Shown here piece by piece: positions 1 to 64,000 of a DNA stretch of 64,000 nucleotides. Under the pieces are notes generated by a model that saw nothing but the letters and a program-made list of their open reading frames with translations, was not told the origin of the DNA and did no database searches. The stretch lies in contig JAHBXR010000010.1 in NCBI GenBank assembly GCA_019636335.1, positions 62,001-126,000 of the forward strand, written 5' to 3'. Origin of the DNA: Pirellulales bacterium (GTDB taxonomy: Bacteria; Planctomycetota; Planctomycetia; Pirellulales; JAEUIK01). Within the stretch, counting starts at the first letter, position 1. Each line of letters opens with the position of its first letter. The position numbers were made by a program, and so were the translations under genes.

Positions 1-1
1 T

Positions 2-1117
2 CAATGGACTCCCGAGGGCGAAGCCCAGCCGGGCACGGACGAAACGGTCGCCCTGTTGGAACGCGTGCTCGAGCTGTCGCCCCACCATCCGCTGGCCTTG
101 CACCTGTATATCCACGCGGTCGAGGCGTCCCCCTCGCCCGAGCGTGCGGCCGACGTGGCCAATCGTCTGCGCACGGTCGCGCCCGGGCTGGGCCACCTGG
201 TCCATATGCCGTCGCACATCGACGTGCGGCTCGGCAACTGGGACCTGGCCGTCACGTCGAACCAGCGGGCCATCGAGGCCGACCGCCACTACCGCCGGCT
301 CGCCGGCAAGCAGGGCTTCTACCACGTCTACATGGCGCACAATCATCACATGCTCGCCTTTGCCGCCACGATGCGCGGTCAGAGCAAACTGGCCCTCTCC
401 GCCATCCAGGAAATGGCCGACGGCATTCCACCGGAATGGGTCGCCGAGAGCCCGTTGATCGCCGACGGTTTCCTGGCCATGCCGGTGGAACTGATGATCC
501 GTTTCGGTCGCTGGGATGAAGTGCTCGCCGCGCCCGAGCCGGCCGAAAACCTGCCCCTGTCGCGGGCGCTCTACCACGCGTCGCGCGGCGTGGCTCGCGC
601 GGCCCGCGGAGAAACCGAGTTGGCCCGCGCCGAGCAGCAGGCCTTTCTCGCCGCGCAGCAGAAGATTCCGGCCGAGTCGACCATCGGCAACAATCTTGGC
701 ACGCACGTCGCCTCGATCGCCCAGCACCTGCTCGCCGGCGAGATCCTCTACCGCGAAGGAAACGTCGAAGAGGGACTTGCCGAGTTGCGCGAGGCCATCG
801 AACTCGAGGATCAACTGCGCTACGACGAGCCCCCGAGTTGGATTCACCCGGTGCGCCACGCCCTGGGGGCGACCCTGCTCAAGGAAGGTCGCGCGGCCGA
901 GGCCGAAGCAGTTTATCGCGCCGACCTGAAGCGCTACCCCGACAATGGCTGGGCCCTCTTCGGACTGGCGCAAAGCCTGAGCGAACAAGGCCAGCACGAA
1001 GAAGCAGCCGAGATCGACGTGCGCTTTCGCGCCACCTGGATCGACGCCGACGTCGAGATCACCTCCTCCTGCTTCTGCCAGCCAAGCCTCGCGCGGCCGA
1101 AACCGGCGGCCAGGTAA
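2..1117 (+). CDS. TPR-repeat protein, 5' end cut off by window
   Basis: This frame is open from the first complete codon of the window to a TAA at 1115-1117, so the true start lies upstream. The last ~370 residues are rich in helix-turn-helix pairs typical of tetratricopeptide repeats, for example the stretches around nt 56-180, 560-660 and 880-1010, with the usual alternation of small residues and Ala/Leu/Tyr positions. A His-rich segment near nt 310-360 (YMAHNHH) stands out. TPR proteins scaffold protein-protein contacts, but no catalytic domain is visible and the N-terminus, which might carry a signal peptide, is missing. It is convergent with the minus-strand transporter operon, about 110 bp away. 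The function beyond a TPR scaffold is unknown. Confidence 0.8.
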   Translation, partial: QWTPEGEAQPGTDETVALLERVLELSPHHPLALHLYIHAVEASPSPERAADVANRLRTVAPGLGHLVHMPSHIDVRLGNWDLAVTSNQRAIEADRHYRRLAGKQGFYHVYMAHNHHMLAFAATMRGQSKLALSAIQEMADGIPPEWVAESPLIADGFLAMPVELMIRFGRWDEVLAAPEPAENLPLSRALYHASRGVARAARGETELARAEQQAFLAAQQKIPAESTIGNNLGTHVASIAQHLLAGEILYREGNVEEGLAELREAIELEDQLRYDEPPSWIHPVRHALGATLLKEGRAAEAEAVYRADLKRYPDNGWALFGLAQSLSEQGQHEEAAEIDVRFRATWIDADVEITSSCFCQPSLARPKPAAR

Positions 1118-1224
1118 TCGCGGGCTGTTTTCGCGCATACCGGCCACGACACGGGCTGCCATGCCCGTTTCGCAAGCGGGGTCATGAGCGAGACTCAACC
1201 AAGCGACCAGGCCACAGGGCTCTT

Positions 1225-1473
1225 CTACTTCGGCAGGCGCCGTTGCGCCGCCGTGGCGCGATCGATGAACTGCCGCATGGCCGGCAATTCGGAATAGAAC
1301 TTCGCGCTGGGATCGATCCCCGCGCGCTCGTTGTACTCGATGTAGGCGCGCACGCTCGGCACGTTGCCGAGCGTCGGCAGCACGACCAACCAAACCAGTG
1401 CCGCCAACGCCACCACTCCAGCAAACGAGGTGACGCGGCGTGCTCGGCTATTGCCCCAGGGCGCTGGCGGCAT
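1225..1473 (-). CDS. Small membrane protein downstream of the sulfate exporter
   Basis: An 82-residue protein whose ATG overlaps the last 26 bases of the transporter gene, in another frame, suggesting translational coupling. It has one clear membrane segment (residues ~16-36, [17 protein letters not shown] within it), preceded by a basic stretch (RARR) and followed by a charged soluble tail, so the N-terminus is probably cytoplasmic. I do not recognise the family. Its place as last gene of the sulfatase-transporter operon suggests a transporter accessory or small membrane-anchored partner, which is inference from position only. A chance ORF is possible, but the single hydrophobic segment and operon position argue for a real gene. 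Confidence 0.55.
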
Positions 1474-2980
1474 CGGGAAAGACCTTTTCGAACATAAGCC
1501 ACGCCATGAACAGCGTGAGAATCAGATTCAAGGTCTGCCCGCAGACATAAAGAATCAGCGGCTTGCCGCCGACCAGAAACTTGCTCAACTCGCGGAAGCT
1601 CGTTTCCAGGCCGATGCTCACGAACGCCAGACAGAAGAACCAGTTGCGAAACGTCTTTGAGGTGCTCGTCGCCGCCTCGGCGATGGCATCCCCCTCGACG
1701 CCACTGTTGCCCACGAAAGTAAACACAATCGAGGCCGCCACGAATCCCAGAATGAACTTCGGAAAGCGGTACCAAATCTCGAACAGGCTGGGCCGCGTTC
1801 CATCGGCATCGCGTTCGACACGCGTCACCCAGTAGACCGAGACGCCAAAGGCGATCGCCCCAATCAGAATGTTCTGAATCATTTTGACCGTGGCCGCCAC
1901 CGCCAGCGCGGACTCGCCGAGCATCCCTCCCGCCGCCGCCACGGCGCCGGTCGAATCGATCGTCCCGCCGATCCACGCTCCGCCCAGCACGGGACCGATC
2001 CCCATCCGCACGATCACCGCCGGCATGATGACCATCATCGCCACGGTAAACACCAGCGACAGGCCTATCGCCAGCGACAGTTCCTCCTTCTTCGCACGGC
2101 AGGCCGCCGCCGTGGCAATGGCGGCCGACACGCCGCAGACCGACATATCGGCGCTGATCACCATGTTCAACGACCGCGAGGGAATCCGCAGCACGTGTTG
2201 CCCGAACAGATAGGTGGAAATCAACACGACCGGCGTGACGCCCCAGGCGATGAAGACGCCGGGCAGGCCCAGCGTCAGCAGGCGATGAAAAAGGATCTCG
2301 GCCCCCAGCAGGACGAGCCCCGTCTTGATGTAGAACTCCGTCCGCAGGGCAGGTAGCAGGAAACGTGGCGTGCCGAGCGTATTGCTGATGACCAGCCCCA
2401 CCACGAGCGCCCACAGCGCGTACTCGAGGTTGTAGTGCTTGACGACCTTCTGTCCAGCCAGCACATACGCGCCGACCGCCAGCAGAAACACGCACGCAAA
2501 CGCCAGCGGAAAGCCGCGCGCCGGCGTCCCCATGCCCGCGACGCCACCCCCAAAGAGCACGAGCGACACGACGAACACGGCGAGCAACCCCGGCAGCAGG
2601 CTCGTGCCCCCTTTGCCGACAAAGGCATCGAGCGGATTGTCGTCCCACGACGACAGGTTCGCGAACCACCGATCGAACGGGTTCGTGGCCATCTGTTGGT
2701 TCAAACGCGACACGTCGTGGCGCAAAGCCTTCACTTCTTCGGCCTCGGCGGCCGGATCACGTTCAAGCGTTTCGAGGCGATCTTGCAACCGCGCGAAATC
2801 GGCCAGACGCTGCGGCTGATCCGCCGGACGCGCCAGCCACACGGCCGCGAGCGCCGCCAGCAGAACGATCCAACCCAACCAGATCGACCAGAGATCTTCC
2901 GTCGCCAGCAGCGCGGGCCAATACTTCTTCGCAGCCCCTGCTGTCGAGCCGATTTCGCCTGATTCGGACGGAACGTCCAT
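1448..2980 (-). CDS. Putative sulfate exporter family transporter (YeiH/UPF0324)
   Basis: A 510-residue integral membrane protein of the YeiH/UPF0324 (Cons_hypoth698) family, which is annotated as putative sulfate exporters. An N-terminal segment carries one membrane helix (residues ~35-50) and a charged coiled-coil-like stretch (~55-95) that ordinary family members of 330-350 residues lack. The C-terminal ~400 residues hold about ten hydrophobic segments. Family-typical motifs include the [11 protein letters not shown] stretch, [14 protein letters not shown] and the C-terminal [13 protein letters not shown] segment. The gene starts 15 bp after the sulfatase stop on the same strand, so the two are almost certainly cotranscribed. 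The context suggests that it removes sulfate freed by the sulfatase. Substrate and direction are inferred, not shown. Confidence 0.85.
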
Positions 2981-2995
2981 GTTCGTTTTCCACTC

Positions 2996-4864
2996 CTACG
3001 GTACGAGGCGCAAGACGATGCGCCGCAAGTCCATCACCGCCACGCCAGGCTTCGACCGCGGCCGTACGGCCAGCGTCTGCTTGCCGGCAGCCAGCTCCAC
3101 CGTGCCGATCTCGCGCTGGATCATGTGTTGAAAATGGCCCGTTTCCTGCACGGTGAAGGGGAGCGTCTTGCCCCCTACTTCGACGTTCACCACCGCTCCA
3201 CCGCTGCCGGCGCCGCAACCTTGCTGCACCTCGACTTCATAGACGCCTGCCGCGGGAACATCGAATTCCCAGTCGGCCCAATCGTCGACATTCGTCCAAT
3301 AGCCCAACACGTTCTTGTTCGGCTGCGGTTCGTAGCGCATCGTCTTGGCATGCACGCGAGCATCGGCGGCCCGCAGCCGGATATCTCCCTGCGATGGCGT
3401 GACACTGGCCTTGCGACCTTTGACGGCGGCGTTCATGGCGGCGCGCCATTCCTTCCACGCCGGTTCGGTTTCGGCGGCCGTTGCCTCGGCAACCAGCTTC
3501 GAGGGATCTTGCTCGATATAGAGCCGTCGATGCAGGGCCGCATCGAAGTCCGGATTGGGCATCGGCATCTGCGCGCCGACACTGGCCCGCCAAGCACGCA
3601 GCTTGCCCAGCAACGCTTCGGCACGCGCGGGCTCCGCCGAGGCGAGATTCTTCGCCTCTCCCACGTCCCCCGCCAGATCGTACAACTCGACGCTGCCATC
3701 CTCGAACTGCTCGACGAGCTTCCAATCGCCCTGGCGAATCGCGCCCGCGGGCCGGCCCCCTTGATTCGTGTAGTTTGGAAAATGCCAGTACAGCGTGCGT
3801 TCAGGCATCGTCTCGCCCCGCAGCAGGGGCAGGATGCTCACCCCATCGAGTGGTCCGACTTCCGCCGCCACGTCCCCTCCCGCCGCTTCGAGCAGCGTCG
3901 GCACGAGGTCGCTCAACACGACGGGGGTCTCGCAGACGCTCTCCGGTTTGACGACCCCCGGCCAGCGCACCAGCAAGGGCTCGCGCAGCCCTCCTTCGTA
4001 CAAGTATCCCTTGCCCGCCCGATACGGACGGCTGTACGTGGCCGGCGTGCCGGGAAACTCGAGCACGTGGAGCCCACCGTTGTCGCTCGTGAAAATGAAG
4101 ATGGTCTGCTCGGTCAGGCCGAGCTCGTCGACCTTCTTCATGAGTCGCCCAACGGTGGCGTCGAGCGTTTCGACCATCGCCGCGTAGACGGGATGGAACG
4201 CATCCCGATTCTTTTCGATCAGTTCCGGCGCCGCCGCCAGCGGAATGTGCGGACAATGATGCGGCACGTAGCAGAAGAAGGGCTCGTCGCGGTGGTCCGC
4301 GATGAACTGTTCGGCCGCCGCGGTGATGGCGTATTCCGATTTGCCCCCCGTGGCGAGCGTCGCCTCCGAGGCGGCCTTTGGTTCAACCGCCACGTCGAAA
4401 CCCTGCTCGAGCGGCCCGAAGCCGGGCCCGCCAAGGTGCCACTTGCCGAAGAGCCCCGTCGCATACCCACGCCGCTGGAGCAATTCGGCCAGGGTTACTT
4501 CCTCGAGGGGCAACTGTCCCTCGATGCGCGGCTGCAGCAGCCGTTGCGAGAGGGCATCGGCCCGCCCCGGCAGAAAATTCGTCAAATGCAGCCGCGCCGG
4601 GCACTTGCCGCTCATCAGCGCCGCGCGTGACGGCGAGCAAATCGACTGCGCCGTGTAGGCGCACGTGAAGCGCATTCCCTCGTTCGCCAACTGGTCGAGA
4701 TGGGGAGTGCGATGGTCGTTACGCCCGTAACAGCCCAGATCGGTACCGCCGAGATCGTCGGCAAGCACCAGGACAATGTTGGGATGGGAAACCGGGGCGG
4801 CCGCCATCGGTGCCACCGCCCCTCCCGTCGCGACGAGCAGCACAATCGCCTGAATCACTTTCAT
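2996..4864 (-). CDS. Secreted arylsulfatase with C-terminal beta-sandwich domain
   Basis: A 622-residue sulfatase of the alkaline-phosphatase superfamily. It hydrolyses sulfate esters, probably on sulfated polysaccharides. The ATG at 4862-4864 puts a hydrophobic signal peptide first (residues 1-23); a longer frame upstream adds a basic stretch unlike a signal. The metal-binding Asp pair (LADDLGG, ~35) and the formylglycine motif C76-S-P-S-R are intact. Cys76 therefore needs a formylglycine-generating enzyme encoded elsewhere. The catalytic domain runs to ~450. After a charged linker, residues ~490-622 form a predicted beta-sandwich (WADWEFDVPAAGVYEVEV region) resembling CBM6/CBM35 carbohydrate-binding modules. 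The gene leads an operon with the sulfate exporter. Planctomycetes typically carry many such sulfatases for algal glycans. The exact substrate cannot be read from the sequence. Confidence 0.93.
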   Translation of the reverse strand: MKVIQAIVLLVATGGAVAPMAAAPVSHPNIVLVLADDLGGTDLGCYGRNDHRTPHLDQLANEGMRFTCAYTAQSICSPSRAALMSGKCPARLHLTNFLPGRADALSQRLLQPRIEGQLPLEEVTLAELLQRRGYATGLFGKWHLGGPGFGPLEQGFDVAVEPKAASEATLATGGKSEYAITAAAEQFIADHRDEPFFCYVPHHCPHIPLAAAPELIEKNRDAFHPVYAAMVETLDATVGRLMKKVDELGLTEQTIFIFTSDNGGLHVLEFPGTPATYSRPYRAGKGYLYEGGLREPLLVRWPGVVKPESVCETPVVLSDLVPTLLEAAGGDVAAEVGPLDGVSILPLLRGETMPERTLYWHFPNYTNQGGRPAGAIRQGDWKLVEQFEDGSVELYDLAGDVGEAKNLASAEPARAEALLGKLRAWRASVGAQMPMPNPDFDAALHRRLYIEQDPSKLVAEATAAETEPAWKEWRAAMNAAVKGRKASVTPSQGDIRLRAADARVHAKTMRYEPQPNKNVLGYWTNVDDWADWEFDVPAAGVYEVEVQQGCGAGSGGAVVNVEVGGKTLPFTVQETGHFQHMIQREIGTVELAAGKQTLAVRPRSKPGVAVMDLRRIVLRLVP

Positions 4865-5101
4865 AGTGGTACGAGGATGCCACGAAGGCCGACGGGGGAC
4901 AATAGGCCTCGCCAACGAAGGGCCGAGCTCGCCGCTACCGACGGGGCGAACCTTGCCGCTCGAAACTGGTTCTTGTCCTGAAACGGGCTCTTGTCTAAGG
5001 CGGCGCGAAAATGCGCCCGGGGCTTTCGCCTGCCGCCCGTCCCTCTAGAATGAGGCTCGCATGCGGTCGCCCCAGGCTTTCGCATTCCCCATCCGCCACC
5101 A

Positions 5102-5174
<73 letters not shown>

Positions 5175-5498
5175 TTTTTTTCTCGTACCAATTCGCTGCG
5201 GTGCCCCTCTGCCGGCGTAACCAACGCTCTGGCAAGGAGTTATCCGACCACAACCCTGCCGCGGCGCTTTGACGGCTCGCCGGTTGCCTACCTATACTGG
5301 CAATGGTCGGAATCCGAGCAGCCGCAAGGGGGGATGCACGGGCGAAACACGCGAGACCGGCCTTTTCTCCTCTCCGGTCTCTTTTCGCACGCATGAGCCA
5401 GTTCGCTCACCCCTTCAAGCCACTTCGCACCCGAGCGGCCCGTTGGCGCCGCGCGTCCCGATCCCGTTGGTGTTCGCCTCCTTGAAGTTCGGCAGCGC
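5175..5498 (+). other. Intergenic region with the GT-cluster promoter
   Basis: Apart from the T-run following tRNA-Lys and the promoter at 5269-5298, I see no gene here. Short frames on both strands have no recognisable features, and the minus-strand frame that covers the tRNA is simply its antisense translation. If the promoter is right, about 195 nt of 5' leader precede the first glycosyltransferase. I saw no convincing terminator hairpin or riboswitch in that leader. Confidence 0.5.
5269..5298 (+). promoter_or_regulatory. Sigma70-like promoter of the GT cluster
   Basis: TTGACG (5269-5274) and TATACT (5293-5298) are separated by 18 bp, each one base from the consensus -35 and -10 hexamers. 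AT-rich hexamers like these stand out in this GC-rich DNA. Transcription would begin near 5305 and read into the GT4 gene at 5499. Confidence 0.5.
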
Positions 5499-6683
5499 AT
5501 GAAGATTCTCTACGTTTGCCTGAGCTACGTGCCTGCCTGCGGTGCGCCGGCCGAGCTGCGCTATCTGGCGTCGATCCTGGCACAAAAGGGGCACGAGGTC
5601 TCGGTCTACACCACCACCTTCTTCAGCTACGACCAGAACCTCTTCCCGCAGACCGAGGTGCAAAATCTCGACGGAGTGAAAGTACACTATTTTCGTCGCG
5701 GCTGGTCGTCGCGGACCTTCGTACTCTCGCCCGAGTTGAACGAAACGCTACGGCGCGAGATCGGCAACTTCGACGTCGTCCACCTCTACGGCTTCCGTTC
5801 GCTGCAAACGACGGCCGCCGCGCGCATCGCCCGTAAGGCCGGTGTCCCCTATGTCATCACTGGCCGAGGTTCGCTGACGTACGAGCAGGGCAACCGCCGT
5901 TACAAGCGTCTCTACGACGCCGTCTTGGGACGCTCGATTCTGCACCACGCCACGAAGTGCCTGCCGTTCAACGAATTCGAGAAGAAACAATTCGTGGCGC
6001 TGGGCGTTGCTGACGAGCGCATCGAGACGATCCCGCTCGGCATCGACCCCACATCCTTCGCCGACCTGCCCGAGCGCGGCGCCTTTCGCGCCCAGCATGG
6101 ACTGGGCGATCGCCCCATGGCCCTGTTTCTCGGCCGCTTCCACCCCATCAAGGGACTCGACCTGCTCGTACCGGCGGTGGCACGCGCCGTGCGAGAGCTG
6201 CCCGAGTTGTGCGTCTGCCTGGCAGGCAGCGACGACGGCGTCCAACGCGAGATCGAAGCACAGGTCGCGCGGCATGGTCTTGCCGACAACATTCGTTTTG
6301 TCGGACACCTGCGCGACCGCGATAAGCTACAAGCCCTGGTCGATTCCGACCTGCTCGTGCTGCCGAGCCGCTACGACCTTTTCCCGAACGTCCTGTGCGA
6401 GGCCTGGGCCTGCCGGCGGCCGGTGGTCGTGTGCGAAGGGTGCGGCATTGCCGACCTGGTGCGCGACCGGCAACTAGGTCTCGTGGCCCGATTCGACGAG
6501 GCCGATCTCGCCGAGAAGCTGCTCGCGGCGGCCCGGGACCCCGACTGGCGCCAGACCACGGGGGAGCTTGCTTACCAGTTCGTCACGACACAGCTCGACT
6601 CGCGCGAGATCGCCGAGCGCCACGAGCGACTGTATGCCTCGATCGTCGAGCGTCGCATGCCGGCTCACGCGATAGCTCCCTAG
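5499..6683 (+). CDS. Glycosyltransferase family 4
   Basis: A 394-residue GT-B fold glycosyltransferase of the GT4 family, which transfers a sugar from a nucleotide-sugar donor to a growing glycan. The N-terminal acceptor domain begins KILYVCLSYVPACGAPAELR, with the small-residue loop common in GT4. The second domain opens with ALFLGRFHPIKGLDLL (~209-224). It contains the donor-binding E-x7-E type segment near the FPNVLCEAWACRRPVVV stretch (~295-312). No signal peptide or membrane segment is present, so it acts at the cytoplasmic face. It leads a cluster with an Asn synthetase and another GT4, a combination typical of exopolysaccharide or capsule loci. Donor and acceptor are unknown. Confidence 0.9.
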   Translation: MKILYVCLSYVPACGAPAELRYLASILAQKGHEVSVYTTTFFSYDQNLFPQTEVQNLDGVKVHYFRRGWSSRTFVLSPELNETLRREIGNFDVVHLYGFRSLQTTAAARIARKAGVPYVITGRGSLTYEQGNRRYKRLYDAVLGRSILHHATKCLPFNEFEKKQFVALGVADERIETIPLGIDPTSFADLPERGAFRAQHGLGDRPMALFLGRFHPIKGLDLLVPAVARAVRELPELCVCLAGSDDGVQREIEAQVARHGLADNIRFVGHLRDRDKLQALVDSDLLVLPSRYDLFPNVLCEAWACRRPVVVCEGCGIADLVRDRQLGLVARFDEADLAEKLLAAARDPDWRQTTGELAYQFVTTQLDSREIAERHERLYASIVERRMPAHAIAP

Positions 6684-6774
6684 GATAGAATGAAGAAAGC
6701 GCCAGAGATGGTGCGGGCAACCGGAACGGCCGGCCCCGCGGATGGCGTCAGTTTTTTTCGAGCGGATCTGATTT

Positions 6775-8721
6775 ATGTGTGGAATTGCCGGCGCGGTGAA
6801 TTGGGGCGATCTCCAAACCCTCGCCCTGATGACCGACATTCAATCCCACCGCGGTCCCGACGACCGCGGCTTGTGGGAAACGCGCACGCGCGACGGCAAT
6901 TGGGTGGGGCTCGGGTCGCGGCGACTGTCGATTCTCGACTTGTCCCCCGCCGGCCACATGCCCATGAGCACGCCGGACGGCTCGATCACGATCGTCTACA
7001 ACGGCGAGGTCTACAACTATCCACAGTTGCGCTCCGAGCTCGAAGCGGCGGGCTACGTCTTCCGTTCGAACAGCGATACCGAGGCGGTGCTTTATCTTTA
7101 TCAGCACGAGGGCCCCGAATCGGTCCGCAAGCTGAACGGCATGTTCGCCCTGGCCATCTGGGACGACCGCTCGCAGCAGTTGTTTCTCGCCCGCGATCAT
7201 TTCGGCATCAAACCGCTCTACTACTGCCAGCAGAATGAACGCCTGGCGTTCGCCTCCGAGGCCAAGGCAATCCTGCAACTGCCCGGCGCGCCGCGGCGGA
7301 TGAATCTTGCGGCCCTGCACCAGTACCTGTCGTTTCTGTGGGTACCCGATCCGCTGACGATGTTCGACGGCGTGGTCAAGCTACCGGCCGGCCATTACGC
7401 GATCTACAAGGACGGCCGACTCCAGCTCACCCAATACTGGGACATGGAGTTCCCGCCCGACGGCGAACGGTACGCCGGCACCGAAGACGATCTTGCCATG
7501 GAGCTGCGCGAGCGTTTCACCCAGGCCGTGCATAGCCAGATGCGCAGCGACGTCCCCCTGGGCGCCTTTCTGAGCGCCGGCATGGACTCGAGCAGCATCG
7601 TCGCCGTGATGCAGTCGAAGAGCAATCAACCGGTCCGCACTTTCACGACGTCGTTTCCCGAGCGTTTCCGCGTCGGCAGCAACTTCGACGACGACTCGGT
7701 CGCGCGGCGTACGGCCGAGCGTTTCGGCTGCCAGCACACGCAGATCGAGATCCAACCCGACGTGGCCAGCCTGCTGCCGAAGCTGATCTGGCACATGGAC
7801 GAGCCTGTCGCCGACCCGGCGATCCTCGTCTGTTACCTGGTGAATCGCGAAGCGCGACGCGACGTCACCGTGCTTTTGTCGGGCGTGGGGGGAGACGAGG
7901 TATTCGCCGGTTATCGCAAGTACGTGGCCCATTACATGGCGCGGCGTTATCGCTCGCTGCCGGCCTCGGTGCGCCAGTACGTCGTCGAGCCGGCCATTGA
8001 TGCCCTGCCCAGCTTCCGTGGAACGCAGTTGCGCCGCTACGTGCGTCTGGCGAAAAAGATGGCCCGCAGCGGTTCTTTGCCACCGAAGGATCGCTTCATC
8101 ATGGACGGCGTGTACATGACCGAAGATCTCAAAGAGGAGCTGTATAACGACCGCATGCGGGCCCTGTTGGGGGACTTCGATCCACGGCGCCGCCACCTGG
8201 GGCACTTTGCCAAGGTGGGACATGCCGACTTCCTGAACCAGATGCTGTACCTCGATCTCAAGGTCTTCATGGTGACCTTGAATCTGACCTACAACGACAA
8301 GATGAGCATGGCCAACTCGGTCGAGGTGCGCGTGCCATTCCTCGATCGCGAGCTGACCGAATGGGTCGCCTGGAACGTGCCGCCGGCGGCCAAGCTGCAC
8401 GGCCGGACCACCAAATACCTGTTGCGCAAGGCCATGGGGGACGTGCTGCCCCAGGAGATTTTCCGCCAGCGCAAGGTAGGCTTTGGCGCGCCGGTCGATC
8501 ATTGGCTGCCCAACGAATTGCGCGAGATGGTCGGCGATCTGCTGAGCGAAGAAGTCGTGCGGAGCCGAGGATTATTCCAGCCGGCCGCCGTGCGGCGCCT
8601 CGTCCAAGAACATCAGGCCGGTCGCCAGGATTGGGCCTTCCAGATCTGGCAGCTCCTGACGCTCGAGCTATGGATGCGCAATTTCATGGATGCACCGGCC
8701 CCCCTGGCGGCCGCAGGATAA
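6775..8721 (+). CDS. asnB: Asparagine synthase (glutamine-hydrolysing)
   Basis: A 648-residue class-II glutamine amidotransferase/asparagine synthetase. The ATG at 6775 places Cys2 (MCGIAGA) as the N-terminal nucleophile once Met is removed, which fixes the start. The glutaminase domain covers ~1-190 (FNGEVYNY-type segment YNGEVYNYPQLR near 78). The synthetase domain contains the PP-loop SAGMDSS (267-273; family SGGxDSS) and the later GVGGDEVFAGY (~370). Enzymes of this type convert aspartate to asparagine, but copies inside polysaccharide clusters often amidate uronic acids or other cell-surface substrates. The flanking GT4 genes make that second role plausible here. Spacing of 91 bp upstream and 64 bp downstream fits one operon. 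Confidence 0.92.
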   Translation: MCGIAGAVNWGDLQTLALMTDIQSHRGPDDRGLWETRTRDGNWVGLGSRRLSILDLSPAGHMPMSTPDGSITIVYNGEVYNYPQLRSELEAAGYVFRSNSDTEAVLYLYQHEGPESVRKLNGMFALAIWDDRSQQLFLARDHFGIKPLYYCQQNERLAFASEAKAILQLPGAPRRMNLAALHQYLSFLWVPDPLTMFDGVVKLPAGHYAIYKDGRLQLTQYWDMEFPPDGERYAGTEDDLAMELRERFTQAVHSQMRSDVPLGAFLSAGMDSSSIVAVMQSKSNQPVRTFTTSFPERFRVGSNFDDDSVARRTAERFGCQHTQIEIQPDVASLLPKLIWHMDEPVADPAILVCYLVNREARRDVTVLLSGVGGDEVFAGYRKYVAHYMARRYRSLPASVRQYVVEPAIDALPSFRGTQLRRYVRLAKKMARSGSLPPKDRFIMDGVYMTEDLKEELYNDRMRALLGDFDPRRRHLGHFAKVGHADFLNQMLYLDLKVFMVTLNLTYNDKMSMANSVEVRVPFLDRELTEWVAWNVPPAAKLHGRTTKYLLRKAMGDVLPQEIFRQRKVGFGAPVDHWLPNELREMVGDLLSEEVVRSRGLFQPAAVRRLVQEHQAGRQDWAFQIWQLLTLELWMRNFMDAPAPLAAAG

Positions 8722-8785
8722 CGCCACTTCGACGCATCGCCTTTGATCCCCCTTACCAGACCGTCACGACTCGCCACGATTACCG

Positions 8786-9907
8786 ATGACTACGCATCTC
8801 TGCATCAACGCCATGCCGATCAAGCCGGGAGGAGGCCTCACGGTGTTGCTCGGGCTGATCGAGGCCTGGCGCACGATCGGCAGCAAGCTGCATATCACCG
8901 TCGTGGCGAGCGAGAAAGATACGCTCAACGCCGTGGCCGACACGAAGTGCGCCGATCGCGTCGAGGCCATCAACGTGGCCGGCGCACGCAAGCAGTTCCT
9001 CTGGGAAAATTCGCTCTTCGGCGCGCAACTGGCCGCCTTCAAGCCAGACGTGTTGATGACGAACAACTACTACGTCCACAACGTGTCGTTCCCGCAGATC
9101 GTGCATCACCAGGATCTCTGGCGCTTCGTCACGCCGGGCCAGGTCGGCGTCACGCGTTCCGTGCCGGGCGAAATGGTGCGGAAATGGGCCGCCAACAAGG
9201 CCCTCCGCTCGGCCGCGGCCAACGTCTTCGTCTCCGAGTACATCCGCCGCGAGGCCGAGCGGGTATTTCCCGATTCCGCCCCGCGCAACCACGTGATCTA
9301 CAACGGGCTCTCCGAGCAGGCCTTGCGCCGCGCCGAAGAGATCGACCAGCGTTACACCGGCGAGCCGCGTTTGATGGCCATCCAAAGCGCCAACCGTCAC
9401 AAAGACACCCCCACCTTGCTCCGCACGCTGGCGTTTCTCGTCTACAAAGCGCCCGAAGTGAATTGGCGACTCGACGTCGCCGGCGGACACGGGCGCGGCA
9501 GTTGGGAACCCTTCCAACAATTGGCGGTCGAACTGGGCATCGACGATCGCGTCACTTGGCGCGGTTACTGCTCGCAGGACCAACTCGACGAGTTGCTGCG
9601 GCGGTCGTTGTGTCTCGTCTTCACGAGCATTCTCGAAAGCTTCGGCCTGCCCCCGCTCGAGGCGATGGCCCGCCGTTGCCCCACGATTGCCGCCAAAACC
9701 ACCGCCATTCCCGAGATCGTCGGCGAGGCGGGCATCCTGGTCGAGCCGCGCAATCCCGATCAGTTTGCCGATGCCGTGCTCGAGCTCTATCACAGCCCCC
9801 GCCTGCGCGACGAATACGTGCAACGGGGGCGCGAGCGCATCCGGCGGTTCAACTGGAATGAGAGCGCCGCGAAGTTCGCCGAGATCTTCGAGCGGTATGC
9901 GGCGTAA
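8786..9907 (+). CDS. Glycosyltransferase family 4
   Basis: A 373-residue GT4-type glycosyltransferase. The N-terminal domain starts with LCINAMPIKPGGGLTVLLGL, in which the GGG loop lies close to the nucleotide-sugar site. The C-terminal Rossmann domain includes the donor-binding region SILESFGLPPLEAMARRCPT (~277-296), with the two Glu of the E-x7-E motif. The last ~20 residues (YVQRGRERIRRFNWNESAAK) are the usual GT4 C-terminal helix (SWxxxA type). No signal peptide or membrane helix is seen. It ends 15 bp from the convergent methyltransferase gene. It works with the upstream GT4 and asparagine synthetase in the same glycan pathway by context. The sugar specificity is not readable. Confidence 0.9.
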   Translation: MTTHLCINAMPIKPGGGLTVLLGLIEAWRTIGSKLHITVVASEKDTLNAVADTKCADRVEAINVAGARKQFLWENSLFGAQLAAFKPDVLMTNNYYVHNVSFPQIVHHQDLWRFVTPGQVGVTRSVPGEMVRKWAANKALRSAAANVFVSEYIRREAERVFPDSAPRNHVIYNGLSEQALRRAEEIDQRYTGEPRLMAIQSANRHKDTPTLLRTLAFLVYKAPEVNWRLDVAGGHGRGSWEPFQQLAVELGIDDRVTWRGYCSQDQLDELLRRSLCLVFTSILESFGLPPLEAMARRCPTIAAKTTAIPEIVGEAGILVEPRNPDQFADAVLELYHSPRLRDEYVQRGRERIRRFNWNESAAKFAEIFERYAA

Positions 9908-9922
9908 GTCCCCCACCTGCCC

Positions 9923-10642
9923 CTACCGGGGCTTCTCGAGCAGGGCCATTTCCCACAGGTTCAGCACGCGGCAGCGTTCCAACGCACCGACCAGTGCCGG
10001 CGAGACGCGTGAGACGAGACGCGCCAGCGGCGGCACCACCGTCACGCGGCGCCGATCGGCGACCTTCCAACCAGGAAAGTAATTGCACAGCGCGCGGTAG
10101 CCGATCCCCCGGGCATGCCGGTTCGTCGGGTTCCAGACGAAGTCGTACCACAATATGTACCCACCCGGTCGCACGACGCGCATCATCTCGGCCACGATCG
10201 CCCGACGCAGGGCTTCGTCGAGAATCGATGTCAGCAGCATCCCCTGATGAACCAGGTCGAACGACGCATCGGCAAACTCGAGCCGGTCGGCCGAGCCGCA
10301 GACGAGCGTCAGGTAGGGATACTCTTGCCGTCCACCCTCGACACGATCGGGCATCAATTCGACGCCGCAGAGCAGGGGACCCGTGTGCCCCCAACGCTCA
10401 TGACAGGCCGCCAGAAACTCGTTGCGGCCAGATCCCACATCCAAGACGCGGCGTTCGCCGAGGGGGCGCAAGCCATTCCGCTCGAGCATCGCGCCGTACG
10501 ACGTCAGCGTCCGCTCGAGCAGTTGGGAGTCGAGGGCGGTGCGTCCCGCGTCGCGGTTGTTCCAGCGTGCGGTGCGCGACTCGTACTCTTGGCGAACTTG
10601 GGCGAGCGCGGCATCGCGCTGCGAGGGATCCGTGGCAGACAA
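9923..10642 (-). CDS. Class I SAM-dependent methyltransferase
   Basis: A 239-residue Rossmann-fold methyltransferase. Motif I (RRVLDVGSGRNEF, ~65-77) binds S-adenosylmethionine. An acidic residue after strand 2 (CGVELMPDR) contacts the ribose, and a motif II/III-type segment (FDLVHQGMLLTSI) follows. The post-motif MMRVVRPGGYILWYDFVWNP is typical of methyltransf_11 enzymes acting on small molecules or sugars. The gene is convergent with the GT4 cluster, so it may modify the same glycan, but orientation shows it is a separate transcription unit. The substrate is unknown. Confidence 0.85.
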   Translation of the reverse strand: MSATDPSQRDAALAQVRQEYESRTARWNNRDAGRTALDSQLLERTLTSYGAMLERNGLRPLGERRVLDVGSGRNEFLAACHERWGHTGPLLCGVELMPDRVEGGRQEYPYLTLVCGSADRLEFADASFDLVHQGMLLTSILDEALRRAIVAEMMRVVRPGGYILWYDFVWNPTNRHARGIGYRALCNYFPGWKVADRRRVTVVPPLARLVSRVSPALVGALERCRVLNLWEMALLEKPR

Positions 10643-10793
10643 GACGTGCTATTCCCCGTGCGAAGATACCGCCCGGCCCCCTGGCCGCGGCGGCTCAAGT
10701 TCTACCAGGATAGCAGCTTTTCACCTGTGGCGGACGGGATCGCTGGCGAAAGCCTCCGCACAGCTAGTTTATTTCGCGCCCCTCGACCGCGCA

Positions 10794-11903
10794 CTACCAG
10801 CACAGATTCAGGCTGATCGTCGGCACGAGCGTGCCCAGGCTGTTGTCGGTCGGGCTGAACGCCCCCGTGTCGATCCACTCGTTCGAATATTCCAGGTCGC
10901 CGGCGAGGCTGACGGTGCTGAAGTAGCATGGTCCCCAGCAGACGTCCTCCCAGGTGATCGCAAAGCCCAGGCTGGTGTAGAGCCCGAAGAAAGTGTCGCC
11001 CAGCTCGAACACATTCGACGGACGCAGGCTGATGCTGGCGCCGGGTACCAGGGCCTCGGCCGCCACGATATCGGCCAGCAGTTCCGGCGTATAGGTATCG
11101 AGATACTTCATGCGGGCATGCCCCAGTCGCAGGCCACCACGACCATTGAACTGCAGCTTGCGCCACCCCTGATTCGCGGCGAACTGCGGGGTGAACTGCA
11201 GTCCGGTCCCCACTTGGATCGAGCCACGACGCATCGACGCCAGGTAGGTGTTGTAGAAATTCGGCTCCAGCTCGATGATCGGCGGCTGCGGAATGAGATT
11301 GACCGACGGAGGAGTAATGACCAGCGCCCCCGGCCGGATGACGCCGCTACCGGTGCCGTCGTTGCCCATGTACGTGCCGCCGATTTCACCAAACCAGACG
11401 AGCGGCGCATCGGGATCAGAAATCGGCGCGCGCCCACCCGTTTGAATGGTGAAGCCCGTGCGAATGTGATCTTCGAGAAAGCCGCCGCCGACGGGCGTCA
11501 CTGTACCAGCCTTCAGGTACCAGGTGACGAACGGCCACAGTTCGGCCATCGCGCGGGATTTTTCGAGATCGGGGTTCCAGAAATCGGGTCCGCCCGGATC
11601 GATCACGTTCGACCGGCCGATCAGCATGGCCTCTTCGCGCGTGATCGGTTCCGAACTGAGCACGGTCTCCGTGCCCGTCGGAGAAGAAAGCCCCACCTGC
11701 GAGGTGGCCAGCCCCGCGTTCATACCGCTGCCGAGCGCCGAGGAAATCGGGAACGACGAGGGGGGAACCGGCGGCGCGGGAGCGACGATCGGCTGTTGAG
11801 CCATCGCCGAACCCATCATCGACAGCAGCGCAACCCCCACCGTCCGCAACGACCACCAGGCACGTCGCCCGGTACATCGCAAGTGCCCTTGAGGCTCGAT
11901 CAT
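10794..11903 (-). CDS. Putative outer-membrane beta-barrel protein
   Basis: A 369-residue exported protein of unrecognised family. I chose the ATG at 11901-11903 because it gives an N-terminus with basic residues, a hydrophobic core (SLRTVGVALLSMMGSAM) and an AQQ cleavage site. A GAGGA ribosome-binding site lies ~11 bp upstream. After a Pro-rich linker, the mature protein alternates short hydrophobic/aromatic strands with Gly/Asp turns and ends in an aromatic residue (SLNLCW). That pattern suggests an outer-membrane beta-barrel. Segments such as KAGTVTPVGGGFLEDH and SASISLRPSN-like strands fit. No enzyme motif is seen. It may be a porin-like or structural envelope protein; that assignment is inference from composition. 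Confidence 0.6.
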   Translation of the reverse strand: MIEPQGHLRCTGRRAWWSLRTVGVALLSMMGSAMAQQPIVAPAPPVPPSSFPISSALGSGMNAGLATSQVGLSSPTGTETVLSSEPITREEAMLIGRSNVIDPGGPDFWNPDLEKSRAMAELWPFVTWYLKAGTVTPVGGGFLEDHIRTGFTIQTGGRAPISDPDAPLVWFGEIGGTYMGNDGTGSGVIRPGALVITPPSVNLIPQPPIIELEPNFYNTYLASMRRGSIQVGTGLQFTPQFAANQGWRKLQFNGRGGLRLGHARMKYLDTYTPELLADIVAAEALVPGASISLRPSNVFELGDTFFGLYTSLGFAITWEDVCWGPCYFSTVSLAGDLEYSNEWIDTGAFSPTDNSLGTLVPTISLNLCW

Positions 11904-12147
11904 CGCCCATCCTCGATTCGTGAACACGCGGAAGACTCGCCGGTGAAAGGCTCCGGCCCACACGCGCCGCAAGCGGCCTCGCAGCGTGGCGTGTTCCACT
12001 TAATCGGGTTGTAGCGGCTGTAGCAGTTAATCGGGTCGCGCCGCGTGGCAAAGTCACTCTCGATCGGCAAACTCGCGCGCGGCTTACCCAGCTTGAACCT
12101 GTCACAAAGACTTGCGAATGCTCGTACAACGACTCCGGACCAGGCGC

Positions 12148-12189
12148 AAAATAAAACCCCCGCGCGAAGTCTCGGGCTTCGCGCGGGGG
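12148..12189 (-). terminator. Rho-independent terminator after the TIGR03000-like gene
   Basis: A perfect 13-bp stem (12157-12169 with 12177-12189, CCCCCGCGCGAAG on the plus strand) with a 7-nt loop. On the minus strand it is followed by TTTTATTTT (12156-12148). It lies 67 bp past the stop of the minus-strand gene at 12256-12939, so it ends that transcript. The rest of the 11904-12255 gap holds no gene. The only other pattern I see there is a short direct repeat, TTAATCGGGT, at 12000-12009 and 12027-12036. Confidence 0.85.
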
Positions 12190-12255
12190 CTACGGATCGA
12201 AGGGTCTGCCGACGCAGGTCCTGCGTCGAACGCCCCAGATCGAATCTGCTACTAC

Positions 12256-12939
12256 TTAGTTGCTGCGTTGGCGAGTGGCGACTCGCTCCGATTCTCCACC
12301 GATGAGTCCGAACTGGAGATCGGCCGACTTACCGGCCCCGATGCGAGCCACCTTCGTCTCGGAAAGGACCTTGCCGTTACGAACCACTTCGGCACGCACC
12401 CGGTACACGTAGGCCTCGCCCGGTTCGAGCCCGATCGAGTTGAAGTAACGCAAAGCCCCTTCGTTCGTCGTCAATTCGTCGTTGATATAGACGCGGGCAT
12501 CTTGCGGCACGTGGACTTTCAACACCAGGGCATCGGGCGCCACACGAGCCTGAGACATCGGCGTTTCGATCTGATCGATCACATTCGGCAGCTCTTCGAC
12601 GGGCTCATCGAGCACTTCGCGCAGCACGCCATCGCCGAGGTTCGCTTCTCGGATCTGCGAGAAGCTGTATTGCTTGTACGGCGGTCCGGTCCGCAGGAAC
12701 CATTCGCCGTGCAGATTGGGGCTATATCCCCAACTGCCGGTGTACTGATGCCACCAGCCATCGAAACGCCAACGCGGGGCTCCATCGAGCGTGCCCCACG
12801 GCCGATAGAGCCGCGGACTCACCCAGATCGAGGAATCCTCGCGATACTGGACCCACTGGGCGTGGGCCGTCTCGATCCAGAGCCCACAGGCCGAAAAGGC
12901 CAGGGCCAGGACGAGATGCTTGGGAGTGATTCGCCACAT
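12256..12939 (-). CDS. Secreted TIGR03000/PEGA-like protein
   Basis: A 227-residue exported protein. The ATG at 12937-12939 has an AGGAG site ~10 bp upstream and begins a signal peptide (HLVLALAFSACGLWIETAHA). The N-terminal half is Trp/Tyr-rich (WRFDGWWHQYTGSWGYSP). The C-terminal half (~140-215) resembles TIGR03000, a domain common in planctomycete secreted proteins. It has the beta-rich pattern LKVHVPQDARVYINDELT, then TTNEGALRYFNSIGLEPG and YVYRVRAEVVRNGK. That domain looks like a PEGA-type fold and is thought to act at the cell surface. The transcript ends at the strong terminator at 12148-12189. The biochemical role is unknown. Confidence 0.75.
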   Translation of the reverse strand: MWRITPKHLVLALAFSACGLWIETAHAQWVQYREDSSIWVSPRLYRPWGTLDGAPRWRFDGWWHQYTGSWGYSPNLHGEWFLRTGPPYKQYSFSQIREANLGDGVLREVLDEPVEELPNVIDQIETPMSQARVAPDALVLKVHVPQDARVYINDELTTNEGALRYFNSIGLEPGEAYVYRVRAEVVRNGKVLSETKVARIGAGKSADLQFGLIGGESERVATRQRSN

Positions 12940-13278
12940 GGGATCTCTGCTCCTAACAGTACGGTAGCTACCTGATTCTCCACCCTGAAAACTCTCGAAG
13001 AACATATAAGCCTACAACGCGGAATGCGCGCGTAATGTGGAATTTTTGGCTCATGTTTTCCGGGATGCCGTCCGACGCAAGCCTGTTTCGCCGCTCGAAC
13101 CGGCCCACTTGCTTGCCCAATCCAGACGACCGCGTTCTGCGGAAATGGCGCCGGCGCGCCCCCGAGGTGTTCCGCACGGCCTCGTCCAAAGCCTGAACGA
13201 GGCCCACCGTCGTCGCGCGCGAGGATCACCCACGCCAATGCGTTCATTCCCCGAGGAACCGGAACACAATGCCGACGG
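12940..13278 (-). other. Intergenic region, no gene seen
   Basis: The gap separates the SpoIID-like gene from the TIGR03000-like gene, both on the minus strand. It must contain the latter's promoter. AT-rich hexamers (TTATAT on the minus strand near 13003-13009) are possible -10 elements, but I could not pair them with a convincing -35. Short open frames on both strands show no protein-like composition. Confidence 0.4.
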
Positions 13279-14508
13279 CTACTCGACGACGCTCAAGGCC
13301 GCGCCCGGGTAATAGTGCGCCAGAATCTCCTGGCAAGAGCGGCCGAGTTGGGCCTGCGTCCGGGCCCCCCACTGGCACATGCCCACGCGATGCCCAAAGC
13401 CGCGGCCCCGTGCGCGCCACGTGTCCCCTTCGTCGATTAGTTCGAACACGGCGCTCGGCAGCCGCTCCACACCGACGAGTTGCTGACGGAATTCGTGTGC
13501 CGTGAGTGCTGTTTCTCCCTCGCGTCCGCGCAGATGCATGGTGGCCACGCCACCGGCCGGGGCAGAATCGATCTCGATAGATACGAGCGGCCCCAACCTG
13601 CGTCCCCGCGCCGCGCACCACTGCTGGGCCCGCTCGGAGACCCACGCCCGCGGCAACTCGACTTCCCAGCGATAGCGCGGCGCCTGTTGGCAAAACTCGC
13701 AGGGCACGCTGACCAGCGGAGGCGCGGCGGCCGCAAAGACCGCGCGGCCATCGGCGGTGGAGCCACCGCACGTGGCGCAGTAATGCGTCGAAAAAATACG
13801 CCCCTGATAGGTCAAGGCGATGCCGCGTGTGCGTTCGGCAATCTCTTGTGCCGAGAGAGTCGCGGCCGTCGACAACGTGGCGTCCCCGGCTGGCAGCCCC
13901 CGATAAACTTGCGCGCCGGTGCCATCCTCGACGTCGAACTCGTTCACGACGCCCGACGTCTTCATCTGGCACAGAACGAAGCTGCGCGCCGCCACGGCCT
14001 GCGCGGCACGGGCCTCGAGCGGAAACGAAGCCGGCATTTCGGCTTCGACCACGCCTGCCACGTACTGCTCCAACTCGACGACGTTCACCACGAGCAAGCG
14101 CTGCTCGCCGTCGCGCACGAGACGCAAGTGGCCCGGATACCGCCGGCCCTCCACCCACAGCGAGCCCGGCGCCAATACGTGCAGATCCACCTGTTGTGCG
14201 GCAAAGGGGCGCTCGCCCAGGTGCAGACGATCATCAGCGACGCGCGCGAACGTTTCTTCGAGCCGCGGCCCCTGCGCCAAGACGCGCCAGTCGCCACGGG
14301 CCATCACTCGGTAGGGTCCCTCGATGCGCAGCGAGACCTGCTCGCTGGCCTGTCCCAGACGGACGCGCACCGGGGGCAACGTCGAGGCCACGAAATCGGC
14401 TTCGCGATCGCGCAACCGGGTCATCGCCGCGGGCGGAGCGCTCAGACGCCACGTCGCGACCGCCAAGAGAACGGCCGCGGTCAACATGCCTATCGCCGGT
14501 CGGCTCAC
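13279..14508 (-). CDS. SpoIID/LytB-domain protein
   Basis: A 409-residue protein with an N-terminal membrane anchor or signal (residues ~6-22) and a SpoIID domain. SpoIID enzymes are lytic transglycosylases that cut peptidoglycan glycan strands. The catalytic Glu lies in GVVEAEMPASFPLEARAAQA (~150-170), a close match to the family. The C-terminal signature appears as GRGFGHRVGMCQWGA (~375-390). A Cys/His cluster, STHYCATCGG, and a second pair, CEFCQQ, recall the zinc-binding Cys/His of characterised SpoIID proteins. This supports an active peptidoglycan enzyme in a lineage that does not sporulate. It starts 33 bp after the TPR/alpha-CTD gene on the same strand. It is probably used in wall remodelling. 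Confidence 0.88.
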   Translation of the reverse strand: MSRPAIGMLTAAVLLAVATWRLSAPPAAMTRLRDREADFVASTLPPVRVRLGQASEQVSLRIEGPYRVMARGDWRVLAQGPRLEETFARVADDRLHLGERPFAAQQVDLHVLAPGSLWVEGRRYPGHLRLVRDGEQRLLVVNVVELEQYVAGVVEAEMPASFPLEARAAQAVAARSFVLCQMKTSGVVNEFDVEDGTGAQVYRGLPAGDATLSTAATLSAQEIAERTRGIALTYQGRIFSTHYCATCGGSTADGRAVFAAAAPPLVSVPCEFCQQAPRYRWEVELPRAWVSERAQQWCAARGRRLGPLVSIEIDSAPAGGVATMHLRGREGETALTAHEFRQQLVGVERLPSAVFELIDEGDTWRARGRGFGHRVGMCQWGARTQAQLGRSCQEILAHYYPGAALSVVE

Positions 14509-14541
14509 TCCGTTGAGTTCCCGTGCCCAAAGGCCCTCGGA

Positions 14542-15870
14542 TCAGTCGCCGCGGAGACGCAACCCGTGCTGCGTGAGCTTCTCGCGGACCTCGTTCAGGC
14601 TGGTCACGCCGAAGTTTTTGCACTCGAGCAGTTCGTCTCCCGTGTGACGCACCAATTCGGAGATCGTGCCGATGCCCAAGCGGATCATGCACTTGCGAGC
14701 ACGAACCGAAAGGTTCAGATCGGCGATGGGCTTCGACAGCAGGGCCTGCTCGTCGGCGCTCATCGAATCGGCTTCGAACGACCAGTCCGGACGCTGGCGC
14801 TCGCCGGCAAACTGGCCGAGTTGCAACCCCTTCGAGGCGAGCATTTCCTTGATTTCAACGAGCGACGTCTCGCCGAAGTTCTTGCTCGACAGCAACTCCT
14901 GCTCGGTACAGTTCGTCAAATCGCCCAACGTGCCGATGCCCATCTTCTGCAGGCAATTGCGGCTGCGGACCGAGAGTTCGAAGTCGGTCACTGGGATGCC
15001 GAGCACCTGGCTCAAGCGGTCGCGCTTGCGCTGGGCGTCTTCGTCGTAGTACATATCGCCCGAGGCCTCGGCGTCCTTGAAGAACAGCCGGGCACGCGGG
15101 TGATCGGGATAGCTGTCGAGCACGCGTTGGTAGCAGCGGCGCGCCTGATCGAACTGATTGCGGTCTTCGTAGAGGATGCCCAGGTTGAGCACCGCACCCA
15201 CGAACGTGGGAAACTGCGCCGTCGAACGCTCGTACAGCCGCAGCGCCTCGTCGTCGTTGCCGCGACGATCGTTCTCGATCGCCAGGCCGAACAAGGCCCC
15301 GGGATGCGTCGGCTCGGAGTCGACCGCACGCTCGTACAGGGCGACGACCTCGCTGGGATTGCCCCCTAACACGGCCACCGTCGTCCCGCGCTGATACAGG
15401 TATTCGGCGGTTTGCTCGACGGGCCCCGACAGGCTATCGAGCAATTCGAGCGCCCCCGTGGCGTTCCCGGCGCCGCGCGTCGCTTCGACCATGCCGAGCG
15501 TGCAGCGATCCTTATCGAATCCGGCCGACGCGGCGGCCTTGTAGTTCTCGAGCGCCACGTCGTACTGTTCTTGCGCCGCGGCCGCCTTGGCCAGGTAGAA
15601 CTTGGCCAGCGCGCCGCCGTCCGATTGCTGCAGCACCTGCGCCGCGTGACGGTAGCGCCCCATCAACACCAGGCAGACGCCCAATCGCGTCTTGTCGGCC
15701 GGCGACAGGCTCTCGCTCACCTCGAGTTCTTGGACGGCCTCGCGCAGCGTGCGGTAGTTGCCAAAGTCCTCGCCGATGGCGCGCTTGATGGCATCGACTT
15801 CGCGATTGCCGAACTCGCCGGGCGTCAGAACCAGTTGCTTGAGGTCGATCTCCAACCCCGCTTGGGACAT
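14542..15870 (-). CDS. TPR protein with two RNA-polymerase alpha-CTD repeats
   Basis: A 442-residue soluble protein. Residues ~1-280 are TPR-like helical repeats (YEDRNQFDQARRCYQRVLDSYP is the clearest unit, broken here by design of the repeat). Two copies of the RNA polymerase alpha-subunit C-terminal domain follow at ~293-352 and ~379-438. In E. coli this helix-hairpin-helix domain binds UP-element DNA through R265, N268, C269, G296 and S299. The first copy keeps SVRSRNCL and NFGETSL, so those contacts are mostly present. The second has SVRARKCM, with Lys at the Asn268 position. No other RNA polymerase alpha sequence is present. It may recruit transcription factors or compete for UP elements. 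The role is inferred; the domain identification is firm. Confidence 0.88.
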   Translation of the reverse strand: MSQAGLEIDLKQLVLTPGEFGNREVDAIKRAIGEDFGNYRTLREAVQELEVSESLSPADKTRLGVCLVLMGRYRHAAQVLQQSDGGALAKFYLAKAAAAQEQYDVALENYKAAASAGFDKDRCTLGMVEATRGAGNATGALELLDSLSGPVEQTAEYLYQRGTTVAVLGGNPSEVVALYERAVDSEPTHPGALFGLAIENDRRGNDDEALRLYERSTAQFPTFVGAVLNLGILYEDRNQFDQARRCYQRVLDSYPDHPRARLFFKDAEASGDMYYDEDAQRKRDRLSQVLGIPVTDFELSVRSRNCLQKMGIGTLGDLTNCTEQELLSSKNFGETSLVEIKEMLASKGLQLGQFAGERQRPDWSFEADSMSADEQALLSKPIADLNLSVRARKCMIRLGIGTISELVRHTGDELLECKNFGVTSLNEVREKLTQHGLRLRGD

Positions 15871-16018
15871 GTCGTGTGCTCCTCGCTCGTCAGAAACGAA
15901 CCGCGCCAGACGAAGGCGTCGGCACCGTTGGCTGGTGGGATGGTGTAGCGGCGTGCGCCGTGCGGATTCCCGCCTGGGCCGCCTGCCGCCACGGGGTCGT
16001 CGGACGCAATTTCAAGAA

Positions 16019-16092
16019 AGCCAGCGGGGGGAGTCGAACCCCCAACCCCCGCATTACGAATGCGGTGCTCTGCCGATTGAAGCTACGCTGGC
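16019..16092 (-). tRNA. tRNA-Thr(CGU)
   Basis: Read on the minus strand, the acceptor stem GCCAGCG pairs with CGCTGGC. The anticodon stem CCGCA/TGCGG encloses the loop TTCGTAA, anticodon CGT (Thr, codon ACG). The T arm is a GGGGG/CCCCC stem with the loop TTCGACT. The discriminator is T and CCA is not encoded. It lies between the TPR/alpha-CTD gene and ppx. A plus-strand frame across it is an antisense artefact. Confidence 0.96.
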
Positions 16093-16132
16093 GACCTGTG
16101 GGCGTAAAGCCTTACAGCCCAAGCCTACAAAG

Positions 16133-17818
16133 CTAAAGGACGGCCTGAGAATCGTCAAGGGCGGCGCCCGGACGAGCGTGGCCCCCCACCCTGTCAGGAT
16201 GGCCGTTGTGAAGGCCAGGTTCGTTCGAACTTGCCGTCACGAGCGTTTCCGTCCCCAACGGAGCCCACTCCAACTGCAGGGCCGCGTCGAACGTCTTCTC
16301 GAACAGCCTGGTTCGTTCGCGGGCCCCCCAGAGATCGACCTCCGGTAGCTCGGCCGCCACGACCCGCATCTGGATTTCCTGCTGGTTCGACGCATCGACC
16401 ACGACGTCGCGGACCTGCTGGGTGTGGCTGCGGTCGAGGCCGCCAGCCACGCGCAAGATCGCCGCCAGCCGCCGCACGCGTTGGCGATCGACGCGAGGCA
16501 ACTGCTGGAACGAGGCATGCTTGCGTTTGGGCCTCGCCCCGCGGTGATAACGAGCCACGTGCGCGATCAACTCGAGTTCGGCGGGACTGAAGCCCGGCAG
16601 ACCACTATTGAGAATCAGGTGGTAACTATGCTTGTGGTGCCGCTCGTAGTTAATCAGGTAGCCGACATCCTGCAGCAGGGCAGCCGCCAACAGCAGGCGT
16701 TCGTCATCGGTCGGCCAACCGTAGACCGGCTGCATCTGCCGGTAGAGCGACACGGCCAGACGGCCCACATGCTGCAAGTGGGGCAGATCGACGCCACAGC
16801 CAGCCGCAAAACGTTCGATCGCCGCGATCTGATCCGGGGCGCTGGCGACCACTTCGCCCAGCGACTGGTCGACCATCGTCAGCAGCAATCCGTCGCGCAC
16901 GCCGCCGGAGTGTACCTGCAACGTGTTCACCTCGAAGTGGGCCATCACGCAATCGATCACGGCGATGCCCGCCACGATGATGTCGGCGCGATCGGGGCTC
17001 AAGCCCGGCACGTGGCGCCGGCGGCTGGCGGGCATCTTGCGCAGCCGATCGAGCAGGTGGCGGACTTCGGCCCGGGTCACCAGATAGCCTTGGATCGGCA
17101 GCTCGACCTGTCCCTTGCGAGCCATGACCATGGCCGCCAGGGTCGTGAAGGTTCCGCCCGAACCGATCAGCAGATGGGGCGCGAAGAGTAGCTCTTCCGT
17201 CTCTTTGCGCAGGCGGCGCTCGATGCCCGACATGAGCGCCTTGAAGTTCGCGCCTGTCATCGGCATCTGGCTCTGATAGAGCTCGGTGAGTCGCACGGCG
17301 CCGAGCGGGGTGGTATAGATCGCCTCGATCACGCGCCCCGAGGCGAGCACGATCTCGGTGCTGCCCCCGCCGATGTCGACGACGGCCACGTTCTTGCCCG
17401 CCAGGTCGAAGCCGCGCAACACGCCGAAGAAGGCCAGCCGCGCCTCTTTGCGGGCACTGACGACCTCGATATCGATGCCGACCTCTTCCTTCACGCGACG
17501 GCAGAAGTCGGCGCCGTCTTGCGCCTCGCGCACGGCGCAGGTGGCGATGGCGCGCAGCTCGTGTACCTGGTAGCCGTCGGCGATCTGCTTCATGCGGCGC
17601 AGCGCCTGCAGCGTCAGTTCGACCGCTTCGGCGTCGAGATTGCCCGTCGAGCTGAGATTGCGTCCCAGGCGCGTGGTCTGCTTCTCGTCGTCGAGGATGC
17701 GATAAGTGCCGCCGCGCAGGGCCTCGGCGATGATGAGTCGGACGCTATTCGTGCCGATATCGATGGCCGCCAGTCGCGGGGCCATATCGGCCGATAGAAG
17801 GTATTGTTTCGGTTCCAT
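16133..17818 (-). CDS. ppx: Ppx/GppA exopolyphosphatase
   Basis: A 561-residue phosphatase of the ASKHA (actin/sugar kinase) superfamily. Such enzymes degrade polyphosphate or convert pppGpp to ppGpp. The first phosphate loop is IDIGTNSVRLI (~19-29) and the second is VVDIGGGSTEIVL (~145-157). GSGGTFTTLAAMV follows near 218. A C-terminal helical HD-type domain (~330-510, containing LLQDVGYLINYERHHKHSYH) makes this the long Ppx form. The annotated ATG gives an 11-residue leader before MAPRLAAIDIG, so a start at the second Met is also possible. It is divergent from ribF across 205 bp. Ppx and GppA activities cannot be told apart from sequence alone. Confidence 0.9.
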   Translation of the reverse strand: MEPKQYLLSADMAPRLAAIDIGTNSVRLIIAEALRGGTYRILDDEKQTTRLGRNLSSTGNLDAEAVELTLQALRRMKQIADGYQVHELRAIATCAVREAQDGADFCRRVKEEVGIDIEVVSARKEARLAFFGVLRGFDLAGKNVAVVDIGGGSTEIVLASGRVIEAIYTTPLGAVRLTELYQSQMPMTGANFKALMSGIERRLRKETEELLFAPHLLIGSGGTFTTLAAMVMARKGQVELPIQGYLVTRAEVRHLLDRLRKMPASRRRHVPGLSPDRADIIVAGIAVIDCVMAHFEVNTLQVHSGGVRDGLLLTMVDQSLGEVVASAPDQIAAIERFAAGCGVDLPHLQHVGRLAVSLYRQMQPVYGWPTDDERLLLAAALLQDVGYLINYERHHKHSYHLILNSGLPGFSPAELELIAHVARYHRGARPKRKHASFQQLPRVDRQRVRRLAAILRVAGGLDRSHTQQVRDVVVDASNQQEIQMRVVAAELPEVDLWGARERTRLFEKTFDAALQLEWAPLGTETLVTASSNEPGLHNGHPDRVGGHARPGAALDDSQAVL

Positions 17819-18023
17819 CGTTGTGCGTCGCGCGCCGTGATCCCGGATCTCTAGAAGAATAGATTACAAAGGGACTTCCGACCAGGGTCGGGGCCGGCAC
17901 GAACGGCCAATTGCCCAAGCGGCACCGGGCCGGGATAATGTGCAATTCCCGCGAACAACTCCTTATTCTCCCCGTCGAACAACCCGAATCGTCATCTCGT
18001 CCTGCCGAGGCCGTTGCTCCCCC

Positions 18024-18977
18024 GTGAAACTCATTCGCGATCTTGATGCGTTGCCGGCGCACCTGCGTTCTGGCGCGGTGGCGATCGGCAACTTCGATGG
18101 CGTCCACCTGGGGCATGCGCGGATCGTCGAACGTCTGCTCGCGGCGGCACGTTCCGTGGGGGGGCCCGCGATCGTCTTTACCTTCGACCCACATCCGGTG
18201 CGACTGTTGCGACCGCACGCAGCGCCCCCCCCACTGACCTGGACCGACCGCAAGGCCGAGTTGCTCGTCGAGTTGGGCGTCGACGGCATGCTCGCCTATC
18301 CCACGGACGAGGCCCTACTCGCGCTCTCACCGCGCGAGTTCTTCGATCGCATCGTGCGCGAGAAGCTCGACGCGCGGGCCCTGGTCGAGGGACCGAACTT
18401 TAGCTTCGGTCGCGACCGCGCCGGCACGATTGACGTGCTGCGCGGCTACTGCGACGCGGCGGGGATGAGCCTCGACATCGTCGAACCGGTCGTGAGCGAG
18501 GGAGAATACGTCTCCAGCTCGCGCGTGCGGGGGCTGATCGCCGCGGGCCAGATCGACGAGGCCAGCCGCATGTTGACCCGGCCGTATCGCATTCGCGGCA
18601 TGGTGACGCACGGCGCCGCGCGTGGCTCGAAGATCGGCTTTCCCACGGCCAACGTCTCGGCCATCGACACGCTCTTGCCGGGGCAGGGGGTCTACGCCGG
18701 CATCGCACGAGTCGAGGGCACGCCTTGGCCGGCGGCCATCAATTTGGGTCCCAATCCCACCTTCGGCGAGCAGGGCGTCAAGGTCGAGGTACACTTGATT
18801 GGGTTCGCCGGGCAGATCTACGGCGCGCCGCTCGTGGTTGACTTTCTCCGCCGCCTGCGAGACATTCAGCCCTTTGCCGGGATCGACGCCCTCCAGGCTC
18901 AATTGGCGCGCGACGTCGAAACGGCCCGCGCCATCGCACAACAAGCCGCCATTCCGGACCCGCGCCACGCACGGTAG
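18024..18977 (+). CDS. ribF: Bifunctional riboflavin kinase/FAD synthetase
   Basis: A 317-residue RibF that phosphorylates riboflavin to FMN and adenylylates FMN to FAD. The GTG at 18024 aligns with the usual N-terminus; the longer frame upstream encodes an Arg-rich stretch unlike the family. The N-terminal FAD-synthetase half has GNFDGVHLGH (~19-28), TFDPHP and the YVSSSRVR loop (~160). The C-terminal flavokinase half starts near 185 with GSKIGFPTANV and GVYAGIA, followed by the NLGPNPTFG segment. The length matches the family. The nrnA-type gene begins 12 bp downstream, so the two form an operon. This pairing of ribF with a DHH phosphoesterase gene is common in bacteria. Confidence 0.96.
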   Translation: MKLIRDLDALPAHLRSGAVAIGNFDGVHLGHARIVERLLAAARSVGGPAIVFTFDPHPVRLLRPHAAPPPLTWTDRKAELLVELGVDGMLAYPTDEALLALSPREFFDRIVREKLDARALVEGPNFSFGRDRAGTIDVLRGYCDAAGMSLDIVEPVVSEGEYVSSSRVRGLIAAGQIDEASRMLTRPYRIRGMVTHGAARGSKIGFPTANVSAIDTLLPGQGVYAGIARVEGTPWPAAINLGPNPTFGEQGVKVEVHLIGFAGQIYGAPLVVDFLRRLRDIQPFAGIDALQAQLARDVETARAIAQQAAIPDPRHAR

Positions 18978-18989
18978 ACGAGACGCACG

Positions 18990-19973
18990 ATGTCGATTGA
19001 TTGGCCCCGCTTCGTCGAACGTATCGCGGCGAACCAGCGTTTTCTGCTGACGAGTCACATTCGCCCCGATGCCGACGCGCTTGGCAGCGAGCTGGGCATG
19101 GCGGGCGTGCTCGACGCCCTCGGCAAGGAAGTCATGATTGTCAACGGCCACGGTGTGCCGCGGAACCTCAAGTTCCTCGACCCCACAGGGCGCATCAAGC
19201 AGATCGGCAAGGATGTGCAAGTCGGCGAGCTCGTTGACCGTTTCGACATCCTGATGATTCTCGACACAAGCGCCTGGGCGCAGCTCGGCGACATGGGCGA
19301 GGTCATTCGCACGACCAAGGCCCGCAAGATCGTGCTCGACCACCACGTGAGCGCCGACGATCTCGGCGCCGAGGAATTCAAGGACACGCAGGCCGAGGCC
19401 ACCGGCCGGCTCGTGTTCGACGCCGCGCGCGCCCTGGGAGTGACCGTTGGCGAGGAGATCTCCACGCCCCTCTTCGCGGCGCTGGCGACCGACACGGGCT
19501 GGTTTCGCTTCGGCTCGACGCGAGGCGATACGTTTCGCACCGCCGGATCGATGGTCGACGCCGGGGCAAACCCCGCGGACATCTATCGCAACCTGCACGA
19601 GCAGGACACGCTCGCGCGGCTGCAGCTTACCGGGCGCATTCTCAGTCGCGCGGTGACGGAGCTCGACGGACGTTTGATCCACACCGCCGTGCTGGCCGAA
19701 GATTTCCAGGCCACCGGCGCCGCCCCCTCCGATACCGAAGACATCATCAACTTGACTCTCACCGTGGCCGGCACGCAGGCCGCGGTGATTCTCGTCGAGC
19801 AATCCAGCGGCGCCTTCAAGGTGAGCCTGCGCAGTCGCGGCACGATGGATTGCAGCCAGGTAGCCGAGCAATTCGGCGGGGGTGGACACCGCGCCGCGGC
19901 CGGCGCCACGGTCGACGGTCCGTTCGAAATCGCCCAATCCAAAGTGCTTGACGCGGTGCGCAGAGCGGTGTAA
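18990..19973 (+). CDS. DHH-family phosphoesterase (NrnA-like nanoRNase/pAp phosphatase)
   Basis: A 327-residue DHH/DHHA1 protein. Family members degrade 2-5 nt RNAs or hydrolyse pAp using two Mn ions. Motif I is LTSHIRPDADALGSELG (~20-36, metal-binding His and Asp). Motif II contains LILDTSAWAQLG-type Asp (~90). Motif III is the DHH triad LDHHVS (~117). The C-terminal DHHA1 domain ends with the substrate-binding FGGGGHRAAAGA (~295). It lies 12 bp after ribF and is translated from an ATG in the same operon. The length fits NrnA (about 310-330). The choice between oligoribonuclease and pAp phosphatase activity is not decidable here, and many members do both. Confidence 0.9.
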   Translation: MSIDWPRFVERIAANQRFLLTSHIRPDADALGSELGMAGVLDALGKEVMIVNGHGVPRNLKFLDPTGRIKQIGKDVQVGELVDRFDILMILDTSAWAQLGDMGEVIRTTKARKIVLDHHVSADDLGAEEFKDTQAEATGRLVFDAARALGVTVGEEISTPLFAALATDTGWFRFGSTRGDTFRTAGSMVDAGANPADIYRNLHEQDTLARLQLTGRILSRAVTELDGRLIHTAVLAEDFQATGAAPSDTEDIINLTLTVAGTQAAVILVEQSSGAFKVSLRSRGTMDCSQVAEQFGGGGHRAAAGATVDGPFEIAQSKVLDAVRRAV

Positions 19974-20118
19974 TACTCGCTCGCGCGTCGAGGGTTGCGT
20001 TCCTCCGCCTGCACGGCCATCCCACCTTTCATTTGCCCGCCTCGTATCAATCGCCGAACGTGCAATGCGCCCGCGGTAAGCAGGCGTTGCACCGCGACGC
20101 GATCTTGCGTCAGGAGAA

Positions 20119-20715
20119 ATGCCGATGGTCTCGAGCGACCGGACCTCCGCGCCGCGCGATGCTCGCGCCGGCGATGAAGATCGCCGCAGCTTCTTCTCCA
20201 CGGCCACGGCCGTGATCGTGGGGGGTATCGTCAGTGTCTTTCCGTTTGCGGCCGGTCTCCTGGTCCTGTTCGATCCCCTGCGCCGGCAGGGCAGTGCCGG
20301 TGGTTTCCTTCGCATCGCCTCGCTCGACGAGTTGCCCGCCGATGGCGTGCCCCGTTCGTTTCCCGTGATTACCGATCGCGTCGATGCCTGGAACAAGTTC
20401 GTCAACGAGCCCGTGGGCATGGTGTTCTTGCGGCGCACGAAAGAGGGCGTCGCCCAGGTCGAGGCGTTGAACGCCGTTTGTCCGCATGCCGGCTGCTTCG
20501 TCGACTTTCTGAGCAAGGAGTCGCACTTTCAGTGCCCTTGCCACGACAGTTCCTTCGAGCCGAACGGCACGCGTATCCATCCTGAACGTTGCCCCAGCCC
20601 CCGCGACCTCGACGCGCTGGCGGTCGAAATCCGCATGGTCGAGGGCCGGGAAGAGGTGTGGGTCGAGTTCAAGAACTTCCGCGCCGGCACGCCCGAGAAG
20701 ATCGCCGACGCCTGA
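20119..20715 (+). CDS. Rieske 2Fe-2S protein of a bc-type complex
   Basis: A 198-residue membrane-anchored Rieske protein, which passes electrons from quinol to cytochrome c. The N-terminus has an Arg pair before a hydrophobic stretch (DRRSFFSTATAVIVGGIVSV), typical of a Tat-exported Rieske anchor. The cluster ligands are C121-P-H123 and C139-P-C141-H142, with C126 and C141 positioned for the stabilising disulfide. It lies 76 bp upstream of the cytochrome b/c gene, so the two subunits of an alternative complex III are encoded together. There is no separate cytochrome c1 gene; that role falls to the c domains fused to cytochrome b. Another ATG two codons downstream could be the start. Confidence 0.93.
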   Translation: MPMVSSDRTSAPRDARAGDEDRRSFFSTATAVIVGGIVSVFPFAAGLLVLFDPLRRQGSAGGFLRIASLDELPADGVPRSFPVITDRVDAWNKFVNEPVGMVFLRRTKEGVAQVEALNAVCPHAGCFVDFLSKESHFQCPCHDSSFEPNGTRIHPERCPSPRDLDALAVEIRMVEGREEVWVEFKNFRAGTPEKIADA

Positions 20716-20791
20716 GTCGCCACGGCGCGCACGTCGACGGGCGTCCCCCGCAAAGTTGCCGTTCTGCACCAAGTAGCGAAAGTGTTGCACG

Positions 20792-23029
20792 ATGAGAGCG
20801 TTTTTCGATTGGCTCGACGATCGCACCGGGTATCGCGACCTCGTCGGCGCAGCGCTGTACGAGCACATTCCCGGCGGTGCCCGCTGGCGCTATGTCTGGG
20901 GCAGCACGCTGGTCTTCGCCTTTTTCATGCAGGTGGTGACGGGCTTCGTGCTGTGGACGGCCTATAGCCCCAGCGCCCAAACGGCCTGGGAAAGCGTGGC
21001 CTACATCCAATACGACATGCAAGGAGGCTGGCTCGTGCGCGGTCTGCACCACTTCATGGCGCAGGCCATGGTCGTGTTGCTGGCACTCCACCTGATGCAA
21101 GTGGTGATCGACGGCGCCTACCGAGCGCCGCGCGAGATCAACTTCTGGCTCGGCCTGATCCTGATGCAGATCGTGCTGGGGCTCGCGCTCACCGGCTACC
21201 TGTTGCCCTGGGATCAAAAGGGATTCTGGGCCACCCGCGTCGCCACGAACCTGATGGGCATCGTGCCGGTCGTCGGCGCCGATCTGCAACGGCTGGTCGT
21301 CGGCGGCACCACGTACGGCCACCACACGCTGACCCGTTTCTTCGCTCTGCACGCCGGCGTGCTGCCGGCACTGCTCGTCTTCTTCCTGGTGCTCCATGTG
21401 GCGCTCTTCCGCCGTCACGGCATTCATGCGCGCGACCCCGAGCGCAAGCCCGATCACACGTTCTGGCCCGAGCAGGTGATGCGCGACGCCGTGGCCTGTC
21501 TGGCCGTGTTGCTCGTCGTCTTGGGGCTGGTCTTTCTGCCGGGGTTGGGAGATCGCCCCGCGGGAGCGCCGCCCGGTTATTACCTGGGCGCGGAGCTAGG
21601 CGCACCGGCCGACCCGGCCAGCCCGTATTCCGCCGCGCGACCCGAGTGGTACTTCTTATTCCTGTTCCAGTTCTTGAAGTTCTTCCACGGCGAGACCGAA
21701 ATCTACGGCGCCATCGTAATTCCCGGCGCCGTGATGGGCGTGCTCTTCCTGATGCCCATCCTGGGACGCTGGCGACTGGGGCACGGCTTCAACATCGGCT
21801 TTCTCATCGTGATGGGCATCGGCATCGGCGCGCTCACGGTGCAGGCCATGGTCGAAGATCGCGGCGACGAGACCTATCTGGCGGCTGTCGAACAGGCAGA
21901 AATGAACGCCACGCGCGTGCGTGATTTGACCCACGCGCCCGAGGGCATCGGCGCCGCTGGCGCGCTGGCCCTGGTGCGACAAGACCCGATGATTCAAGGC
22001 CCACTCCTGTTCAATCGCCACTGCGTGATGTGTCACACGCACGTCGACGAGAACGGTCACGGGCTGGCGGGCGACGAAGCACCCACGGCCTCGAATCTGT
22101 ACGGCTTCGCCACGCGCGAGTGGATCGCCGGGTTGCTCTCTCCCGAGCATATTGGTACGGCGGCCTACTTCGGCGCCACTCCCTACAAACAAGGGGACAT
22201 GGTCGGCTGGGTAAACGACACCGTGCCCAGCATGAGCGACGAAGAAAAAGCCGATCTCCAGAAAGTCGTCGCGGCGCTTTCGGCCGAGGCACACCTCCCC
22301 TCTCAGGAAGCGATCGACGCGCGCGACGCCGCCACGATCGAAGAGGGCGCCACGCTGCTCAAGGAGACGGTCGGTTGCGCTGACTGCCATCGCTTTCACG
22401 ATGCGGGCGAGTTGGGCAGTGCCCCCGATCTCACGGGCTACGGTTCGTACGGCTGGCTCAGCGAGTTCATCAGCGACCCGACGCACGAGCGCTTCTATCG
22501 CGAGGCGGTCGACGGGGGGATGCCCGGCTTCGCCACCCATCGCGAGAATCCGTTGGCGAACAAGCTCAGCCCAGAGCAACTCGATGTGCTCGTGCGTTGG
22601 CTCCGGGGGGAGTGGTACCGTCCCGAATTCACCCTTGCTTCGACGACCGGCGAAGGTGCGGCCGCGGATCCTGCCCCACCGCCGGCGTCCGATACGACGT
22701 CCGCAGCACCGACTCCGGAGGCCTCGAGCGAGGCAACCATGCCCGCTGCGGCCGAACCGGCAGCCGAGAATCCTTCCGCACCGGCAGAGCCGGTTGAAGA
22801 GCCCGCGAGTCCGAACGAGCCGGAGCCTGGGGAAGAATCTCCGGCCGATAGCCCCCAGGCCGAAGAAGCGCCGACCGAGGATGCTCCCGCGGCAACACCC
22901 CCGGCCGAGGAGCCGCCAGCGGCCGACTCCCAGCCCTCGGAAGAGCCCACCCCGACGCCGGAAGCGGACAGCGAAAATGAGCCGGCCCCCTCCGAACCGG
23001 TCTCAGAAGAGCCATCTGCCACTTTGTAG
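20792..23029 (+). CDS. Cytochrome b fused to a diheme cytochrome c, with acidic Pro/Glu-rich tail
   Basis: A 745-residue fusion forming the membrane core of a quinol:cytochrome c oxidoreductase. Residues ~1-400 are cytochrome b: four N-terminal helices with the heme-b His pairs (HHFMAQAM and FALHAG regions), then the subunit-IV part with the Qo-site PEWY (284-287). A periplasmic cytochrome c part follows with two heme motifs, C411-V-M-C-H and C529-A-D-C-H. From ~615 to the end the chain becomes a low-complexity tail rich in Pro, Glu, Ala and Ser. The tail has no known enzymatic role and could span the periplasm or bind wall. The b/c fusion replaces a separate c1. The partner Rieske gene is just upstream. 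Confidence 0.92.
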   Translation: MRAFFDWLDDRTGYRDLVGAALYEHIPGGARWRYVWGSTLVFAFFMQVVTGFVLWTAYSPSAQTAWESVAYIQYDMQGGWLVRGLHHFMAQAMVVLLALHLMQVVIDGAYRAPREINFWLGLILMQIVLGLALTGYLLPWDQKGFWATRVATNLMGIVPVVGADLQRLVVGGTTYGHHTLTRFFALHAGVLPALLVFFLVLHVALFRRHGIHARDPERKPDHTFWPEQVMRDAVACLAVLLVVLGLVFLPGLGDRPAGAPPGYYLGAELGAPADPASPYSAARPEWYFLFLFQFLKFFHGETEIYGAIVIPGAVMGVLFLMPILGRWRLGHGFNIGFLIVMGIGIGALTVQAMVEDRGDETYLAAVEQAEMNATRVRDLTHAPEGIGAAGALALVRQDPMIQGPLLFNRHCVMCHTHVDENGHGLAGDEAPTASNLYGFATREWIAGLLSPEHIGTAAYFGATPYKQGDMVGWVNDTVPSMSDEEKADLQKVVAALSAEAHLPSQEAIDARDAATIEEGATLLKETVGCADCHRFHDAGELGSAPDLTGYGSYGWLSEFISDPTHERFYREAVDGGMPGFATHRENPLANKLSPEQLDVLVRWLRGEWYRPEFTLASTTGEGAAADPAPPPASDTTSAAPTPEASSEATMPAAAEPAAENPSAPAEPVEEPASPNEPEPGEESPADSPQAEEAPTEDAPAATPPAEEPPAADSQPSEEPTPTPEADSENEPAPSEPVSEEPSATL

Positions 23030-23354
23030 GGATACATATCAAGCTCGGGCCGCCAAGACTGGTCGGCTTTCCGGCTGCATGCTCTATGCAATCGGTGCAT
23101 TCGCGCCATTTTATTGCCCCGCCCTGGGAATTCGCCCGTACTCTTTGCGGAATCGATACAGTTTGACACCCGCTTTGGCCGATCATGGACGACGAAACAC
23201 CGTAGCGCCACCGCGCGCTACGCTTGTCGTGTGGGATTGAACTTCGCGTAGCGGCGACGTTTGGCGTCGGTAACGCCGGCCCAAACGGGTCACCGTGAGG
23301 TTGGAATTCCACGCCATGATCGGGGTGCTGTCGGATTGGGAAGCAGGCGTTCGG

Positions 23355-24128
23355 ATGTGGTGTCCTAGTTGTCGGCAAGACGTACCGGGCATAGCCTCGG
23401 GCATCGACGGAGACCTGGTCTGCGTCCGATGCGGCCATGCGCTGGCGTTGCCCGAAGCGGCGTCCGTCGATGCCGACATGCCAGAACACACCTTTCCGCT
23501 CGCCAGTGAAGACGAATTGCTCGGCGATGCCTGGCTCGCGCGGAGCGCTCCTTTCGATCCGTTCGAGTTCGACGTCCCTTTGGGGCGGGCACATCATGTC
23601 TTGCGTCTGGCGAACCCGGCGCAACCCATCGATCTGCACACGGCGCATCTCGAGCCGTTGCCCATGGCGTTGCGCACGGCGGGCCGTCCGCGCGAGCCGC
23701 AGGCGATCGGCAAGAAACGGCAGCCGATGTCGCTCATGTCGCAACTGGCGTGGGGGGCGATCGCCTTGGGGATCGGGGCCTTCGTGTGCGGCGCAATCCT
23801 CGTCGGGTGGTCGTTATTCGGCAGCCGGCCCGAGTTGTGGGATCTGGGGCTGCCGATCGCATTGGGTGGGCAGGCCGCGCTCGTGGTGGGGTTGCTGCTG
23901 CAGCTCGGACGTGCCGACGACGAGGAAGCAGACGATCCGCGGGCCGAGATCGAGGCCCTCTACCAGCAGGTCGATGCGATGCAGCATTCGCAGCGACTCA
24001 CAGCCACCTCGGCCACGCATAGCTACTATACCGACCCGGGCATCTCTGCCATGCCCGACGCCAAACTGGCTGAACTGAAAGGCCAACTCGATTCGCTCGC
24101 CGTGCGAATGCAGGAACCGCATCGCTAA
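23355..24128 (+). CDS. Zinc-ribbon membrane protein of unknown function
   Basis: A 257-residue protein. I prefer the ATG at 23355 because it opens directly with a zinc ribbon, MWCPSCRQDV...LVCVRCG, whose two CxxC pairs (~3-6 and ~24-27) would bind one zinc. Earlier possible starts are GTG 23295 and ATG 23316. After a variable acidic region come two membrane helices (~130-155 and ~165-185: WGAIALGIGAFVCGAILVGW and ALGGQAALVVGLLLQLG). A cytoplasmic tail with coiled-coil character follows (EIEALYQQVDAMQHSQRL, AKLAELKGQLDSL). I do not recognise a named family, but proteins of this architecture recur in planctomycetes. The stop overlaps the convergent methyltransferase stop by 4 bp. Confidence 0.7.
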   Translation: MWCPSCRQDVPGIASGIDGDLVCVRCGHALALPEAASVDADMPEHTFPLASEDELLGDAWLARSAPFDPFEFDVPLGRAHHVLRLANPAQPIDLHTAHLEPLPMALRTAGRPREPQAIGKKRQPMSLMSQLAWGAIALGIGAFVCGAILVGWSLFGSRPELWDLGLPIALGGQAALVVGLLLQLGRADDEEADDPRAEIEALYQQVDAMQHSQRLTATSATHSYYTDPGISAMPDAKLAELKGQLDSLAVRMQEPHR

Positions 24129-24907
24129 AGCTTATTCGCCACGATGCGAATGCGGCGATAGTCTGCCACCCAGCGATCGGTCTTCCACAGGCTGGGACGA
24201 AGTCGTTGCTCGACGTCGGCGTAGACCTCTTCGCGGCGATCTTGATCGAGGGCGGACAAGATCCCACCGGCAAACATCCGCAGCCAGTTGCGCAGCCCCT
24301 GTGCGCCATCTTCCAAGGGCGTGGGGCGATCGAAAAGCGCCGCATGGCGCACTTCGAAACCGTGCCGCTCCAGCAGCGGGGCGTAGATGCCCACGGTGGG
24401 AAAATACCAGGGCGAAATCTCGGCCGTGGGTTGACCGAGCGCGGCGCTGGTCGCCTCGAGAATCTGCTGCACACAACCATGCCCGCCGAATTCGGCCACG
24501 AATCGCCCCCCCGGCCGCAAGGCCCGCGCGACCGCGCGCACGGCATCCTCGCTACGGCGTACCCAGTGCAGTGCCGCATTCGAAAACACCGCATCGACCG
24601 GCTCGTCGACGGTGAATTCCGCGGCATCGGCCACCTCGAAGCGCAGCTCGGGAAAGTTACGTCTCGCCTGATCGATCATCTCGGCCGAGAGATCCAAGCC
24701 CACGATGCTAGCCCCCGTCTTCGCGATGTCGGCCGTGAGCACCCCCGTACCACACCCCAGATCGATGATGCGTTCGCCCGGCTGCGCATCGAGCAGCTTG
24801 AGCATGTCGGCGACCATCGTATAGACGAACGAATGGCGGCGGTCGTAGAGGCTGGGATCCCAAGTTTGAGTGACAGGGGGCGAACCTACCGACGCAGTAT
24901 CTGTCAT
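24125..24907 (-). CDS. Class I SAM methyltransferase (trans-aconitate methyltransferase-like)
   Basis: A 260-residue methyltransferase starting at the ATG 24905-24907 (MTDTASVG); a longer frame adds 12 unlikely residues. Motif I is RIIDLGCGTGVLTADIAKTG (~46-65). The acidic GLDLSAEMI follows strand 2, and VDAVFSNAALHWV is the typical post-motif of trans-aconitate/biotin-type methyltransferases. The C-terminal region (WYFPTVGIYAPLLERHGF) resembles the Tam family, which methylates small carboxylic acids. The gene is convergent with the zinc-ribbon protein and divergent from the DinB gene 147 bp away, so it is monocistronic. The substrate is not determined. Confidence 0.85.
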   Translation of the reverse strand: MTDTASVGSPPVTQTWDPSLYDRRHSFVYTMVADMLKLLDAQPGERIIDLGCGTGVLTADIAKTGASIVGLDLSAEMIDQARRNFPELRFEVADAAEFTVDEPVDAVFSNAALHWVRRSEDAVRAVARALRPGGRFVAEFGGHGCVQQILEATSAALGQPTAEISPWYFPTVGIYAPLLERHGFEVRHAALFDRPTPLEDGAQGLRNWLRMFAGGILSALDQDRREEVYADVEQRLRPSLWKTDRWVADYRRIRIVANKL

Positions 24908-25054
24908 GGACGAAATCCTCAGCGTGACTTGCAGCGTGAACACTCTCGAGTATCGTGCTCGCAGCAGGGGCGGGCAACCAGCCAGAGGGACACGACGACC
25001 GACTGGTTCGCGCCAAATGCAGTCCGATTACCCCCAGAGCAGGGAGCCACCCGC

Positions 25055-25555
25055 ATGAACCGCCTGGAATTGGCCTTACAACAGATCTCCGAAGTGCGTG
25101 CCTACTCCACGCGCGTGCTCGACGAGGCCGATCCGGCCGACTGGTTTCGCCAGCCGACCGAAGGAGTCACGCACCTTGCCTGGCAGGTGGGGCACATGGC
25201 CATGGCCCAATATCGTCTGGCGCTCGTGCAGGTGCGCGGCCCCCAGGCCGACGACGAACGGTTGATTCCCACCAGTTACGTGACGATCTTCGGGCGCGGC
25301 TCCGTGCCGGTGGCCGACGCCACCCAATACCCCACTCCACAGCAACTGCGCGCCGTCTTCGATGCCGTTCATGAGCAGGTGCTGGCCGAGGCGCCCACGT
25401 TCGACGACGCGCTGCTCGACGAGCCGCCTCACCACCCCCACCCGCTGTTCAACACGCGTTTCGGTGCATTGTTGTGGTGCGCGCGGCACGAGATGGTCCA
25501 CGTCGGTCAGATCGGACTGCTCAAGCGACTCTTCGGCGCCGCCGCGACGTGGTAA
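25055..25555 (+). CDS. DinB-family protein
   Basis: A 166-residue four-helix-bundle protein of the DinB/YfiT superfamily. These metal-binding proteins include thiol S-transferases (bacillithiol or mycothiol type) and proteins of unknown role. The ATG at 25055 has AGGGAG ~8-10 bp upstream; a long frame further upstream is antisense to the methyltransferase and not coding. Putative metal ligands are His47-type in LAWQVGHMAMAQ (~46) and the pair in ARHEMVHVGQIGLLKRLF (~150). That spacing is characteristic of the family. The protein is soluble, with no signal peptide. It is not in an obvious operon. The exact activity is unknown. Confidence 0.85.
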   Translation: MNRLELALQQISEVRAYSTRVLDEADPADWFRQPTEGVTHLAWQVGHMAMAQYRLALVQVRGPQADDERLIPTSYVTIFGRGSVPVADATQYPTPQQLRAVFDAVHEQVLAEAPTFDDALLDEPPHHPHPLFNTRFGALLWCARHEMVHVGQIGLLKRLFGAAATW

Positions 25556-25731
25556 CGTAGCCGCGCAACACGCGAACCGCGTTGCAACCGATACGGACTG
25601 CGACTCCGGCCGACGTTCGCTGCCGTGGAATTCAGGACAGGGATGCGATTATTTCGGCGCCGGTATCGCCCGTCGCCCTTTGATCTCGGCCCCGCGAACC
25701 GTTTGCAAGGGGGCTGCTGGATGTCCAGACG

Positions 25732-25768
25732 ATAGTTGTCTAGACATCTATTGTTTGGACGTCTATAG
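25732..25768 (+). promoter_or_regulatory. Likely MarR operator and promoter region
   Basis: A 20-bp near-perfect palindrome, ATAGTTGTCTAGACATCTAT (25732-25751), is centred on the perfect TGTCTAGACA. It is followed by a related half-site, GGACGTCTATAG (25757-25768), and preceded by TCCAGACGATAG (25724-25735). The DNA is strikingly AT-rich for this genome and ends 9 bp before the regulator's ATG. MarR proteins usually bind 16-20 bp palindromes of this kind in their own promoter, so autoregulation of the marR-antiporter operon is the natural reading. Confidence 0.6.
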
Positions 25769-25776
25769 TGGCGGTC

Positions 25777-26259
25777 ATGTCCAGGCCAACCGTTTTGTCC
25801 GCCGCCCGGTTCGATTCGCTACAGCAAGAGGCGTTTCTCGCCCTCTGGCGGACCTACGACCGGCTGCGCGTGCTGGAGGACGAGCTTTTCGCTCGGTTCG
25901 AACTCACGGCGCAACAGTACAACCTGCTCCGGTTGTTATGTGGCGCCCATCCGGATCTCGTGCCGACCTTGAGCCTGGTAGCCCGGCTTGTTTCGCGGGC
26001 TCCCGACGTCACGCGCATGCTTGACCGACTCGAGCAACGGGGGCTGATCGTTCGCGAACGCCGTGACGAGGATCGCAGGACCGTCTTGGTGGGCATCACG
26101 AAAGCGGGCCTGGCGCTCGTTCAACAGATCACCGAGCCGCTCCGTGAGTGCCACAAGCGTCAACTCGGCCATCTCTCGCCATCCGAGTTGAAAGAGCTGG
26201 TTCGGCTTCTGCGCAAAGCACGAGGGCCGCACGAGCCATCGGATAGTCCTTGGAAATAA
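25777..26259 (+). CDS. MarR-family transcriptional regulator
   Basis: A 160-residue winged-helix repressor. The ATG at 25777 (MSRPTVLS) is preferred; an in-frame GTG at 25768 adds three residues but falls inside the putative operator. The core runs LTAQQYNLLRLL (helix 2), LSLVARLVSRAPDVTRMLDRLEQRGLI (recognition helix, ~68-94) and the wing VRERRDEDRRTVLVGIT (~95-111). This is the classic MarR pattern. A long C-terminal helix is available for dimerisation. The antiporter gene follows 12 bp downstream in the same direction. MarR regulators of this kind commonly sense phenolic or oxidising compounds and derepress an export or tolerance gene; the ligand here is unknown. The palindrome just upstream supports autoregulation. 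Confidence 0.9.
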   Translation: MSRPTVLSAARFDSLQQEAFLALWRTYDRLRVLEDELFARFELTAQQYNLLRLLCGAHPDLVPTLSLVARLVSRAPDVTRMLDRLEQRGLIVRERRDEDRRTVLVGITKAGLALVQQITEPLRECHKRQLGHLSPSELKELVRLLRKARGPHEPSDSPWK

Positions 26260-26271
26260 TCCGGAGGCCCC

Positions 26272-27771
26272 ATGTCGAGCCCCCTGCTCCCAGGCACTGC
26301 CCAGGATGTCTCTCGTCCATTCCGCTGGCGAGGCCTCGTGAGCTACCTGGCGCTCATCGCTGGCGGCATCGGTCTGTTCCTTTTGATCCGCGCGTTCGGC
26401 AGTGATTTGACCGCCGGAGCGTCTCCCGCCGATGCACGCCCCGTGGGCCAGCCACAGCCAGGTCAGGTAGACGTTGTATTGCACGTCATCGCGACTCTCG
26501 CAGCCGTCCTATTTGTCGGATTTGTTCTCGGACGTGTCTGCAAGTATTTAGGCCAGCCTCCCGTCATCGGCGAGGTGATCGCAGGGATCATGCTCGGCCC
26601 ATCGCTGTTGGGCGCCCTGTCGCCCGATGTATTCCATATGCTCATCCCTTCCTCGGTCAGCGACCCGAACGGGCAAGTTCCCGCGGCGCTGCGGGCCGTG
26701 TCGCAGATCGGCGTTATTCTCTACATGTTCCTCGTCGGACTGGAATTGAATGCGGCCCGCCTGGCCGGCCGGGCTCACACCGCCGTGGCGGTGTCGCACG
26801 CGAGCATCGTGGTGCCCTTCGTGCTTGGCGCCGCGCTCGCCTTGGGGCTGTATCCGGTTTTCTCGCACGAGGGGGTGCCGTTCACTAGCTTTGCGCTGTT
26901 CATGGGCGTTGCGATGTCGATCACCGCCTTTCCGGTGTTGGCCCGCATTCTCACCGACCGCAAGCTGGACAAAACGGAACTCGGCGCGGTGGCGCTCAGT
27001 TGTGCGGCGGCCGACGACGTGACGGCCTGGTGCCTGCTGGCGTTAGTCGTCGGCGTCGCTCAAGCCAAGCTTGGCAGCGCGGCCTTCGTAATTGGCGGCG
27101 CACTCGCCTTTATCGCCTGCATGGTTCTCCTGGTCCGGCCGCTGCTCGACCGTCTGATTCCGCGCTTGACGAGTCCGTCCCAGACGCTCTCTCCGCTAGT
27201 CGTCTCCGGCACTTTTCTGGCGGTGCTCCTGGCCGCCCTGACCACCGAACTGATCGGCATTCATGCGGTCTTCGGAGCATTCTTGCTCGGCGCGGTGATT
27301 CCCCACGATAGCCGGATTGCTCAAGAGTTCTCCGTCAAATTAAAGGATCTGGTCACCGTCTTGCTCTTGCCCGCCTTCTTCGCCTTCACCGGCATGCGAA
27401 TGCAGATCAGTCTGGTAAGTGGCTGGCAGAGCTGGCTGTGGTGCGCGGCGATCATCCTCGTGGCGACGGCCGGAAAATTTGGCGGTACTCTCGGTGCGGC
27501 GAGATTGACGGGCCTGCCCTGGCGCGAATCGGCCGCTCTCGGCGCGCTGATGAACACGCGAGGGCTGATGGAGCTCATTGTGTTGAACATCGGACTGGAC
27601 TTGGGAGTCATCAGCCCCACGCTCTTCGCGATGATGGTCATCATGGCCCTGGTGACCACGGCGACGACAGCCCCCGTTCTGCAATGGCTGGTTCCATCAG
27701 CCGGCAACGTCGCCGCGTCCTCGCCCAAGGAATCACACCCGGCGAATTCCACGGCCGCTACGGCAATCTGA
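26272..27771 (+). CDS. Cation:proton antiporter, CPA2 type
   Basis: A 499-residue membrane protein of the monovalent cation:proton antiporter-2 family (Na+ or K+/H+ exchange). A hydrophobic helix (~24-42) and a Pro/Ala-rich loop precede the conserved core. The core begins with GFVLGRVCKYLGQPPVIGEVIAGIMLGPS (split here as LGQPPVIGEVIAGI and MLGPS). About 12 further helices follow. The ion-binding Asp pair is in CAAADDVTAWCLLALV (~245-260). KefB-type C-terminal nucleotide-binding (TrkA-N) domains are absent, so it is the short form. It is cotranscribed with the MarR regulator (12 bp gap) and presumably induced when that repressor lets go. The transported ion cannot be told from sequence. Confidence 0.9.
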   Translation: MSSPLLPGTAQDVSRPFRWRGLVSYLALIAGGIGLFLLIRAFGSDLTAGASPADARPVGQPQPGQVDVVLHVIATLAAVLFVGFVLGRVCKYLGQPPVIGEVIAGIMLGPSLLGALSPDVFHMLIPSSVSDPNGQVPAALRAVSQIGVILYMFLVGLELNAARLAGRAHTAVAVSHASIVVPFVLGAALALGLYPVFSHEGVPFTSFALFMGVAMSITAFPVLARILTDRKLDKTELGAVALSCAAADDVTAWCLLALVVGVAQAKLGSAAFVIGGALAFIACMVLLVRPLLDRLIPRLTSPSQTLSPLVVSGTFLAVLLAALTTELIGIHAVFGAFLLGAVIPHDSRIAQEFSVKLKDLVTVLLLPAFFAFTGMRMQISLVSGWQSWLWCAAIILVATAGKFGGTLGAARLTGLPWRESAALGALMNTRGLMELIVLNIGLDLGVISPTLFAMMVIMALVTTATTAPVLQWLVPSAGNVAASSPKESHPANSTAATAI

Positions 27772-27820
27772 ATCGCGCGAAATAGAACGACGCGTCCGTT
27801 CGAGGAACTGCATGATGGCA

Positions 27821-29029
27821 CTAGAACTCGACCGCGCCGGCGCCCTGCGCCGCCAGGGCCTCGGTCGCTCGACGATCGATCTCGCGAATGAACCGATCGA
27901 TGTGCGGATCGCCTCCCGAAAGTTCGGTGGCACGCTGGAAGTACTCGCGCGATTGCCCCGGTTGGCCGCTGAAGTAGTACGTCAGCCCCATCAGGTAGAG
28001 CAGGTCGGGCTTGTTCTCCTGCTCGAGTAGCGCGGCGCCCAGTTCCTTCAAATGCTGCATGCGGCTCGCCTGATCGCGGCCATACACCTTCTCGAAGCGG
28101 AAAGCTGACTTCTCCCAAGCGAGGTGCAAATCGCTCCCCGAGCGGAACTCGGTCACGGCGTCGGCATATCGGCCTTGCGCGAACAGCGCCTGCGCAAGGC
28201 GAACGTGCGGTTCCGACAAGTCCGGCGCGGCCTTGATCGCCATGCGATAGCGCTCCGCCGCCTGCCGATACTCTCCCTTTTCGAATTGCGTGTCGCCGTG
28301 GCCGATGAAACGCAACGACTTGGCGCGGCGCTCGTTGTTTGTCGTGGCGACCTGCACCCGCGGCACGATGGGACGCGCCGCCTCAACGGCGTCGCGGCGG
28401 AGCATGTCTCCCGCATTCGCGTTGCCATTACCGACGTTCACCGCCACGTTCGCCGGCGGCGAGGGATTTTCGACGACAAAGTTCTGAATGTACGGAGCAC
28501 CGGCCGTCACGGCGGGCGACACGCCGCCGAACAAACCACCCGCGAATGGCCCATACAAATATTGAGCCGGCATCACCGCCGGCGGTAGCCAGTACGAGCA
28601 GTAGTTGTAGTTCGGAAAGCAATTCGAGGGGTAGCTACCGCACCAATTGGAGTTATTCCAACCGTTGTTGCCCCAGTTGTTCCCCCACGTGTTGCAGAAG
28701 TTGGTATTCCACAAGGTGGCGGTGGCGGGGGGCTGACGATGCGGATAGTCGCCGCGGCGCGCCAAACCATTCGGCTGCATGTCGATGTAGCGTGGCGAAG
28801 CCGGGTTGTGGATCTGTCCCTGCCCCCACCCAGGCGGAAGCTGATTGAACGAGGGGGCCGGACGAGAGGCCGGCGGGGGTGTCGGCGCTGGTTGCTGATT
28901 GGCGTTCGACCCGTGCGAATGATTGTGCGATGTGCGGCCCGCGCGAAACTGCGCTGCTGCCGGGCTGGCCTGCCAGGCGATTCCCAGAGACGCGACCAGG
29001 GCCGCTACCATCATGACGCGGCTGCGCAT
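27821..29029 (-). CDS. Secreted protein with Asn/Trp-rich segment and C-terminal TPRs
   Basis: A 402-residue exported protein. The ATG at 29027-29029 has a GGGGGAG site 8 bp upstream and starts a signal peptide (MVAALVASLGIAWQASPAAA, cleaved before QFRAG). A His/Asn/Pro-rich linker follows, with an unusual stretch rich in Asn, Trp, Cys and Tyr (~110-150, with NNWGNNGWNN). The C-terminal ~160 residues contain TPR-like repeats (DTQFEKGEYRQAAERYRMAI; LMGLTYYFSGQPGQSREYFQ). Mature Cys residues in the N/W-rich part suggest disulfides. It is probably a cell-surface scaffold. The family is not recognised beyond the TPRs. A good promoter lies at 29079-29107. Confidence 0.75.
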   Translation of the reverse strand: MRSRVMMVAALVASLGIAWQASPAAAQFRAGRTSHNHSHGSNANQQPAPTPPPASRPAPSFNQLPPGWGQGQIHNPASPRYIDMQPNGLARRGDYPHRQPPATATLWNTNFCNTWGNNWGNNGWNNSNWCGSYPSNCFPNYNYCSYWLPPAVMPAQYLYGPFAGGLFGGVSPAVTAGAPYIQNFVVENPSPPANVAVNVGNGNANAGDMLRRDAVEAARPIVPRVQVATTNNERRAKSLRFIGHGDTQFEKGEYRQAAERYRMAIKAAPDLSEPHVRLAQALFAQGRYADAVTEFRSGSDLHLAWEKSAFRFEKVYGRDQASRMQHLKELGAALLEQENKPDLLYLMGLTYYFSGQPGQSREYFQRATELSGGDPHIDRFIREIDRRATEALAAQGAGAVEF

Positions 29030-29078
29030 AAGCTTACTCCCCCCTCGACGACGCTGGATCGGATCCCATCCGATCGGA

Positions 29079-29107
29079 ATTATCCTGCCGCCCGAGTTTC
29101 GCGGCAA
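29079..29107 (-). promoter_or_regulatory. Sigma70-like promoter for the Asn/Trp-rich TPR gene
   Basis: On the minus strand TTGCCG (29107-29102) and GATAAT (29084-29079) are separated by exactly 17 bp. The predicted start lies near 29072, about 43 nt before the ATG at 29029. The surrounding 29030-29263 gap contains no other gene I can support. Confidence 0.5.
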
Positions 29108-29263
29108 GCGAACGATGTTCGCCACTTCGTTGTAAACGCAATTGGCGTGCCGTGGAACGTAGCGCGCAAATCTCTCGTGCTGCGCTCGATTCTCCATCGG
29201 TTTGGCCACACGAATGCGTCGTCAGTCTGACGGCGCGCCGCGAGAATGCGACGCCGCCTAGCG

Positions 29264-30085
29264 TCAGCCCATGCTCGCCTGGCCGAGCAGCTTGCGCAGA
29301 GCGGTCATGCCGACCTCGGCCATCTGCAACGGTGGGATGCGCCAGATCTGGGGATTCATTACCTCGAGCGAGACGCAACCCTCGTAGCCAATGTGACGCA
29401 AAAGGTCGACGAGCGGTTCCAGCAGAAAGTCGCCATCGCCAGGCAGAATGCGATCGGCATCGGTCGCCAACTCGCGTGGCTGGCCGAGCAGGTCGCAGAG
29501 TTGCACGTGAAAGAGATTCTCGGCCGAGAGGGTACCGAAATCGTCCGGCTTGCTGGGGCCGAGATAATAATGAAACACGTCCAGGCAAAGCCCCAGATTC
29601 GGCTCGTTCACCTCGGAGACGATCGCGGCGGCCGTCTGCAGGTTGTTGCCAAACGTGGCGGAGGCCTGAAACTCGAGCGCCAGCCGGACACCTTGCTTCG
29701 CCGCCGCGACCGCCGCCTGCCCCAGCGACATGCTGGCCCGTTCCAAGTCCTGTCCCGACAAGGGACCATACAGGTCGCCAGCGATGACGAGCGTTTTAAT
29801 TCCTAACTCGGGACACCATGCCAGCCGGCGCTCGAAGTGGGCCCAATGCTCGCGGCGGGCGTCTCCCTGCGAGATCAACAACCCACCTTGAAAGCTGGCC
29901 ACCGGCGTTTCGACCTGGTGCTCGGCCAACAGCGCGCGGACCTCCTCGAGCGAGTGCGTCTCGAGATACGTTTCGAGCTTGCCGAGCCAGATCTCGACCG
30001 TGTGACACTGCGCCGCCGCGTAGTCGGCGATGTCCTGCTCGAACGAGAAATCGAGCGACGAGACCTGGCTGATGGCCGGTTTCAT
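29264..30085 (-). CDS. Sugar phosphate isomerase/epimerase family (TIM barrel)
   Basis: A 273-residue xylose-isomerase-like TIM-barrel protein (AP_endonuc_2 family). The ATG at 30083-30085 overlaps the GlyRS stop codon (ATGA), so the start is well fixed and translation is probably coupled. Features are strands with metal ligands: VRLALEFQ (Glu ~143), LGLCLDVFHYYLG (Asp/His ~176-180), LFHVQLCD (His ~202) and CVSLEVMNP (Glu near 250). This is the usual divalent-metal site of the family. Members isomerise or epimerise sugars, inositols or hydroxypyruvate; the specific reaction cannot be read. Pairing with a tRNA synthetase is probably a matter of shared transcription, not pathway. Confidence 0.85.
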   Translation of the reverse strand: MKPAISQVSSLDFSFEQDIADYAAAQCHTVEIWLGKLETYLETHSLEEVRALLAEHQVETPVASFQGGLLISQGDARREHWAHFERRLAWCPELGIKTLVIAGDLYGPLSGQDLERASMSLGQAAVAAAKQGVRLALEFQASATFGNNLQTAAAIVSEVNEPNLGLCLDVFHYYLGPSKPDDFGTLSAENLFHVQLCDLLGQPRELATDADRILPGDGDFLLEPLVDLLRHIGYEGCVSLEVMNPQIWRIPPLQMAEVGMTALRKLLGQASMG

Positions 30086-31701
30086 GCGGTCGCGCCCCGC
30101 AACAGCGTGCGAATCTCCTCCACGCACCGATCGGCCGAGACGCGCCATTGCTTCAACGTGTCGCGCTCGCGAATGGTGACCGTGCCGTCGGTGAGGCTCT
30201 CTCCATCAACGGTGATGCAAAACGGAGTTCCGACTTCGTCCTGGCGAGCATAGCGTTTACCGATGGCACTTTTCTCATCGTAAAAGACGTTGAAGTGTGG
30301 CTTCAAATCGCGATAGATCTTTTGCGCCATATCGGGCATGCCGTCGCGTTTGACCAGCGGGAAGACCGCCGCTTTGATCGGCGCCAGCCGCGGGTGCAGC
30401 CGCAGGAACACGCGCTCGCGCGGATTGCCCTTTTCGTCGGGCACCAGATCTTCCTGGTACGCCTCGCACAGGAAGGCCAATGTCGCGCGATCGGCGCCGG
30501 CCGACGGCTCGATCACGTGCGGAATGTACCGCTCGCGGGTCATGTCGTCGAAGTAGCTCAAATCCTTGCCGCTGCCGCGATGGCGCGGCTTGCCATCGGC
30601 GTCGAGCTCGGGCACCAGGTCGTTCCCCTGCCGCACGAGCTTGCCTTCCATGTGGCTGCGGAGGTCGAAGTCGCCGCGGTGCGCGATCCCTTCCAACTCG
30701 CCGAACTCACCCGGCGGCAGGAACGGAAAGGCATATTCAATGTCGGCGGTGCCGCATGAATAATGGCTCAGTTCGTCCGCATCGTGGTCGCGCAAACGCA
30801 AGCGATCGCCTGCCAGTCCGAGCTCGAGATACCACCGATAGCGCCGGTCGCGCCAGTATTTGTACCACTCGGGGGACGACTTCGGGTTACAGAAGAACTC
30901 GATCTCCATCTGCTCGAACTCGCGCGAGCGGAACGTAAAGTTGCGGGGCGTGATCTCGTTGCGAAAGCTTTTTCCCATCTGCGCGATGCCGAAGGGGATC
31001 TTCACGCGCGTGCTGTCGCAGACGTTCTTGAAGTTGACGAAGATGCCCTGGGCCGTCTCGGGACGCAGGAAGGCCGCCCCTTCTTCGCCGCTGAGCGCGC
31101 CGACGTACGTCTTGAACATCAGGTTGAATTCGCGCGGCGGCGTGAGCGTGCCCGTCTCCTTGGCGTCGGGGCCGAGCGCGTCGGTAAAGTCGGGCACGGT
31201 GGTGAGCGACACTAGCTCGCTCTGCCAGGCGAGCTTGTCGACATCCTTGCCGCGCAGGTTGAACAGTTTAAGAGCGCGCTGCTCGGTCTCGGCCAGTCCC
31301 TCGTCGCCGCCGACCTGCGTGGTGATGAAGACTCGACGCCCCTTGGCCTCGACCCAGCGTCCGCGGACCTGATCGTGGCGGTAGCGCTTCTTCGACTCGC
31401 GGCAATCGACCATGAAGTCGTGGAACAGGTCGTAGTGTCCCGAGCACTTCCAGACCTGCGGATGCATGATGATCGTGCAGTCGAGCCCCGTCATCTCGTA
31501 GGGCTCGGGCGCGCCGGCCGGCGTGGCCAGCTCATCGTGGCTGGTGACCATGTCGCGCCACCACGATTCCTTGACATTGCGCTTCAGCTCGACTCCCAGG
31601 GGGCCGTAGTCCCAGAAGCCGTTCAGGCCGCCGTAAATCTCGCTCGATTGAAAGAGAAATCCTCGCCGTTTGCAGAGCGAGACGAGTTTGTCCATGTCCA
31701 T
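30082..31701 (-). CDS. glyQS: Glycine--tRNA ligase, single-chain (alpha2) type
   Basis: A 539-residue class II aminoacyl-tRNA synthetase that charges tRNA-Gly. It is the eukaryote/archaea/Gram-positive alpha2 form, not the bacterial alpha2beta2 form. The N-terminus reads MDMDKLVSLCKRRGF, then GGLNGFWDYGPLG with motif 1 and KESWW (~45-55). Motif 2 lies near FRNEITPRNFTFRSREFEQME (split as SFRNEITPRNF and FRSREFEQMEIEFF). The LRPETAQGIF segment and motif 3 (GTADIEYAF region; later IEPSAGADRATLAFL) are intact. The C-terminal anticodon-binding domain spans ~430-539. The longer frame upstream is antisense to comB and not coding. The stop overlaps the isomerase start by 4 nt. Confidence 0.95.
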   Translation of the reverse strand: MDMDKLVSLCKRRGFLFQSSEIYGGLNGFWDYGPLGVELKRNVKESWWRDMVTSHDELATPAGAPEPYEMTGLDCTIIMHPQVWKCSGHYDLFHDFMVDCRESKKRYRHDQVRGRWVEAKGRRVFITTQVGGDEGLAETEQRALKLFNLRGKDVDKLAWQSELVSLTTVPDFTDALGPDAKETGTLTPPREFNLMFKTYVGALSGEEGAAFLRPETAQGIFVNFKNVCDSTRVKIPFGIAQMGKSFRNEITPRNFTFRSREFEQMEIEFFCNPKSSPEWYKYWRDRRYRWYLELGLAGDRLRLRDHDADELSHYSCGTADIEYAFPFLPPGEFGELEGIAHRGDFDLRSHMEGKLVRQGNDLVPELDADGKPRHRGSGKDLSYFDDMTRERYIPHVIEPSAGADRATLAFLCEAYQEDLVPDEKGNPRERVFLRLHPRLAPIKAAVFPLVKRDGMPDMAQKIYRDLKPHFNVFYDEKSAIGKRYARQDEVGTPFCITVDGESLTDGTVTIRERDTLKQWRVSADRCVEEIRTLLRGATA

Positions 31702-31786
31702 GATCGGGGCGTGCTCTCCGTGTAACCTTTGCTGAGTGCTGCGATCGAACGAATTGGACAGTCTACAACCCGAGGCCGCAAACGGT

Positions 31787-32581
31787 CTATATGGCTGTGA
31801 TCGCCCCTTGCGCCAGATCGAGCACGGGCACGAGTTCGAATCGATCGAGCCGCGCGGCATCGGCGATATCGGCCGCCAGGCCGATGCGCGCGAGGTTTCG
31901 CCCTCCCTTGCTGTCGCGCAACAGATCCTCGAGCCAAGCGGTGTTCGCCAGCGAGGCTGCCACGGGGGATGCCGATTGCCAGTCCGAAGTGCGTGCCCCG
32001 GCCGCCTGCAGCCACACCTCGCGAGCCAGCCGAGCCTCGTCGTTTTGTAACTCGAGGTCTCCCTCGGCATTGCCGATCAAGCGCGCCACCATGAGCCCAG
32101 CAGCCAGCACGTCTTCGCGCGTGATCTCCCCCCCCGAGCCGGCGCATAGCAAGTGCATCTGCGGCGCGGACAATAATCGTCGTACGATCGCCGCCGCATT
32201 GACGAACGAGCCGACGAGCACCTCGCGCGCGAACCTTGCCTTGGCCATGGCGCGCGTGCCATTGGTGGTGGTAAAGACGACGGTCTTGCCCCGCACGTGT
32301 TCCGAGCAGAACTCACGCGGTGAATTGCCGAAGTGAAATCCCTCGATTGGCAGTCCCCCTCGTTCGCCCCCCAGCACGACCGTGCCGACGGGCAGAGCGC
32401 TGGCGACACGGCGTGCTTCGTCGATATCGACGCAGGGCAGGACCCGTTCGGCTCCCGCCTCCAGCGCGTGCGTGATCGTCGTCGAGGCCCGCAGGACATC
32501 GATCACCACGACCGAGGCGCCGGCAAGCGCTTCTTCAGGAACTAAGGCAGGCAAAAAATGAACACTGAGCTGGGCTGGCAT
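31787..32581 (-). CDS. comB: 2-phosphosulfolactate phosphatase family (ComB)
   Basis: A 264-residue ComB-type phosphatase. ComB removes phosphate from 2-phosphosulfolactate, the second step of coenzyme M synthesis from PEP and sulfite in methanogens; bacterial homologs are widespread and often of unproven role. Visible family features are VVVIDVLRASTTITHALEAGA (split: VVVIDVLRAST and TITHALEAGA, ~24-44) with its Asp, and TVVLGGERGG (~67-76). FVFTTTNGTRA-like VVFTTTNGTRAM (~99) and LLCAGSGGEITREDVLAAG (~143-161) follow. No comA, comC or comDE is in the window, so CoM synthesis is not supported. It lies 85 bp upstream of glyQS on the same strand and may share its promoter. Confidence 0.85.
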   Translation of the reverse strand: MPAQLSVHFLPALVPEEALAGASVVVIDVLRASTTITHALEAGAERVLPCVDIDEARRVASALPVGTVVLGGERGGLPIEGFHFGNSPREFCSEHVRGKTVVFTTTNGTRAMAKARFAREVLVGSFVNAAAIVRRLLSAPQMHLLCAGSGGEITREDVLAAGLMVARLIGNAEGDLELQNDEARLAREVWLQAAGARTSDWQSASPVAASLANTAWLEDLLRDSKGGRNLARIGLAADIADAARLDRFELVPVLDLAQGAITAI

Positions 32582-32618
32582 AGGGGATTGTCGTGAGGCT
32601 TCGATCCGAGGGACTGCA

Positions 32619-32740
32619 AAGTGGCACAGGCTGCCAGCCTGTGCAGATTGCAGAGCTTAACTCCTTCAGCACAGGCTGCTAGCCTGTGCTGGTAACTGTG
32701 CTTCACTCACGCTCCACAGGCCGGCGGCCTGTGCCACTTG
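32619..32740. repeat. Cluster of three REP-like palindromes (REPIN-like)
   Basis: Three imperfect copies of a GGCACAGGC-type palindrome occur in 122 bp: 32624-32644 (10-bp arms GCACAGGCTG, 1-nt spacer), 32667-32691 (11-bp arms, 3-nt loop) and 32715-32733 (8-bp arms CACAGGCC). The outer ends, AAGTGGCACAGGC and GCCTGTGCCACTT, are themselves inverted, so the whole cluster could fold into one long hairpin like a REPIN. It sits between comB and ubiD, two divergent genes; the surrounding gap (32582-32836) has no gene. Confidence 0.7.
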
Positions 32741-32836
32741 CTCTTTTCCAGAGAAGACTGGCCGTTGGTGGGTTTCCAGGGCAGGGATACAATGCCCGGC
32801 AGTCTTTCTGCCACCTAACTGTCCCCTGCCGCAACC

Positions 32837-34330
32837 ATGTCCTACTCCTCCCTAGCCGACTTTGTCGAAGAGTTGGAGCGCGACGGTCTGTTGCTGCGAA
32901 TTCGGGCCGAAGTAGACGCCGATCTCGAAATTGCCGAGATCACGCAACGGATCGCCCGCGAGCGGGGGCCTGCGTTGCTCTTCGAGCGCGTCGCCGGCCA
33001 ACGCCTGCCCGTACTCACGAATCTACTGGCAGGCTCCGAACGGCTGATCCAGGCCCTGGGGGTCGAGTCGGTGGCCGAAATCGGCGCACGTCTGCGCCAA
33101 TCGGCTGCCGAGGGGGAGGCCACGGCCGCCGGCGGTCGTGTCGGTTGGTGGCGGAGGACCTTTGGTTCCTCCAACGGCGCCGGCGCGGCAGGCGACCCCT
33201 TCGAGCCCAAGCTCGTCAAGACTGGCCACTGTCAACAAGTGGTCCGGCTGGCGACCGATGTCAATCTGGCCGAGCTTCCGGCGCTGCGTGCCTGGCCGGG
33301 CGAATCGTGCCGTTCGATCCGTACCGGCCGTCTGCACACGGTCAGCCCCGAAACAGAACGACGCACGACAGAAGAGATCGCCGTCGGCCTGCTCGATGCC
33401 CGCCGGCTAACACTGCTGTGGGGTCCGCACGACGCTGCCCGCGCCCACTACCAGGAGCACCAGGCCCGTGGAACGAAAATGTCCCTGGCGATCACGCTGG
33501 GGGGAGATCCCCTGGGAAGCCTCGTGGTCTCGGCGCCCTGGGCCAGCGAGATCGACCTGTATCGCTGGATGGGGGCCTGGCGCGGGCGTCCTGTCGAAAT
33601 GGTCCGCTGCCGCTCGCACGAGTTGCGCGTGCCGGCCGACGTCGAGTTGGTCCTCGAAGGGATAGTTGATCCTGCCGCCGAGCTTGTCCCCGGTCCCACC
33701 CTCGCCACGCCGTCGGGCTACCTGCATACCTACGACGCCGCGCCGGTGATGCACGTCACGGCGATCACGCATCGGGCGAATCCCTTGTTTCCGGCCCTTG
33801 TGCTAGGCTCTCCGCCGCACGAGCTTACGCAACGGGCCGAGGTGACCGAGCAACTTTTGCTCCCGTATCTGCAGTACGTGGCGGCTGAAATCGCCGACGT
33901 GGCGCTCCTCGAACACTCCCCCTCGGGGCACGTGGCCGTGGTGGCGATTTGCAAGTCCTACCCGGGCCAGACGCGCAAAGTGGCGGCGGCACTCTGGGGT
34001 CTGGCCCCGGCGTTCGCCGCGAAGGTGGTCATCCTGGTCGATGCCGACATCGACCCGCATCAGGCGGCCCTGGTTTGGCAGCGCGTGGCGGCCAATACTC
34101 ACCCTGAGCGTGATTTTTTCTTTGCCGAAGGGCCCACCGGTGTGATGGATCACGCCGCCACGCGGTTAACGCTAGGGAGCAGCGTCGCCATCGACGCCAC
34201 CGCCAAGCTCGCCGGCGAGCACCCCAGGGCGTGGCCCTCGCGCGCCGCGTCGTGCGAGGATACGGCGGAGCGAGTCGCCCGACGCTGGCAGGAGTACGGT
34301 TTGGAACGCGCCCTGGCGGCGAGATATTGA
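32837..34330 (+). CDS. ubiD: UbiD-family (prFMN-dependent) decarboxylase
   Basis: A 497-residue UbiD family decarboxylase that uses prenylated FMN made by UbiX, encoded two genes downstream. It removes the ring carboxylate of a polyprenyl aromatic acid. The N-terminal domain is [18 protein letters not shown], with [15 protein letters not shown] (~40-54). The prFMN site includes the region with the catalytic Glu, around [11 protein letters not shown]-like [17 protein letters not shown] (~155-171). The [22 protein letters not shown] segment (split: [12 protein letters not shown] and VILVDADID, ~378-398) is highly typical. It is followed after 10 bp by a UbiE/MenG methyltransferase. In an organism making menaquinone by the futalosine route, this enzyme would act on the prenylated 1,4-dihydroxy-6-naphthoate. 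Confidence 0.93.
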
Positions 34331-34340
34331 AAGGCAGCCC

Positions 34341-35075
34341 TTGTCCACCATCACCACCGAGCCTCCGAAGCTCGACAAATCGGAAGCCCGCGTCCGCCAG
34401 ATGTTCGGCGAGATCGCGCCGCGTTACGATCTGCTCAACCATTTGCTCTCGGGCGGCATCGATCGTCGCTGGCGTTCGAAGACGGTGCGCCGCGTCCCGG
34501 TCCAAGGCACGGACCCCATCCTGGACCTCTGCACCGGCACGGGGGATCTCGCCTTGGCCTACGCGCGAGCCACCGCCGGGCGCGTGCCCATCGTCGGCGC
34601 CGACTTCTGCCACGAAATGCTCACCCGCGCCGATGCCAAGGCGCAGCGAGATGCCGCCCAAGCGCCGCCGGTGTTCGTCGAGGCGGATGCCCAGCGGCTC
34701 CCCTTTGCCGACGGCATGTTCCAACTGGTCACCGTCGCCTTCGGCCTGCGGAACGTGACCGACACGGATCGTGGCCTGCGCGAGATGACGCGAGTCTGCC
34801 GGCCGGGGGGGCGTGTGGCGGTGCTCGAGTTTTCGCTCCCCGAGCAGCCGCTTCTGCGTTCGGTCTACGGCTGGTACTTCCGCCGCGTGTTGCCGCGGAT
34901 CGGTCAGCTCTTGGCCCGCAATCGCCACAGCGCCTACAACTATCTGCCCGAGAGCGTCCACGAGTTTCCCTCGGGCGAGGCCCTGGCGGCGCGCATGCGT
35001 GCGGCCGGCCTATCGCACGTCGAATACGAGCGGCTCACCTTCGGCGTCGCCACGCTTTACGTAGGCACGAAATGA
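34341..35075 (+). CDS. ubiE: Demethylmenaquinone methyltransferase (UbiE/MenG)
   Basis: A 244-residue SAM-dependent methyltransferase for the last step of menaquinone (or ubiquinone) synthesis. It starts at a TTG (34341), 10 bp after ubiD. Family hallmarks are [28 protein letters not shown] (split: [17 protein letters not shown] and GGIDRRWR, ~20-46) and the SAM motif [16 protein letters not shown] (~60-75). [10 protein letters not shown] (Asp ribose contact), [20 protein letters not shown] (~131-150) and [11 protein letters not shown] follow. The last base pairs overlap the ubiX start (ATGA). Linked to ubiD and ubiX it forms a quinone tailoring operon. Confidence 0.95.
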
Positions 35076-35758
35076 AACGCAGCCTGGTCGTGGCGATTAC
35101 CGGCGGCAGCGGCGCGATCTACGCGCTGCGCCTGCTCGAGGTTCTGTTGGCCGACGGACGCGATGTGCATCTCTCGATCAGCCCAGCCGGGCAGGAAGTG
35201 ATTCGCACCGAGCTCGGCGTCGCGCTCGACCTGGAGCGTTTCGACCCCGCCGCGCTCCCCCTCACGGCAGGCGAGCAGGCAGGTCATCCGCTCATTGCCG
35301 AGTTGCTCGGCGTCACCCGCGATAGCGCCGCGCTCGTGCCGTCGCCGCGCGTCGGTCGGCTGCATTACTATCACTACCGCGATTTCCGCGCGCCGATGGC
35401 GAGCGGATCGTTCCTGACCGACGGCATGGTGGTCTGCCCCTGCTCGGGGGGCACGGTGAGCGCCGTGGCGCACGCCACGTCGACGAACTTGATCCAGCGC
35501 GCCGCCGACGTACACCTGAAGGAGCGCCGGCGGCTCGTCCTCGTCCCGCGCGAAACGCCCCTCTCGCTGATTCAACTCGACAATCTGCGCCGCTGCGCCG
35601 AGGCCGGGGCCACGATTCTGCCTGCCATGCCGGGCTTCTACCATGGCGCCCGCACGGTGCGCGATCTGGTCGATTTCGTCGTGGCGCGCCTTTGCGATCA
35701 ACTGGGGGTCGAACACGACTTGATGCGGCGCTGGGGTTCGAGCGAAATCACGGAGTAA
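35072..35758 (+). CDS. ubiX: Flavin prenyltransferase
   Basis: A 228-residue UbiX that joins a dimethylallyl group to FMN to make prenylated FMN, the cofactor of UbiD. It begins [20 protein letters not shown] (~7-26), the flavoprotein loop of Ubi[18 protein letters not shown] is the phosphate-side segment. [19 protein letters not shown] (~115-133) is the classic MVVCPCS motif, and [19 protein letters not shown] (~149-167) is the conserved LVPRETPLS. The ATG overlaps the ubiE stop (ATGA), so the two are translationally coupled. Having ubiX with ubiD in one operon supplies enzyme and cofactor together. The acetyltransferase gene starts 4 bp after its stop. Confidence 0.95.
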
Positions 35759-35762
35759 ACCG

Positions 35763-36320
35763 ATGCCCACGGAACGAGAAAAGATGCTCGCCGGCGAGCT
35801 CTACAACCCACTCGACCCCGAGCTGGTACAGGCGCGGACCCGCGCGCGAGATCTCTGCCAGGCGCTCAACGCCACGCGCGAAGCGGACGAGGAGGGACGG
35901 CGCGCCATCGTGCGCCAGTTGTTCGCCCGCGGGGGAGACGACGTCTGGATTCAGCCGCCGTTCTATTGCGATTACGGAGCGCACATCTCGGTGGGCAAGA
36001 AGTGCTTTTTCAACTTCAACTGCGTGGTGCTCGACGTCTGTCCGGTGACGATCGGCGATCACACGATCTTCGGCCCCGCCGTGCAGATCTACGCGGCAAC
36101 CCATCCGCTCGAGGCCCAGGCCCGCCGCTCGGTCGAATATGGCAAGCCGATCGAAATCGGCTCCGACGTCTGGGTCGGCGGCGGCGCCATCCTCTGTCCC
36201 GGCGTGAAGATCGGTTCCAATTCGATCATCGGCGCCGGCAGCATCGTGACGCGCGACGTCCCCGCCGGCGTGATCGTGGCGGGCAACCCGGCCAAGATCA
36301 TTCGGTCGATCACGATGTAA
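35763..36320 (+). CDS. maa: Maltose/galactoside O-acetyltransferase-type enzyme
   Basis: A 185-residue left-handed beta-helix acetyltransferase of the LacA/Maa type, transferring acetyl from acetyl-CoA to a sugar hydroxyl. The N-terminal Mac domain reads REKMLAGELYNPLDPELVQ (~5-23). The hexapeptide-repeat helix runs from FYCDYGAHISVG to the end, with the catalytic His in YAATHPL (~113-119). IGSDVWVGGGAILCPGVKIG (~136-155) is the typical coil before the C-terminal GNPAKIIRSI. It starts 4 bp after ubiX, so it is in the menaquinone operon by position, but no functional link is evident. It may acetylate a surface glycan or be a housekeeping detoxifying enzyme. Confidence 0.92.
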   Translation: MPTEREKMLAGELYNPLDPELVQARTRARDLCQALNATREADEEGRRAIVRQLFARGGDDVWIQPPFYCDYGAHISVGKKCFFNFNCVVLDVCPVTIGDHTIFGPAVQIYAATHPLEAQARRSVEYGKPIEIGSDVWVGGGAILCPGVKIGSNSIIGAGSIVTRDVPAGVIVAGNPAKIIRSITM

Positions 36321-36380
36321 CGGTCCGGCGGCACGGAATCGTCGACGGTTGTCATTTGTGCCGCCCCAGCCGATACTTCA

Positions 36381-38081
36381 ATGGCCCTTCCTGCCGCCGG
36401 GCAGCCCTGCGCGATCGTTCGCCCACGGCCCTTGCCTTGGCCCCCGCCGACGATGTCGATGTCGCAATCGCAAGCCAGCGCGAACGATCCCCCTTCACAT
36501 GCCGATCTGGCCGGTCGGCAGTTGGGCGACTATTGCCTGCTGCGGCGTCTCGGCCGCGGCGCGATGGCCGAGGTCTACCTGGCCGAACAGTCGTCCTTGC
36601 GCCGGCAGGTAGCGGTCAAGGTCTTGCGTCAGGAGCTGGCGACCGACGCCAATTACATCCTCCGCTTTCGCAACGAGGCTCAAGCCGCCGCGGCCCTGGT
36701 CCACGCCAACATCGTGCAGATTCACGAGGTCGGCTGTGTCGACGGCGTCCATTACATCGCGCAGGAATACGTCGCGGGGCAGAATCTCAACGAGTTGCTC
36801 GCGCGGCGCGGGCCCCCCAACGCCCGGCTGGCGATGAGCATCATGCGGCAAGTTGCCGCCGCGCTGGTCAAAGCCGCCGAGCAGGGGATCATCCATCGCG
36901 ATATCAAGCCCGAGAACATCATGCTCGCCCGGAGCGGCGAGGTGAAGGTGGCCGACTTCGGACTGGCGCGGATCGCCGGCGATGGCGCGAGCGTCCATCT
37001 CACACAGATCGGGGTGACGATGGGCACGCCCCTCTACATGAGTCCCGAGCAGGTCGAGGGACGCGCGCTCGACGCGCGGAGCGATATCTATTCGTTCGGC
37101 GTGACCTGTTATCACATGCTCTCGGGCGAGCCCCCGTTTCGCGGCGAGACGCCCCTGGCCGTGGCCGTGCAGCACCTGAAGACCGAGCCGCCGCGACTCG
37201 AAACGGCGCGTCCCGATCTTCCGCCGGCGCTGTGCCGCGTCGTCCATAAGATGCTCGCCAAGGAGCCGGGCGACCGCTACGCGACTCCGCGCGATTTGCT
37301 CCGCGAGTTGCGCGCCTTGCGGATCGAAGGGCTCGATGGCGATGGCGCGGAGCTGGCCGCCGACCTGGATGACGCCCGCGCCGACGCCATGGCCGCCATC
37401 GACGGGGCCGCCACGCAGCGCCTGGCGGCATTGATGCGCACGACACCAATCGCCACGCCGCCGTCGCGCTCCTGGGCCTTCGTGGCAATGGCGATCGTAC
37501 TGGGACTGTTCGCCGGGGCCGCGTTGGCCAGGTACACGCACCAGTCCCTCTTGGGGCAGGTCGATCCCAGCCGTTCGCACGTGCCCAAGCAAAAGAGCGC
37601 GCTGGCACAGTACCTGTACGCCAGCACGGCCAACACCGAAGAAGCCTGGCTGGCCGTCTCCGAGCATTGGCCGAACAGCCCGTTTTACACCCGGCTTGCC
37701 CAGCAACAGCTCGCGCGTTTGTATCTGCTCAAAGGAGACAACGACCGCGCCTACGAGCTGTTCGACAAGTTGGCCAACCTGGACGAAGTCGAGAAAAAGT
37801 TTCGCGCCTTCGGGCTGGCCGGCAAGTGCGTCATGCTCAGCTATCGCGGTGATCATGCGGGCTCGGCCGCCGTACTGGCCGAATTGATGCCGCTGCGCGA
37901 GCAACTCGACCAACTCGACATCCCCATGCGCCGGATGTTACAAGAGGCCATCGACAAGAATCGCCAGGCCATGTCGCGTCAGCAGGCAGAACAGTGGGAT
38001 GCCTGGCTGGCGCGACAAACCGAAGAAGAACTGAGCGGCGACGCTCCCCCGGAACTCCCCCCCAGCGAGCCGCGATCGTGA
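36381..38081 (+). CDS. Ser/Thr protein kinase with membrane helix and periplasmic TPR-like domain
   Basis: A 566-residue Hanks-type kinase. The kinase domain (~48-310) keeps the Gly loop LGRGAMAEVY, the ATP Lys in VAVKVLRQEL, HRDIKPENIM, the DFGLA of the activation segment and GTPLYMSPEQVEG. It is therefore expected to be active. After an acidic/Ala region comes one membrane helix (WAFVAMAIVLGLFAGAALA, ~372-390) followed by a C-terminal helical region with TPR-like pairs (RLAQQQLARLYLLKGDNDRA). That would place a sensor outside and the kinase inside. The first in-frame ATG is at 36381, but ATG 36453 (MSMSQSQ) is also plausible. The stop overlaps the next gene's GTG by 4 nt, so kinase and hydrolase are coupled. 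Confidence 0.9.
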   Translation: MALPAAGQPCAIVRPRPLPWPPPTMSMSQSQASANDPPSHADLAGRQLGDYCLLRRLGRGAMAEVYLAEQSSLRRQVAVKVLRQELATDANYILRFRNEAQAAAALVHANIVQIHEVGCVDGVHYIAQEYVAGQNLNELLARRGPPNARLAMSIMRQVAAALVKAAEQGIIHRDIKPENIMLARSGEVKVADFGLARIAGDGASVHLTQIGVTMGTPLYMSPEQVEGRALDARSDIYSFGVTCYHMLSGEPPFRGETPLAVAVQHLKTEPPRLETARPDLPPALCRVVHKMLAKEPGDRYATPRDLLRELRALRIEGLDGDGAELAADLDDARADAMAAIDGAATQRLAALMRTTPIATPPSRSWAFVAMAIVLGLFAGAALARYTHQSLLGQVDPSRSHVPKQKSALAQYLYASTANTEEAWLAVSEHWPNSPFYTRLAQQQLARLYLLKGDNDRAYELFDKLANLDEVEKKFRAFGLAGKCVMLSYRGDHAGSAAVLAELMPLREQLDQLDIPMRRMLQEAIDKNRQAMSRQQAEQWDAWLARQTEEELSGDAPPELPPSEPRS

Positions 38082-38965
38082 GCAACTGGCGCAAGTTGTA
38101 TCCCTTCGAGTCGCACGAACTGGCGATCGAAGGCGAACGATACCACTATCTCGATGAAGGCCACGGGCCAGCCCTGCTGCTGGTACACGGCAATCCAACC
38201 TGGTCGTTCTATTGGCGGCGATTGGTGCTGGCGCTGCGCGATCGCTACCGGGTGCTCGTGCCCGACCATATCGGCTGCGGATTGTCGTCGAAGCCACGCG
38301 ACTACGAGTATCGTTTGGCGCGCCATGTTTCGAACCTGCGGCGACTCGTCGAAAGCCTCGACTTGTCCGACGTCACGCTGATCGGACACGATTGGGGGGG
38401 GGCGATCGGCCTGGGCGCCGCCGTCGAGATGCCCGAGCGATTCGCCCGTTTGGTGCTGCTCAACACCGCCGGGTTCCGCAGCCAGCGAATTCCCCTTCGC
38501 ATTCGGCTCTGCCGCACGCCCGTCCTCGGCCGGCTCGCCGTGCAGGGGTTGAACGCTTTCGCGGGCTCGGCCCTATGGATGGCCACCGAGTATCCCCGCC
38601 GCATGTCAGCCGAGGTACGCGCCGGGCTGATCGCCCCCTACGACTCGTGGAACCACCGCCGGGCAACGTACGAATTCGTCCGCGACATTCCGCTTTCGCC
38701 CCGACACCCGAGCTACGCCAAACTAGCGGCAATCGAATCGGGCCTGGCCACGCTCGCCGATCGACCGACGCTGTTCGTGTGGGGCATGCGCGATTGGTGC
38801 TTCACGCCCCACTTTCTCGAGCGGTTTCTCGAGTTCTTTCCCTCGGCCGACGTGCGCCGCATCGAGCAGGCCGGACACTACGTGGTCGAAGACGCCCCGG
38901 ACGAAGTCATCGACGCGGTCGAAGATTTTCTGGTCCGACATCCGTTAGGCGTCGCCACCAGATGA
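38078..38965 (+). CDS. Alpha/beta hydrolase (haloalkane dehalogenase/epoxide hydrolase-like)
   Basis: A 295-residue alpha/beta hydrolase. The GTG at 38078 overlaps the kinase stop (GTGA), indicating coupled translation. The oxyanion segment LLLVHGNPTWSFYWRR (~28-43) and the nucleophile elbow IGHDWGGAIGLG (~104-115) with an Asp nucleophile are as in haloalkane dehalogenases and epoxide hydrolases. The acid lies near the VWGMRDWCF stretch, and the base His is in EQAGHYVVEDAPDE (~268-281). Asn in HGNP and Trp after the nucleophile are the halide-binding pair of dehalogenases, but the cap sequence is not diagnostic. Membership of a kinase-CitG-PTPS operon gives no direct clue to the substrate. 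The citG-like ATG overlaps the stop. Confidence 0.88.
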   Translation: MSNWRKLYPFESHELAIEGERYHYLDEGHGPALLLVHGNPTWSFYWRRLVLALRDRYRVLVPDHIGCGLSSKPRDYEYRLARHVSNLRRLVESLDLSDVTLIGHDWGGAIGLGAAVEMPERFARLVLLNTAGFRSQRIPLRIRLCRTPVLGRLAVQGLNAFAGSALWMATEYPRRMSAEVRAGLIAPYDSWNHRRATYEFVRDIPLSPRHPSYAKLAAIESGLATLADRPTLFVWGMRDWCFTPHFLERFLEFFPSADVRRIEQAGHYVVEDAPDEVIDAVEDFLVRHPLGVATR

Positions 38966-39843
38966 GCGCTTCACCGGGCCACGTGCAGCTCGCGCTCGGG
39001 CAATGCGCCACCATGGCCTGCTTGCTCGAGGCCACGGCACGCAAGCCGGGCAATGTCCATCGTGACGCCGATTTCGAGGATGTCTCCTACACCGATTTTC
39101 TCGCTACCGCCGCGGCGATTGGGCCCGCCATCGAACGCGCCGCGCCAGGCGGGCGGGTGGGACAAGCCGTGCTCGAAGCCGTCCGCGCGATGCGATCGGT
39201 GGCCGACTCGAACACCTACCTGGGCACCATCCTCCTGCTGGCCCCCTTGGCCGTCGTGCCGCGCGAGCAGTCGATCGCCGCCAACGTCGAACGCGTGCTC
39301 GCCACCATGACCGCCGACGATGCCCGCGACGTGTACGAGGCCATAGGGATGGCGGCGGCGGGGGGCCTGGGCAGGGTCGACGAGGCGGACGTACGCGGAC
39401 CAGCGCCAGACGATCTGCTGGCGGCGATGCGTTTGGCCGAAAACCGCGACTCGGTGGCGCGGCAGTACACGCACGGCTTCTCCGACGTGCTCGTCCGTGT
39501 CCTCCCCTGGTTGGCCGAGGGGGTCGCGTCGGGCTGGCCGCTCGAAGAGACGATCATCCACGCCCACGTGCGGTTGATGGCGGCACTACCCGACAGTCTG
39601 ATCGCGCGCAAGTGCGGCAGCCAGGTGTCTCAAGAAGCCGCCGATCGCGCCGCGCGCGTGCTCGTCTGCGGGGCCCCCTCGAGCGCCCCCTATCGCGCGG
39701 CCTTGGGCGATCTCGACTTCTGGCTCCGTAGCGACGATCATCGCCGCAATCCCGGCACCACGGCCGACCTGATCGCCGCCGGTTTGTTCGTCGCCCTACG
39801 CGATGGCATAATCAAGCCACCGTTCCGGTTTTATCGACGTTGA
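38962..39843 (+). CDS. CitG-like triphosphoribosyl-dephospho-CoA synthase family protein
   Basis: A 293-residue member of the CitG/MdcB family. In citrate lyase and malonate decarboxylase systems it makes the prosthetic-group precursor from ATP and dephospho-CoA. This copy has the archaeal-type N-terminal pattern EATARKPGNVHRDADFEDVS (~24-43). VADSNTYLGTILLLAPLA (~81-98) and HAHVRLMAALPDSLIARKCG (~206-225) follow. No citrate lyase or malonate decarboxylase subunits are present in the window. Homologs of this subtype occur near tetrahydromethanopterin/C1 genes in methanogens and methylotrophs. The neighbouring PTPS gene supports a pterin-related cofactor role, which I offer as hypothesis. The ATG overlaps the hydrolase stop (ATGA). 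Confidence 0.82.
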   Translation: MSASPGHVQLALGQCATMACLLEATARKPGNVHRDADFEDVSYTDFLATAAAIGPAIERAAPGGRVGQAVLEAVRAMRSVADSNTYLGTILLLAPLAVVPREQSIAANVERVLATMTADDARDVYEAIGMAAAGGLGRVDEADVRGPAPDDLLAAMRLAENRDSVARQYTHGFSDVLVRVLPWLAEGVASGWPLEETIIHAHVRLMAALPDSLIARKCGSQVSQEAADRAARVLVCGAPSSAPYRAALGDLDFWLRSDDHRRNPGTTADLIAAGLFVALRDGIIKPPFRFYRR

Positions 39844-39864
39844 GCGCCCCACGAGATTCGCGCG

Positions 39865-40359
39865 GTGACCGAAAGCTATTGCGTTCGCATCACGAAGGAC
39901 TACCTGGTCTTCAGCGCTGGGCATTTCATTACCTTTGCCGGCGACATGTGCGAACGATTGCACGGGCACAACTACCGCGTCTCGGCCGAGGTCCACGGCC
40001 CGCTCGACGAAAACCATTACGTCGTCGATTTCATTCTGCTGCGCGACTTGTTGCAGGAAATCGTCCTCGAACTCGATCACTACATGCTATTGCCCACCCA
40101 GCATCGCACGATCCGGGTCCAGGCAGACGAGCGTCGCGTCCGCGTGACGCACGCCGATCGCGAGTGGATCTTTCCACGGGGCGATTGCGTGCTGCTCGAC
40201 GTGCCGAACACGACGGCCGAAATGCTCGCCCGGCACATCGGGCGCCGACTGCTCGACGAGCTCGCGCGGAAGGGGATCGCGCGTCCCACCGTGACGCGCA
40301 TCGAAGTGGATGAATGCGAGGGACAATCGGCCGTGTGCGAGTTTCGCGACGACCGCTGA
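39865..40359 (+). CDS. 6-pyruvoyl-tetrahydropterin synthase/QueD family
   Basis: A 164-residue T-fold enzyme of the PTPS/QueD family, which converts dihydroneopterin triphosphate to a pyruvoyl- or carboxy-tetrahydropterin. The zinc ligands are His in FSAGHFITF (~20) and the pair in CERLHGHNY (~29-37). Cys29 is in the catalytic position. The Glu before the C-terminus, in TRIEVDECEGQSA (~145-157), is the substrate-binding Glu. The start is a GTG at 39865, 21 bp after the CitG-like gene. QueD gives queuosine precursors; other relatives feed pterin cofactors. With no other queuosine genes nearby, either role is open. Confidence 0.85.
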   Translation: MTESYCVRITKDYLVFSAGHFITFAGDMCERLHGHNYRVSAEVHGPLDENHYVVDFILLRDLLQEIVLELDHYMLLPTQHRTIRVQADERRVRVTHADREWIFPRGDCVLLDVPNTTAEMLARHIGRRLLDELARKGIARPTVTRIEVDECEGQSAVCEFRDDR

Positions 40360-40406
40360 GGTTCGCCCCTGCCGTACGGCAGTTGTTTATTGGATTGGAA
40401 CGAACG

Positions 40407-41963
40407 ATGTCCTCGCACGCGGATCCCGACAGCTACGACGAGATCCCGTACGACAGCAAGCCGTTTCGCGCCATGTCGCCCGACAATCTCGCGGCGGTTG
40501 CCGCGCTGCACGGGCTCGACCCTCCCGAGGTCCGCACGTGTCGCGTGCTCGAGCTTGGCTGTGCCAGTGGTGGCAATCTGCTGCCGCTGGCCGCGGCTTT
40601 TCCCGACGCGCGCTTCGTGGGCCTCGACTTGTCCGCCCGGCAGATCGAAATGGGGCAGGCCACGCTCGGCGCGGCGGGGCTGGCGAATGTCGAACTGCGC
40701 GCGGCGAGCATTCTCGATCTCAACGCGACGCTGGGTTCGTTCGACTACATCGTCGCGCACGGCGTCTACTCCTGGGTCCCCCCCGCCGTGCAGCAGAAGA
40801 TGTTCGAGCTGTGCCGCACGTTGCTCGCGCCGCAAGGGGTGGCGTGCCTCAGCTACAACACCTACCCAGGGTGGCACTTTCGCGGCATCATTCGCGACCT
40901 GGCCCGGTACCATACGCGGCGCATCACGGAACCGCGGCGGCGCCTGGACGAGGCCCGCGCGTTCCTCGACTTCTTTGCCCGCTCGATGCCCGATCCCAGC
41001 ACCCCTTTTGCCCAGATGGTCGAGGGAGAGATCGACCTCCTGCGCGAGGCTCACGACGCCTACGTCTTTCACGAGCACCTCGAGACCTTCAACGAGCCGC
41101 TCTATTTCCACGAGTTCGCGGGCCGCGCGGCAGAGCATCGCCTGCGTTACGTGGCCGAAGCGCGTTTCGACGAACGAGTCGACGATCTGCCCGAAGAAGT
41201 CCGCGCCACGCTCGCCCAGCTTTCCGCGGACGTGATCGAGCTGGAGCAGTACGTCGATTTTCTCTTGCGGCGTACTTTTCGCGAAACGGTGCTCGCCCAC
41301 GCGGCGGTCCCGGTTCGCCATCCGGCCGATCCCGAGCGCTGTGCGAAGCTGCACTTTTCGGCGCTCGTACGTGCGTCCCACGTCCCCGTCGAGGCCGCCT
41401 CGACCGGCATCGCCGAGTTCGTACTGGCCGAAGGAGTCACCCTCTCGACGAACGACCCGTTGGCCAAGGCGGCCTTGATCGCGCTCGTGGCCGCCGCGCC
41501 TTGCTCGCTCTCGTTCGAGGCCCTCGGCGCCCAGGTGGTCGACCAACTGGGCGAGGTCGAGCAACTCTCCCCTCGACTGGGCGAGTTGCTCTTACGCTGC
41601 ATCCGCGCCAAGGCGGTCATGTTCCATGGCACACCTTTCGAGTGTGCGTCCCGCGCGAGCGATCGCCCCCGTGCGTCGGCCCTGGCGCGGCATCAAGCGG
41701 CGCATGGCGAGCGGATCGTCACGCTCCATCATATGTCGGCCGATCTGCCCCCTTTCGATCGAGCGCTGGTCGCGCTGCTCGACGGTTCGCGCGAACGGAG
41801 CACGCTTGCCCGGGCATTGGTCCACCAGATCGAACGTGGCGAGTTGCAATTGCAGGTCGGCGGCCAGCCACTCGAGGCTCGCGACGCCATCGAGCGGATC
41901 GTGGCAGAAGCGCTCGAGCCGGCCCTTGCGGGCCTCGCCCAGCGGGCCCTCTTGCTGGCGTAG
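40407..41963 (+). CDS. Methyltransferase with C-terminal regulatory domain (MethyTransf_Reg)
   Basis: A 518-residue protein with a SAM methyltransferase domain and a long C-terminal extension. The ATG at 40407 (MSSHADPDSYDEIPYDSKPF) has the N-terminal signature YDEIPYxSxPF of this family. Motif I is RVLELGCASGGNLLPLAAAF (~46-65); FVGLDLSARQI binds the ribose. FDYIVAHGVYSWVPPAVQ (~114-131) is the active-site loop. Residues ~200-340 are the regulatory domain (MethyTransf_Reg), with the FHEHLETFNEPLYFHEF motif (~232-248). A C-terminal winged-helix-like region resembles PKMT C-terminal domains. The substrate may be a protein Lys as in rickettsial PKMT relatives, but this is inference. A hairpin at 41952-41972 overlaps the stop. 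Confidence 0.85.
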   Translation: MSSHADPDSYDEIPYDSKPFRAMSPDNLAAVAALHGLDPPEVRTCRVLELGCASGGNLLPLAAAFPDARFVGLDLSARQIEMGQATLGAAGLANVELRAASILDLNATLGSFDYIVAHGVYSWVPPAVQQKMFELCRTLLAPQGVACLSYNTYPGWHFRGIIRDLARYHTRRITEPRRRLDEARAFLDFFARSMPDPSTPFAQMVEGEIDLLREAHDAYVFHEHLETFNEPLYFHEFAGRAAEHRLRYVAEARFDERVDDLPEEVRATLAQLSADVIELEQYVDFLLRRTFRETVLAHAAVPVRHPADPERCAKLHFSALVRASHVPVEAASTGIAEFVLAEGVTLSTNDPLAKAALIALVAAAPCSLSFEALGAQVVDQLGEVEQLSPRLGELLLRCIRAKAVMFHGTPFECASRASDRPRASALARHQAAHGERIVTLHHMSADLPPFDRALVALLDGSRERSTLARALVHQIERGELQLQVGGQPLEARDAIERIVAEALEPALAGLAQRALLLA

Positions 41964-41972
41964 CGCCAGCAA
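41952..41972 (+). other. Hairpin enclosing the methyltransferase stop codon
   Basis: TTGCTGGCG (41952-41960) is perfectly complementary to CGCCAGCAA (41964-41972). The 3-nt loop is exactly the TAG stop codon. No U-tract follows, so it is not a standard terminator. A similar hairpin sits on the stop codon at 46479-46481. Confidence 0.5.
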
Positions 41973-42036
41973 AGGGGCGATAATGCCCGGCAACGAGTAA
42001 TACCCACACTTCAAGTTCTCGGGCGGGAGACGAACC

Positions 42037-42483
42037 ATGCCTGCGTACGTCGTGTTCTTGGCGCTGTCCTTGCGTGTGCTCGCCGCCGAAGTACCCACTG
42101 AAAAAGAGTTGGCCGCCGAGTTGGAATTGCTGCAAGGAACCTGGAAGATCGAATCGGTCGAGGTCGACGGCCGGCAACTCGACGTCGCGGCGTTCAAGGA
42201 CATCACTCGAGTCGTCGAGGGGCACGACATCACCTGGAAGAACAAAGACCAGGTAATCGCCCGCACCCGGATCACCTTCGATCCGACCAGGCAGCCGAAG
42301 ACGATGGACAGCACGTTCACCGAGGGGGACAACGCCGACAAGACGATGCTCGGCATCTACGAGATCGACGGTGACGAGTTCCGCATCTGCTCGGCCCCGT
42401 TCGACCGACTGCGTCCGACGGAGTTCGCCAGCCCGCCGGGCAGCGGCGTGCTGATCTTCAAGGCCAAGCGGGTCGCGCCGTAG
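42037..42483 (+). CDS. Secreted TIGR03067-domain protein
   Basis: A 148-residue exported protein with a short signal peptide (AYVVFLALSLRVLAA). The mature part matches the planctomycete TIGR03067 family. It has AELELLQGTWKIESVEVDG (~28-46), then DITWKNKDQVIARTRITFDP (~70-89), and the lipocalin-like pattern TMLGIYEIDGDEFRICSAP (~103-121) ending SGVLIFKAKRV. The fold is thought to be an eight-stranded, lipocalin-like barrel, but no ligand or enzyme role is known. Many paralogs occur in Planctomycetes genomes. The gene is 73 bp after the methyltransferase and could be a separate unit. Confidence 0.88.
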   Translation: MPAYVVFLALSLRVLAAEVPTEKELAAELELLQGTWKIESVEVDGRQLDVAAFKDITRVVEGHDITWKNKDQVIARTRITFDPTRQPKTMDSTFTEGDNADKTMLGIYEIDGDEFRICSAPFDRLRPTEFASPPGSGVLIFKAKRVAP

Positions 42484-42524
42484 GCACGCGAGCACGATTC
42501 TCCTTCTGACTGTTGAGGGCTGCC

Positions 42525-42848
42525 TTGTCCGACAACCCTTACCAAGCCCCCGCGACACAGGAGCCATCCGAACGACGTACAGTCGTCGAGCGTCGTGGCG
42601 AACAGTCGTTCAACAGCCGGTGGGACACCTTCGTTTGGACCTTCCTGTGCTTTGCGACCGGGACCAAAATCATGCACGTGATCTTATGGCGGGCCGGTCT
42701 GGATGACCGCGTGCAGTCCGGAATGTTGTACGGCGGCCTCCCCTTGGCGATCGTCGGATTTTTCGTCGTCGAACGGCGCCGCCGCGCGCGAACCGCCGCC
42801 CCGACCGAGGCCTCTCCCCTTCCAGAAGAGGGTCCCGCGCGCGATTGA
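42525..42848 (+). CDS. Small membrane protein with N-terminal NPYQAP motif
   Basis: A 107-residue protein. The TTG at 42525 (reads MSDNPYQAP) is preferred over the TTG four codons earlier, because many planctomycete membrane proteins begin with the NPYxxP motif right after the initiator. Two hydrophobic segments (~37-55, FVWTFLCFATGTKIMHVIL; ~66-82, GGLPLAIVGFFVV) are separated by a short loop and followed by an RRRRAR positive patch. No family is recognised. The motif may be a planctomycete-specific N-terminal signal, but its function is unknown. The gene ends 41 bp before tRNA-His. Confidence 0.6.
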   Translation: MSDNPYQAPATQEPSERRTVVERRGEQSFNSRWDTFVWTFLCFATGTKIMHVILWRAGLDDRVQSGMLYGGLPLAIVGFFVVERRRRARTAAPTEASPLPEEGPARD

Positions 42849-42889
42849 CCCTCCCGAGCCGGGTGCCTATATTCGGCTCTTGCTCACGC

Positions 42890-42964
42890 GGTGGCTGTAG
42901 CTCAGTTGGTTAGAGCGCCAGATTGTGGATCTGGAGGCCGTGGGTTCGAGCCCCATCAGCCACC
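42890..42964 (+). tRNA. tRNA-His(GUG)
   Basis: The acceptor stem GTGGCTG (42891-42897) pairs with CAGCCAC. G at 42890 is the extra -1 guanosine of tRNA-His, matched by discriminator C at 42964. The anticodon stem CCAGA/TCTGG encloses TTGTGGA, anticodon GTG. CCA is not encoded. A terminator follows at 42981-43002. Confidence 0.97.
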
Positions 42965-42980
42965 CTCTTGTTCATTCCAG

Positions 42981-43002
42981 GCCGCGGATCTCGCGGCTTT
43001 TT
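42981..43002 (+). terminator. Rho-independent terminator after tRNA-His
   Basis: Stem GCCGCG/CGCGGC (42981-42986, 42992-42997) with a GATCT loop, followed by five T residues (42998-43002). It lies 17 bp after the tRNA, so it ends the tRNA-His transcript and isolates the next operon. Confidence 0.8.
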
Positions 43003-43184
43003 CATGCGCCAGGGCTCCACCTGGCCAACGCTGTCCGCGCAGCTTACCAAATCGACGTAAGCCATTGCCTGACGCGATGATTCGTATTCCGCCTGCGGCG
43101 GCCGGTCACTAGAATCCGCCCCCTCGCGCCAGGGCTGGTCGCCCCGACCGGCGCGTTCCCTTCGCTTTGCATTGAGGACGCTGC

Positions 43185-44678
43185 ATGTCCCTTTCGGTGA
43201 CGCCCACGGGCCCCACATCGGCTGAAGATTCTAACACGCCCTCTGCCGGAGGCCCCTTTCGCAAGCTCTCCGTGTTAATGCCCATCTACAACGAGCGCTG
43301 GACCTTGGCCGAAATCGTTCGCCGAGTGCTGGCCTCGCCGGTCGACCTGGAGATCGAGTTGGTCGCCGTCGACGATTGCTCGAGCGACGGCTCCTGGGAG
43401 CTCTTGCAGCAGTTGGCCACGGCCGATGCCCGCATCCGCCCCTTCCGCCATGCCGTGAATCTCGGCAAGGGGGGTGCGATCCGCACCGCCATGGATCACA
43501 TGACCGGCGACCTGGCGCTGGTGCAGGACGCCGATCTCGAATATGACCCCTGCGATTATCCCCAACTGCTCGAGCCGCTGACCGCCGGACTGGCCGACGC
43601 GGTGTTCGGGTCGCGTTACCTCGGCACGCCACGCTCGGCCAACCACCTGTGGCACACCCTGGTCAACCGCTTCCTGACGGTCACGTCGAACCTGTTCACC
43701 GGTTTGAACCTGACCGACATGGAAACCTGCTACAAGCTGGTCCGCACCGACATTCTGCGTCGGTTGAAGATCCAGGCGAAAACCTTCACGTTCGAGCCGG
43801 AGCTCACGAGCCGCCTGGCCCAATGGGGCGCGCGCATCTACGAAGTCCCCGTGCGGTACGAAGGTCGGAGCCTGCTCGAGGGGAAGAAGATCCGCCCGAT
43901 CGACGGCGTGAAGGCCCTGTGGGAAATCTTCCGCTCCGCCATGCTCGATCCGCAGTTCACGAGCGATCTCACCCATTACGAGCTCACCGCGCGCCAGAAC
44001 GCACGAGCCGAACAGAAGGCCCTGGCCGCCGAGGTGGCGCCACACGTGGGTCGTCGCGTGCTCGACGTTTCGGCGGGACAGAGCTCGCTCGGCACGCGCA
44101 TGCTCTCGCGCGATCACGTCGTGCTGGCCGACTCGCGGGGCGAGTATGTCGAGAGTCTCCGCCGTCGCTTCGCCGTGCGCGAAAACACGTCGATCGAGCA
44201 GGCCGACCTGTTCCACGACGCCGACCTGGCCCGCTGGCAGCAGGGTCGCTTCGATACGGTGCTCTGCGGCGACCTGCTCGAACGCGTCGATGACGATCGT
44301 GCGGCGCTCGCACGGCTGGCGACGATCCTCCCCGAGCACGGGCACCTGGTTGTCACGGCGCTCGGCGGCCCGCTGACTGCCGCCGATCAAGCCCTTGGCC
44401 GCCGGCGTCGCTACACCCTGGCCGAGTTGTCTGCCCGGGTCGAAGAAGCCGGCTTCGAAGTCGTGCAGACGCACGAGTCGGGAAAACTCTCGGCACTGCT
44501 CACCCGCGCGCTTGGAATCTTCAGCGAGCCCGGGGTTCCCAGCCCGCGACAAGTCGCCTGGAACGACCGGCTGCTGCCGCTGACGCGCTGGACCGATCGC
44601 GTGCTGCCAAGCGCAGGCTCGCGACTGACGGTCGTCGGGCGCCGGCGGGCAACCACAGCGCTCAGGCGCGCGGCCTAA
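43185..44678 (+). CDS. GT2 glycosyltransferase fused to a SAM methyltransferase
   Basis: A 497-residue bifunctional protein. Residues ~25-270 are a GT2 (dolichol-phosphate-mannose-synthase-like) glycosyltransferase. It begins KLSVLMPIYNERWTLAEIV and has the substrate Asp ELVAVDDCSSDGS, the DXD motif LVQDADLEYDP (~120) and DMETCYKLVRTDIL. Residues ~285-480 are a methyltransferase-like domain. Its motif I is altered to RRVLDVSAGQSSLGTRML in place of the usual VLDxGxGxG. FDTVLCGDLLERVDDDRAALARL follows (split: FDTVLCGDLLER and VDDDRAALARL). The SAM loop variant may still bind. The protein is cytoplasmic with no helices. The next gene is a membrane sugar transferase, so the pair likely makes and then uses a polyprenyl-phosphate sugar. 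Confidence 0.85.
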   Translation: MSLSVTPTGPTSAEDSNTPSAGGPFRKLSVLMPIYNERWTLAEIVRRVLASPVDLEIELVAVDDCSSDGSWELLQQLATADARIRPFRHAVNLGKGGAIRTAMDHMTGDLALVQDADLEYDPCDYPQLLEPLTAGLADAVFGSRYLGTPRSANHLWHTLVNRFLTVTSNLFTGLNLTDMETCYKLVRTDILRRLKIQAKTFTFEPELTSRLAQWGARIYEVPVRYEGRSLLEGKKIRPIDGVKALWEIFRSAMLDPQFTSDLTHYELTARQNARAEQKALAAEVAPHVGRRVLDVSAGQSSLGTRMLSRDHVVLADSRGEYVESLRRRFAVRENTSIEQADLFHDADLARWQQGRFDTVLCGDLLERVDDDRAALARLATILPEHGHLVVTALGGPLTAADQALGRRRRYTLAELSARVEEAGFEVVQTHESGKLSALLTRALGIFSEPGVPSPRQVAWNDRLLPLTRWTDRVLPSAGSRLTVVGRRRATTALRRAA

Positions 44679-44708
44679 ACAACCCACTCATCGCACACGG
44701 AACGTGCC

Positions 44709-46481
44709 ATGTCGGAGCGTCTCGAGCGTCGCCATCACACTTCTACCGCGCCGGCGCCCTCGGAACATCTCGCGACACATGGTCCCCATCTCGCCCATTC
44801 GGCTTTCGAGCAACCGCGTGTCGCGACTCCCCCGGCGGCCAAGACGCCGCTCGCCCAGCTCGATCTGCCCGGCTTCTCACTGAGCCCGCTTGCCGAACGC
44901 CGTGTCACTCAACTGACCTACGCTTTTCTCGTACTCGGCATCGGGCTGCGTTTGCTGCGTTACCTGTTGTGCTGCCCTTTGTGGGGCGACGAGGCCTACG
45001 TCGCGGCGAACTTCTTCGAACAAAGCTATGCCGATCTGCTACAGCCGCTGCGTTATCACCAGGTCTGCCCGCCGCTGTTCCTGTGGACCGAACTAACGAT
45101 CGTGCGGCTGTTTGGCTTTTCTGAGTATTCGCTACGCCTGGTTCCCTGCCTGGCGGGCATTGCCACGCTTTTGTTGTTCTGGCGTTTTGCCAGCGGCATC
45201 TTGCGCGGTCTCCCCTTGCTGATGGCAGTGGCGTTCTTTGCCGTCGCCTACTACCCGATTCGGCATGGCGGCGAGGTGAAACCGTATGCCACCGATCTTT
45301 TCGCGGCGATGCTGCTGATGACGCTATTGGGCGAGTGGCTGCGCCGCCCGGGCGAGGCTCGCTGGCTGTGGGTGCTCGCCACGGTGACGCCCCTGTTGGT
45401 CTGGCTTTCTTATCCGTCGGTGTTTGTGGCTGGCGGCGTTGGTCTGGCCCTCGGCTGGCACGCGTGGCGGCACGGCACGGCGTCGATCCGTCTGGCGGTA
45501 GTGGCCTTTGGCATCACGTTGCTCGCCTCGTTCGGCGGGCTGCAATATGTCATGGCGATGGCGCAATACCAGCGTGAGTTCGGTGCCGGGGGTATGGGCG
45601 ACTATTGGCAAATGGCCTTCCCCCCCGTCACGCAGCCGATCGCCCTGGTGACGTGGCTCGTGCGCGAACATACCGGTCACATCTTTGCCTTCCCCATCGG
45701 TGGCAAGAATGGCGCCAGCACGCTCAATCTGATCTGCTTCGTGGCCGGGGTCGTGCTCTTGTGGCGCGTGCGCCGTCGCACGCTACTCCTGGCTTGCCTG
45801 GGACCGTTCTTCCTAGCCTTTGTCGCCGCCTCGCTGCAGCGTTATCCCTACGGCGGCAGCACGCGAGTCGTGCTCTACCTCGCTCCGGCAATCTGTCTGA
45901 TCGCCGGGCTCGGTGCGACGTGGATCATCTCGTGGGGGCGCGAGCCGTGGTTCCGCCGCGCGATGGCCCTGGTCGCCATCGCGGTGCTGGGACTGATCGG
46001 CGCGGGGCAGGGGATTGCTGATCTTGTCATGCCCTACAAGACGATCCACGACGAGCGCGATCGGGCCTTTGCCGATTGGCTCTGGAACGATAAGGCGCAC
46101 GGCGTCGAGATGGTCTGCGTCTACCGCGACCTGGGACTCGACTTCTTCCCCTTGAATTGGGAATGGGGACATTCGGCCCGCTATCTCTGCAACCAGCGCA
46201 TCTATTCACCGCGGCATGGCGGACCGGGGCAGCCTCCCGACTGGGACGCCATTACGGCCGAACGTCCATTGGTCTGTGTCGTCTACTGGGTCGGCGACCT
46301 GAAACGGGACGACGCCAGGTTCAACGCCTGGCTGGCCGAAGTCGGCCAGCGTTTCGAACTAGCCGATCGTGAGCGCCACGTGCTCAATCCCGATTCGGGC
46401 TATACCGAGACGTACGAGCTCTATACCTTCGTGCCGCGGATCAAGACCGCAAGCGCGAAACAAATCAACGTGGCGCGCTAG
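44709..46481 (+). CDS. GT39/ArnT-type integral membrane glycosyltransferase
   Basis: A 590-residue membrane protein of the GT-C class (GT39/ArnT/PMT-like). These use polyprenyl-phosphate sugars to glycosylate proteins or lipids on the outer face. A cytoplasmic N-tail (~1-75) precedes about 11 membrane helices. The first outside loop contains CCPLWGDEAYVAANF (~92-106), with the acidic catalytic DE of the family. LVPCLAGIATLLLFWRFA and the PIRHGGEVKPYATDLFAAML loop (~178-197; Lys-Pro-Tyr) are typical of planctomycete and Bacteroidetes GT39-like proteins. The C-terminal extramembrane domain (~480-590) is unassigned. It is 30 bp after the GT2-methyltransferase fusion and presumably uses its product. 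The acceptor is unknown. Confidence 0.85.
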   Translation: MSERLERRHHTSTAPAPSEHLATHGPHLAHSAFEQPRVATPPAAKTPLAQLDLPGFSLSPLAERRVTQLTYAFLVLGIGLRLLRYLLCCPLWGDEAYVAANFFEQSYADLLQPLRYHQVCPPLFLWTELTIVRLFGFSEYSLRLVPCLAGIATLLLFWRFASGILRGLPLLMAVAFFAVAYYPIRHGGEVKPYATDLFAAMLLMTLLGEWLRRPGEARWLWVLATVTPLLVWLSYPSVFVAGGVGLALGWHAWRHGTASIRLAVVAFGITLLASFGGLQYVMAMAQYQREFGAGGMGDYWQMAFPPVTQPIALVTWLVREHTGHIFAFPIGGKNGASTLNLICFVAGVVLLWRVRRRTLLLACLGPFFLAFVAASLQRYPYGGSTRVVLYLAPAICLIAGLGATWIISWGREPWFRRAMALVAIAVLGLIGAGQGIADLVMPYKTIHDERDRAFADWLWNDKAHGVEMVCVYRDLGLDFFPLNWEWGHSARYLCNQRIYSPRHGGPGQPPDWDAITAERPLVCVVYWVGDLKRDDARFNAWLAEVGQRFELADRERHVLNPDSGYTETYELYTFVPRIKTASAKQINVAR

Positions 46482-46486
46482 CGCCA
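46471..46486 (+). other. Hairpin over the GT39 stop codon
   Basis: TGGCGC (46471-46476) pairs with GCGCCA (46481-46486) with a GCTA loop. The TAG stop (46479-46481) lies in the loop and first stem base. It shares TAGCGCCAG with the hairpin at 41952-41972. There is no U-tract. Confidence 0.4.
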
Positions 46487-46667
46487 GATGACACGCTGCG
46501 CCGCTACCCCTTGATGTTGCGGTCAGGCGGTGGGAGGTAGCACGGACGATTTTCCGGAGTGGCATTGCCAGCGTGCCAGGCCGGAGTCGCAAAATCATCG
46601 GTGCTAACCACTCTGGTTGTCACCGCAGACTGGTCCAGCAGCGCCGCGCGGCCGCGTCTTTCGACGA

Positions 46668-47663
46668 TCACTTCTTCTTGTCGGCTTCGTTCTGCTTGTC
46701 GCGTTTGAGCTTCCAGGCGACGAGCCAGCGTTCGGAATCGAGCTTCATGCCCAGCTCGTCGACGAGTCGCTGCTCGAGGTCGCGCATGTGGCCGGCGCCG
46801 TAGAAGATGGCGAGCTTCTTCTTTCCGCTTGCCAATTCGCGCTGAAGCACGTCGATCGCGACCTTGTTGCGCTCGGAGATCAGCGTCGAACCTTTAGGCC
46901 CGTCGAGACCGCCGATCATACCATCCATGTTTTCGAACTGCTCGGCCATGAGTTGCCGCATCGACATCGCGCGGTCGGGATTCATCAAGGCCAGCAGCAT
47001 GCCGGCGTCCGATTGCCGTGCGGCGCCGGGATTGCGCTGCGCGGCCAGACTCTGCTGCGCGATGCTGTGCCCGAGCATGCGGAAGAACATCGAGAACATG
47101 TTCTCGTTGCGATCGCGCATCGATTGCTCGAAGGCCTCGGGCGACATGTCGGCATGTACGAAGTTCTTCCGTTCGTAGTCGACGCCGTCGAGCTGATGCG
47201 TCAGCTCGAGCATGTTCTGCATGCCTCCTTGCAGCATGGCGATGGGATGCCCCGAGCGCTCGCCCGGCTTCGGCTTCGCGTCTTCCGGGGCGACGAGTTC
47301 GTAGAGCACGGCGTCGTAATTCGCGAACACGTCGTTCAGCTCGTCGAAGTATTCCGGTTCGGCGATGTGTACCGCGGCCACCAGATCGACCACGATCCCC
47401 TCGTCCTCGTCGGCCGGCACATAGCGCACGATGGCCGTTTCCATCGCCACGAGCTTTCCGTCCTCGTCTCGGGTCACGCGCAGGAATTTCGTCTTGGCCG
47501 GAGTTGCTTGCGCGGCATCGCTCGAATCGGCTTCGTCCGCCACTGCCGTGGGGGGAGCCGCTCCTGCCGGCCACGCGACGACCCAGGCAGCCCCTACCGC
47601 GAGCCACACGACCAACCCACGCAGCAACCCTTCGTAGAAGTTCGAGCGAGCTCGTCGCGACAT
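46668..47663 (-). CDS. Exported TraB/GumN-like protein
   Basis: A 331-residue exported protein of the TraB/GumN (TIKI-like) superfamily; some members are metalloproteases. The ATG at 47661-47663 has AGGAA ~10 bp upstream and begins a signal peptide (LLRGLVVWLAVGAAWVVAWPAGA, shortened here to VVWLAVGAAWVVAW). Family features are LVAAVHIAEPEYFDELNDVF (~94-113), which holds the conserved His and Glu, AVLYELVAPED and the C-terminal AIFYGAGHMRDLEQRLV (~287-303, conserved GxxH). A Met/Gln-rich middle region (~150-260) is specific to this copy. It is a single gene separated by ~118 bp from the next. The substrate is unknown. Confidence 0.82.
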   Translation of the reverse strand: MSRRARSNFYEGLLRGLVVWLAVGAAWVVAWPAGAAPPTAVADEADSSDAAQATPAKTKFLRVTRDEDGKLVAMETAIVRYVPADEDEGIVVDLVAAVHIAEPEYFDELNDVFANYDAVLYELVAPEDAKPKPGERSGHPIAMLQGGMQNMLELTHQLDGVDYERKNFVHADMSPEAFEQSMRDRNENMFSMFFRMLGHSIAQQSLAAQRNPGAARQSDAGMLLALMNPDRAMSMRQLMAEQFENMDGMIGGLDGPKGSTLISERNKVAIDVLQRELASGKKKLAIFYGAGHMRDLEQRLVDELGMKLDSERWLVAWKLKRDKQNEADKKK

Positions 47664-47781
47664 GGCCGGTTCCTCTTTCCAGGGATGGCGCTGCTCGAAA
47701 CAGCGCCTGGCTGAAGTATACGCCTCGGCTCCAGCGCCGGACAGCAAACCGCCACGAGCGGCAAAAAGCGGCGGCCGCCCG

Positions 47782-48681
47782 CTACTTGCTGGCGCTCGCC
47801 AGCTTGCGCCGCAGCGAACGGACGTTGTCCTGCACCACCAGCGGCATCTTCGAACGCAGCAGGTTCTTGCCCTCGAACCAGCCGTGCGGTTCATCGAAGG
47901 CCACGTGGCATTCGATGAACAAGGCCCCTCGCGGCTCGGCCAATTCTGTGACCTTGATATAGCCGCCGAGCCCCGTATAGGGCAGAGGATCGCCAGGGCT
48001 CAGCCGCCCGGCGGCGTCGCGCAACAGCGGTTGCCAGCGATTGGGAAATTCCTTGTCCTCGGCAAAGCGCTCGTCGAGCCGCAGCGCCGCGACCACCGAC
48101 CCGGCTTGCTTGGCGCGTTCCGTATAGGCCACGCCTCCCAGTTGCACGCGGTCGAGGATCGACACGTCGATCGCAATGAAATTCGGATCGAGCGCCGGAG
48201 TGCCTGCGAGCGTCAGCCCACGCTGTTTCAACTCTTCGGGCGTAAGGGCGCGAGCCTTGAGCGTCTCTTGATGAGCCGATTCGCTCTCCGCGGCGCCGGC
48301 CAGTTGGTCGAACAAACCTTCGTCTTCGAAGGCCGCCAGCTTGCCGTAGGCCACGAAGCAGAAGTCGATGCGCTGGCCACGCCGCTCGCCCGTCTCGTCG
48401 TCGAGCGAATTGATCTCGAGCACGAAGGGGGACACCACCGCGTTGCGCGTAAATCGATCGAGCGGATACTTGTCGGCGGCACGTTGGAGCGTTTCCTGCT
48501 GCTCGGCCGGCGTCATGCCCGCGGACATGATCGGCGTGGGCAACATGACCGCCGTTCCCGAGGGAAGCTTCACTCCCTGCTGGACGAGTTCTTCGAGCAG
48601 ATCGGCCCGGGCCTCGGCCGCCAGCAGCAGACCTGCCAGCACGAGCAGCCCCATCACGATCTCTTGGTTGAGTCGGCTCAT
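47782..48681 (-). CDS. Conserved secreted hypothetical protein
   Basis: A 299-residue protein with a signal peptide (EIVMGLLVLAGLLLAAEARA). The mature chain is predicted alpha/beta with no transmembrane helices. It opens DLLEELVQQGVKLPSGTAVM and contains several charged, ordered stretches (FVLEINSLDDETGERRGQ, LDPNFIAIDVSILDRVQLGG). The tail is basic (NVRSLRRKLASASK). No catalytic motif is recognisable and I cannot name a family; its well-behaved composition and signal make it a real gene. It lies between the TraB/GumN gene and the ABC ATPase gene, all on the minus strand. The gaps of 118 and 69 bp allow cotranscription with the ATPase. Confidence 0.7.
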   Translation of the reverse strand: MSRLNQEIVMGLLVLAGLLLAAEARADLLEELVQQGVKLPSGTAVMLPTPIMSAGMTPAEQQETLQRAADKYPLDRFTRNAVVSPFVLEINSLDDETGERRGQRIDFCFVAYGKLAAFEDEGLFDQLAGAAESESAHQETLKARALTPEELKQRGLTLAGTPALDPNFIAIDVSILDRVQLGGVAYTERAKQAGSVVAALRLDERFAEDKEFPNRWQPLLRDAAGRLSPGDPLPYTGLGGYIKVTELAEPRGALFIECHVAFDEPHGWFEGKNLLRSKMPLVVQDNVRSLRRKLASASK

Positions 48682-48750
48682 GGGTCGCTTCCTCTCCCTA
48701 CGGCGGCGGTTTTCACCACGAGGTGCGGGTAATTCTACGCCAGAGGCAAG

Positions 48751-49461
48751 TCACGGCGTCGCGGCGCGGCGCTCGTCGGCCTCGAACTTGCCGTCGCGCA
48801 AATGGATCACGCGTGCCGCCCGCGCCGCCACACGTGGGTCGTGCGTGATGAGCACCACGGTTAGATTGGCCTGGGCGTGCAGACGGAAAAAGAGCTCGAG
48901 AATCTCCTCGCCCGTCCGCGTATCGAGATTGCCCGTCGGCTCGTCCGCCAGCAGCAGCGCCGGATCGTTCGCCAACGACCGCGCGATCGCCACCCGTTGA
49001 CGTTCCCCCACCGAAAGTCTCATGGGGAGGTGGCCCGTACGATGCTGCATGCCGACCTCGGCCAGCAGGCGTGCGGCCTTCTCCGCGCGGGCGGCGACCG
49101 GGAGCGATGATTCGAACATCGGCACCTGCACGTTCTCGAGCGCCGTGAGCATCGGCAGCAGGTGAAACGACTGGAACACAAAACCGATGCGCTGGGCGCG
49201 AATCCGATCGGTGTTCGTCAGGCCGTTGACGAGCTGCCCCTCGAAATAGACCACACCCTGGGTCGGCTCGTCGAGCAATCCCAGCAACTGCAGCAACGTC
49301 GACTTTCCGCTGCCGCTCGGGCCGACGATCGCCACAAACTCGCCTCGCTCAATCGTCAGGTCCACGCCGTCGAGCGCCCGCACGTCGCCGTCGGGATAGA
49401 GCTTGGCGAGCCTCTCGGCGCGAAGCAGCACCCGGCTCGGATCTGGTTGGGAAGAGGGCAT
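48751..49461 (-). CDS. ABC transporter ATP-binding protein (LolD/MacB type)
   Basis: A 236-residue ATPase. The ATG at 49459-49461 gives the usual N-terminus (VLLRAERLAKLYPDG); the longer frame upstream is Arg-rich noise. Walker A is GPSGSGKST (47-55). The Q-loop lies in GFVFQSFHLLPMLTALENV. The signature is LSVGERQRVA (a variant of LSGGQ) and Walker B is LLLADEPTGNLD. An ITHDPRVAARA H-loop follows. It belongs to the LolD/MacB/FtsE class that drives periplasmic mechanotransmission. No permease is adjacent on the same strand, but a MacB-type permease gene lies 2.1 kb away on the plus strand, directly before the lipopeptide genes. The two could form one exporter. Confidence 0.9.
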   Translation of the reverse strand: MPSSQPDPSRVLLRAERLAKLYPDGDVRALDGVDLTIERGEFVAIVGPSGSGKSTLLQLLGLLDEPTQGVVYFEGQLVNGLTNTDRIRAQRIGFVFQSFHLLPMLTALENVQVPMFESSLPVAARAEKAARLLAEVGMQHRTGHLPMRLSVGERQRVAIARSLANDPALLLADEPTGNLDTRTGEEILELFFRLHAQANLTVVLITHDPRVAARAARVIHLRDGKFEADERRAATP

Positions 49462-49802
49462 GGCAAGTCGCGGGGCAGGGGGGGATGCGCTCGATGCAAT
49501 CGCTAGAACTTTCGCGATCGGACAGCACGGCAACGTAGAACGCGCACGATCTCTACAACTTAGCACACAGGTCCCCCGCAGCCCGATGGGGGGCGTTGCA
49601 ACCGCTACTTCGGCCGGCCGAAAGCGTGTCGAACGGCCCCGCAAGCTGTCGCGGCGCACCTCGTGGGACCGATACGAAACATCGGTGGACCGCGCGCTAC
49701 CGCCAGGATCGGCCAGGCGCGCGGTGGGCGGAGCACCAGCCATCACAACGTTCGACGGGCCTCGACCACGGCCCGCCGGCGCGCGTCACGGAGGCGATCT
49801 CG
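49462..49802. other. Divergent promoter region, no gene
   Basis: This 341-bp gap separates the divergent ABC ATPase and SppA-like genes. It should hold both promoters, though I could not pick out convincing -35/-10 pairs. A strong GGAGG ribosome-binding site 8 bp before ATG 49803 ends it. Long frames that run through from both sides have no protein-like features. Confidence 0.45.
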
Positions 49803-50861
49803 ATGCCGGGCCGCCAGGCAAACTGGCCGCTGCCGCTCGCGCGAGCATTCTGGCTCGTGGCGCTGGCCTTGTCGTTGGCCGGTTGCCGCCATCCCATCGC
49901 GGTCAAGACCGACAGCCGCGTGACGGTCGTCTCGCCCCAGCCGCACAGCATGGGACCGCTCGTCGCCATGCCCGTCGTCCACGGTCAGGTCGAGACCCCG
50001 CGCCGCATTGCGCTGGTCGACGTCGACGGATTGATCCTCAATCAGCCCATGACGGGACTCTACAGCGAAGGCGAGAATCCCGTCGCGCTCTTCCGCGAAA
50101 AGCTCGATCAGATCGCTCGCGACCCCTGCTATGCCGCCGTGGTGATTCGCATCAACAGTCCCGGCGGCGGCGTGACCGCCTCCGACGTCATCTGGCACGA
50201 TCTGCGCGAGCTGAAAGCCCGGCGCGGCATCCCCGTCGTGGCCTGCCTGATGGATGTCGGGGCTGGCGGGGCATACTACCTCGCCACGGCCGCCGATCAC
50301 ATCGTGGCCCACCCGACTTCGGTCACGGGGGGCATCGGCGTCATCCTGAATCTCTACAACCTCGAAGACGCCATGGCGCAATTCAACGCCGTGGGCACGC
50401 CCATCAAATCGGGCGAGTACATCGATCTCGGCACTCCCATCCGGGCTCAGAGCGACGAGGCCCGCGAGTTGCTGCAGACGATGGCCAACGAGTTTCACGG
50501 ACGCTTCAAGCAGGTCGTGCTCGAAGCGCGGCCCCAGGTGGCGCACGATCCGACCGACATCTTCGACGGACGCGTCTTCACGGCGCAGCAGGCACTTGGC
50601 CGACACCTGGTCGACTCGATCGGCTACGTCGACGATGCGATCGCCATCGCCGCGCAGATGGGGGGCGCACCCGGCGCACCGGTCGTGGCCCTGCATCGCT
50701 GCCACGATCGCGCGCGCACGCCCTACGACGTCACGCCGAACGTCCCCTTGCAGGCCAACTTCCTCCCGCTGAGCATTCCGGGACTAGAACGCTCGAAACT
50801 GCCCACGTTTCTTTATCTCTGGCAGCCCGAGCCCACGCTCGAGCGCATGAGCGGGCGCTGA
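49803..50861 (+). CDS. SppA-like S49-family lipoprotein lacking the catalytic serine
   Basis: A 352-residue exported lipoprotein: GGAGG 8 bp upstream of the ATG, hydrophobic signal and the lipobox LSLAGC with Cys28. The body matches SppA (ClpP/crotonase fold). It has RIALVDVDGLILNQ, then VVIRINSPGGGVTASDVIW (~118-136) and the segment where the serine nucleophile should be. In SppA that segment reads AASGGYY; here it is GAGGAYY, so Gly155 replaces Ser. The general-base Lys is retained (PIKSG, Lys202). The enzyme is therefore either inactive, a binding protein or uses another residue. It could be a regulator or scaffold of membrane proteins. Its downstream context is the MacB-type permease and lipopeptide genes. 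Confidence 0.85.
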   Translation: MPGRQANWPLPLARAFWLVALALSLAGCRHPIAVKTDSRVTVVSPQPHSMGPLVAMPVVHGQVETPRRIALVDVDGLILNQPMTGLYSEGENPVALFREKLDQIARDPCYAAVVIRINSPGGGVTASDVIWHDLRELKARRGIPVVACLMDVGAGGAYYLATAADHIVAHPTSVTGGIGVILNLYNLEDAMAQFNAVGTPIKSGEYIDLGTPIRAQSDEARELLQTMANEFHGRFKQVVLEARPQVAHDPTDIFDGRVFTAQQALGRHLVDSIGYVDDAIAIAAQMGGAPGAPVVALHRCHDRARTPYDVTPNVPLQANFLPLSIPGLERSKLPTFLYLWQPEPTLERMSGR

Positions 50862-51541
50862 TCCGCGCTCGATTTCCGCGAAGAGCACGCTGCCCGGCAC
50901 AAGTGCAGGAACCGATCGCTTCGTCGTCAACGTGATACATCTCGTCGCGATCTTGCGACGCGGGCGGATTCGATTCCCTGCCGCAGCTCTCGCTGAGTGC
51001 GTCTCCGCCTCGCAAAATATCTTCACCATTGGTACACGATTCTGGCCACTGCGCGGCAGCGCGTGGTCGCCAGAAAAACAAGTCGATATGACGGCGCTCG
51101 GGCTGCGTCCCTAGGGAGCGGGGCTTCCCCCCTTCTTCGTGGTGCGGGAAACTACAGTCTGCCGGAAATGGTTTCCCGGCAACCAATTCGCGATACGATT
51201 CAGGCGTGAGGGTCGTATCGAGTAGGAGGCCTGCTCAGCCCCACCCTGGACCATTCGTAGCGATCAAGGATGGCTGTTTTGCCACGAGGCCCGTCAAACC
51301 GCACGCGAACCGCATCAAATCCCGCCGTCCGAGCGGTGAGGTGCCATTTTCTGGCCGAGAATTGGGATGAACTCCACTGGTCGACACGACTTAGCGTCGT
51401 TTCGCCCCCGCCTTGCTCGATCACCTGCCGCGATTACCTCGGAACGTCGCCGGCGCGGACCGCGTCCAAGCCTGTGGCTCCACAACTCCACCCTGGCATT
51501 CTACTGAGCGAGCGAGTGCCGATACTCGCCTGAGCAGCGTC
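50862..51541. other. 680-bp intergenic region before the permease
   Basis: I see no supported gene. A T-arm-like string near 50960-50990 is not part of a foldable tRNA. Minus-strand frames here (50731-51186 and 51200-51424) have no recognisable protein features. The region is unusually long for this gene-dense window and lies directly upstream of the exporter/lipopeptide operon, so it is the best place to look for its promoter and regulatory sites. I could not identify a convincing -35/-10 pair by eye. Confidence 0.4.
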
Positions 51542-52675
51542 ATGCGTTTAACCACCTTCGTTTACCGCAACCTCACGCGACGTCGCGTCCGCTCGGCGCT
51601 GACGGTCTGCGGCATGGCCGTGGCGGTGTCGGCGGTGGTGGCTCTGGTGGGCATCGCCGACGGATTTCGGCAATCGTTTCTCGACTTGTACGCTGGGAAC
51701 GGAATCGATGTGATCGTCGTGCGGGCTCGCTCGGCCGATCGCATGGCCAGCGAGTTGGATGAAACGCTAGGGCCCCGAATTGCCGGCCTCGAAGGTGTCG
51801 CCTCGGTCGAGCCGGTGTTGATGGATGCCATCTCGCTGGAAGATTCCGGCCAGATCGGCGTCGTACTGCAAGGACTCGATCCTGCCGCGCCAACCGTGCG
51901 CGACCTGCAGATTACCGCGGGGCGCACCCTGCGGAGCGGCGAGCAAAAGAGCGTTCTGCTCGGCCGAATACTCGCCCAGAACCTGGGCAAGCAGATCGGC
52001 GACAAGCTCGAGATCTACGAAGGCGAGGACTTCGAGGTCATCGGTACCTACGATCGGCAAAACCTGTTCGAAAACGGTTCGATGATCGTGCCCCTCGCCG
52101 AGCTCCAACGGATGCTCGGGCAGGAGGGGCTCGTCACCGCCTTCAATGTCACCGTGGCAGAACCACGCTCGGCCGAGACGATCGCTCACGTCGTGGCGAC
52201 CATCGACGGCATGCGCGCGGGGCTCTCGGCCATGGCCACCGAGGAATACGTCGCCACCGATAACCGCATCCGCGGCGCCAGCGCCATGGCGTGGAGCACC
52301 TCGGCCATTGCGTTGGTGATCGGCGCCATCGGCATGCTCAACACGATGATCGTGGCGGTCTTCGAACGCACGGGCGAGATCGGCATCCTGCGGGCCATCG
52401 GTTGGCGCAAGGGGCGCATCGTGCAGATGATCCTGCTCGAATCCAGTCTTTTATGCCTTGCCGGCGCGGTGGTTGGCACGGGGCTTGCGTTCTTGATGAC
52501 CTATTTGCTCAGCCGCGCGCCGGCTACGGCGGGACTCGTCAGCGCGACGATTCCCCCACACGTGGTAGCTCAGGGCTTTGTGATCGCCCTGCTGATCGGA
52601 CTTTTGGGGGCCAGCTACCCGGCCTTTCGCGCGTCGCGACTCACCCCCACCACGGCGTTGCGACACGAAGGCTAA
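51542..52675 (+). CDS. MacB/FtsX-type ABC transporter permease
   Basis: A 377-residue permease. One N-terminal membrane helix (SALTVCGMAVAVSAVVALVGIA, quoted here as VCGMAVAVSAVVALVG) is followed by a large extracytoplasmic domain (~45-240, MacB_PCD fold, with GRILAQNLGKQIGDKL). A C-terminal group of three helices follows, with the FtsX signature VFERTGEIGILRAIGWRKG (~283-301) and PAFRASRLTPTTALRHE at the end. This architecture belongs to MacB/LolC-type complexes that use mechanotransmission to export or extract substrates. There is no fused ATPase, so it needs a LolD/MacB-like ATPase such as the one at 48751-49461. It is 50 bp before the fatty-acyl-AMP ligase gene and likely cotranscribed. 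A role in lipopeptide export is inference. Confidence 0.9.
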   Translation: MRLTTFVYRNLTRRRVRSALTVCGMAVAVSAVVALVGIADGFRQSFLDLYAGNGIDVIVVRARSADRMASELDETLGPRIAGLEGVASVEPVLMDAISLEDSGQIGVVLQGLDPAAPTVRDLQITAGRTLRSGEQKSVLLGRILAQNLGKQIGDKLEIYEGEDFEVIGTYDRQNLFENGSMIVPLAELQRMLGQEGLVTAFNVTVAEPRSAETIAHVVATIDGMRAGLSAMATEEYVATDNRIRGASAMAWSTSAIALVIGAIGMLNTMIVAVFERTGEIGILRAIGWRKGRIVQMILLESSLLCLAGAVVGTGLAFLMTYLLSRAPATAGLVSATIPPHVVAQGFVIALLIGLLGASYPAFRASRLTPTTALRHEG

Positions 52676-52725
52676 CTTGACGGCAACGGAACAACCTCGA
52701 GAGATCTGCATCTGAGAAGGACAAG

Positions 52726-54954
52726 ATGAAGGCAACGTTTCCCTCCCAGGGCGCCGGCCGCGTCGGCCAACAAGCGACGAACCTCGTCGAGGTATTTCGC
52801 CAGCGCGCCGAGGAACAAGCGGACCAGATTGCATTCACGGTGCTGGGCGAGCCCCACGCGGCGCCGCAGGATTACACCTACGCCGAGTTGGATCGCCGGG
52901 CAAGAGCGGTCGCCGCGCGGTTACAGCACACCTGCACGCCCGGCGCGCGCGCTCTGTTGATGTATGAGACCGGAATCGACTACATCGCGGCACTCGCCGG
53001 CTGTCTCTACGCCGGCGTGGTGGCCGTGCCCGTCTATCCCCCCGATCCCCTCCGCGCGACGCGAACCTTTCCGCGGCTCGAGGCGATCATTCGCGACGCG
53101 GACGCCTCGGTGCTCCTCGGCACGGCCGCCGATCTGGCCTGGGCCGGCACGATGCTAGGCAAGATCCCTCGTCTCCACGAGCTCGTCGCCACCGACGCGC
53201 TCGACGCGGCGTGGGCCGATCGTTGGCAGTTGCCCGAACTCGATCGCCAGTCGCTGGCCTTCCTGCAATACACCTCGGGTTCGACGAGTCTGCCCAAGGG
53301 GGTCGTGGTCCGCCACGGCAATGTGTTGGCGAACCTGGCCCAGATGGAACGCTCGCTCGACGTGCCCAACGCGCTGGTCTGCACCTGGTTGCCCACCTAC
53401 CACGACATGGGGCTGATCGGCGGAATCTTCCAATGCTGGTATAGCGCGCGGCGCAATATCCTGCTCACGCCCGTGGCATTCTTCCAGCAGCCCTTGCGCT
53501 GGTTGCAGGCCATCTCCGACTATCGCGCGACGACGACCGCCGCGCCCGACTTCGCCTACGAATGGTGCGTGCGCAAGTTCCGCGCCGAAGAGTGTGCCGA
53601 TCTCGATCTCGGTTGCCTGCAGATCGCCATGTCGGGCGCGGAGCCGGTCCGCGCGACAACGATCGAGCAGTTCGTCGAAACCTTCGGTCCCTACGGCATG
53701 CGTCGCGAAAGCTTCCGCCCCTGCTACGGACTGGCCGAGGCCACGCTGATGGTCGCGGCCGGCAAGCTCGCAAGCGTCGCCACCGTCGAACACTTCGACG
53801 GGGCCAAGCTGGCGCAAAACCGCGCGGCTCCGGTCAACGAAGCTGCCACCAACGCCCGCACGCTCGTCGCTTGCGGCACCTCCGCCGATGGCATACGCGT
53901 GCAAATCGTCGATCCGCAGACCCTCGAATGTCTCGCGGACGAACACGTGGGAGAGATCTGGGTCCAGGGCGAAAACGTCACCGCCGGCTACTGGGAACAG
54001 TCCGAGTTGTCGGAGCACACCTTTCGCGCTCGCACGGCCGACGGCGCCGGTCCGTTTCTCCGCACGGGGGATCTCGGCTTCTTCCGCCAGGGCGAACTGT
54101 TCATCGCCGGCCGACTGAAGGATCTGATCATCGTTCACGGGCGCAATCATCATCCCAACGATCTCGAACAGACCGTCGAACGATGCCACGAGGCGCTGAA
54201 GCCGCACGGCGGCGCGGCCTTCTCTGTCGAACAAGAGGGGCGCGAGCGCGTTGTCATCGTCCACGAGGTGCAACGCCCCAAACGCTTCGACCTGGACGAG
54301 GTCGCGCAGACGGTACGCCGCGCCGTGCTCGAGGCGCACGATCTCGTCGTCGACTCGGTCGTGCTCATCCGGCAGGGCTCGCTTTCGAAAGCCACCAGCG
54401 GCAAGGTACAGCGGCACGCTTGCCGCGAGCGTTACCTGGCGGGGGGCTTGAATGTGTTGCACGCCACCGAACGCGGCCAGCCTGGCAAGGGCTCCACAAG
54501 TGTCGAATACGTCGCCCCGCGCAACGAGATCGAAGCTCAATTGGCCGCCTCTTGGGCCGACGTGTTTGGCGTCGAGCGCGTGGGCGTCCACGACAATTTC
54601 TTCGACCTGGGGGGGCACAGCCTGCTGGCGGCACAAGTGGCCAACCGGCTCGCTCCCCGCTACGGCATCGAAATCACCCTGGCCGAGTTGTTCGAACGCC
54701 CCACGATCGCCAGCCTGGCCGAGTTGATCGCCGAACGGATGAGCGCCTCGGCCGAACTGGACGACCCCGCCGAATTGGCCCTGCTGGCGGAATTGGAACG
54801 CATGTCGGACGACGAAGTCCAGGCGGCGCTAGCCGCCAGCCGGGGAGAGTGCATGCCGCAACTCCCCTCGAACGACACCGATGCGACGCACGAACGATCG
54901 TGGTGGGGCAGTGCCGAGTTCGGCTCGCTCCGCGACTCGCGGCAGTCGGGTTGA
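52726..54954 (+). CDS. Fatty-acyl-AMP ligase with C-terminal carrier domain (FAAL-ACP)
   Basis: A 742-residue starter enzyme of a lipopeptide assembly line. The ATG has AGAAGGA ~8 bp upstream. Residues ~20-585 are a fatty-acyl-AMP ligase: YTSGSTSLPKGVVVRHGN (Y182 onward), LPTYHDMGLIGGIFQ (~208-222), ENVTAGYWEQSELSEHTF and the C-terminal GRLKDLIIVHGRNHHPNDLE (~462-481). FAALs activate fatty acids as acyl-AMP and pass them straight to a carrier without CoA. Residues ~600-670 are a carrier domain with the 4'-phosphopantetheine Ser in NFFDLGGHSLLAAQ (Ser632). It starts 50 bp after the permease and 31 bp before the first NRPS. It should load the chain that the first NRPS condensation domain uses. 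Confidence 0.94.
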   Translation: MKATFPSQGAGRVGQQATNLVEVFRQRAEEQADQIAFTVLGEPHAAPQDYTYAELDRRARAVAARLQHTCTPGARALLMYETGIDYIAALAGCLYAGVVAVPVYPPDPLRATRTFPRLEAIIRDADASVLLGTAADLAWAGTMLGKIPRLHELVATDALDAAWADRWQLPELDRQSLAFLQYTSGSTSLPKGVVVRHGNVLANLAQMERSLDVPNALVCTWLPTYHDMGLIGGIFQCWYSARRNILLTPVAFFQQPLRWLQAISDYRATTTAAPDFAYEWCVRKFRAEECADLDLGCLQIAMSGAEPVRATTIEQFVETFGPYGMRRESFRPCYGLAEATLMVAAGKLASVATVEHFDGAKLAQNRAAPVNEAATNARTLVACGTSADGIRVQIVDPQTLECLADEHVGEIWVQGENVTAGYWEQSELSEHTFRARTADGAGPFLRTGDLGFFRQGELFIAGRLKDLIIVHGRNHHPNDLEQTVERCHEALKPHGGAAFSVEQEGRERVVIVHEVQRPKRFDLDEVAQTVRRAVLEAHDLVVDSVVLIRQGSLSKATSGKVQRHACRERYLAGGLNVLHATERGQPGKGSTSVEYVAPRNEIEAQLAASWADVFGVERVGVHDNFFDLGGHSLLAAQVANRLAPRYGIEITLAELFERPTIASLAELIAERMSASAELDDPAELALLAELERMSDDEVQAALAASRGECMPQLPSNDTDATHERSWWGSAEFGSLRDSRQSG

Positions 54955-54985
54955 TTCGCAGCATGTAGAAAGCAGTTCCCCGCTC

Positions 54986-57900
54986 ATGCCACAAGCCCTC
55001 GCTGCACGACTGGCTCAGCTCTCGCCCGAGAAGCAGGCGCTCTTCGAGCAACTGCGCCGTGGCCAGCGCACCGTCACTGCCGCTGGCTCAGCGGACTCGC
55101 GCGATGCAACCTCGTGTTGGGCGCCCCTCTCCTTTGCCCAAGAGCGCCTCTGGTATCTCGATCAACTGACGCCCGGGAATCCCTTCTACAACGTGGCCAC
55201 CGCGGTGCGCCTGCGCGGGCAACTCGATTTCCAGGCCTTGCAGGCCGCCTTACAAGCTACGGTCGATCGCCATGCGGGGCTCCGCACGACCTTCGCGCTC
55301 GTCGAGGGAGAGCCGCGTCAGATCGTCGGCCCGGTCGAATTGCCGCTCGCGCAGCTCGACCTGCGCGACGTGCCGGTTGACCAGCGTGAAGCGCGACTCA
55401 GATCCATCGCCCAAGAAGAAGCGCTGCGATCGTTCGATCTTGCCCGTGGACCGCTGCTGCGCGCGCAGCTCGTACGCACGCGGGACGACGAGCACACGCT
55501 GCTCCTGACGCTGCATCACATCGTCTGCGACGGATGGTCGTTGGCGGTGCTGCAAGACGACGTGGCAGAATATTATGCGGCACACGTCGCAGGACGTTCA
55601 CCCGACTTGGCGCCCCTCGCGCTCGAGTACCTGGACTACACCCGGCGGCAACGCCACGAATTGCCAGGCGCCAGGCTCGACGCTCTCTTGCGTTACTGGT
55701 CTCGCGAGTTGTCCGATCTGCCGGGCCCACTCGAGTTGCCGACCGATCACCCGCGCCCCGCCGCGCAAACCTTTCGTGGCGACGTCTGCCGGCTCATGCT
55801 CGACCGCGAGTTGAGCGGCGAGTTGCGCGTGCTAGCCGGCGCCGAACGCGCCACCCCTTACATGCTGTTGCTGGCCGCCTGGCAGCTCTTGCTGGGACGC
55901 TGGTCGCGGCGGCACGACGTGGCCGTGGGAACGCCGATCGCGCAGCGCCACCATCGCGACCTGGAACGCCTGGTCGGCTTCTTCGTCAACACGCTCGTGC
56001 TGCGCGGCCGTTTCGAGGACGACCCTTCGTTCCGCGAATTCCTCGATCGCGTGAAGCAGTCGACGCTCGGCGCGCTCACCCATCAGGAGCTTCCCTTCGC
56101 TCGGCTGGTCGAACATTTGCAACCGCCGCGCGACGCAAGCCGACCGCCCCTCGTGCAGGTGATGTTCGTCATGCAGAACATCCCGGTGCGTGCCCGGCAG
56201 ACCGCTGGGCTAACGATCGAAGAGACAAGCTACGATCACGCGCCGGTCTCCCATTTCGACCTGACATTGAACGTCGACGAGCGACACGACGGCTTTCAAC
56301 TGTCGCTCGTCTTCAATCCCGACTTGTACGAGCGAGAAACCATCGAGCGTCTGCTCGCCTCGTACGAGACGTTGCTCCGCTCGATCGTGGCCGAGCCTGC
56401 CCGGCGCGTCAGCCAATTGGCACTGGCACCGGCGGCCGACCTGCGCCGGCAGCTCGTCGAACGAAATCGCACGAGTCGTTCGTTCCCCCACGACCGCATG
56501 ATTCACGAGCTCATCGCCGAACGGGCCGCGGCCGATCCGACGGCCATCGCGCTGGTGCTCGAAGATCGGCAGGTCACCTATCACGAACTCGACGCGGCCG
56601 GCAATCGGCTGGCTCGATTGCTCGCCGCACACGGTGTGACGACGGGAACGCCCGTCGGCATCTCGCTCGATCGGTCGGTCGAGCTGATCGTGGCCATGCT
56701 CGCGGTGCTCAAGGCGGGGGGCGTCTACGTGCCGCTCGATCCCGCCTACCCACCGCAGCGGCGGGCTTACATGATCACCGACGCCGGGCTTGCGCTCGTG
56801 CTGACCCGCGCCGATCTCGCCGCAGGAATTCAGACTCTGGGCTGCCAGCTCTTGCTGCTCGACGCCGAACAGCGAACGATCGACTCGATGAGTGCCCAAC
56901 CGCTCGAACGGCGCTGCGCTCCGCGCGATCTCGCCTACATCATCTACACGTCGGGCTCCACGGGCGAGCCGAAGGGGGTCGAGGTCGAGCACCGGGGGCT
57001 CGTCAACCATGCTGTCGCTTTCGCCGCACAATGCGAGTTAGGCCCAGGCGATCGGTTGCTGCAGTATCTCTCTCCCAGCTTCGACGCCGCGGCCGAGGAG
57101 ATCTTTCCCACGCTCGCCAGCGGCGCCACGCTCGTGCTCCATCCGGCCCCGGCGGAGCTGGCCGGGCGGTCGCTGCTCGAGTGGTCGCGCGCGGCCGGCG
57201 TCAACGTGCTGCACCTGCCGGTCGCCGTGTGGAATTCGTTGTTCGACGCGGAGCACGAAGCCACGCTCTTCGATCATCTGCGGTTGGTGATTGCCGGGGG
57301 CGACAATGTCTCGCGCGATGCTCTCCGCCGCTGGCGCGAGATGACGCGCGATCGCGTGCGATTCCTCTTCGCCTATGGTGTCACCGAGGCGACGATTACC
57401 TCGACGCTGTTCGACGGCCGCGAAGAACCCGCCCCTTCGGGTTCGCCGCGCATTCCCATCGGCCGCGCCCTGGCCAACCATCGCGTCTACATCCTCGACG
57501 AGCGGCTGCAGTGCGTTCCAACGGGCGTCGCCGGCGAGATCGCGCTCGGCGGAGTCGGTGTCGCGCGCGGCTACCGGGGCCGCCCCACGCTCACCGCCGG
57601 GAAGTTCGTGGCAGATTCCTTCGGCCTCGAGCCCGACGACCGCATCTATCGCACGGGCGACCTGGGACGAGTGCTCGCCGACGGCAGCATCGAGTTCCTC
57701 GGACGCATCGATCAGCAGGTGAAGATTCGCGGCTATCGCATCGAGCCGGGCGAGATTGAAGCGGCCTTGTTGCGCCACCAAGACGTTCACGAAGCGATCG
57801 TCGTTCCGCTGGGGGACGGCGAATCGCGCCGCCTGGCGGCCTATGTCGGCAGCCCGGGCGATCGCCCCCCCACCGAAGCGGATCTGCGTGAGTTCCTCGC

Positions 57901-59731
57901 CGATATGCTTCCCAGCCACATGCTGCCGACGGCAATCACCGTGCTGGCCCACTTGCCGCGGCTGCCGGGGGCGAAGGTCGACGTGGCCTCACTCCCCGAT
58001 CCGAATTGGAACCGCGCCACGCGATCCGATGCAGGCGTCGCCCCGCGCGATGAGCTCGAGGCCCAGTTGGCCGCCATCTGGCGCGACGTGCTCGGCATCG
58101 AGCGCGTCGGCGTGCATGACAACTTCTTCGAGCTTGGCGGAGACTCGATTCGCACGATCCAGGTTGTGGCCCGGGCCGGCGCGCAGGGTCTGCGCCTCAC
58201 GCCGAAGCAATGCCTCGAGCGCCAGACGATTGCCGAGCTCGCGCCGGTAGTGGGGCTCGCGCCGGCGGTGCTTGCCGAACAAGGTCCCGTGGTGGGCCCG
58301 GTTCCGCTACTGCCCATCCAGCACGAGTTCTTCTCGCTCGAGCTGGCCGACGCGCAGCACTTCAACCAGTCGGTCTTACTCGAGGTCGATCCCGCGCTTT
58401 CCAGCGAAGTGCTCGCCACGGCCCTACGCCTGCTGGGTGAACATCACGATGCCCTGCGAATGCGTTACGAACGGCAGCCGGACGGCTCCTGGCGGCAAAG
58501 GGGCCTACCGACAGAAGCGGCTCCCATGCTCGAACGTGTCGAGTCGACCGCTATCGATGTCACGGAAATCGTCGCCGCCGTCGATGCCGCGGCCGCCGCG
58601 ATTCAGGCCGGACTCGATCTCGCGCGAGGACCGATCGCACGATTCGTTTACTTCGACCGTGGAGCATCGCAGTCGGCCCGGCTGCTGATCGTGGTGCATC
58701 ACCTGGCGATCGACGCCGTAAGCTGGCGCATCGTGCTCGAAGATCTCAACCTGTTGTGCGGCCAACTTCAGCGTGGCCAAGCACCTGTCCTGCCCCCCAA
58801 GACGACTTCCTATCGCGATTGGAGCGATCGGCTTCGCGAGTACGCAGCCAGCCACGAGATCGCCGAGGAAGCCGCCTCTTGGCTCTCCACCGCGGCTGAA
58901 AACCGCCGGCTGCCATGCGAATCGAGCGAGCGTACGAACACGGTCGAATCGAGTGCCACGGTTCGCGTCGCGCTAGACGCGGACATGACGCAGGCGCTCC
59001 TCACCGATGCCCAGTTGGCCTATCGCACACGACCGCAAGATCTGCTCTTGGCGGCGCTCGCCCACGTGCTGACCGACTTCACCGGTGACCACGCCGTGCG
59101 GCTCCATCTCGAAGGACACGGGCGAGAAACCGCGGCCGAGGATCTCGATCTTTCGCGCACGGTCGGCTGGTTCACGGCGCTCTATCCCGTCGTGCTTCGC
59201 CTTCCCGCGACTAACTCGCCCGGCGACCTCATTCGCGAGACGAAGGAGCAACTGCGGCAGATTCGCAACGGCGGCCTCGGCTATGGGCTGTGGCGCTGGT
59301 TGTCGCACGACGACACCGTGCGTGCAACACTCGCCGCGGCCCAACGACCGGAGATCTGCTTCAACTATCTGGGACAGTTCGATCATCTCGTGGCGGACGA
59401 AGCGCTTTTGCGACCCGTCGACGAGCCCCACGGCGCCGACCACGGCCCTCGCAACGAGCGTGCCCATCTGTGGGAAATCAACGCTTACGTCCACCAAGGC
59501 GCGCTCCAGATCGCCTGGACGTACGGCACCGGTCACCATCGCCGCGAAACCATCGAGCGACTCGCGGCGGCCTATCTCGACCAACTCCGCGAGCTGATCG
59601 AGCATTGTCTTGCGCCAGGGGCCGGCGGCGTGACGCCTTCGGATTTTCCCCTGGCCGATCTCGATCAGGACGATCTCGACACCATCGCGGCCCTGCTCGA
59701 ACGGGACGAACCCGAGAGCGACCGATCATGA
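54986..59731 (+). CDS. Non-ribosomal peptide synthetase, C-A-T-E module
   Basis: A 1581-residue single-module NRPS. The ATG 54986 (MPQALAARLAQLSPEK) is chosen since the longer frame reads into the FAAL gene. C domain ~47-480: HHIVCDGWS (H177-H178). A domain ~500-1000: YTSGSTGEPKG (Y654 on), core motifs intact although the usual YGPTE is YGVTE, and GRIDQQVKIRGYRIEPGE. T domain: Ser1054 in NFFELGGDSIRTIQ. E domain ~1100-1540: HHLAIDAVSW (H1238-H1239), LHLEGHGRETAAEDL and EICFNYLGQFD. The E domain should convert the loaded amino acid to D. The approximate specificity code is D-A-E-H-V-A-A-I-T, which I cannot assign to a substrate. The stop overlaps the next gene's ATG by 4 nt. Confidence 0.94.
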   Translation: MPQALAARLAQLSPEKQALFEQLRRGQRTVTAAGSADSRDATSCWAPLSFAQERLWYLDQLTPGNPFYNVATAVRLRGQLDFQALQAALQATVDRHAGLRTTFALVEGEPRQIVGPVELPLAQLDLRDVPVDQREARLRSIAQEEALRSFDLARGPLLRAQLVRTRDDEHTLLLTLHHIVCDGWSLAVLQDDVAEYYAAHVAGRSPDLAPLALEYLDYTRRQRHELPGARLDALLRYWSRELSDLPGPLELPTDHPRPAAQTFRGDVCRLMLDRELSGELRVLAGAERATPYMLLLAAWQLLLGRWSRRHDVAVGTPIAQRHHRDLERLVGFFVNTLVLRGRFEDDPSFREFLDRVKQSTLGALTHQELPFARLVEHLQPPRDASRPPLVQVMFVMQNIPVRARQTAGLTIEETSYDHAPVSHFDLTLNVDERHDGFQLSLVFNPDLYERETIERLLASYETLLRSIVAEPARRVSQLALAPAADLRRQLVERNRTSRSFPHDRMIHELIAERAAADPTAIALVLEDRQVTYHELDAAGNRLARLLAAHGVTTGTPVGISLDRSVELIVAMLAVLKAGGVYVPLDPAYPPQRRAYMITDAGLALVLTRADLAAGIQTLGCQLLLLDAEQRTIDSMSAQPLERRCAPRDLAYIIYTSGSTGEPKGVEVEHRGLVNHAVAFAAQCELGPGDRLLQYLSPSFDAAAEEIFPTLASGATLVLHPAPAELAGRSLLEWSRAAGVNVLHLPVAVWNSLFDAEHEATLFDHLRLVIAGGDNVSRDALRRWREMTRDRVRFLFAYGVTEATITSTLFDGREEPAPSGSPRIPIGRALANHRVYILDERLQCVPTGVAGEIALGGVGVARGYRGRPTLTAGKFVADSFGLEPDDRIYRTGDLGRVLADGSIEFLGRIDQQVKIRGYRIEPGEIEAALLRHQDVHEAIVVPLGDGESRRLAAYVGSPGDRPPTEADLREFLADMLPSHMLPTAITVLAHLPRLPGAKVDVASLPDPNWNRATRSDAGVAPRDELEAQLAAIWRDVLGIERVGVHDNFFELGGDSIRTIQVVARAGAQGLRLTPKQCLERQTIAELAPVVGLAPAVLAEQGPVVGPVPLLPIQHEFFSLELADAQHFNQSVLLEVDPALSSEVLATALRLLGEHHDALRMRYERQPDGSWRQRGLPTEAAPMLERVESTAIDVTEIVAAVDAAAAAIQAGLDLARGPIARFVYFDRGASQSARLLIVVHHLAIDAVSWRIVLEDLNLLCGQLQRGQAPVLPPKTTSYRDWSDRLREYAASHEIAEEAASWLSTAAENRRLPCESSERTNTVESSATVRVALDADMTQALLTDAQLAYRTRPQDLLLAALAHVLTDFTGDHAVRLHLEGHGRETAAEDLDLSRTVGWFTALYPVVLRLPATNSPGDLIRETKEQLRQIRNGGLGYGLWRWLSHDDTVRATLAAAQRPEICFNYLGQFDHLVADEALLRPVDEPHGADHGPRNERAHLWEINAYVHQGALQIAWTYGTGHHRRETIERLAAAYLDQLRELIEHCLAPGAGGVTPSDFPLADLDQDDLDTIAALLERDEPESDRS

Positions 59732-62676
59732 AGAACGTCGACGACCTGCTCCCGCTGGCTCCCTTGCAAGCGCTGCAATTCGCGCATGCGCTGGCCGAGC
59801 CCGACTCGCCGCTGCTGGTCGAGCAGCTCCGCGCGACGCTCGAAGGTCCGCTCGACGTGGCGCTGTTTCGGCGCGCCTGGGAAACCATCGCCGCCAGGCA
59901 CGCGATGCTACGCGCCGCACCGGCCTGGGAAGGGCTGAAGAAGCCCGTGCTCGTCGTGCATAAACAGATCGAGCTTCCTTTCAGCGAGCTCGATTGGCGA
60001 GCACCCGACGTAACAGAGCAGCACACGCGTCTCGCCGCATGGGCCGCCGAAGATCGCCGCCAGGGATTCGACCTGCGCCGCGCGCCACTCTGGCGCATCC
60101 AGTTGATACGGCTGGGGGACGAGCGTTGGCAGTTGCTCTGGACGTGCCATCACTTGCTCCTCGACGGCTGGTCGGTGGGTATCGTGTTGCGCGAGGTCTT
60201 CACATGGTACGCCGCACAGCGTCAGGAGCAGAGCATGCCACTCCCCCCGGCGGCCCCGTTCCGCGACTTTCATACCTGGCTCAAGCGGCAAGACCACCCC
60301 GCGAGCGAGCAGTTCTGGCGCGAACAGCTTGCCGGCTGTACGCCGCTGGGTGGATTGCCCCTCGAGCGAGCCCCCTTTGAACCGCGGCCCGATCGCACGG
60401 GACATGGCGAGATCGAACGCCATCTCTCGCCGGAAGACACGGCTCGTCTGCGCGAACGAGCCAAAACCTTGCGCGTCGGCGAAAGTGCCTGGCTGCAAAC
60501 CGCCTGGGCCATCCTGCTCGGCCGCCACTTCGAGCGTGAGGAACTGCTCTTCGGCGTGGCCGTAGCGGGCAGGCCGCATTCGCTGCCACTGGTCGACGCG
60601 ATCGTCGGACCCTTCGTCAACAACGTCCCCCTGCGTGTGACGGCGCGGCTCGACGACGCCTGGAGCGACGTCTGCCGGACCGTTCAAGCCGCGGGCAGAA
60701 CCGCCCAGGCGCACGAGCACGTTCCGCTCGACGCGATTGCCCGCGCCGCGGGCATGCCCCCCGAACGGCGCTTGTTCGAGACGCTCGTCGTGCTCGAAAA
60801 CTATCCGCTCGGCGACTCGGCCAGTCGCCAGATCGGCGCTCTCCAGATCCGCGATATCCACGGCACCGCGACCTCGGCCTATTCACTCACGCTGGTGGCT
60901 CTCCCCGGCGAAGAGCTTGGCCTCCGTTTGCTGTACGACACGAAGCGGTGGAGCGAAACGACCGCCCGTGCCGTGCTGGAGCAGTTCTTGACACTCCTCG
61001 CGCAAATGAGCGAGCAGCCGGAAGCCCGCGTACGCGATCTCTCGCTGACTGCCTCCGCCCCGCGCGAACTCGCCGACGAAGAGGGGCGTCTCTCGGTGCG
61101 CGATATTGCCGGCCAACCGGCGCCGAGCTATCTGCCCGGCGAGCTGTGGTACTCTCGCGCAGGCAGCGCACCGCGCCCGACCGGTTATCGCGCGCAGCTT
61201 CTCGCCGATGGAGAAATCGAATATCTCGGGCCTGGACGTGCGTCGTTGCGCGTCGGCCGCTTCGCGATCGATCCGGACGAAATCGTGCGCGTCCTCGAGT
61301 TGCATCCACTCGTCGCGCGGGGGGCAGTGGTCGGCACGTCCTCGCGCACGCGCGCGACGCAACTGGCCGCCTATGTCGAGCCGGCGAGCGGCGCCCGGGT
61401 CGGCATCGACTCGGGCGATCACGGACTATTGCTGGGGCAATTGCGCCGTTTCGCCGAGGCACGACTACCGGCCCCCCTGTTACCCCTGGCGTGGCGCGTG
61501 GTCGACAAGCTGCCGCTCGACGCGCAGGGCGTTCTCGATACGACCGCCTTGCCCGAGCCGATGCGTGCGCGCGGCGAAACGAGCACGCCCTACGTCGCGC
61601 CGCGCGATGCGGTCGAGGCGCGCGTGGCCGAGATCTGGTCACAAGCGCTCGGCGTCGAGCCGGTCGGCGTGAACGACAGTTTCATCGACTTGGGGGGCTA
61701 TTCGAGCCTCGCGGTCACTTTGCTGGCCCGGCTCGAAGACGAGTTCGCGCGGCGCTTGCCGCTGGCGGCCTTGTTCGAGGAACCGACCGTAGCCCATCTG
61801 GCGAAATTGTTAGGACGCGAGGCAGCGACGCCCGAGGAAATCTCGCTCGTGCCGCTGCGCGCCGGCGGTGGTAAGCCTGCGTTGTTCTGCGTCCATCCCG
61901 CGGGCGGAACCGTGTTTTGCTATCTGGAGTTGGCTCAGAGGCTCTCCGACGATCGTCCCGTGTATGGCCTGCAGGCCGCCGGGATCGATGGCACGACGGC
62001 GCCGCACGAGACGATCGAGGCGATGGCGGCGCATTACCTGTCGGCGATCAAGTCCGCCCAGCCGACGGGGCCCTATCATCTCTGTGGTTGGTCGACCGGA
62101 GGAGTCGTCGCGTTCGAATTGGCGCGGCAGATGCGAGCCGCCGGCGACGAGGTGGGGTTGCTGGCACTGCTCGACGCGGCCATTCCACGGCCGGGAGAGT
62201 CCTTCGGCGCCGACGATCTGCTGCCGATGCTCGAGCTGCTTTTTCCGACCGATGATCGCCAGGTGCTCGAACGATTGCGCGAGATGCCCGCCAGCGCTCA
62301 ACTCGAGCATTTCCGCGGGCGGGCCGAGGCCGCGCAATTGCTGATCGCAGGCGCCGGCGCCTCGCAGGCAAAGCGCATCTACGAAGTATTCCAGGCCAAC
62401 ATGCAGGCGGTGGTCGCTTATCGACCAGGTCCCTACGATCGGCGCATCACGCTCTTTCGCGCCGCCGATCATGCGACTCCCATGCATGCCGACCGCACGC
62501 TCGGCTGGGAACCGTGGGCCAGCGGCGGTATCGAATTGCACGACGTCGCTGGCGAACACTTAAACCTCTTGAAATCTCCTACCGTACTGGCCATCTGCGT
62601 ACAATTGCAGCACGCCCTGGGCGAGGACACGAGATCGCCAGCACGCCACCACGAAACGGCCCACGCTGCCACCTGA
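59728..62676 (+). CDS. Terminal NRPS, C-(A remnant)-T-TE
   Basis: A 982-residue protein translated from an ATG that overlaps the upstream NRPS stop (ATGA). C domain ~1-430: LLPLAPLQALQFAHALAEP and HHLLLDGWS (H141-H142). It follows an E domain, so a DCL type is expected. Then comes only the tail of an A domain: LADGEIEYLGPGRASLRVGRF (~492-512, an A8-like stretch, lightly degraded) and a C-terminal subdomain. The A1-A7 core, including the AMP site, is missing. T domain: Ser659 in FIDLGGYSSLA. TE domain: GWSTGG (Ser789), Asp816 (LLALLDAAIP) and His944 (GEHLNLL). The triad is complete. The second amino acid must therefore be supplied in trans or by another protein. Confidence 0.93.
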   Translation: MKNVDDLLPLAPLQALQFAHALAEPDSPLLVEQLRATLEGPLDVALFRRAWETIAARHAMLRAAPAWEGLKKPVLVVHKQIELPFSELDWRAPDVTEQHTRLAAWAAEDRRQGFDLRRAPLWRIQLIRLGDERWQLLWTCHHLLLDGWSVGIVLREVFTWYAAQRQEQSMPLPPAAPFRDFHTWLKRQDHPASEQFWREQLAGCTPLGGLPLERAPFEPRPDRTGHGEIERHLSPEDTARLRERAKTLRVGESAWLQTAWAILLGRHFEREELLFGVAVAGRPHSLPLVDAIVGPFVNNVPLRVTARLDDAWSDVCRTVQAAGRTAQAHEHVPLDAIARAAGMPPERRLFETLVVLENYPLGDSASRQIGALQIRDIHGTATSAYSLTLVALPGEELGLRLLYDTKRWSETTARAVLEQFLTLLAQMSEQPEARVRDLSLTASAPRELADEEGRLSVRDIAGQPAPSYLPGELWYSRAGSAPRPTGYRAQLLADGEIEYLGPGRASLRVGRFAIDPDEIVRVLELHPLVARGAVVGTSSRTRATQLAAYVEPASGARVGIDSGDHGLLLGQLRRFAEARLPAPLLPLAWRVVDKLPLDAQGVLDTTALPEPMRARGETSTPYVAPRDAVEARVAEIWSQALGVEPVGVNDSFIDLGGYSSLAVTLLARLEDEFARRLPLAALFEEPTVAHLAKLLGREAATPEEISLVPLRAGGGKPALFCVHPAGGTVFCYLELAQRLSDDRPVYGLQAAGIDGTTAPHETIEAMAAHYLSAIKSAQPTGPYHLCGWSTGGVVAFELARQMRAAGDEVGLLALLDAAIPRPGESFGADDLLPMLELLFPTDDRQVLERLREMPASAQLEHFRGRAEAAQLLIAGAGASQAKRIYEVFQANMQAVVAYRPGPYDRRITLFRAADHATPMHADRTLGWEPWASGGIELHDVAGEHLNLLKSPTVLAICVQLQHALGEDTRSPARHHETAHAAT

Positions 62677-63217
62677 ACCTGCCGTTTCGCCCCACCACGT
62701 CTGCTCCATTGTCCGCCTTCGCTAATTGCATCGACTGAATCGATTCTGTGCTTCTGTCTGCGCCCGGCAGCCCAAGTAAGGACATCTTTCACAACCATTC
62801 AGCGAACCGTTGCAAACGGGACTGGACTACGCTTGCCAAAGAGAAGTCGTGCCGCCATCGGACAGCCGGAGTGAAAGCACCCCGCGTCCGGCTGTGCCAC
62901 GACGGGCGGAACGCCGCACCGCGGCGCAAGTGACGATGAGCAAAGGCCCCCAGTCGCGTTGCCGCGGAGGTTCGACGGCCCGAAAAACTTGCTCCGATTT
63001 CCGACTCCAAGGGTGCAAAACCCCGCCGGCCATCGGGTATTCTTATGGGTTACCACTACTAGCGGGGATGGCGTATTTCGACAAGATAGCGGGCCTAGGC
63101 AAGACCCTGCGTCACTTGGCGCCACGGTCTACCGCCGCGCCACACGCCCCGCACACGGACGATTGACGAATGCTGATACGGCCCTGCCGGCCGTTTGCTC
63201 CCGAAAAGGATTTGCCC
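62677..63217. other. Intergenic region between NRPS and the next synthase
   Basis: The 541-bp gap shows no supported gene; all frames are short or Arg-rich. It ends with an AAAGGA ribosome-binding site 8-12 bp before ATG 63218. A TATTCT hexamer near 63045 could be a -10, without a good partner. It may hold a promoter for the right-edge gene. Confidence 0.45.
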
Positions 63218-64000
63218 ATGCACGAACTCGAAGTCCTGGTGCTCACGCCGGCGGGTCTCTGCGACTCGGCGGTGGCGATCGCCGCTTGCCGCGCGGATGC
63301 CCGCGGCACGCTCGACCTCGAATACGTCATCGATCGACATCTGGCTCACCGAGAACTCGAGCGCCTGGCACAGTTCACCAGCAACGCGTTCGGCGTGAGG
63401 CTGGGAAGTCGTGCCGACGAATTGCCAGACGAGATCCTCGCCGCGCCGCACGAGCGTCTCGGTTGGGTATTGCTCTCGGCCACCGAGTCGGCCGGAACGG
63501 ACTTGTCGCGGAGAGTGTCGCGCGTGCGCGACGCCGGCCGGCAGGTGTTGCTCGAAGTGACCTCGCCCGCCGAAATCGATCGCGCGCTGGCGGCCGAGTG
63601 CGACGGTATCGTGCTCAAAGGGCACGAAGCCGCAGGACGTGTCGGCGAGGAAACGTCGTTCGTCCTCTTGCAGCGTTGGAACCAACGGGCCGCGCAAGTG
63701 TCCCCCGGGACGCGGCTGCCGCTGGTTTGGGTACAAGGAGGCATCGGGCTCAATACCGCCGCGGCCTGTCTGGTCGGCGGCGCCCAGGGCGTCGTGCTCG
63801 ATAGCCAGGTGCTGCTCGCCCGCGAAACACCACTCAGCGCGCAAATTCGCGCGCGACTCGCCCCCTTCGATGGCAGCGAGACGCAGATCGTCCGCTCGGC
63901 CGACGAGCAGATGTTCCGCGTCTGCTCGCGAGGCGACGGCGAGAAGCTGGAACAGATTGCCGCCTCGCTCGCGTCGGCCAGCGGCGTCGATCGGCAAGCC
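63218..64000 (+). CDS. Nitronate-monooxygenase-like N-terminal domain, probably of a large PKS, 3' end cut off
   Basis: An open frame of 261 codons from ATG 63218 (AAAGGA upstream) to the window end with no stop. It reads as a TIM-barrel FMN protein of the nitronate monooxygenase/PfaD type. FTSNAFGVRLG leads into ERLGWVLLSATESAG. DGIVLKGHEAAGRVGEETSF (~128-147) is the conserved glycine-rich HEAxG segment. PLVWVQGGIGLNTAAACLVGGAQGVVLDSQ is the phosphate-binding region (split here as VQGGIGLNTAAA and GGAQGVVLDSQ, ~168-190). Planctomycete and cyanobacterial giant polyketide/PUFA synthases often begin with this domain. The gene follows the lipopeptide NRPS on the same strand, so it is probably part of the same cluster. 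The PKS identity is inference because the rest is outside the window. Confidence 0.7.
   Translation, partial: MHELEVLVLTPAGLCDSAVAIAACRADARGTLDLEYVIDRHLAHRELERLAQFTSNAFGVRLGSRADELPDEILAAPHERLGWVLLSATESAGTDLSRRVSRVRDAGRQVLLEVTSPAEIDRALAAECDGIVLKGHEAAGRVGEETSFVLLQRWNQRAAQVSPGTRLPLVWVQGGIGLNTAAACLVGGAQGVVLDSQVLLARETPLSAQIRARLAPFDGSETQIVRSADEQMFRVCSRGDGEKLEQIAASLASASGVDRQA

Follow-up and report, generated by a model that had tools for sequence, protein, structure and literature searches.

CmnA and CmnI are NRPS proteins of the capreomycin line, in which the A1 domain of CmnA has been demonstrated to load the A-less CmnI in trans (PMC12400406). CmnI has no A domain at all and is an internal module. 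Sib1 of S. pombe has a degenerate second A domain, and charging by another A domain has been proposed (PMC2644324). Degenerate A domains are also ascribed to the fungal siderophore synthetases SidD, Nps6, and SidC (PMC12400406). These fungal synthetases are single polypeptides with neither a fatty-acid starter nor an E-TE arrangement. Syringomycin SyrE ends in a terminal C-T-TE that lacks an A domain; its dedicated partner, SyrB1, is a stand-alone A-T gene. In daptomycin-type and puwainaphycin lines, the first C domain receives its fatty acid from a starter that consists of a fatty-acyl-AMP ligase (FAAL) and an ACP.

The locus described here lies in a 64,000-nucleotide stretch of DNA from a Pirellulales bacterium, here called the window. 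Three co-directional genes at positions 52726-62676 encode FAAL-ACP, C-A-T-E, and C-(A remnant)-T-TE proteins. An initial sequence-only reading had proposed three adjacent genes with this domain order; the open reading frame coordinates bear out the adjacency, with a gap of +31 bp between genes 1 and 2 and of -4 bp (an ATGA overlap) between genes 2 and 3, and the domain order is confirmed by Pfam, NCBIfam, and active-site motifs.

The line resembles the capreomycin pair in having an A-less module whose T domain is predicted to depend for charging on an A domain located in a different protein. Unlike CmnI, its A-less module is terminal and carries a TE as well as a dead A remnant, the line has a FAAL starter, and no MbtH gene was found in seven of the eight genomes searched, for which reason MbtH dependence was rejected. 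Like Sib1-type synthetases, it keeps a degenerate A domain whose carrier is presumably charged by another A domain; unlike the fungal proteins, it is split over subunits and has most of that A domain deleted. It shares the FAAL and ACP with the daptomycin-type and puwainaphycin lines but has only two modules, one A domain, and no described product. Its terminal module recalls SyrE; however, no stand-alone A-T protein with a shuttle was found in the window's neighbourhood or genome. Each element has a precedent, and no description of the combination was found. The earlier claim that no planctomycete product matches stands as far as it can be checked: a 2025 review of the phylum covers five compound classes, with no mention of NRPS or lipopeptides (PMC12078418).

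Gene 1 (52726-54954, 742 aa) encodes a fatty-acyl-AMP ligase with its own carrier. It matches PF00501, PF23024, and a PP-binding domain (PF00550), and FAAL families are among its best NCBIfam matches. The T domain (54538-54729) contains the motif GGHSL. The FAAL and its carrier stand directly before the first C domain, as in FAAL-initiated lipopeptide NRPS lines.

Gene 2 (54986-59731) encodes a C-A-T-E module. Its start is an ATG 31 bp past gene 1, in a frame that is already open from 54881. The module comprises a C domain (55121-56440), an A domain (56516-57961), a T domain (58064-58243), and an E domain (58283-59680). The A domain (AMP-binding) scores 443 bits against TIGR01733, for which the cut-off is 317, and is accompanied by Condensation, PP-binding, and a second, epimerase-type Condensation match with TIGR01720. 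In alignments the active-site motifs are HHIVCDG in C, GGDSI in T, and HHLAIDAVSW in E, and the A10 lysine is present.

The pocket code of the gene-2 A domain is DAEHIGAITK, and it is constant as DAEH[ILV]G[AC]ITK in the remnant-bearing lines. Among characterised pockets, the closest one found is that of anabaenopeptin ApnA-A1 (4D4G), the best single-A-domain PDB match. Seven of ten pocket positions are shared with the ApnA-A1 code DVEDIGAIEK, the differences lying at positions 236, 278, and 331. Arg, Tyr, and Lys are the substrates linked to the published ApnA-A1 codes DVEDIGAIEK/DVESIGAIAK; Glu at 239 orients Arg/Tyr, and the substitution S243H, equivalent to the His at the same position of the gene-2 code, favours 4-azidophenylalanine. 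The activated residue X may be large and polar, of the Arg/Lys/Tyr kind, or aromatic, a tentative reading in view of the shift in specificity caused by S243H. A literature search for exact or near codes returned no match to DAEHIGAITK. A related code, D[VL]EN[IV]GA[IV]TK, occurs in the last A domain of dimodular C-A-T-C-A-T-TE lines that recur in MAGs labelled Alphaproteobacteria, Verrucomicrobia, Acetobacteraceae, Deltaproteobacteria, and Binatus (L050, L054, L055, L058, and L059).

Gene 3 (59728-62676, 982 aa) encodes the terminal module and starts at the ATGA overlap. Condensation, PP-binding, and Thioesterase are recognised by Pfam in its C (59743-61059), T (61621-61812), and TE (61879-62589) domains, and AMP-binding_C stays below threshold (20.8 against 24.5 bits). 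The active sites are HHLLLDG in C, GGYSS in T, and S789/D816/H944 in TE, so that the thioesterase triad is intact as first read. These catalytic residues are invariant in an eight-sequence alignment, and the T3 serine, the C-domain HHxxxDG motif, and the TE triad are intact in 12 of 12 related loci. A module without a functional A domain but with intact C, T, and TE sites is the arrangement of the trans-iterative A-domain NRPS of the CmnA/CmnI type.

The A-domain remnant (61090-61563, motifs A6-A10) is the C-terminal third of an A domain, from about PheA residue 354 onward. When a profile was built from the remnants of ten relatives, its matches were confined to the last third of A domains, namely PheA 354-526 at 4e-25 and LgrA 514-684 and 1546-1715 at 5.7e-60. 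Motifs A1-A5 are missing, and with them the ATP site and the pocket residues N-terminal to 354. In all ten remnants the A7 aspartate is gone (TGD is replaced by TGY, TGM, TGE, or TGG), as is the A10 lysine, the K of NGK. The AlphaFold model of the remnant has a confident fold (pLDDT 84.7), and its top Foldseek match is 1amu (PheA). The model of full-length gene 3 is moderate (pLDDT 73, pTM 0.55), and domain orientation was not taken from it. Remnant identity to the window is 37-56% in the nearest relatives (G040, G049, G024, G067, G006, and G058), against 41-51% for the C domain, which indicates that the remnant is kept although dead. The remnant is thus catalytically dead but, as modelled, well folded, and its conservation marks it as something other than decay.

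The C-(A remnant)-T-TE architecture is present in ten genomes of the order, the window included, across four taxonomic families. Five full-length relatives belong to one family (G040, G049, G024, G067, and G058), two to the window's own family (G006 and G003), and two to further families (G775 and G704). With nine other genomes sharing it, the architecture is neither chance nor an assembly artefact. In two more genomes, G009 and G027, the C-T-TE gene has no remnant at all, and A2 function is lost in 12 of 12 related loci. The remnant noted in the sequence-only reading is therefore real but not an individual lesion. That reading had also named degenerate A or T sites as grounds for rejecting the line; degeneracy was found for A2 and not for T, and given this conservation the line holds. 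In a phylum-wide sample of 392 genomes, the only full-length match is in the window's own genome.

Natural variants establish the order of the line. A C-A-T-E gene precedes the gene 3 relative wherever the contig extends far enough; gene 1 is fused to gene 2 in G775, G009, and G027, and the E domain of gene 2 is fused to gene 3 in G003. The fused FAAL-T-C-A-T-E protein of G009 and G027 has 2.3 thousand residues and the pocket code DVEHVGE[IV]TK, and the C-T-TE gene lies on another contig. In G009, the former is at L206:5509-12438 and its presumed, unlinked partner at L179:12697-15153; both genes are flanked on both sides by non-NRPS genes. Outside the phylum, C-A-T-E-C-T-TE occurs as a single protein in an Anaerolineaceae (Chloroflexota) MAG, and E-C-T-TE in a Scytonema MAG, so an A-less terminal module after E arose or spread more than once. 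The Anaerolineaceae protein (L069:5270-12712) is a one-A synthetase with the code DVYYLGGICK, and no FAAL gene was seen nearby.

The C domains of the line fall into two types in a FastTree phylogeny of 173 C domains. Those of gene 2 group with C domains located after FAAL-T (support 0.965), as expected of an acyl-accepting first C domain. Those of gene 3 form one clade (support 0.996), within a larger clade that contains all 12 after-E C domains and only one C domain that follows T within the same protein; its other members are the first domains of their fragments. The tree fits acyl transfer first and then condensation onto a D-residue. The C-domain phylogeny points to one common origin for the A-less gene 3. 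In the T-TE tree, two A-containing sequences from the window's family (G002 and G005) fall inside the A-less clade, which requires module exchange or more than one loss.

The three-protein line probably makes an N-acyl dipeptide, with a single A domain charging both carriers and the second of them in trans. Gene 1 would activate a fatty acid as acyl-AMP and transfer it to its own carrier, T1. The A domain of gene 2 would load X onto T2, where the C domain would acylate it and the E domain epimerise it to acyl-D-X-T2. Since module 2 has irreversibly lost A function, T3 would be charged in trans, and the gene-2 A domain would do so. The D-accepting C domain of gene 3 would then couple acyl-D-X to the amino acid on T3, and the TE would free acyl-D-X-L-X, either in acid form or, where X has a nucleophilic side chain, as a ring. 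The retained remnant would serve as a structural platform linking C to T. By analogy, CmnA/CmnI and Sib1 offer precedents for such trans charging of T3. The sequence-only reading had left the second residue unspecified; because module 2 has no selector of its own, this residue needs an outside source, for which the module-1 A domain is the likeliest candidate, and a homo-dipeptide is predicted. Domain identities and order, the intact C, T, E, and TE sites, the loss of A2 function in all relatives, and the single A domain of four near-complete genomes are read from the sequence; trans loading, both residues, the acyl chain, and the mode of release are inferred.

The source of the second residue is the point at which other explanations divide. 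T3 could be charged by a different enzyme encoded elsewhere, such as an unrecognised AMP-ligase, an aaRS-like carrier-protein ligase, or an A-T didomain with a shuttle as in SyrB1/SyrE, and the second residue would then differ from the first. Syringomycin, albicidin, ramoplanin, and enduracidin are known to rely on separate charging enzymes (PMC8949500), and some relatives do carry further A domains. This explanation is nonetheless unlikely, given four near-complete genomes (94-99%) that lack a second amino-acid-type A domain. In these genomes (G000, which is the window's own, G006, G040, and G058) no TIGR01733 match apart from the module-1 A domain exceeds the curated cut-off, and by that measure an alternative dedicated A domain is absent. 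G000 has fifteen other AMP-ligase-like matches, two of them too weak to align, and the A4 Asp235 motif of amino-acid A domains is absent from all 13 that could be aligned; neither these alignments nor the TIGR01733 search yielded a stand-alone A partner in G000. The conserved neighbourhood likewise holds no free A or A-T gene. One AMP-ligase domain of G000 (C15, around 47936-49216) lies within an open frame of 8117 aa. The situation differs in G024, G049, and G003, which have further A domains over the TIGR01733 cut-off, and in G009, which has an A-T-TE protein; in these four genomes T3 may have another trans partner. With a sole module-1 A domain, no Asp235 motif in the aligned AMP-ligases of G000, and C, T, and TE intact throughout, the simplest account is that the gene-2 A domain charges T3.

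Module 2 might instead add no residue, gene 3 serving only to release an N-acyl-D-amino acid or an amide with a free amine. The missing A domain and the requirement for a TE after E would fit such a role, and N-acyl amino acids, the stieleriacines, are known from planctomycetes (PMC12078418). Retention of the HHxxxDG condensation motif in 12 of 12 relatives and the grouping of the gene-3 C domain with peptide-forming C domains that follow E speak against it and make it quite improbable. Hardly credible is a decaying line in which gene 3 heads toward a pseudogene following the loss of A2. The A7 and A10 residues are indeed lost and most of the A domain deleted; however, the same state recurs in ten genomes of four families with frames intact and the other active sites kept, and remnant identity is like that of the C domain. 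A pseudogene was rejected because this truncated state is conserved. Charging of both carriers by the gene-2 A domain remains the preferred account.

The cluster extends past 52726-62676, with a MacB-type permease and an SppA-like lipoprotein just upstream. The permease (51542-52675, forward strand; PF12704, PF02687) is a MacB_PCD/FtsX-type ABC permease directly 5' of the FAAL gene. Its orthologues, 59-65% identical, occupy the same place in G006, G024, G040, G058, and G049 (partial), and a relative of about 46% identity lies near the line in G775. An ABC transporter ATPase (48754-49746, reverse strand; PF00005, 7.4e-34) is divergent from the operon; these are the limits of the frame as called, and the true start is probably inside. 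Its homologue is in the same place and also divergent in G006 (L041) and adjoins a PPTase gene in G040 (L034). PPTase genes are nearby in G040, G024, G058, and G775.

The lipoprotein (49845-50861, forward strand) is an SppA/S49-like pseudo-peptidase with a match to PF01343 (1.9e-34) and the lipobox LAGC. No other protein of the cluster is as well conserved: its orthologues in the same position in G040, G006, G058, and G024 are 64-76% identical. Alignment to 3rst/4kwb places Gly at the SppA nucleophile Ser and Ile at the general-base Lys, which in B. subtilis SppA are Ser147 and Lys199. Both are absent in five of five orthologues, which have Gly, and Ile or Val, so none of them contains the Ser-Lys dyad of an S49 signal peptide peptidase. 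A role as a prodrug peptidase was dropped, as both catalytic residues are gone.

A second cluster follows immediately downstream, from window position 63170 to L187:16448. It contains a large protein with nitronate-monooxygenase-like, KS, AT, ACP, and KR domains, an AT-DH protein, an ACP, an alpha/beta hydrolase, and its own MacB permease and ABC ATPase, which are paralogous to those of the NRPS cluster (43% identity for the permeases). This PKS as the source of the acyl chain is not supported, since it is not beside the operon in relatives.

Taken together, the line may represent an undescribed class of planctomycete lipodipeptide synthetase in which two carriers on separate proteins share one A domain, with the remnant as a docking element or spacer for trans loading and export of the product by the MacB-type transporter with the dead SppA-like lipoprotein, a broader proposal that is held only tentatively. 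The line is a compact two-module test case for one A domain feeding two modules, one of them on another protein. Its natural variants, with the remnant kept or lost and the genes fused or unlinked, let the role of the remnant be tested directly. The locus also suggests a class of lipopeptides in a phylum whose 2025 review mentions no NRPS product (PMC12078418).

What the first reader, a model, noticed from the sequence alone, without database searches (positions are those of the whole stretch)
61130..61600. Adenylation domain reduced to its C-terminal subdomain in the terminal NRPS
Between the C and T domains (residues ~430-620) there is no A1-A7 core, only an A8-like stretch and the C-terminal subdomain. 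Condensation still needs an aminoacyl-T acceptor, so the second residue must be charged in trans, or the chain is passed to the T domain by an unusual step. The frame is continuous, so this is a stable architecture and not a fresh frameshift.
Basis: seen in the sequence. Interest (0 to 1): 0.7.

Follow-up and report, generated by a model that had tools for sequence, protein, structure and literature searches.

The report
NRPS module with truncated adenylation domain
A planctomycete lipopeptide assembly line has a last module whose own amino-acid-activating domain has been cut down to a dead stub, so it probably borrows the neighbouring module's activating domain and adds the same amino acid twice, a trick already known from some fungal and bacterial enzymes.

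Summary
The terminal synthetase (59728-62676, 982 aa) is C-[A remnant]-T-TE. The remnant is not just A8 plus the C-terminal subdomain: it begins just before A6, keeps degenerate A6-A7, and continues through the whole C-terminal subdomain. A1-A5, the A8 core and the A10 lysine are lost. C, T and TE motifs are intact. It is no assembly error: nine other genomes carry it in the same FAAL-ACP / C-A-T-E / C-dA-T-TE line, as one clade (96/94). Two more genomes have C-T-TE with no A at all. Best explanation: this A domain charges both T domains, probably with a diamino acid (code DAEHVAAITK, close to a poly-ornithine synthetase code), giving an N-acyl dipeptide of one residue used twice. That charging step is inferred. 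The same trick is shown for fungal SidD (also with a truncated A) and bacterial AmbB/AmbE, HMWP2/HMWP1 and CmnA/CmnI. This is a bacterial, two-subunit variant of a known kind.

The parts
52726..54954 (+). FAAL-ACP: fatty acyl-AMP ligase plus acyl carrier protein (loading of the lipid)
   Evidence: Pfam AMP-binding, AMP-dom_DIP2-like, PP-binding; fatty-acyl-AMP ligase NCBIfam models
54881..59731 (+). C-A-T-E gene (start codon uncertain); holds A2, the only amino-acid adenylation domain above cut-off in the genome
   Evidence: Pfam, TIGR01733 443 bits, genome search
56498..57997 (+). A2 domain, complete A domain, pocket code DAEHVAAITK; proposed to charge both T2 and T3
   Evidence: alignment and code; DAEH conserved in 10 of 10 carriers
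59728..62676 (+). terminal NRPS C-dA-T-TE, 982 aa, ATGA overlap with upstream stop
59743..61059 (+). condensation domain C3, HHxxxDG intact (HHLLLDG)
   Evidence: motif in 12 of 12 aligned proteins
61090..61563 (+). adenylation-domain remnant (dA): A6/A7-like strands plus C-terminal subdomain; A1-A5 deleted, A8 core and A10 Lys lost
61621..61812 (+). thiolation domain T3, attachment Ser intact (LGGYS, Ser codon 61702-61704)
61879..62589 (+). thioesterase, GWSTGG / Asp / His present

Best explanation
The terminal module once had a full A domain and lost about 310-350 residues (A1-A5) in what looks like one ancestral in-frame deletion. What remains is a catalytically dead stub that keeps the end of the core and the C-terminal subdomain, probably as a folded spacer between C3 and T3. 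The intact A2 domain of the adjacent C-A-T-E protein activates one amino acid, charges its own T2 in cis and T3 of the terminal protein in trans. FAAL-ACP and C2 put an acyl chain on the first residue, E epimerises it, C3 joins it to the second copy on T3, and TE releases an N-acyl dipeptide (acyl-D-X-L-X). The pocket code suggests X is a diamino acid such as Lys or Orn. Shown by computation: the deletion, loss of catalytic motifs, intact partner domains, shared ancestry, and A2 as the only amino-acid A domain above cut-off. Inferred: trans charging, identity of X, the product, and the role of the stub.
For: Dead remnant with intact C, T and TE. Ten genomes keep it as one clade, 96/94 support, 95% of bootstrap trees, always with a C-A-T-E partner. 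Amino-acid A domains above the TIGR01733 cut-off: 1 in the home genome; 1 each in G003, G006, G040 and G057, G066; so in 6 of 10 carriers the partner A2 is the only one. Of 15 AMP-binding proteins at home only A2 has the pocket Asp. Code DAEH in 10 of 10 A2s, and in one of 18 other A domains read from relatives. Precedents read as passages: SidD, truncated A missing ~290 aa, A1 charges T1 and T2 (PMC10192304); AmbB to AmbE T2 (PMC4357302); HMWP2 to HMWP1 (PMC9547227); CmnA-A1 to CmnI (PMC12400406). Code: PosA DMEHNGTVSK activates Orn, its position-3 Glu binds the side-chain amine, Lys enzymes of that kind have Ala at position 2 (PMC10522769).
Against: No direct evidence of charging. Four of 10 carriers (G024, G048, G323, G394) have other amino-acid A domains, so a different donor is possible there. 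G003 and G066 are only 82% and 77% complete. Precedents do not prove this case. No co-variation or docking test between A2 and T3 was made. The code DAEHVAAITK itself is in no paper of the library.
Confidence: 0.75

Rival explanations
1. A stand-alone A or A-T protein elsewhere in the genome charges T3 (SyrB1/SyrE-like).
For: A split terminal module [A-T] + [C-T-TE] is known for syringomycin (PMC8949500, passage). Four of 10 carriers have further amino-acid A domains.
Against: At home only one domain passes the amino-acid cut-off and 14 of 15 AMP-binding proteins lack the pocket Asp; the ten that were scanned best match CoA-ligase, acetate-ligase or fatty-acid-ligase/olefin beta-lactone synthetase models. 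Same single A in G006 (98% complete), G040 (94%) and G057 (97%).
Confidence: 0.05
2. T3 is charged by something that is not an AMP-binding A domain, or C3 uses a free amine as acceptor.
For: Carrier proteins can be charged by aaRS-like ligases, and some C domains take free amines (both recalled, no call).
Against: One aaRS-like family tried (NF005479/PRK07080; its role as amino acid:carrier ligase is recalled) has no match at home. T3 and TE are well conserved (mean identity 0.61 and 0.56), which argues that T3 carries the chain.
Confidence: 0.1
3. The module no longer adds a residue: it takes over and releases the acyl-D-amino acid.
For: Without an acceptor, C3 could only pass or hydrolyse the chain; single-module FAAL-ACP-C-A-T-TE relatives exist.
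Against: C3 keeps HHxxxDG in 12 of 12; transfer to a bare T is not an established C-domain reaction (recalled).
Confidence: 0.08
4. Pseudogene or assembly error.
For: A truncated A domain in a Verrucomicrobia assembly was put down to a possible frameshift (PMC8692599, passage).
Against: Same deletion in 10 genomes, open frames, one clade, conserved partner domains.
Confidence: 0.01

Closest known systems
Fungal SidD / Nps6 truncated A domain (dA) module
   Same: Module whose A lacks its N-terminal part (~290 aa) and whose T is charged by the upstream A domain of the same line, shown for SidD (PMC10192304, passages)
   Different: SidD is one fungal polypeptide for a siderophore; here the dA module is a separate bacterial subunit with a TE in an FAAL-started line. 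Homology of the two truncations was not tested; charging here is not shown
Capreomycin CmnA-A1 / CmnI (bacterial trans-iterative A domain)
   Same: A-less module on its own protein uses another module's A domain; substrate is a diamino acid (PMC12400406, passages)
   Different: CmnI is described as lacking an A domain, with no remnant and no TE in the passages read; here a remnant persists
AMB synthetase AmbB / AmbE and yersiniabactin HMWP2 / HMWP1
   Same: One A domain charges its own T in cis and a T on another protein in trans (PMC4357302; PMC9547227)
   Different: The passages read describe no A remnant
PRK05691 (NF004282) FAAL-NRPS family
   Same: Same order FAAL ... C-A-T-E-C
   Different: Its last C is followed by enough model length for a full A before T (positions 3705 to 4235), and no TE match to it was seen

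Membership tests
Functional NRPS adenylation domain | AMP-binding core with A1-A5 | tested here: not met
   No PF00501 match at E<=10; remnant maps to GrsA 358-556
Functional NRPS adenylation domain | Catalytic Lys of A10 | tested here: not met
   Lys absent in 10 of 10 remnants
SidD/Nps6-type dA module | C-dA-T with the N-terminal part of A missing | tested here: met
   Remnant corresponds to the part of A2 from about residue 310-323 of 500 on, where the longest hits start
SidD/Nps6-type dA module | Upstream A charges both T domains | not testable with these tools
   Needs a loading assay; supported only by the count of A domains
SidD/Nps6-type dA module | Common descent with fungal SidD | not tested
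   SidD sequence not fetched
SyrB1/SyrE-type split module | Separate A-T protein in the genome | tested here: not met
   No second amino-acid A domain above cut-off at home
FAAL-started lipopeptide NRPS | FAAL and ACP ahead of the first C domain | tested here: met
   Home. Seen in 9 of 10 carriers; in G323 the contig starts inside the C-A-T-E gene, so it cannot be seen there

The most novel reading that the evidence does not exclude
The stub is not just a spacer. The retained C-terminal subdomain next to T3 is a docking platform that recruits the neighbour's A2 core (or whole A2) so that one A domain is shared by two separate proteins, yielding an undescribed family of planctomycete N-acyl homodipeptides of a diamino acid. 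The f4 lineage (C-T-TE, encoded apart) would be the end stage where the platform is gone.
Probability: 0.12. Interest if true: 0.6.

Novelty: new variant of a known kind. Interest (0 to 1): 0.42.

Why it matters
Standard genome-mining rules read one A domain as one residue and would call this line broken or one residue short. A clade-wide dA module whose only likely partner A is next door gives a clean, two-protein system for testing A-domain sharing in bacteria, and predicts a concrete product class (N-acyl homodipeptides). It also shows stages of A loss: full A, dA, and no A.

Tried and rejected
Stand-alone A domain: searched and not found at home; two weak TIGR01733 matches (C12:126283 and C38:29938, under 20 bits) were not aligned, and L011, L013 and L015 were not in the scan (10 of the 13 AMP-binding proteins outside the operon were given to it). 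aaRS-like carrier ligase: one family, no match. Full-length structure model: mean pLDDT 41, not used. Remnant model: pLDDT 71.5 from 4 sequences, used only for fold matching. tblastn against plasmids hit ordinary NRPS genes and told nothing on truncation. A phylum-wide draw of 392 genomes added no further carrier at E<=1e-90. Paper searches for truncated or missing A domains; for planctomycete NRPS; none of the listings showed this operon, but only seven papers were opened, and only as passages.

Dropped rows: of 38 matching genomes, 30 were classified by architecture; 8 (G163, G203, G299, G314, G332, G344, G370, G378) were not. The tree adds three rows (G014, G017, G054). 'A_MT' is my label for an A domain with an insertion of some hundreds of residues; that it is a methyltransferase was not tested, and for some short loci the label is inferred.

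Full report
What is there. The terminal synthetase starts with ATG at 59728, overlapping the stop of the gene before it (ATGA), and ends at 62676; it is 982 aa. Pfam finds C, T and TE, no AMP-binding, and AMP-binding_C only below its cut-off; in the four remnants scanned alone AMP-binding_C matches 4 of 4, at 24.2 bits against a cut-off of 24.5 for the window's own. The genes before it are FAAL-ACP (52726-54954) and C-A-T-E (to 59731).

Extent of the loss. A profile of six homologues matches GrsA PheA 358-556. A remnant-only profile of four sequences matches LgrA 511-683 and 1544-1715, beginning just before A6. A fold model of the remnant (185 residues, pLDDT 71.5) matches A domains first in Foldseek (1amu, E 4.1e-13) and in VIA-align 2 (GrsA 321-526, Z 14.9, rmsd 9.9 A, 159 aligned; I read the high rmsd as rotation between two subdomains). 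So A1-A5 are deleted; the A6-A10 positions remain but degenerate: 'TGYR' or similar for 'TGDL', no A8 motif, no A10 Lys in 10 of 10.

It is stable. In 57 genomes (home and relatives) five others align nearly full length; in 396 genomes of the order, 38 match at 1e-80. Of 30 of these 38 classified, 10 have C-dA-T-TE and 2 (G009, G027) have C-T-TE with no A. The ten form one clade in a T-TE tree of 33 proteins, 96/94, and need a single change of label; the two A-less ones form another, 100/100. A draw of 392 genomes from the phylum added none at 1e-90. The remnant has a mean pairwise identity of 0.384 among the ten, against 0.44 for C, 0.605 for T, 0.557 for TE, and 0.54-0.60 for parts of the active A2: it evolves faster than a working A domain but is alignable throughout, so it seems kept as a fold.

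The partner. All ten carriers have a C-A-T-E protein or fragment with FAAL-ACP ahead of it where the contig reaches that far; in G003 the line lies on two contigs, in G323 the contig starts inside the C-A-T-E gene, and in G394 FAAL-ACP-C-A-T-E is one protein. In G009 and G027 FAAL-ACP-C-A-T-E is one protein and C-T-TE lies on another contig among other genes. An E-domain HH..xD.xS motif was found in 10 of 12 partner proteins; not in G057 (pattern not matched) nor in G003, whose fragment ends before E.

Who charges T3. Amino-acid A domains above the TIGR01733 cut-off: home 1; G003 1, G006 1, G040 1, G048 2, G024 5, G009 2, G027 4 or 5 (five rows with C10 and C187 include one partial start); G057 1, G066 1, G323 2, G394 3. 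In 6 of 10 carriers the only one is the partner A2. At home, of 15 AMP-binding proteins, only A2 has the pocket Asp. The most economical reading is that A2 serves both T2 and T3. Against this, four carriers have other A domains, and no charging was measured.

Which amino acid. A2 codes: DAEHVAAITK at home; DAEH in 10 of 10; DVEH in G009 and G027. Among 18 other A domains from relatives, one (G015) has DAEH. PosA (ornithine) has DMEHNGTVSK; its Glu at position 3 holds the side-chain amine and Lys-activating relatives have Ala at position 2 (PMC10522769, passages). Hence a diamino acid is likely, not shown.

Precedent. SidD and Nps6 have a truncated A lacking about 290 aa, and in SidD A1 charges both T domains (PMC10192304, passages). 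Bacterial sharing of an A domain is shown for AmbB/AmbE (PMC4357302, passages), stated for HMWP2/HMWP1 (PMC9547227, passage) and shown for CmnA/CmnI (PMC12400406, passages). The present case works like these; it is a bacterial dA version on a separate TE-bearing subunit. I would call it a new variant of a known kind.

Noticed in passing
window 63170-64000, continuing in L017:167-7762: A 2532-aa NMO(PfaD-like)-KS-AT-ACP-KR polyketide synthase starts about 500 bp after the NRPS, followed by a 1218-aa AT-DH protein. No such gene follows the operon in G040 (L050, by eye).
   Followed up: partly
L073:7738-12993 (G048) and L074:9571-14757 (G024): A separate NRPS, partial C-A-T-C-T-TE, whose terminal module also has no A domain (C match ends at 1359 and 1339, T starts at 1396 and 1374); its A code DAFW.. 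differs.
   Followed up: partly
window 49596-50858 and 51485-52672: SppA-like protease and a LolCE/MacB-type permease before the operon; similar genes precede it in G040, and a similar permease in G048 (by eye).
   Followed up: partly
L051:13109-13945 (G040): A HetI/Sfp-like phosphopantetheinyl transferase beside the operon, with an ABC transporter-like gene next to it (by eye).
   Followed up: no
L063 (G015:C254): A terminal A-(insert)-T-TE protein with pocket code DAEHVVAIT, the same kind as A2, in a relative with no remnant.
   Followed up: no
G000:C15:47867 (L013, L021, L022): An 8117-aa open frame with an AMP-binding domain in the home genome, a very large megasynthase not examined here.
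   Followed up: no
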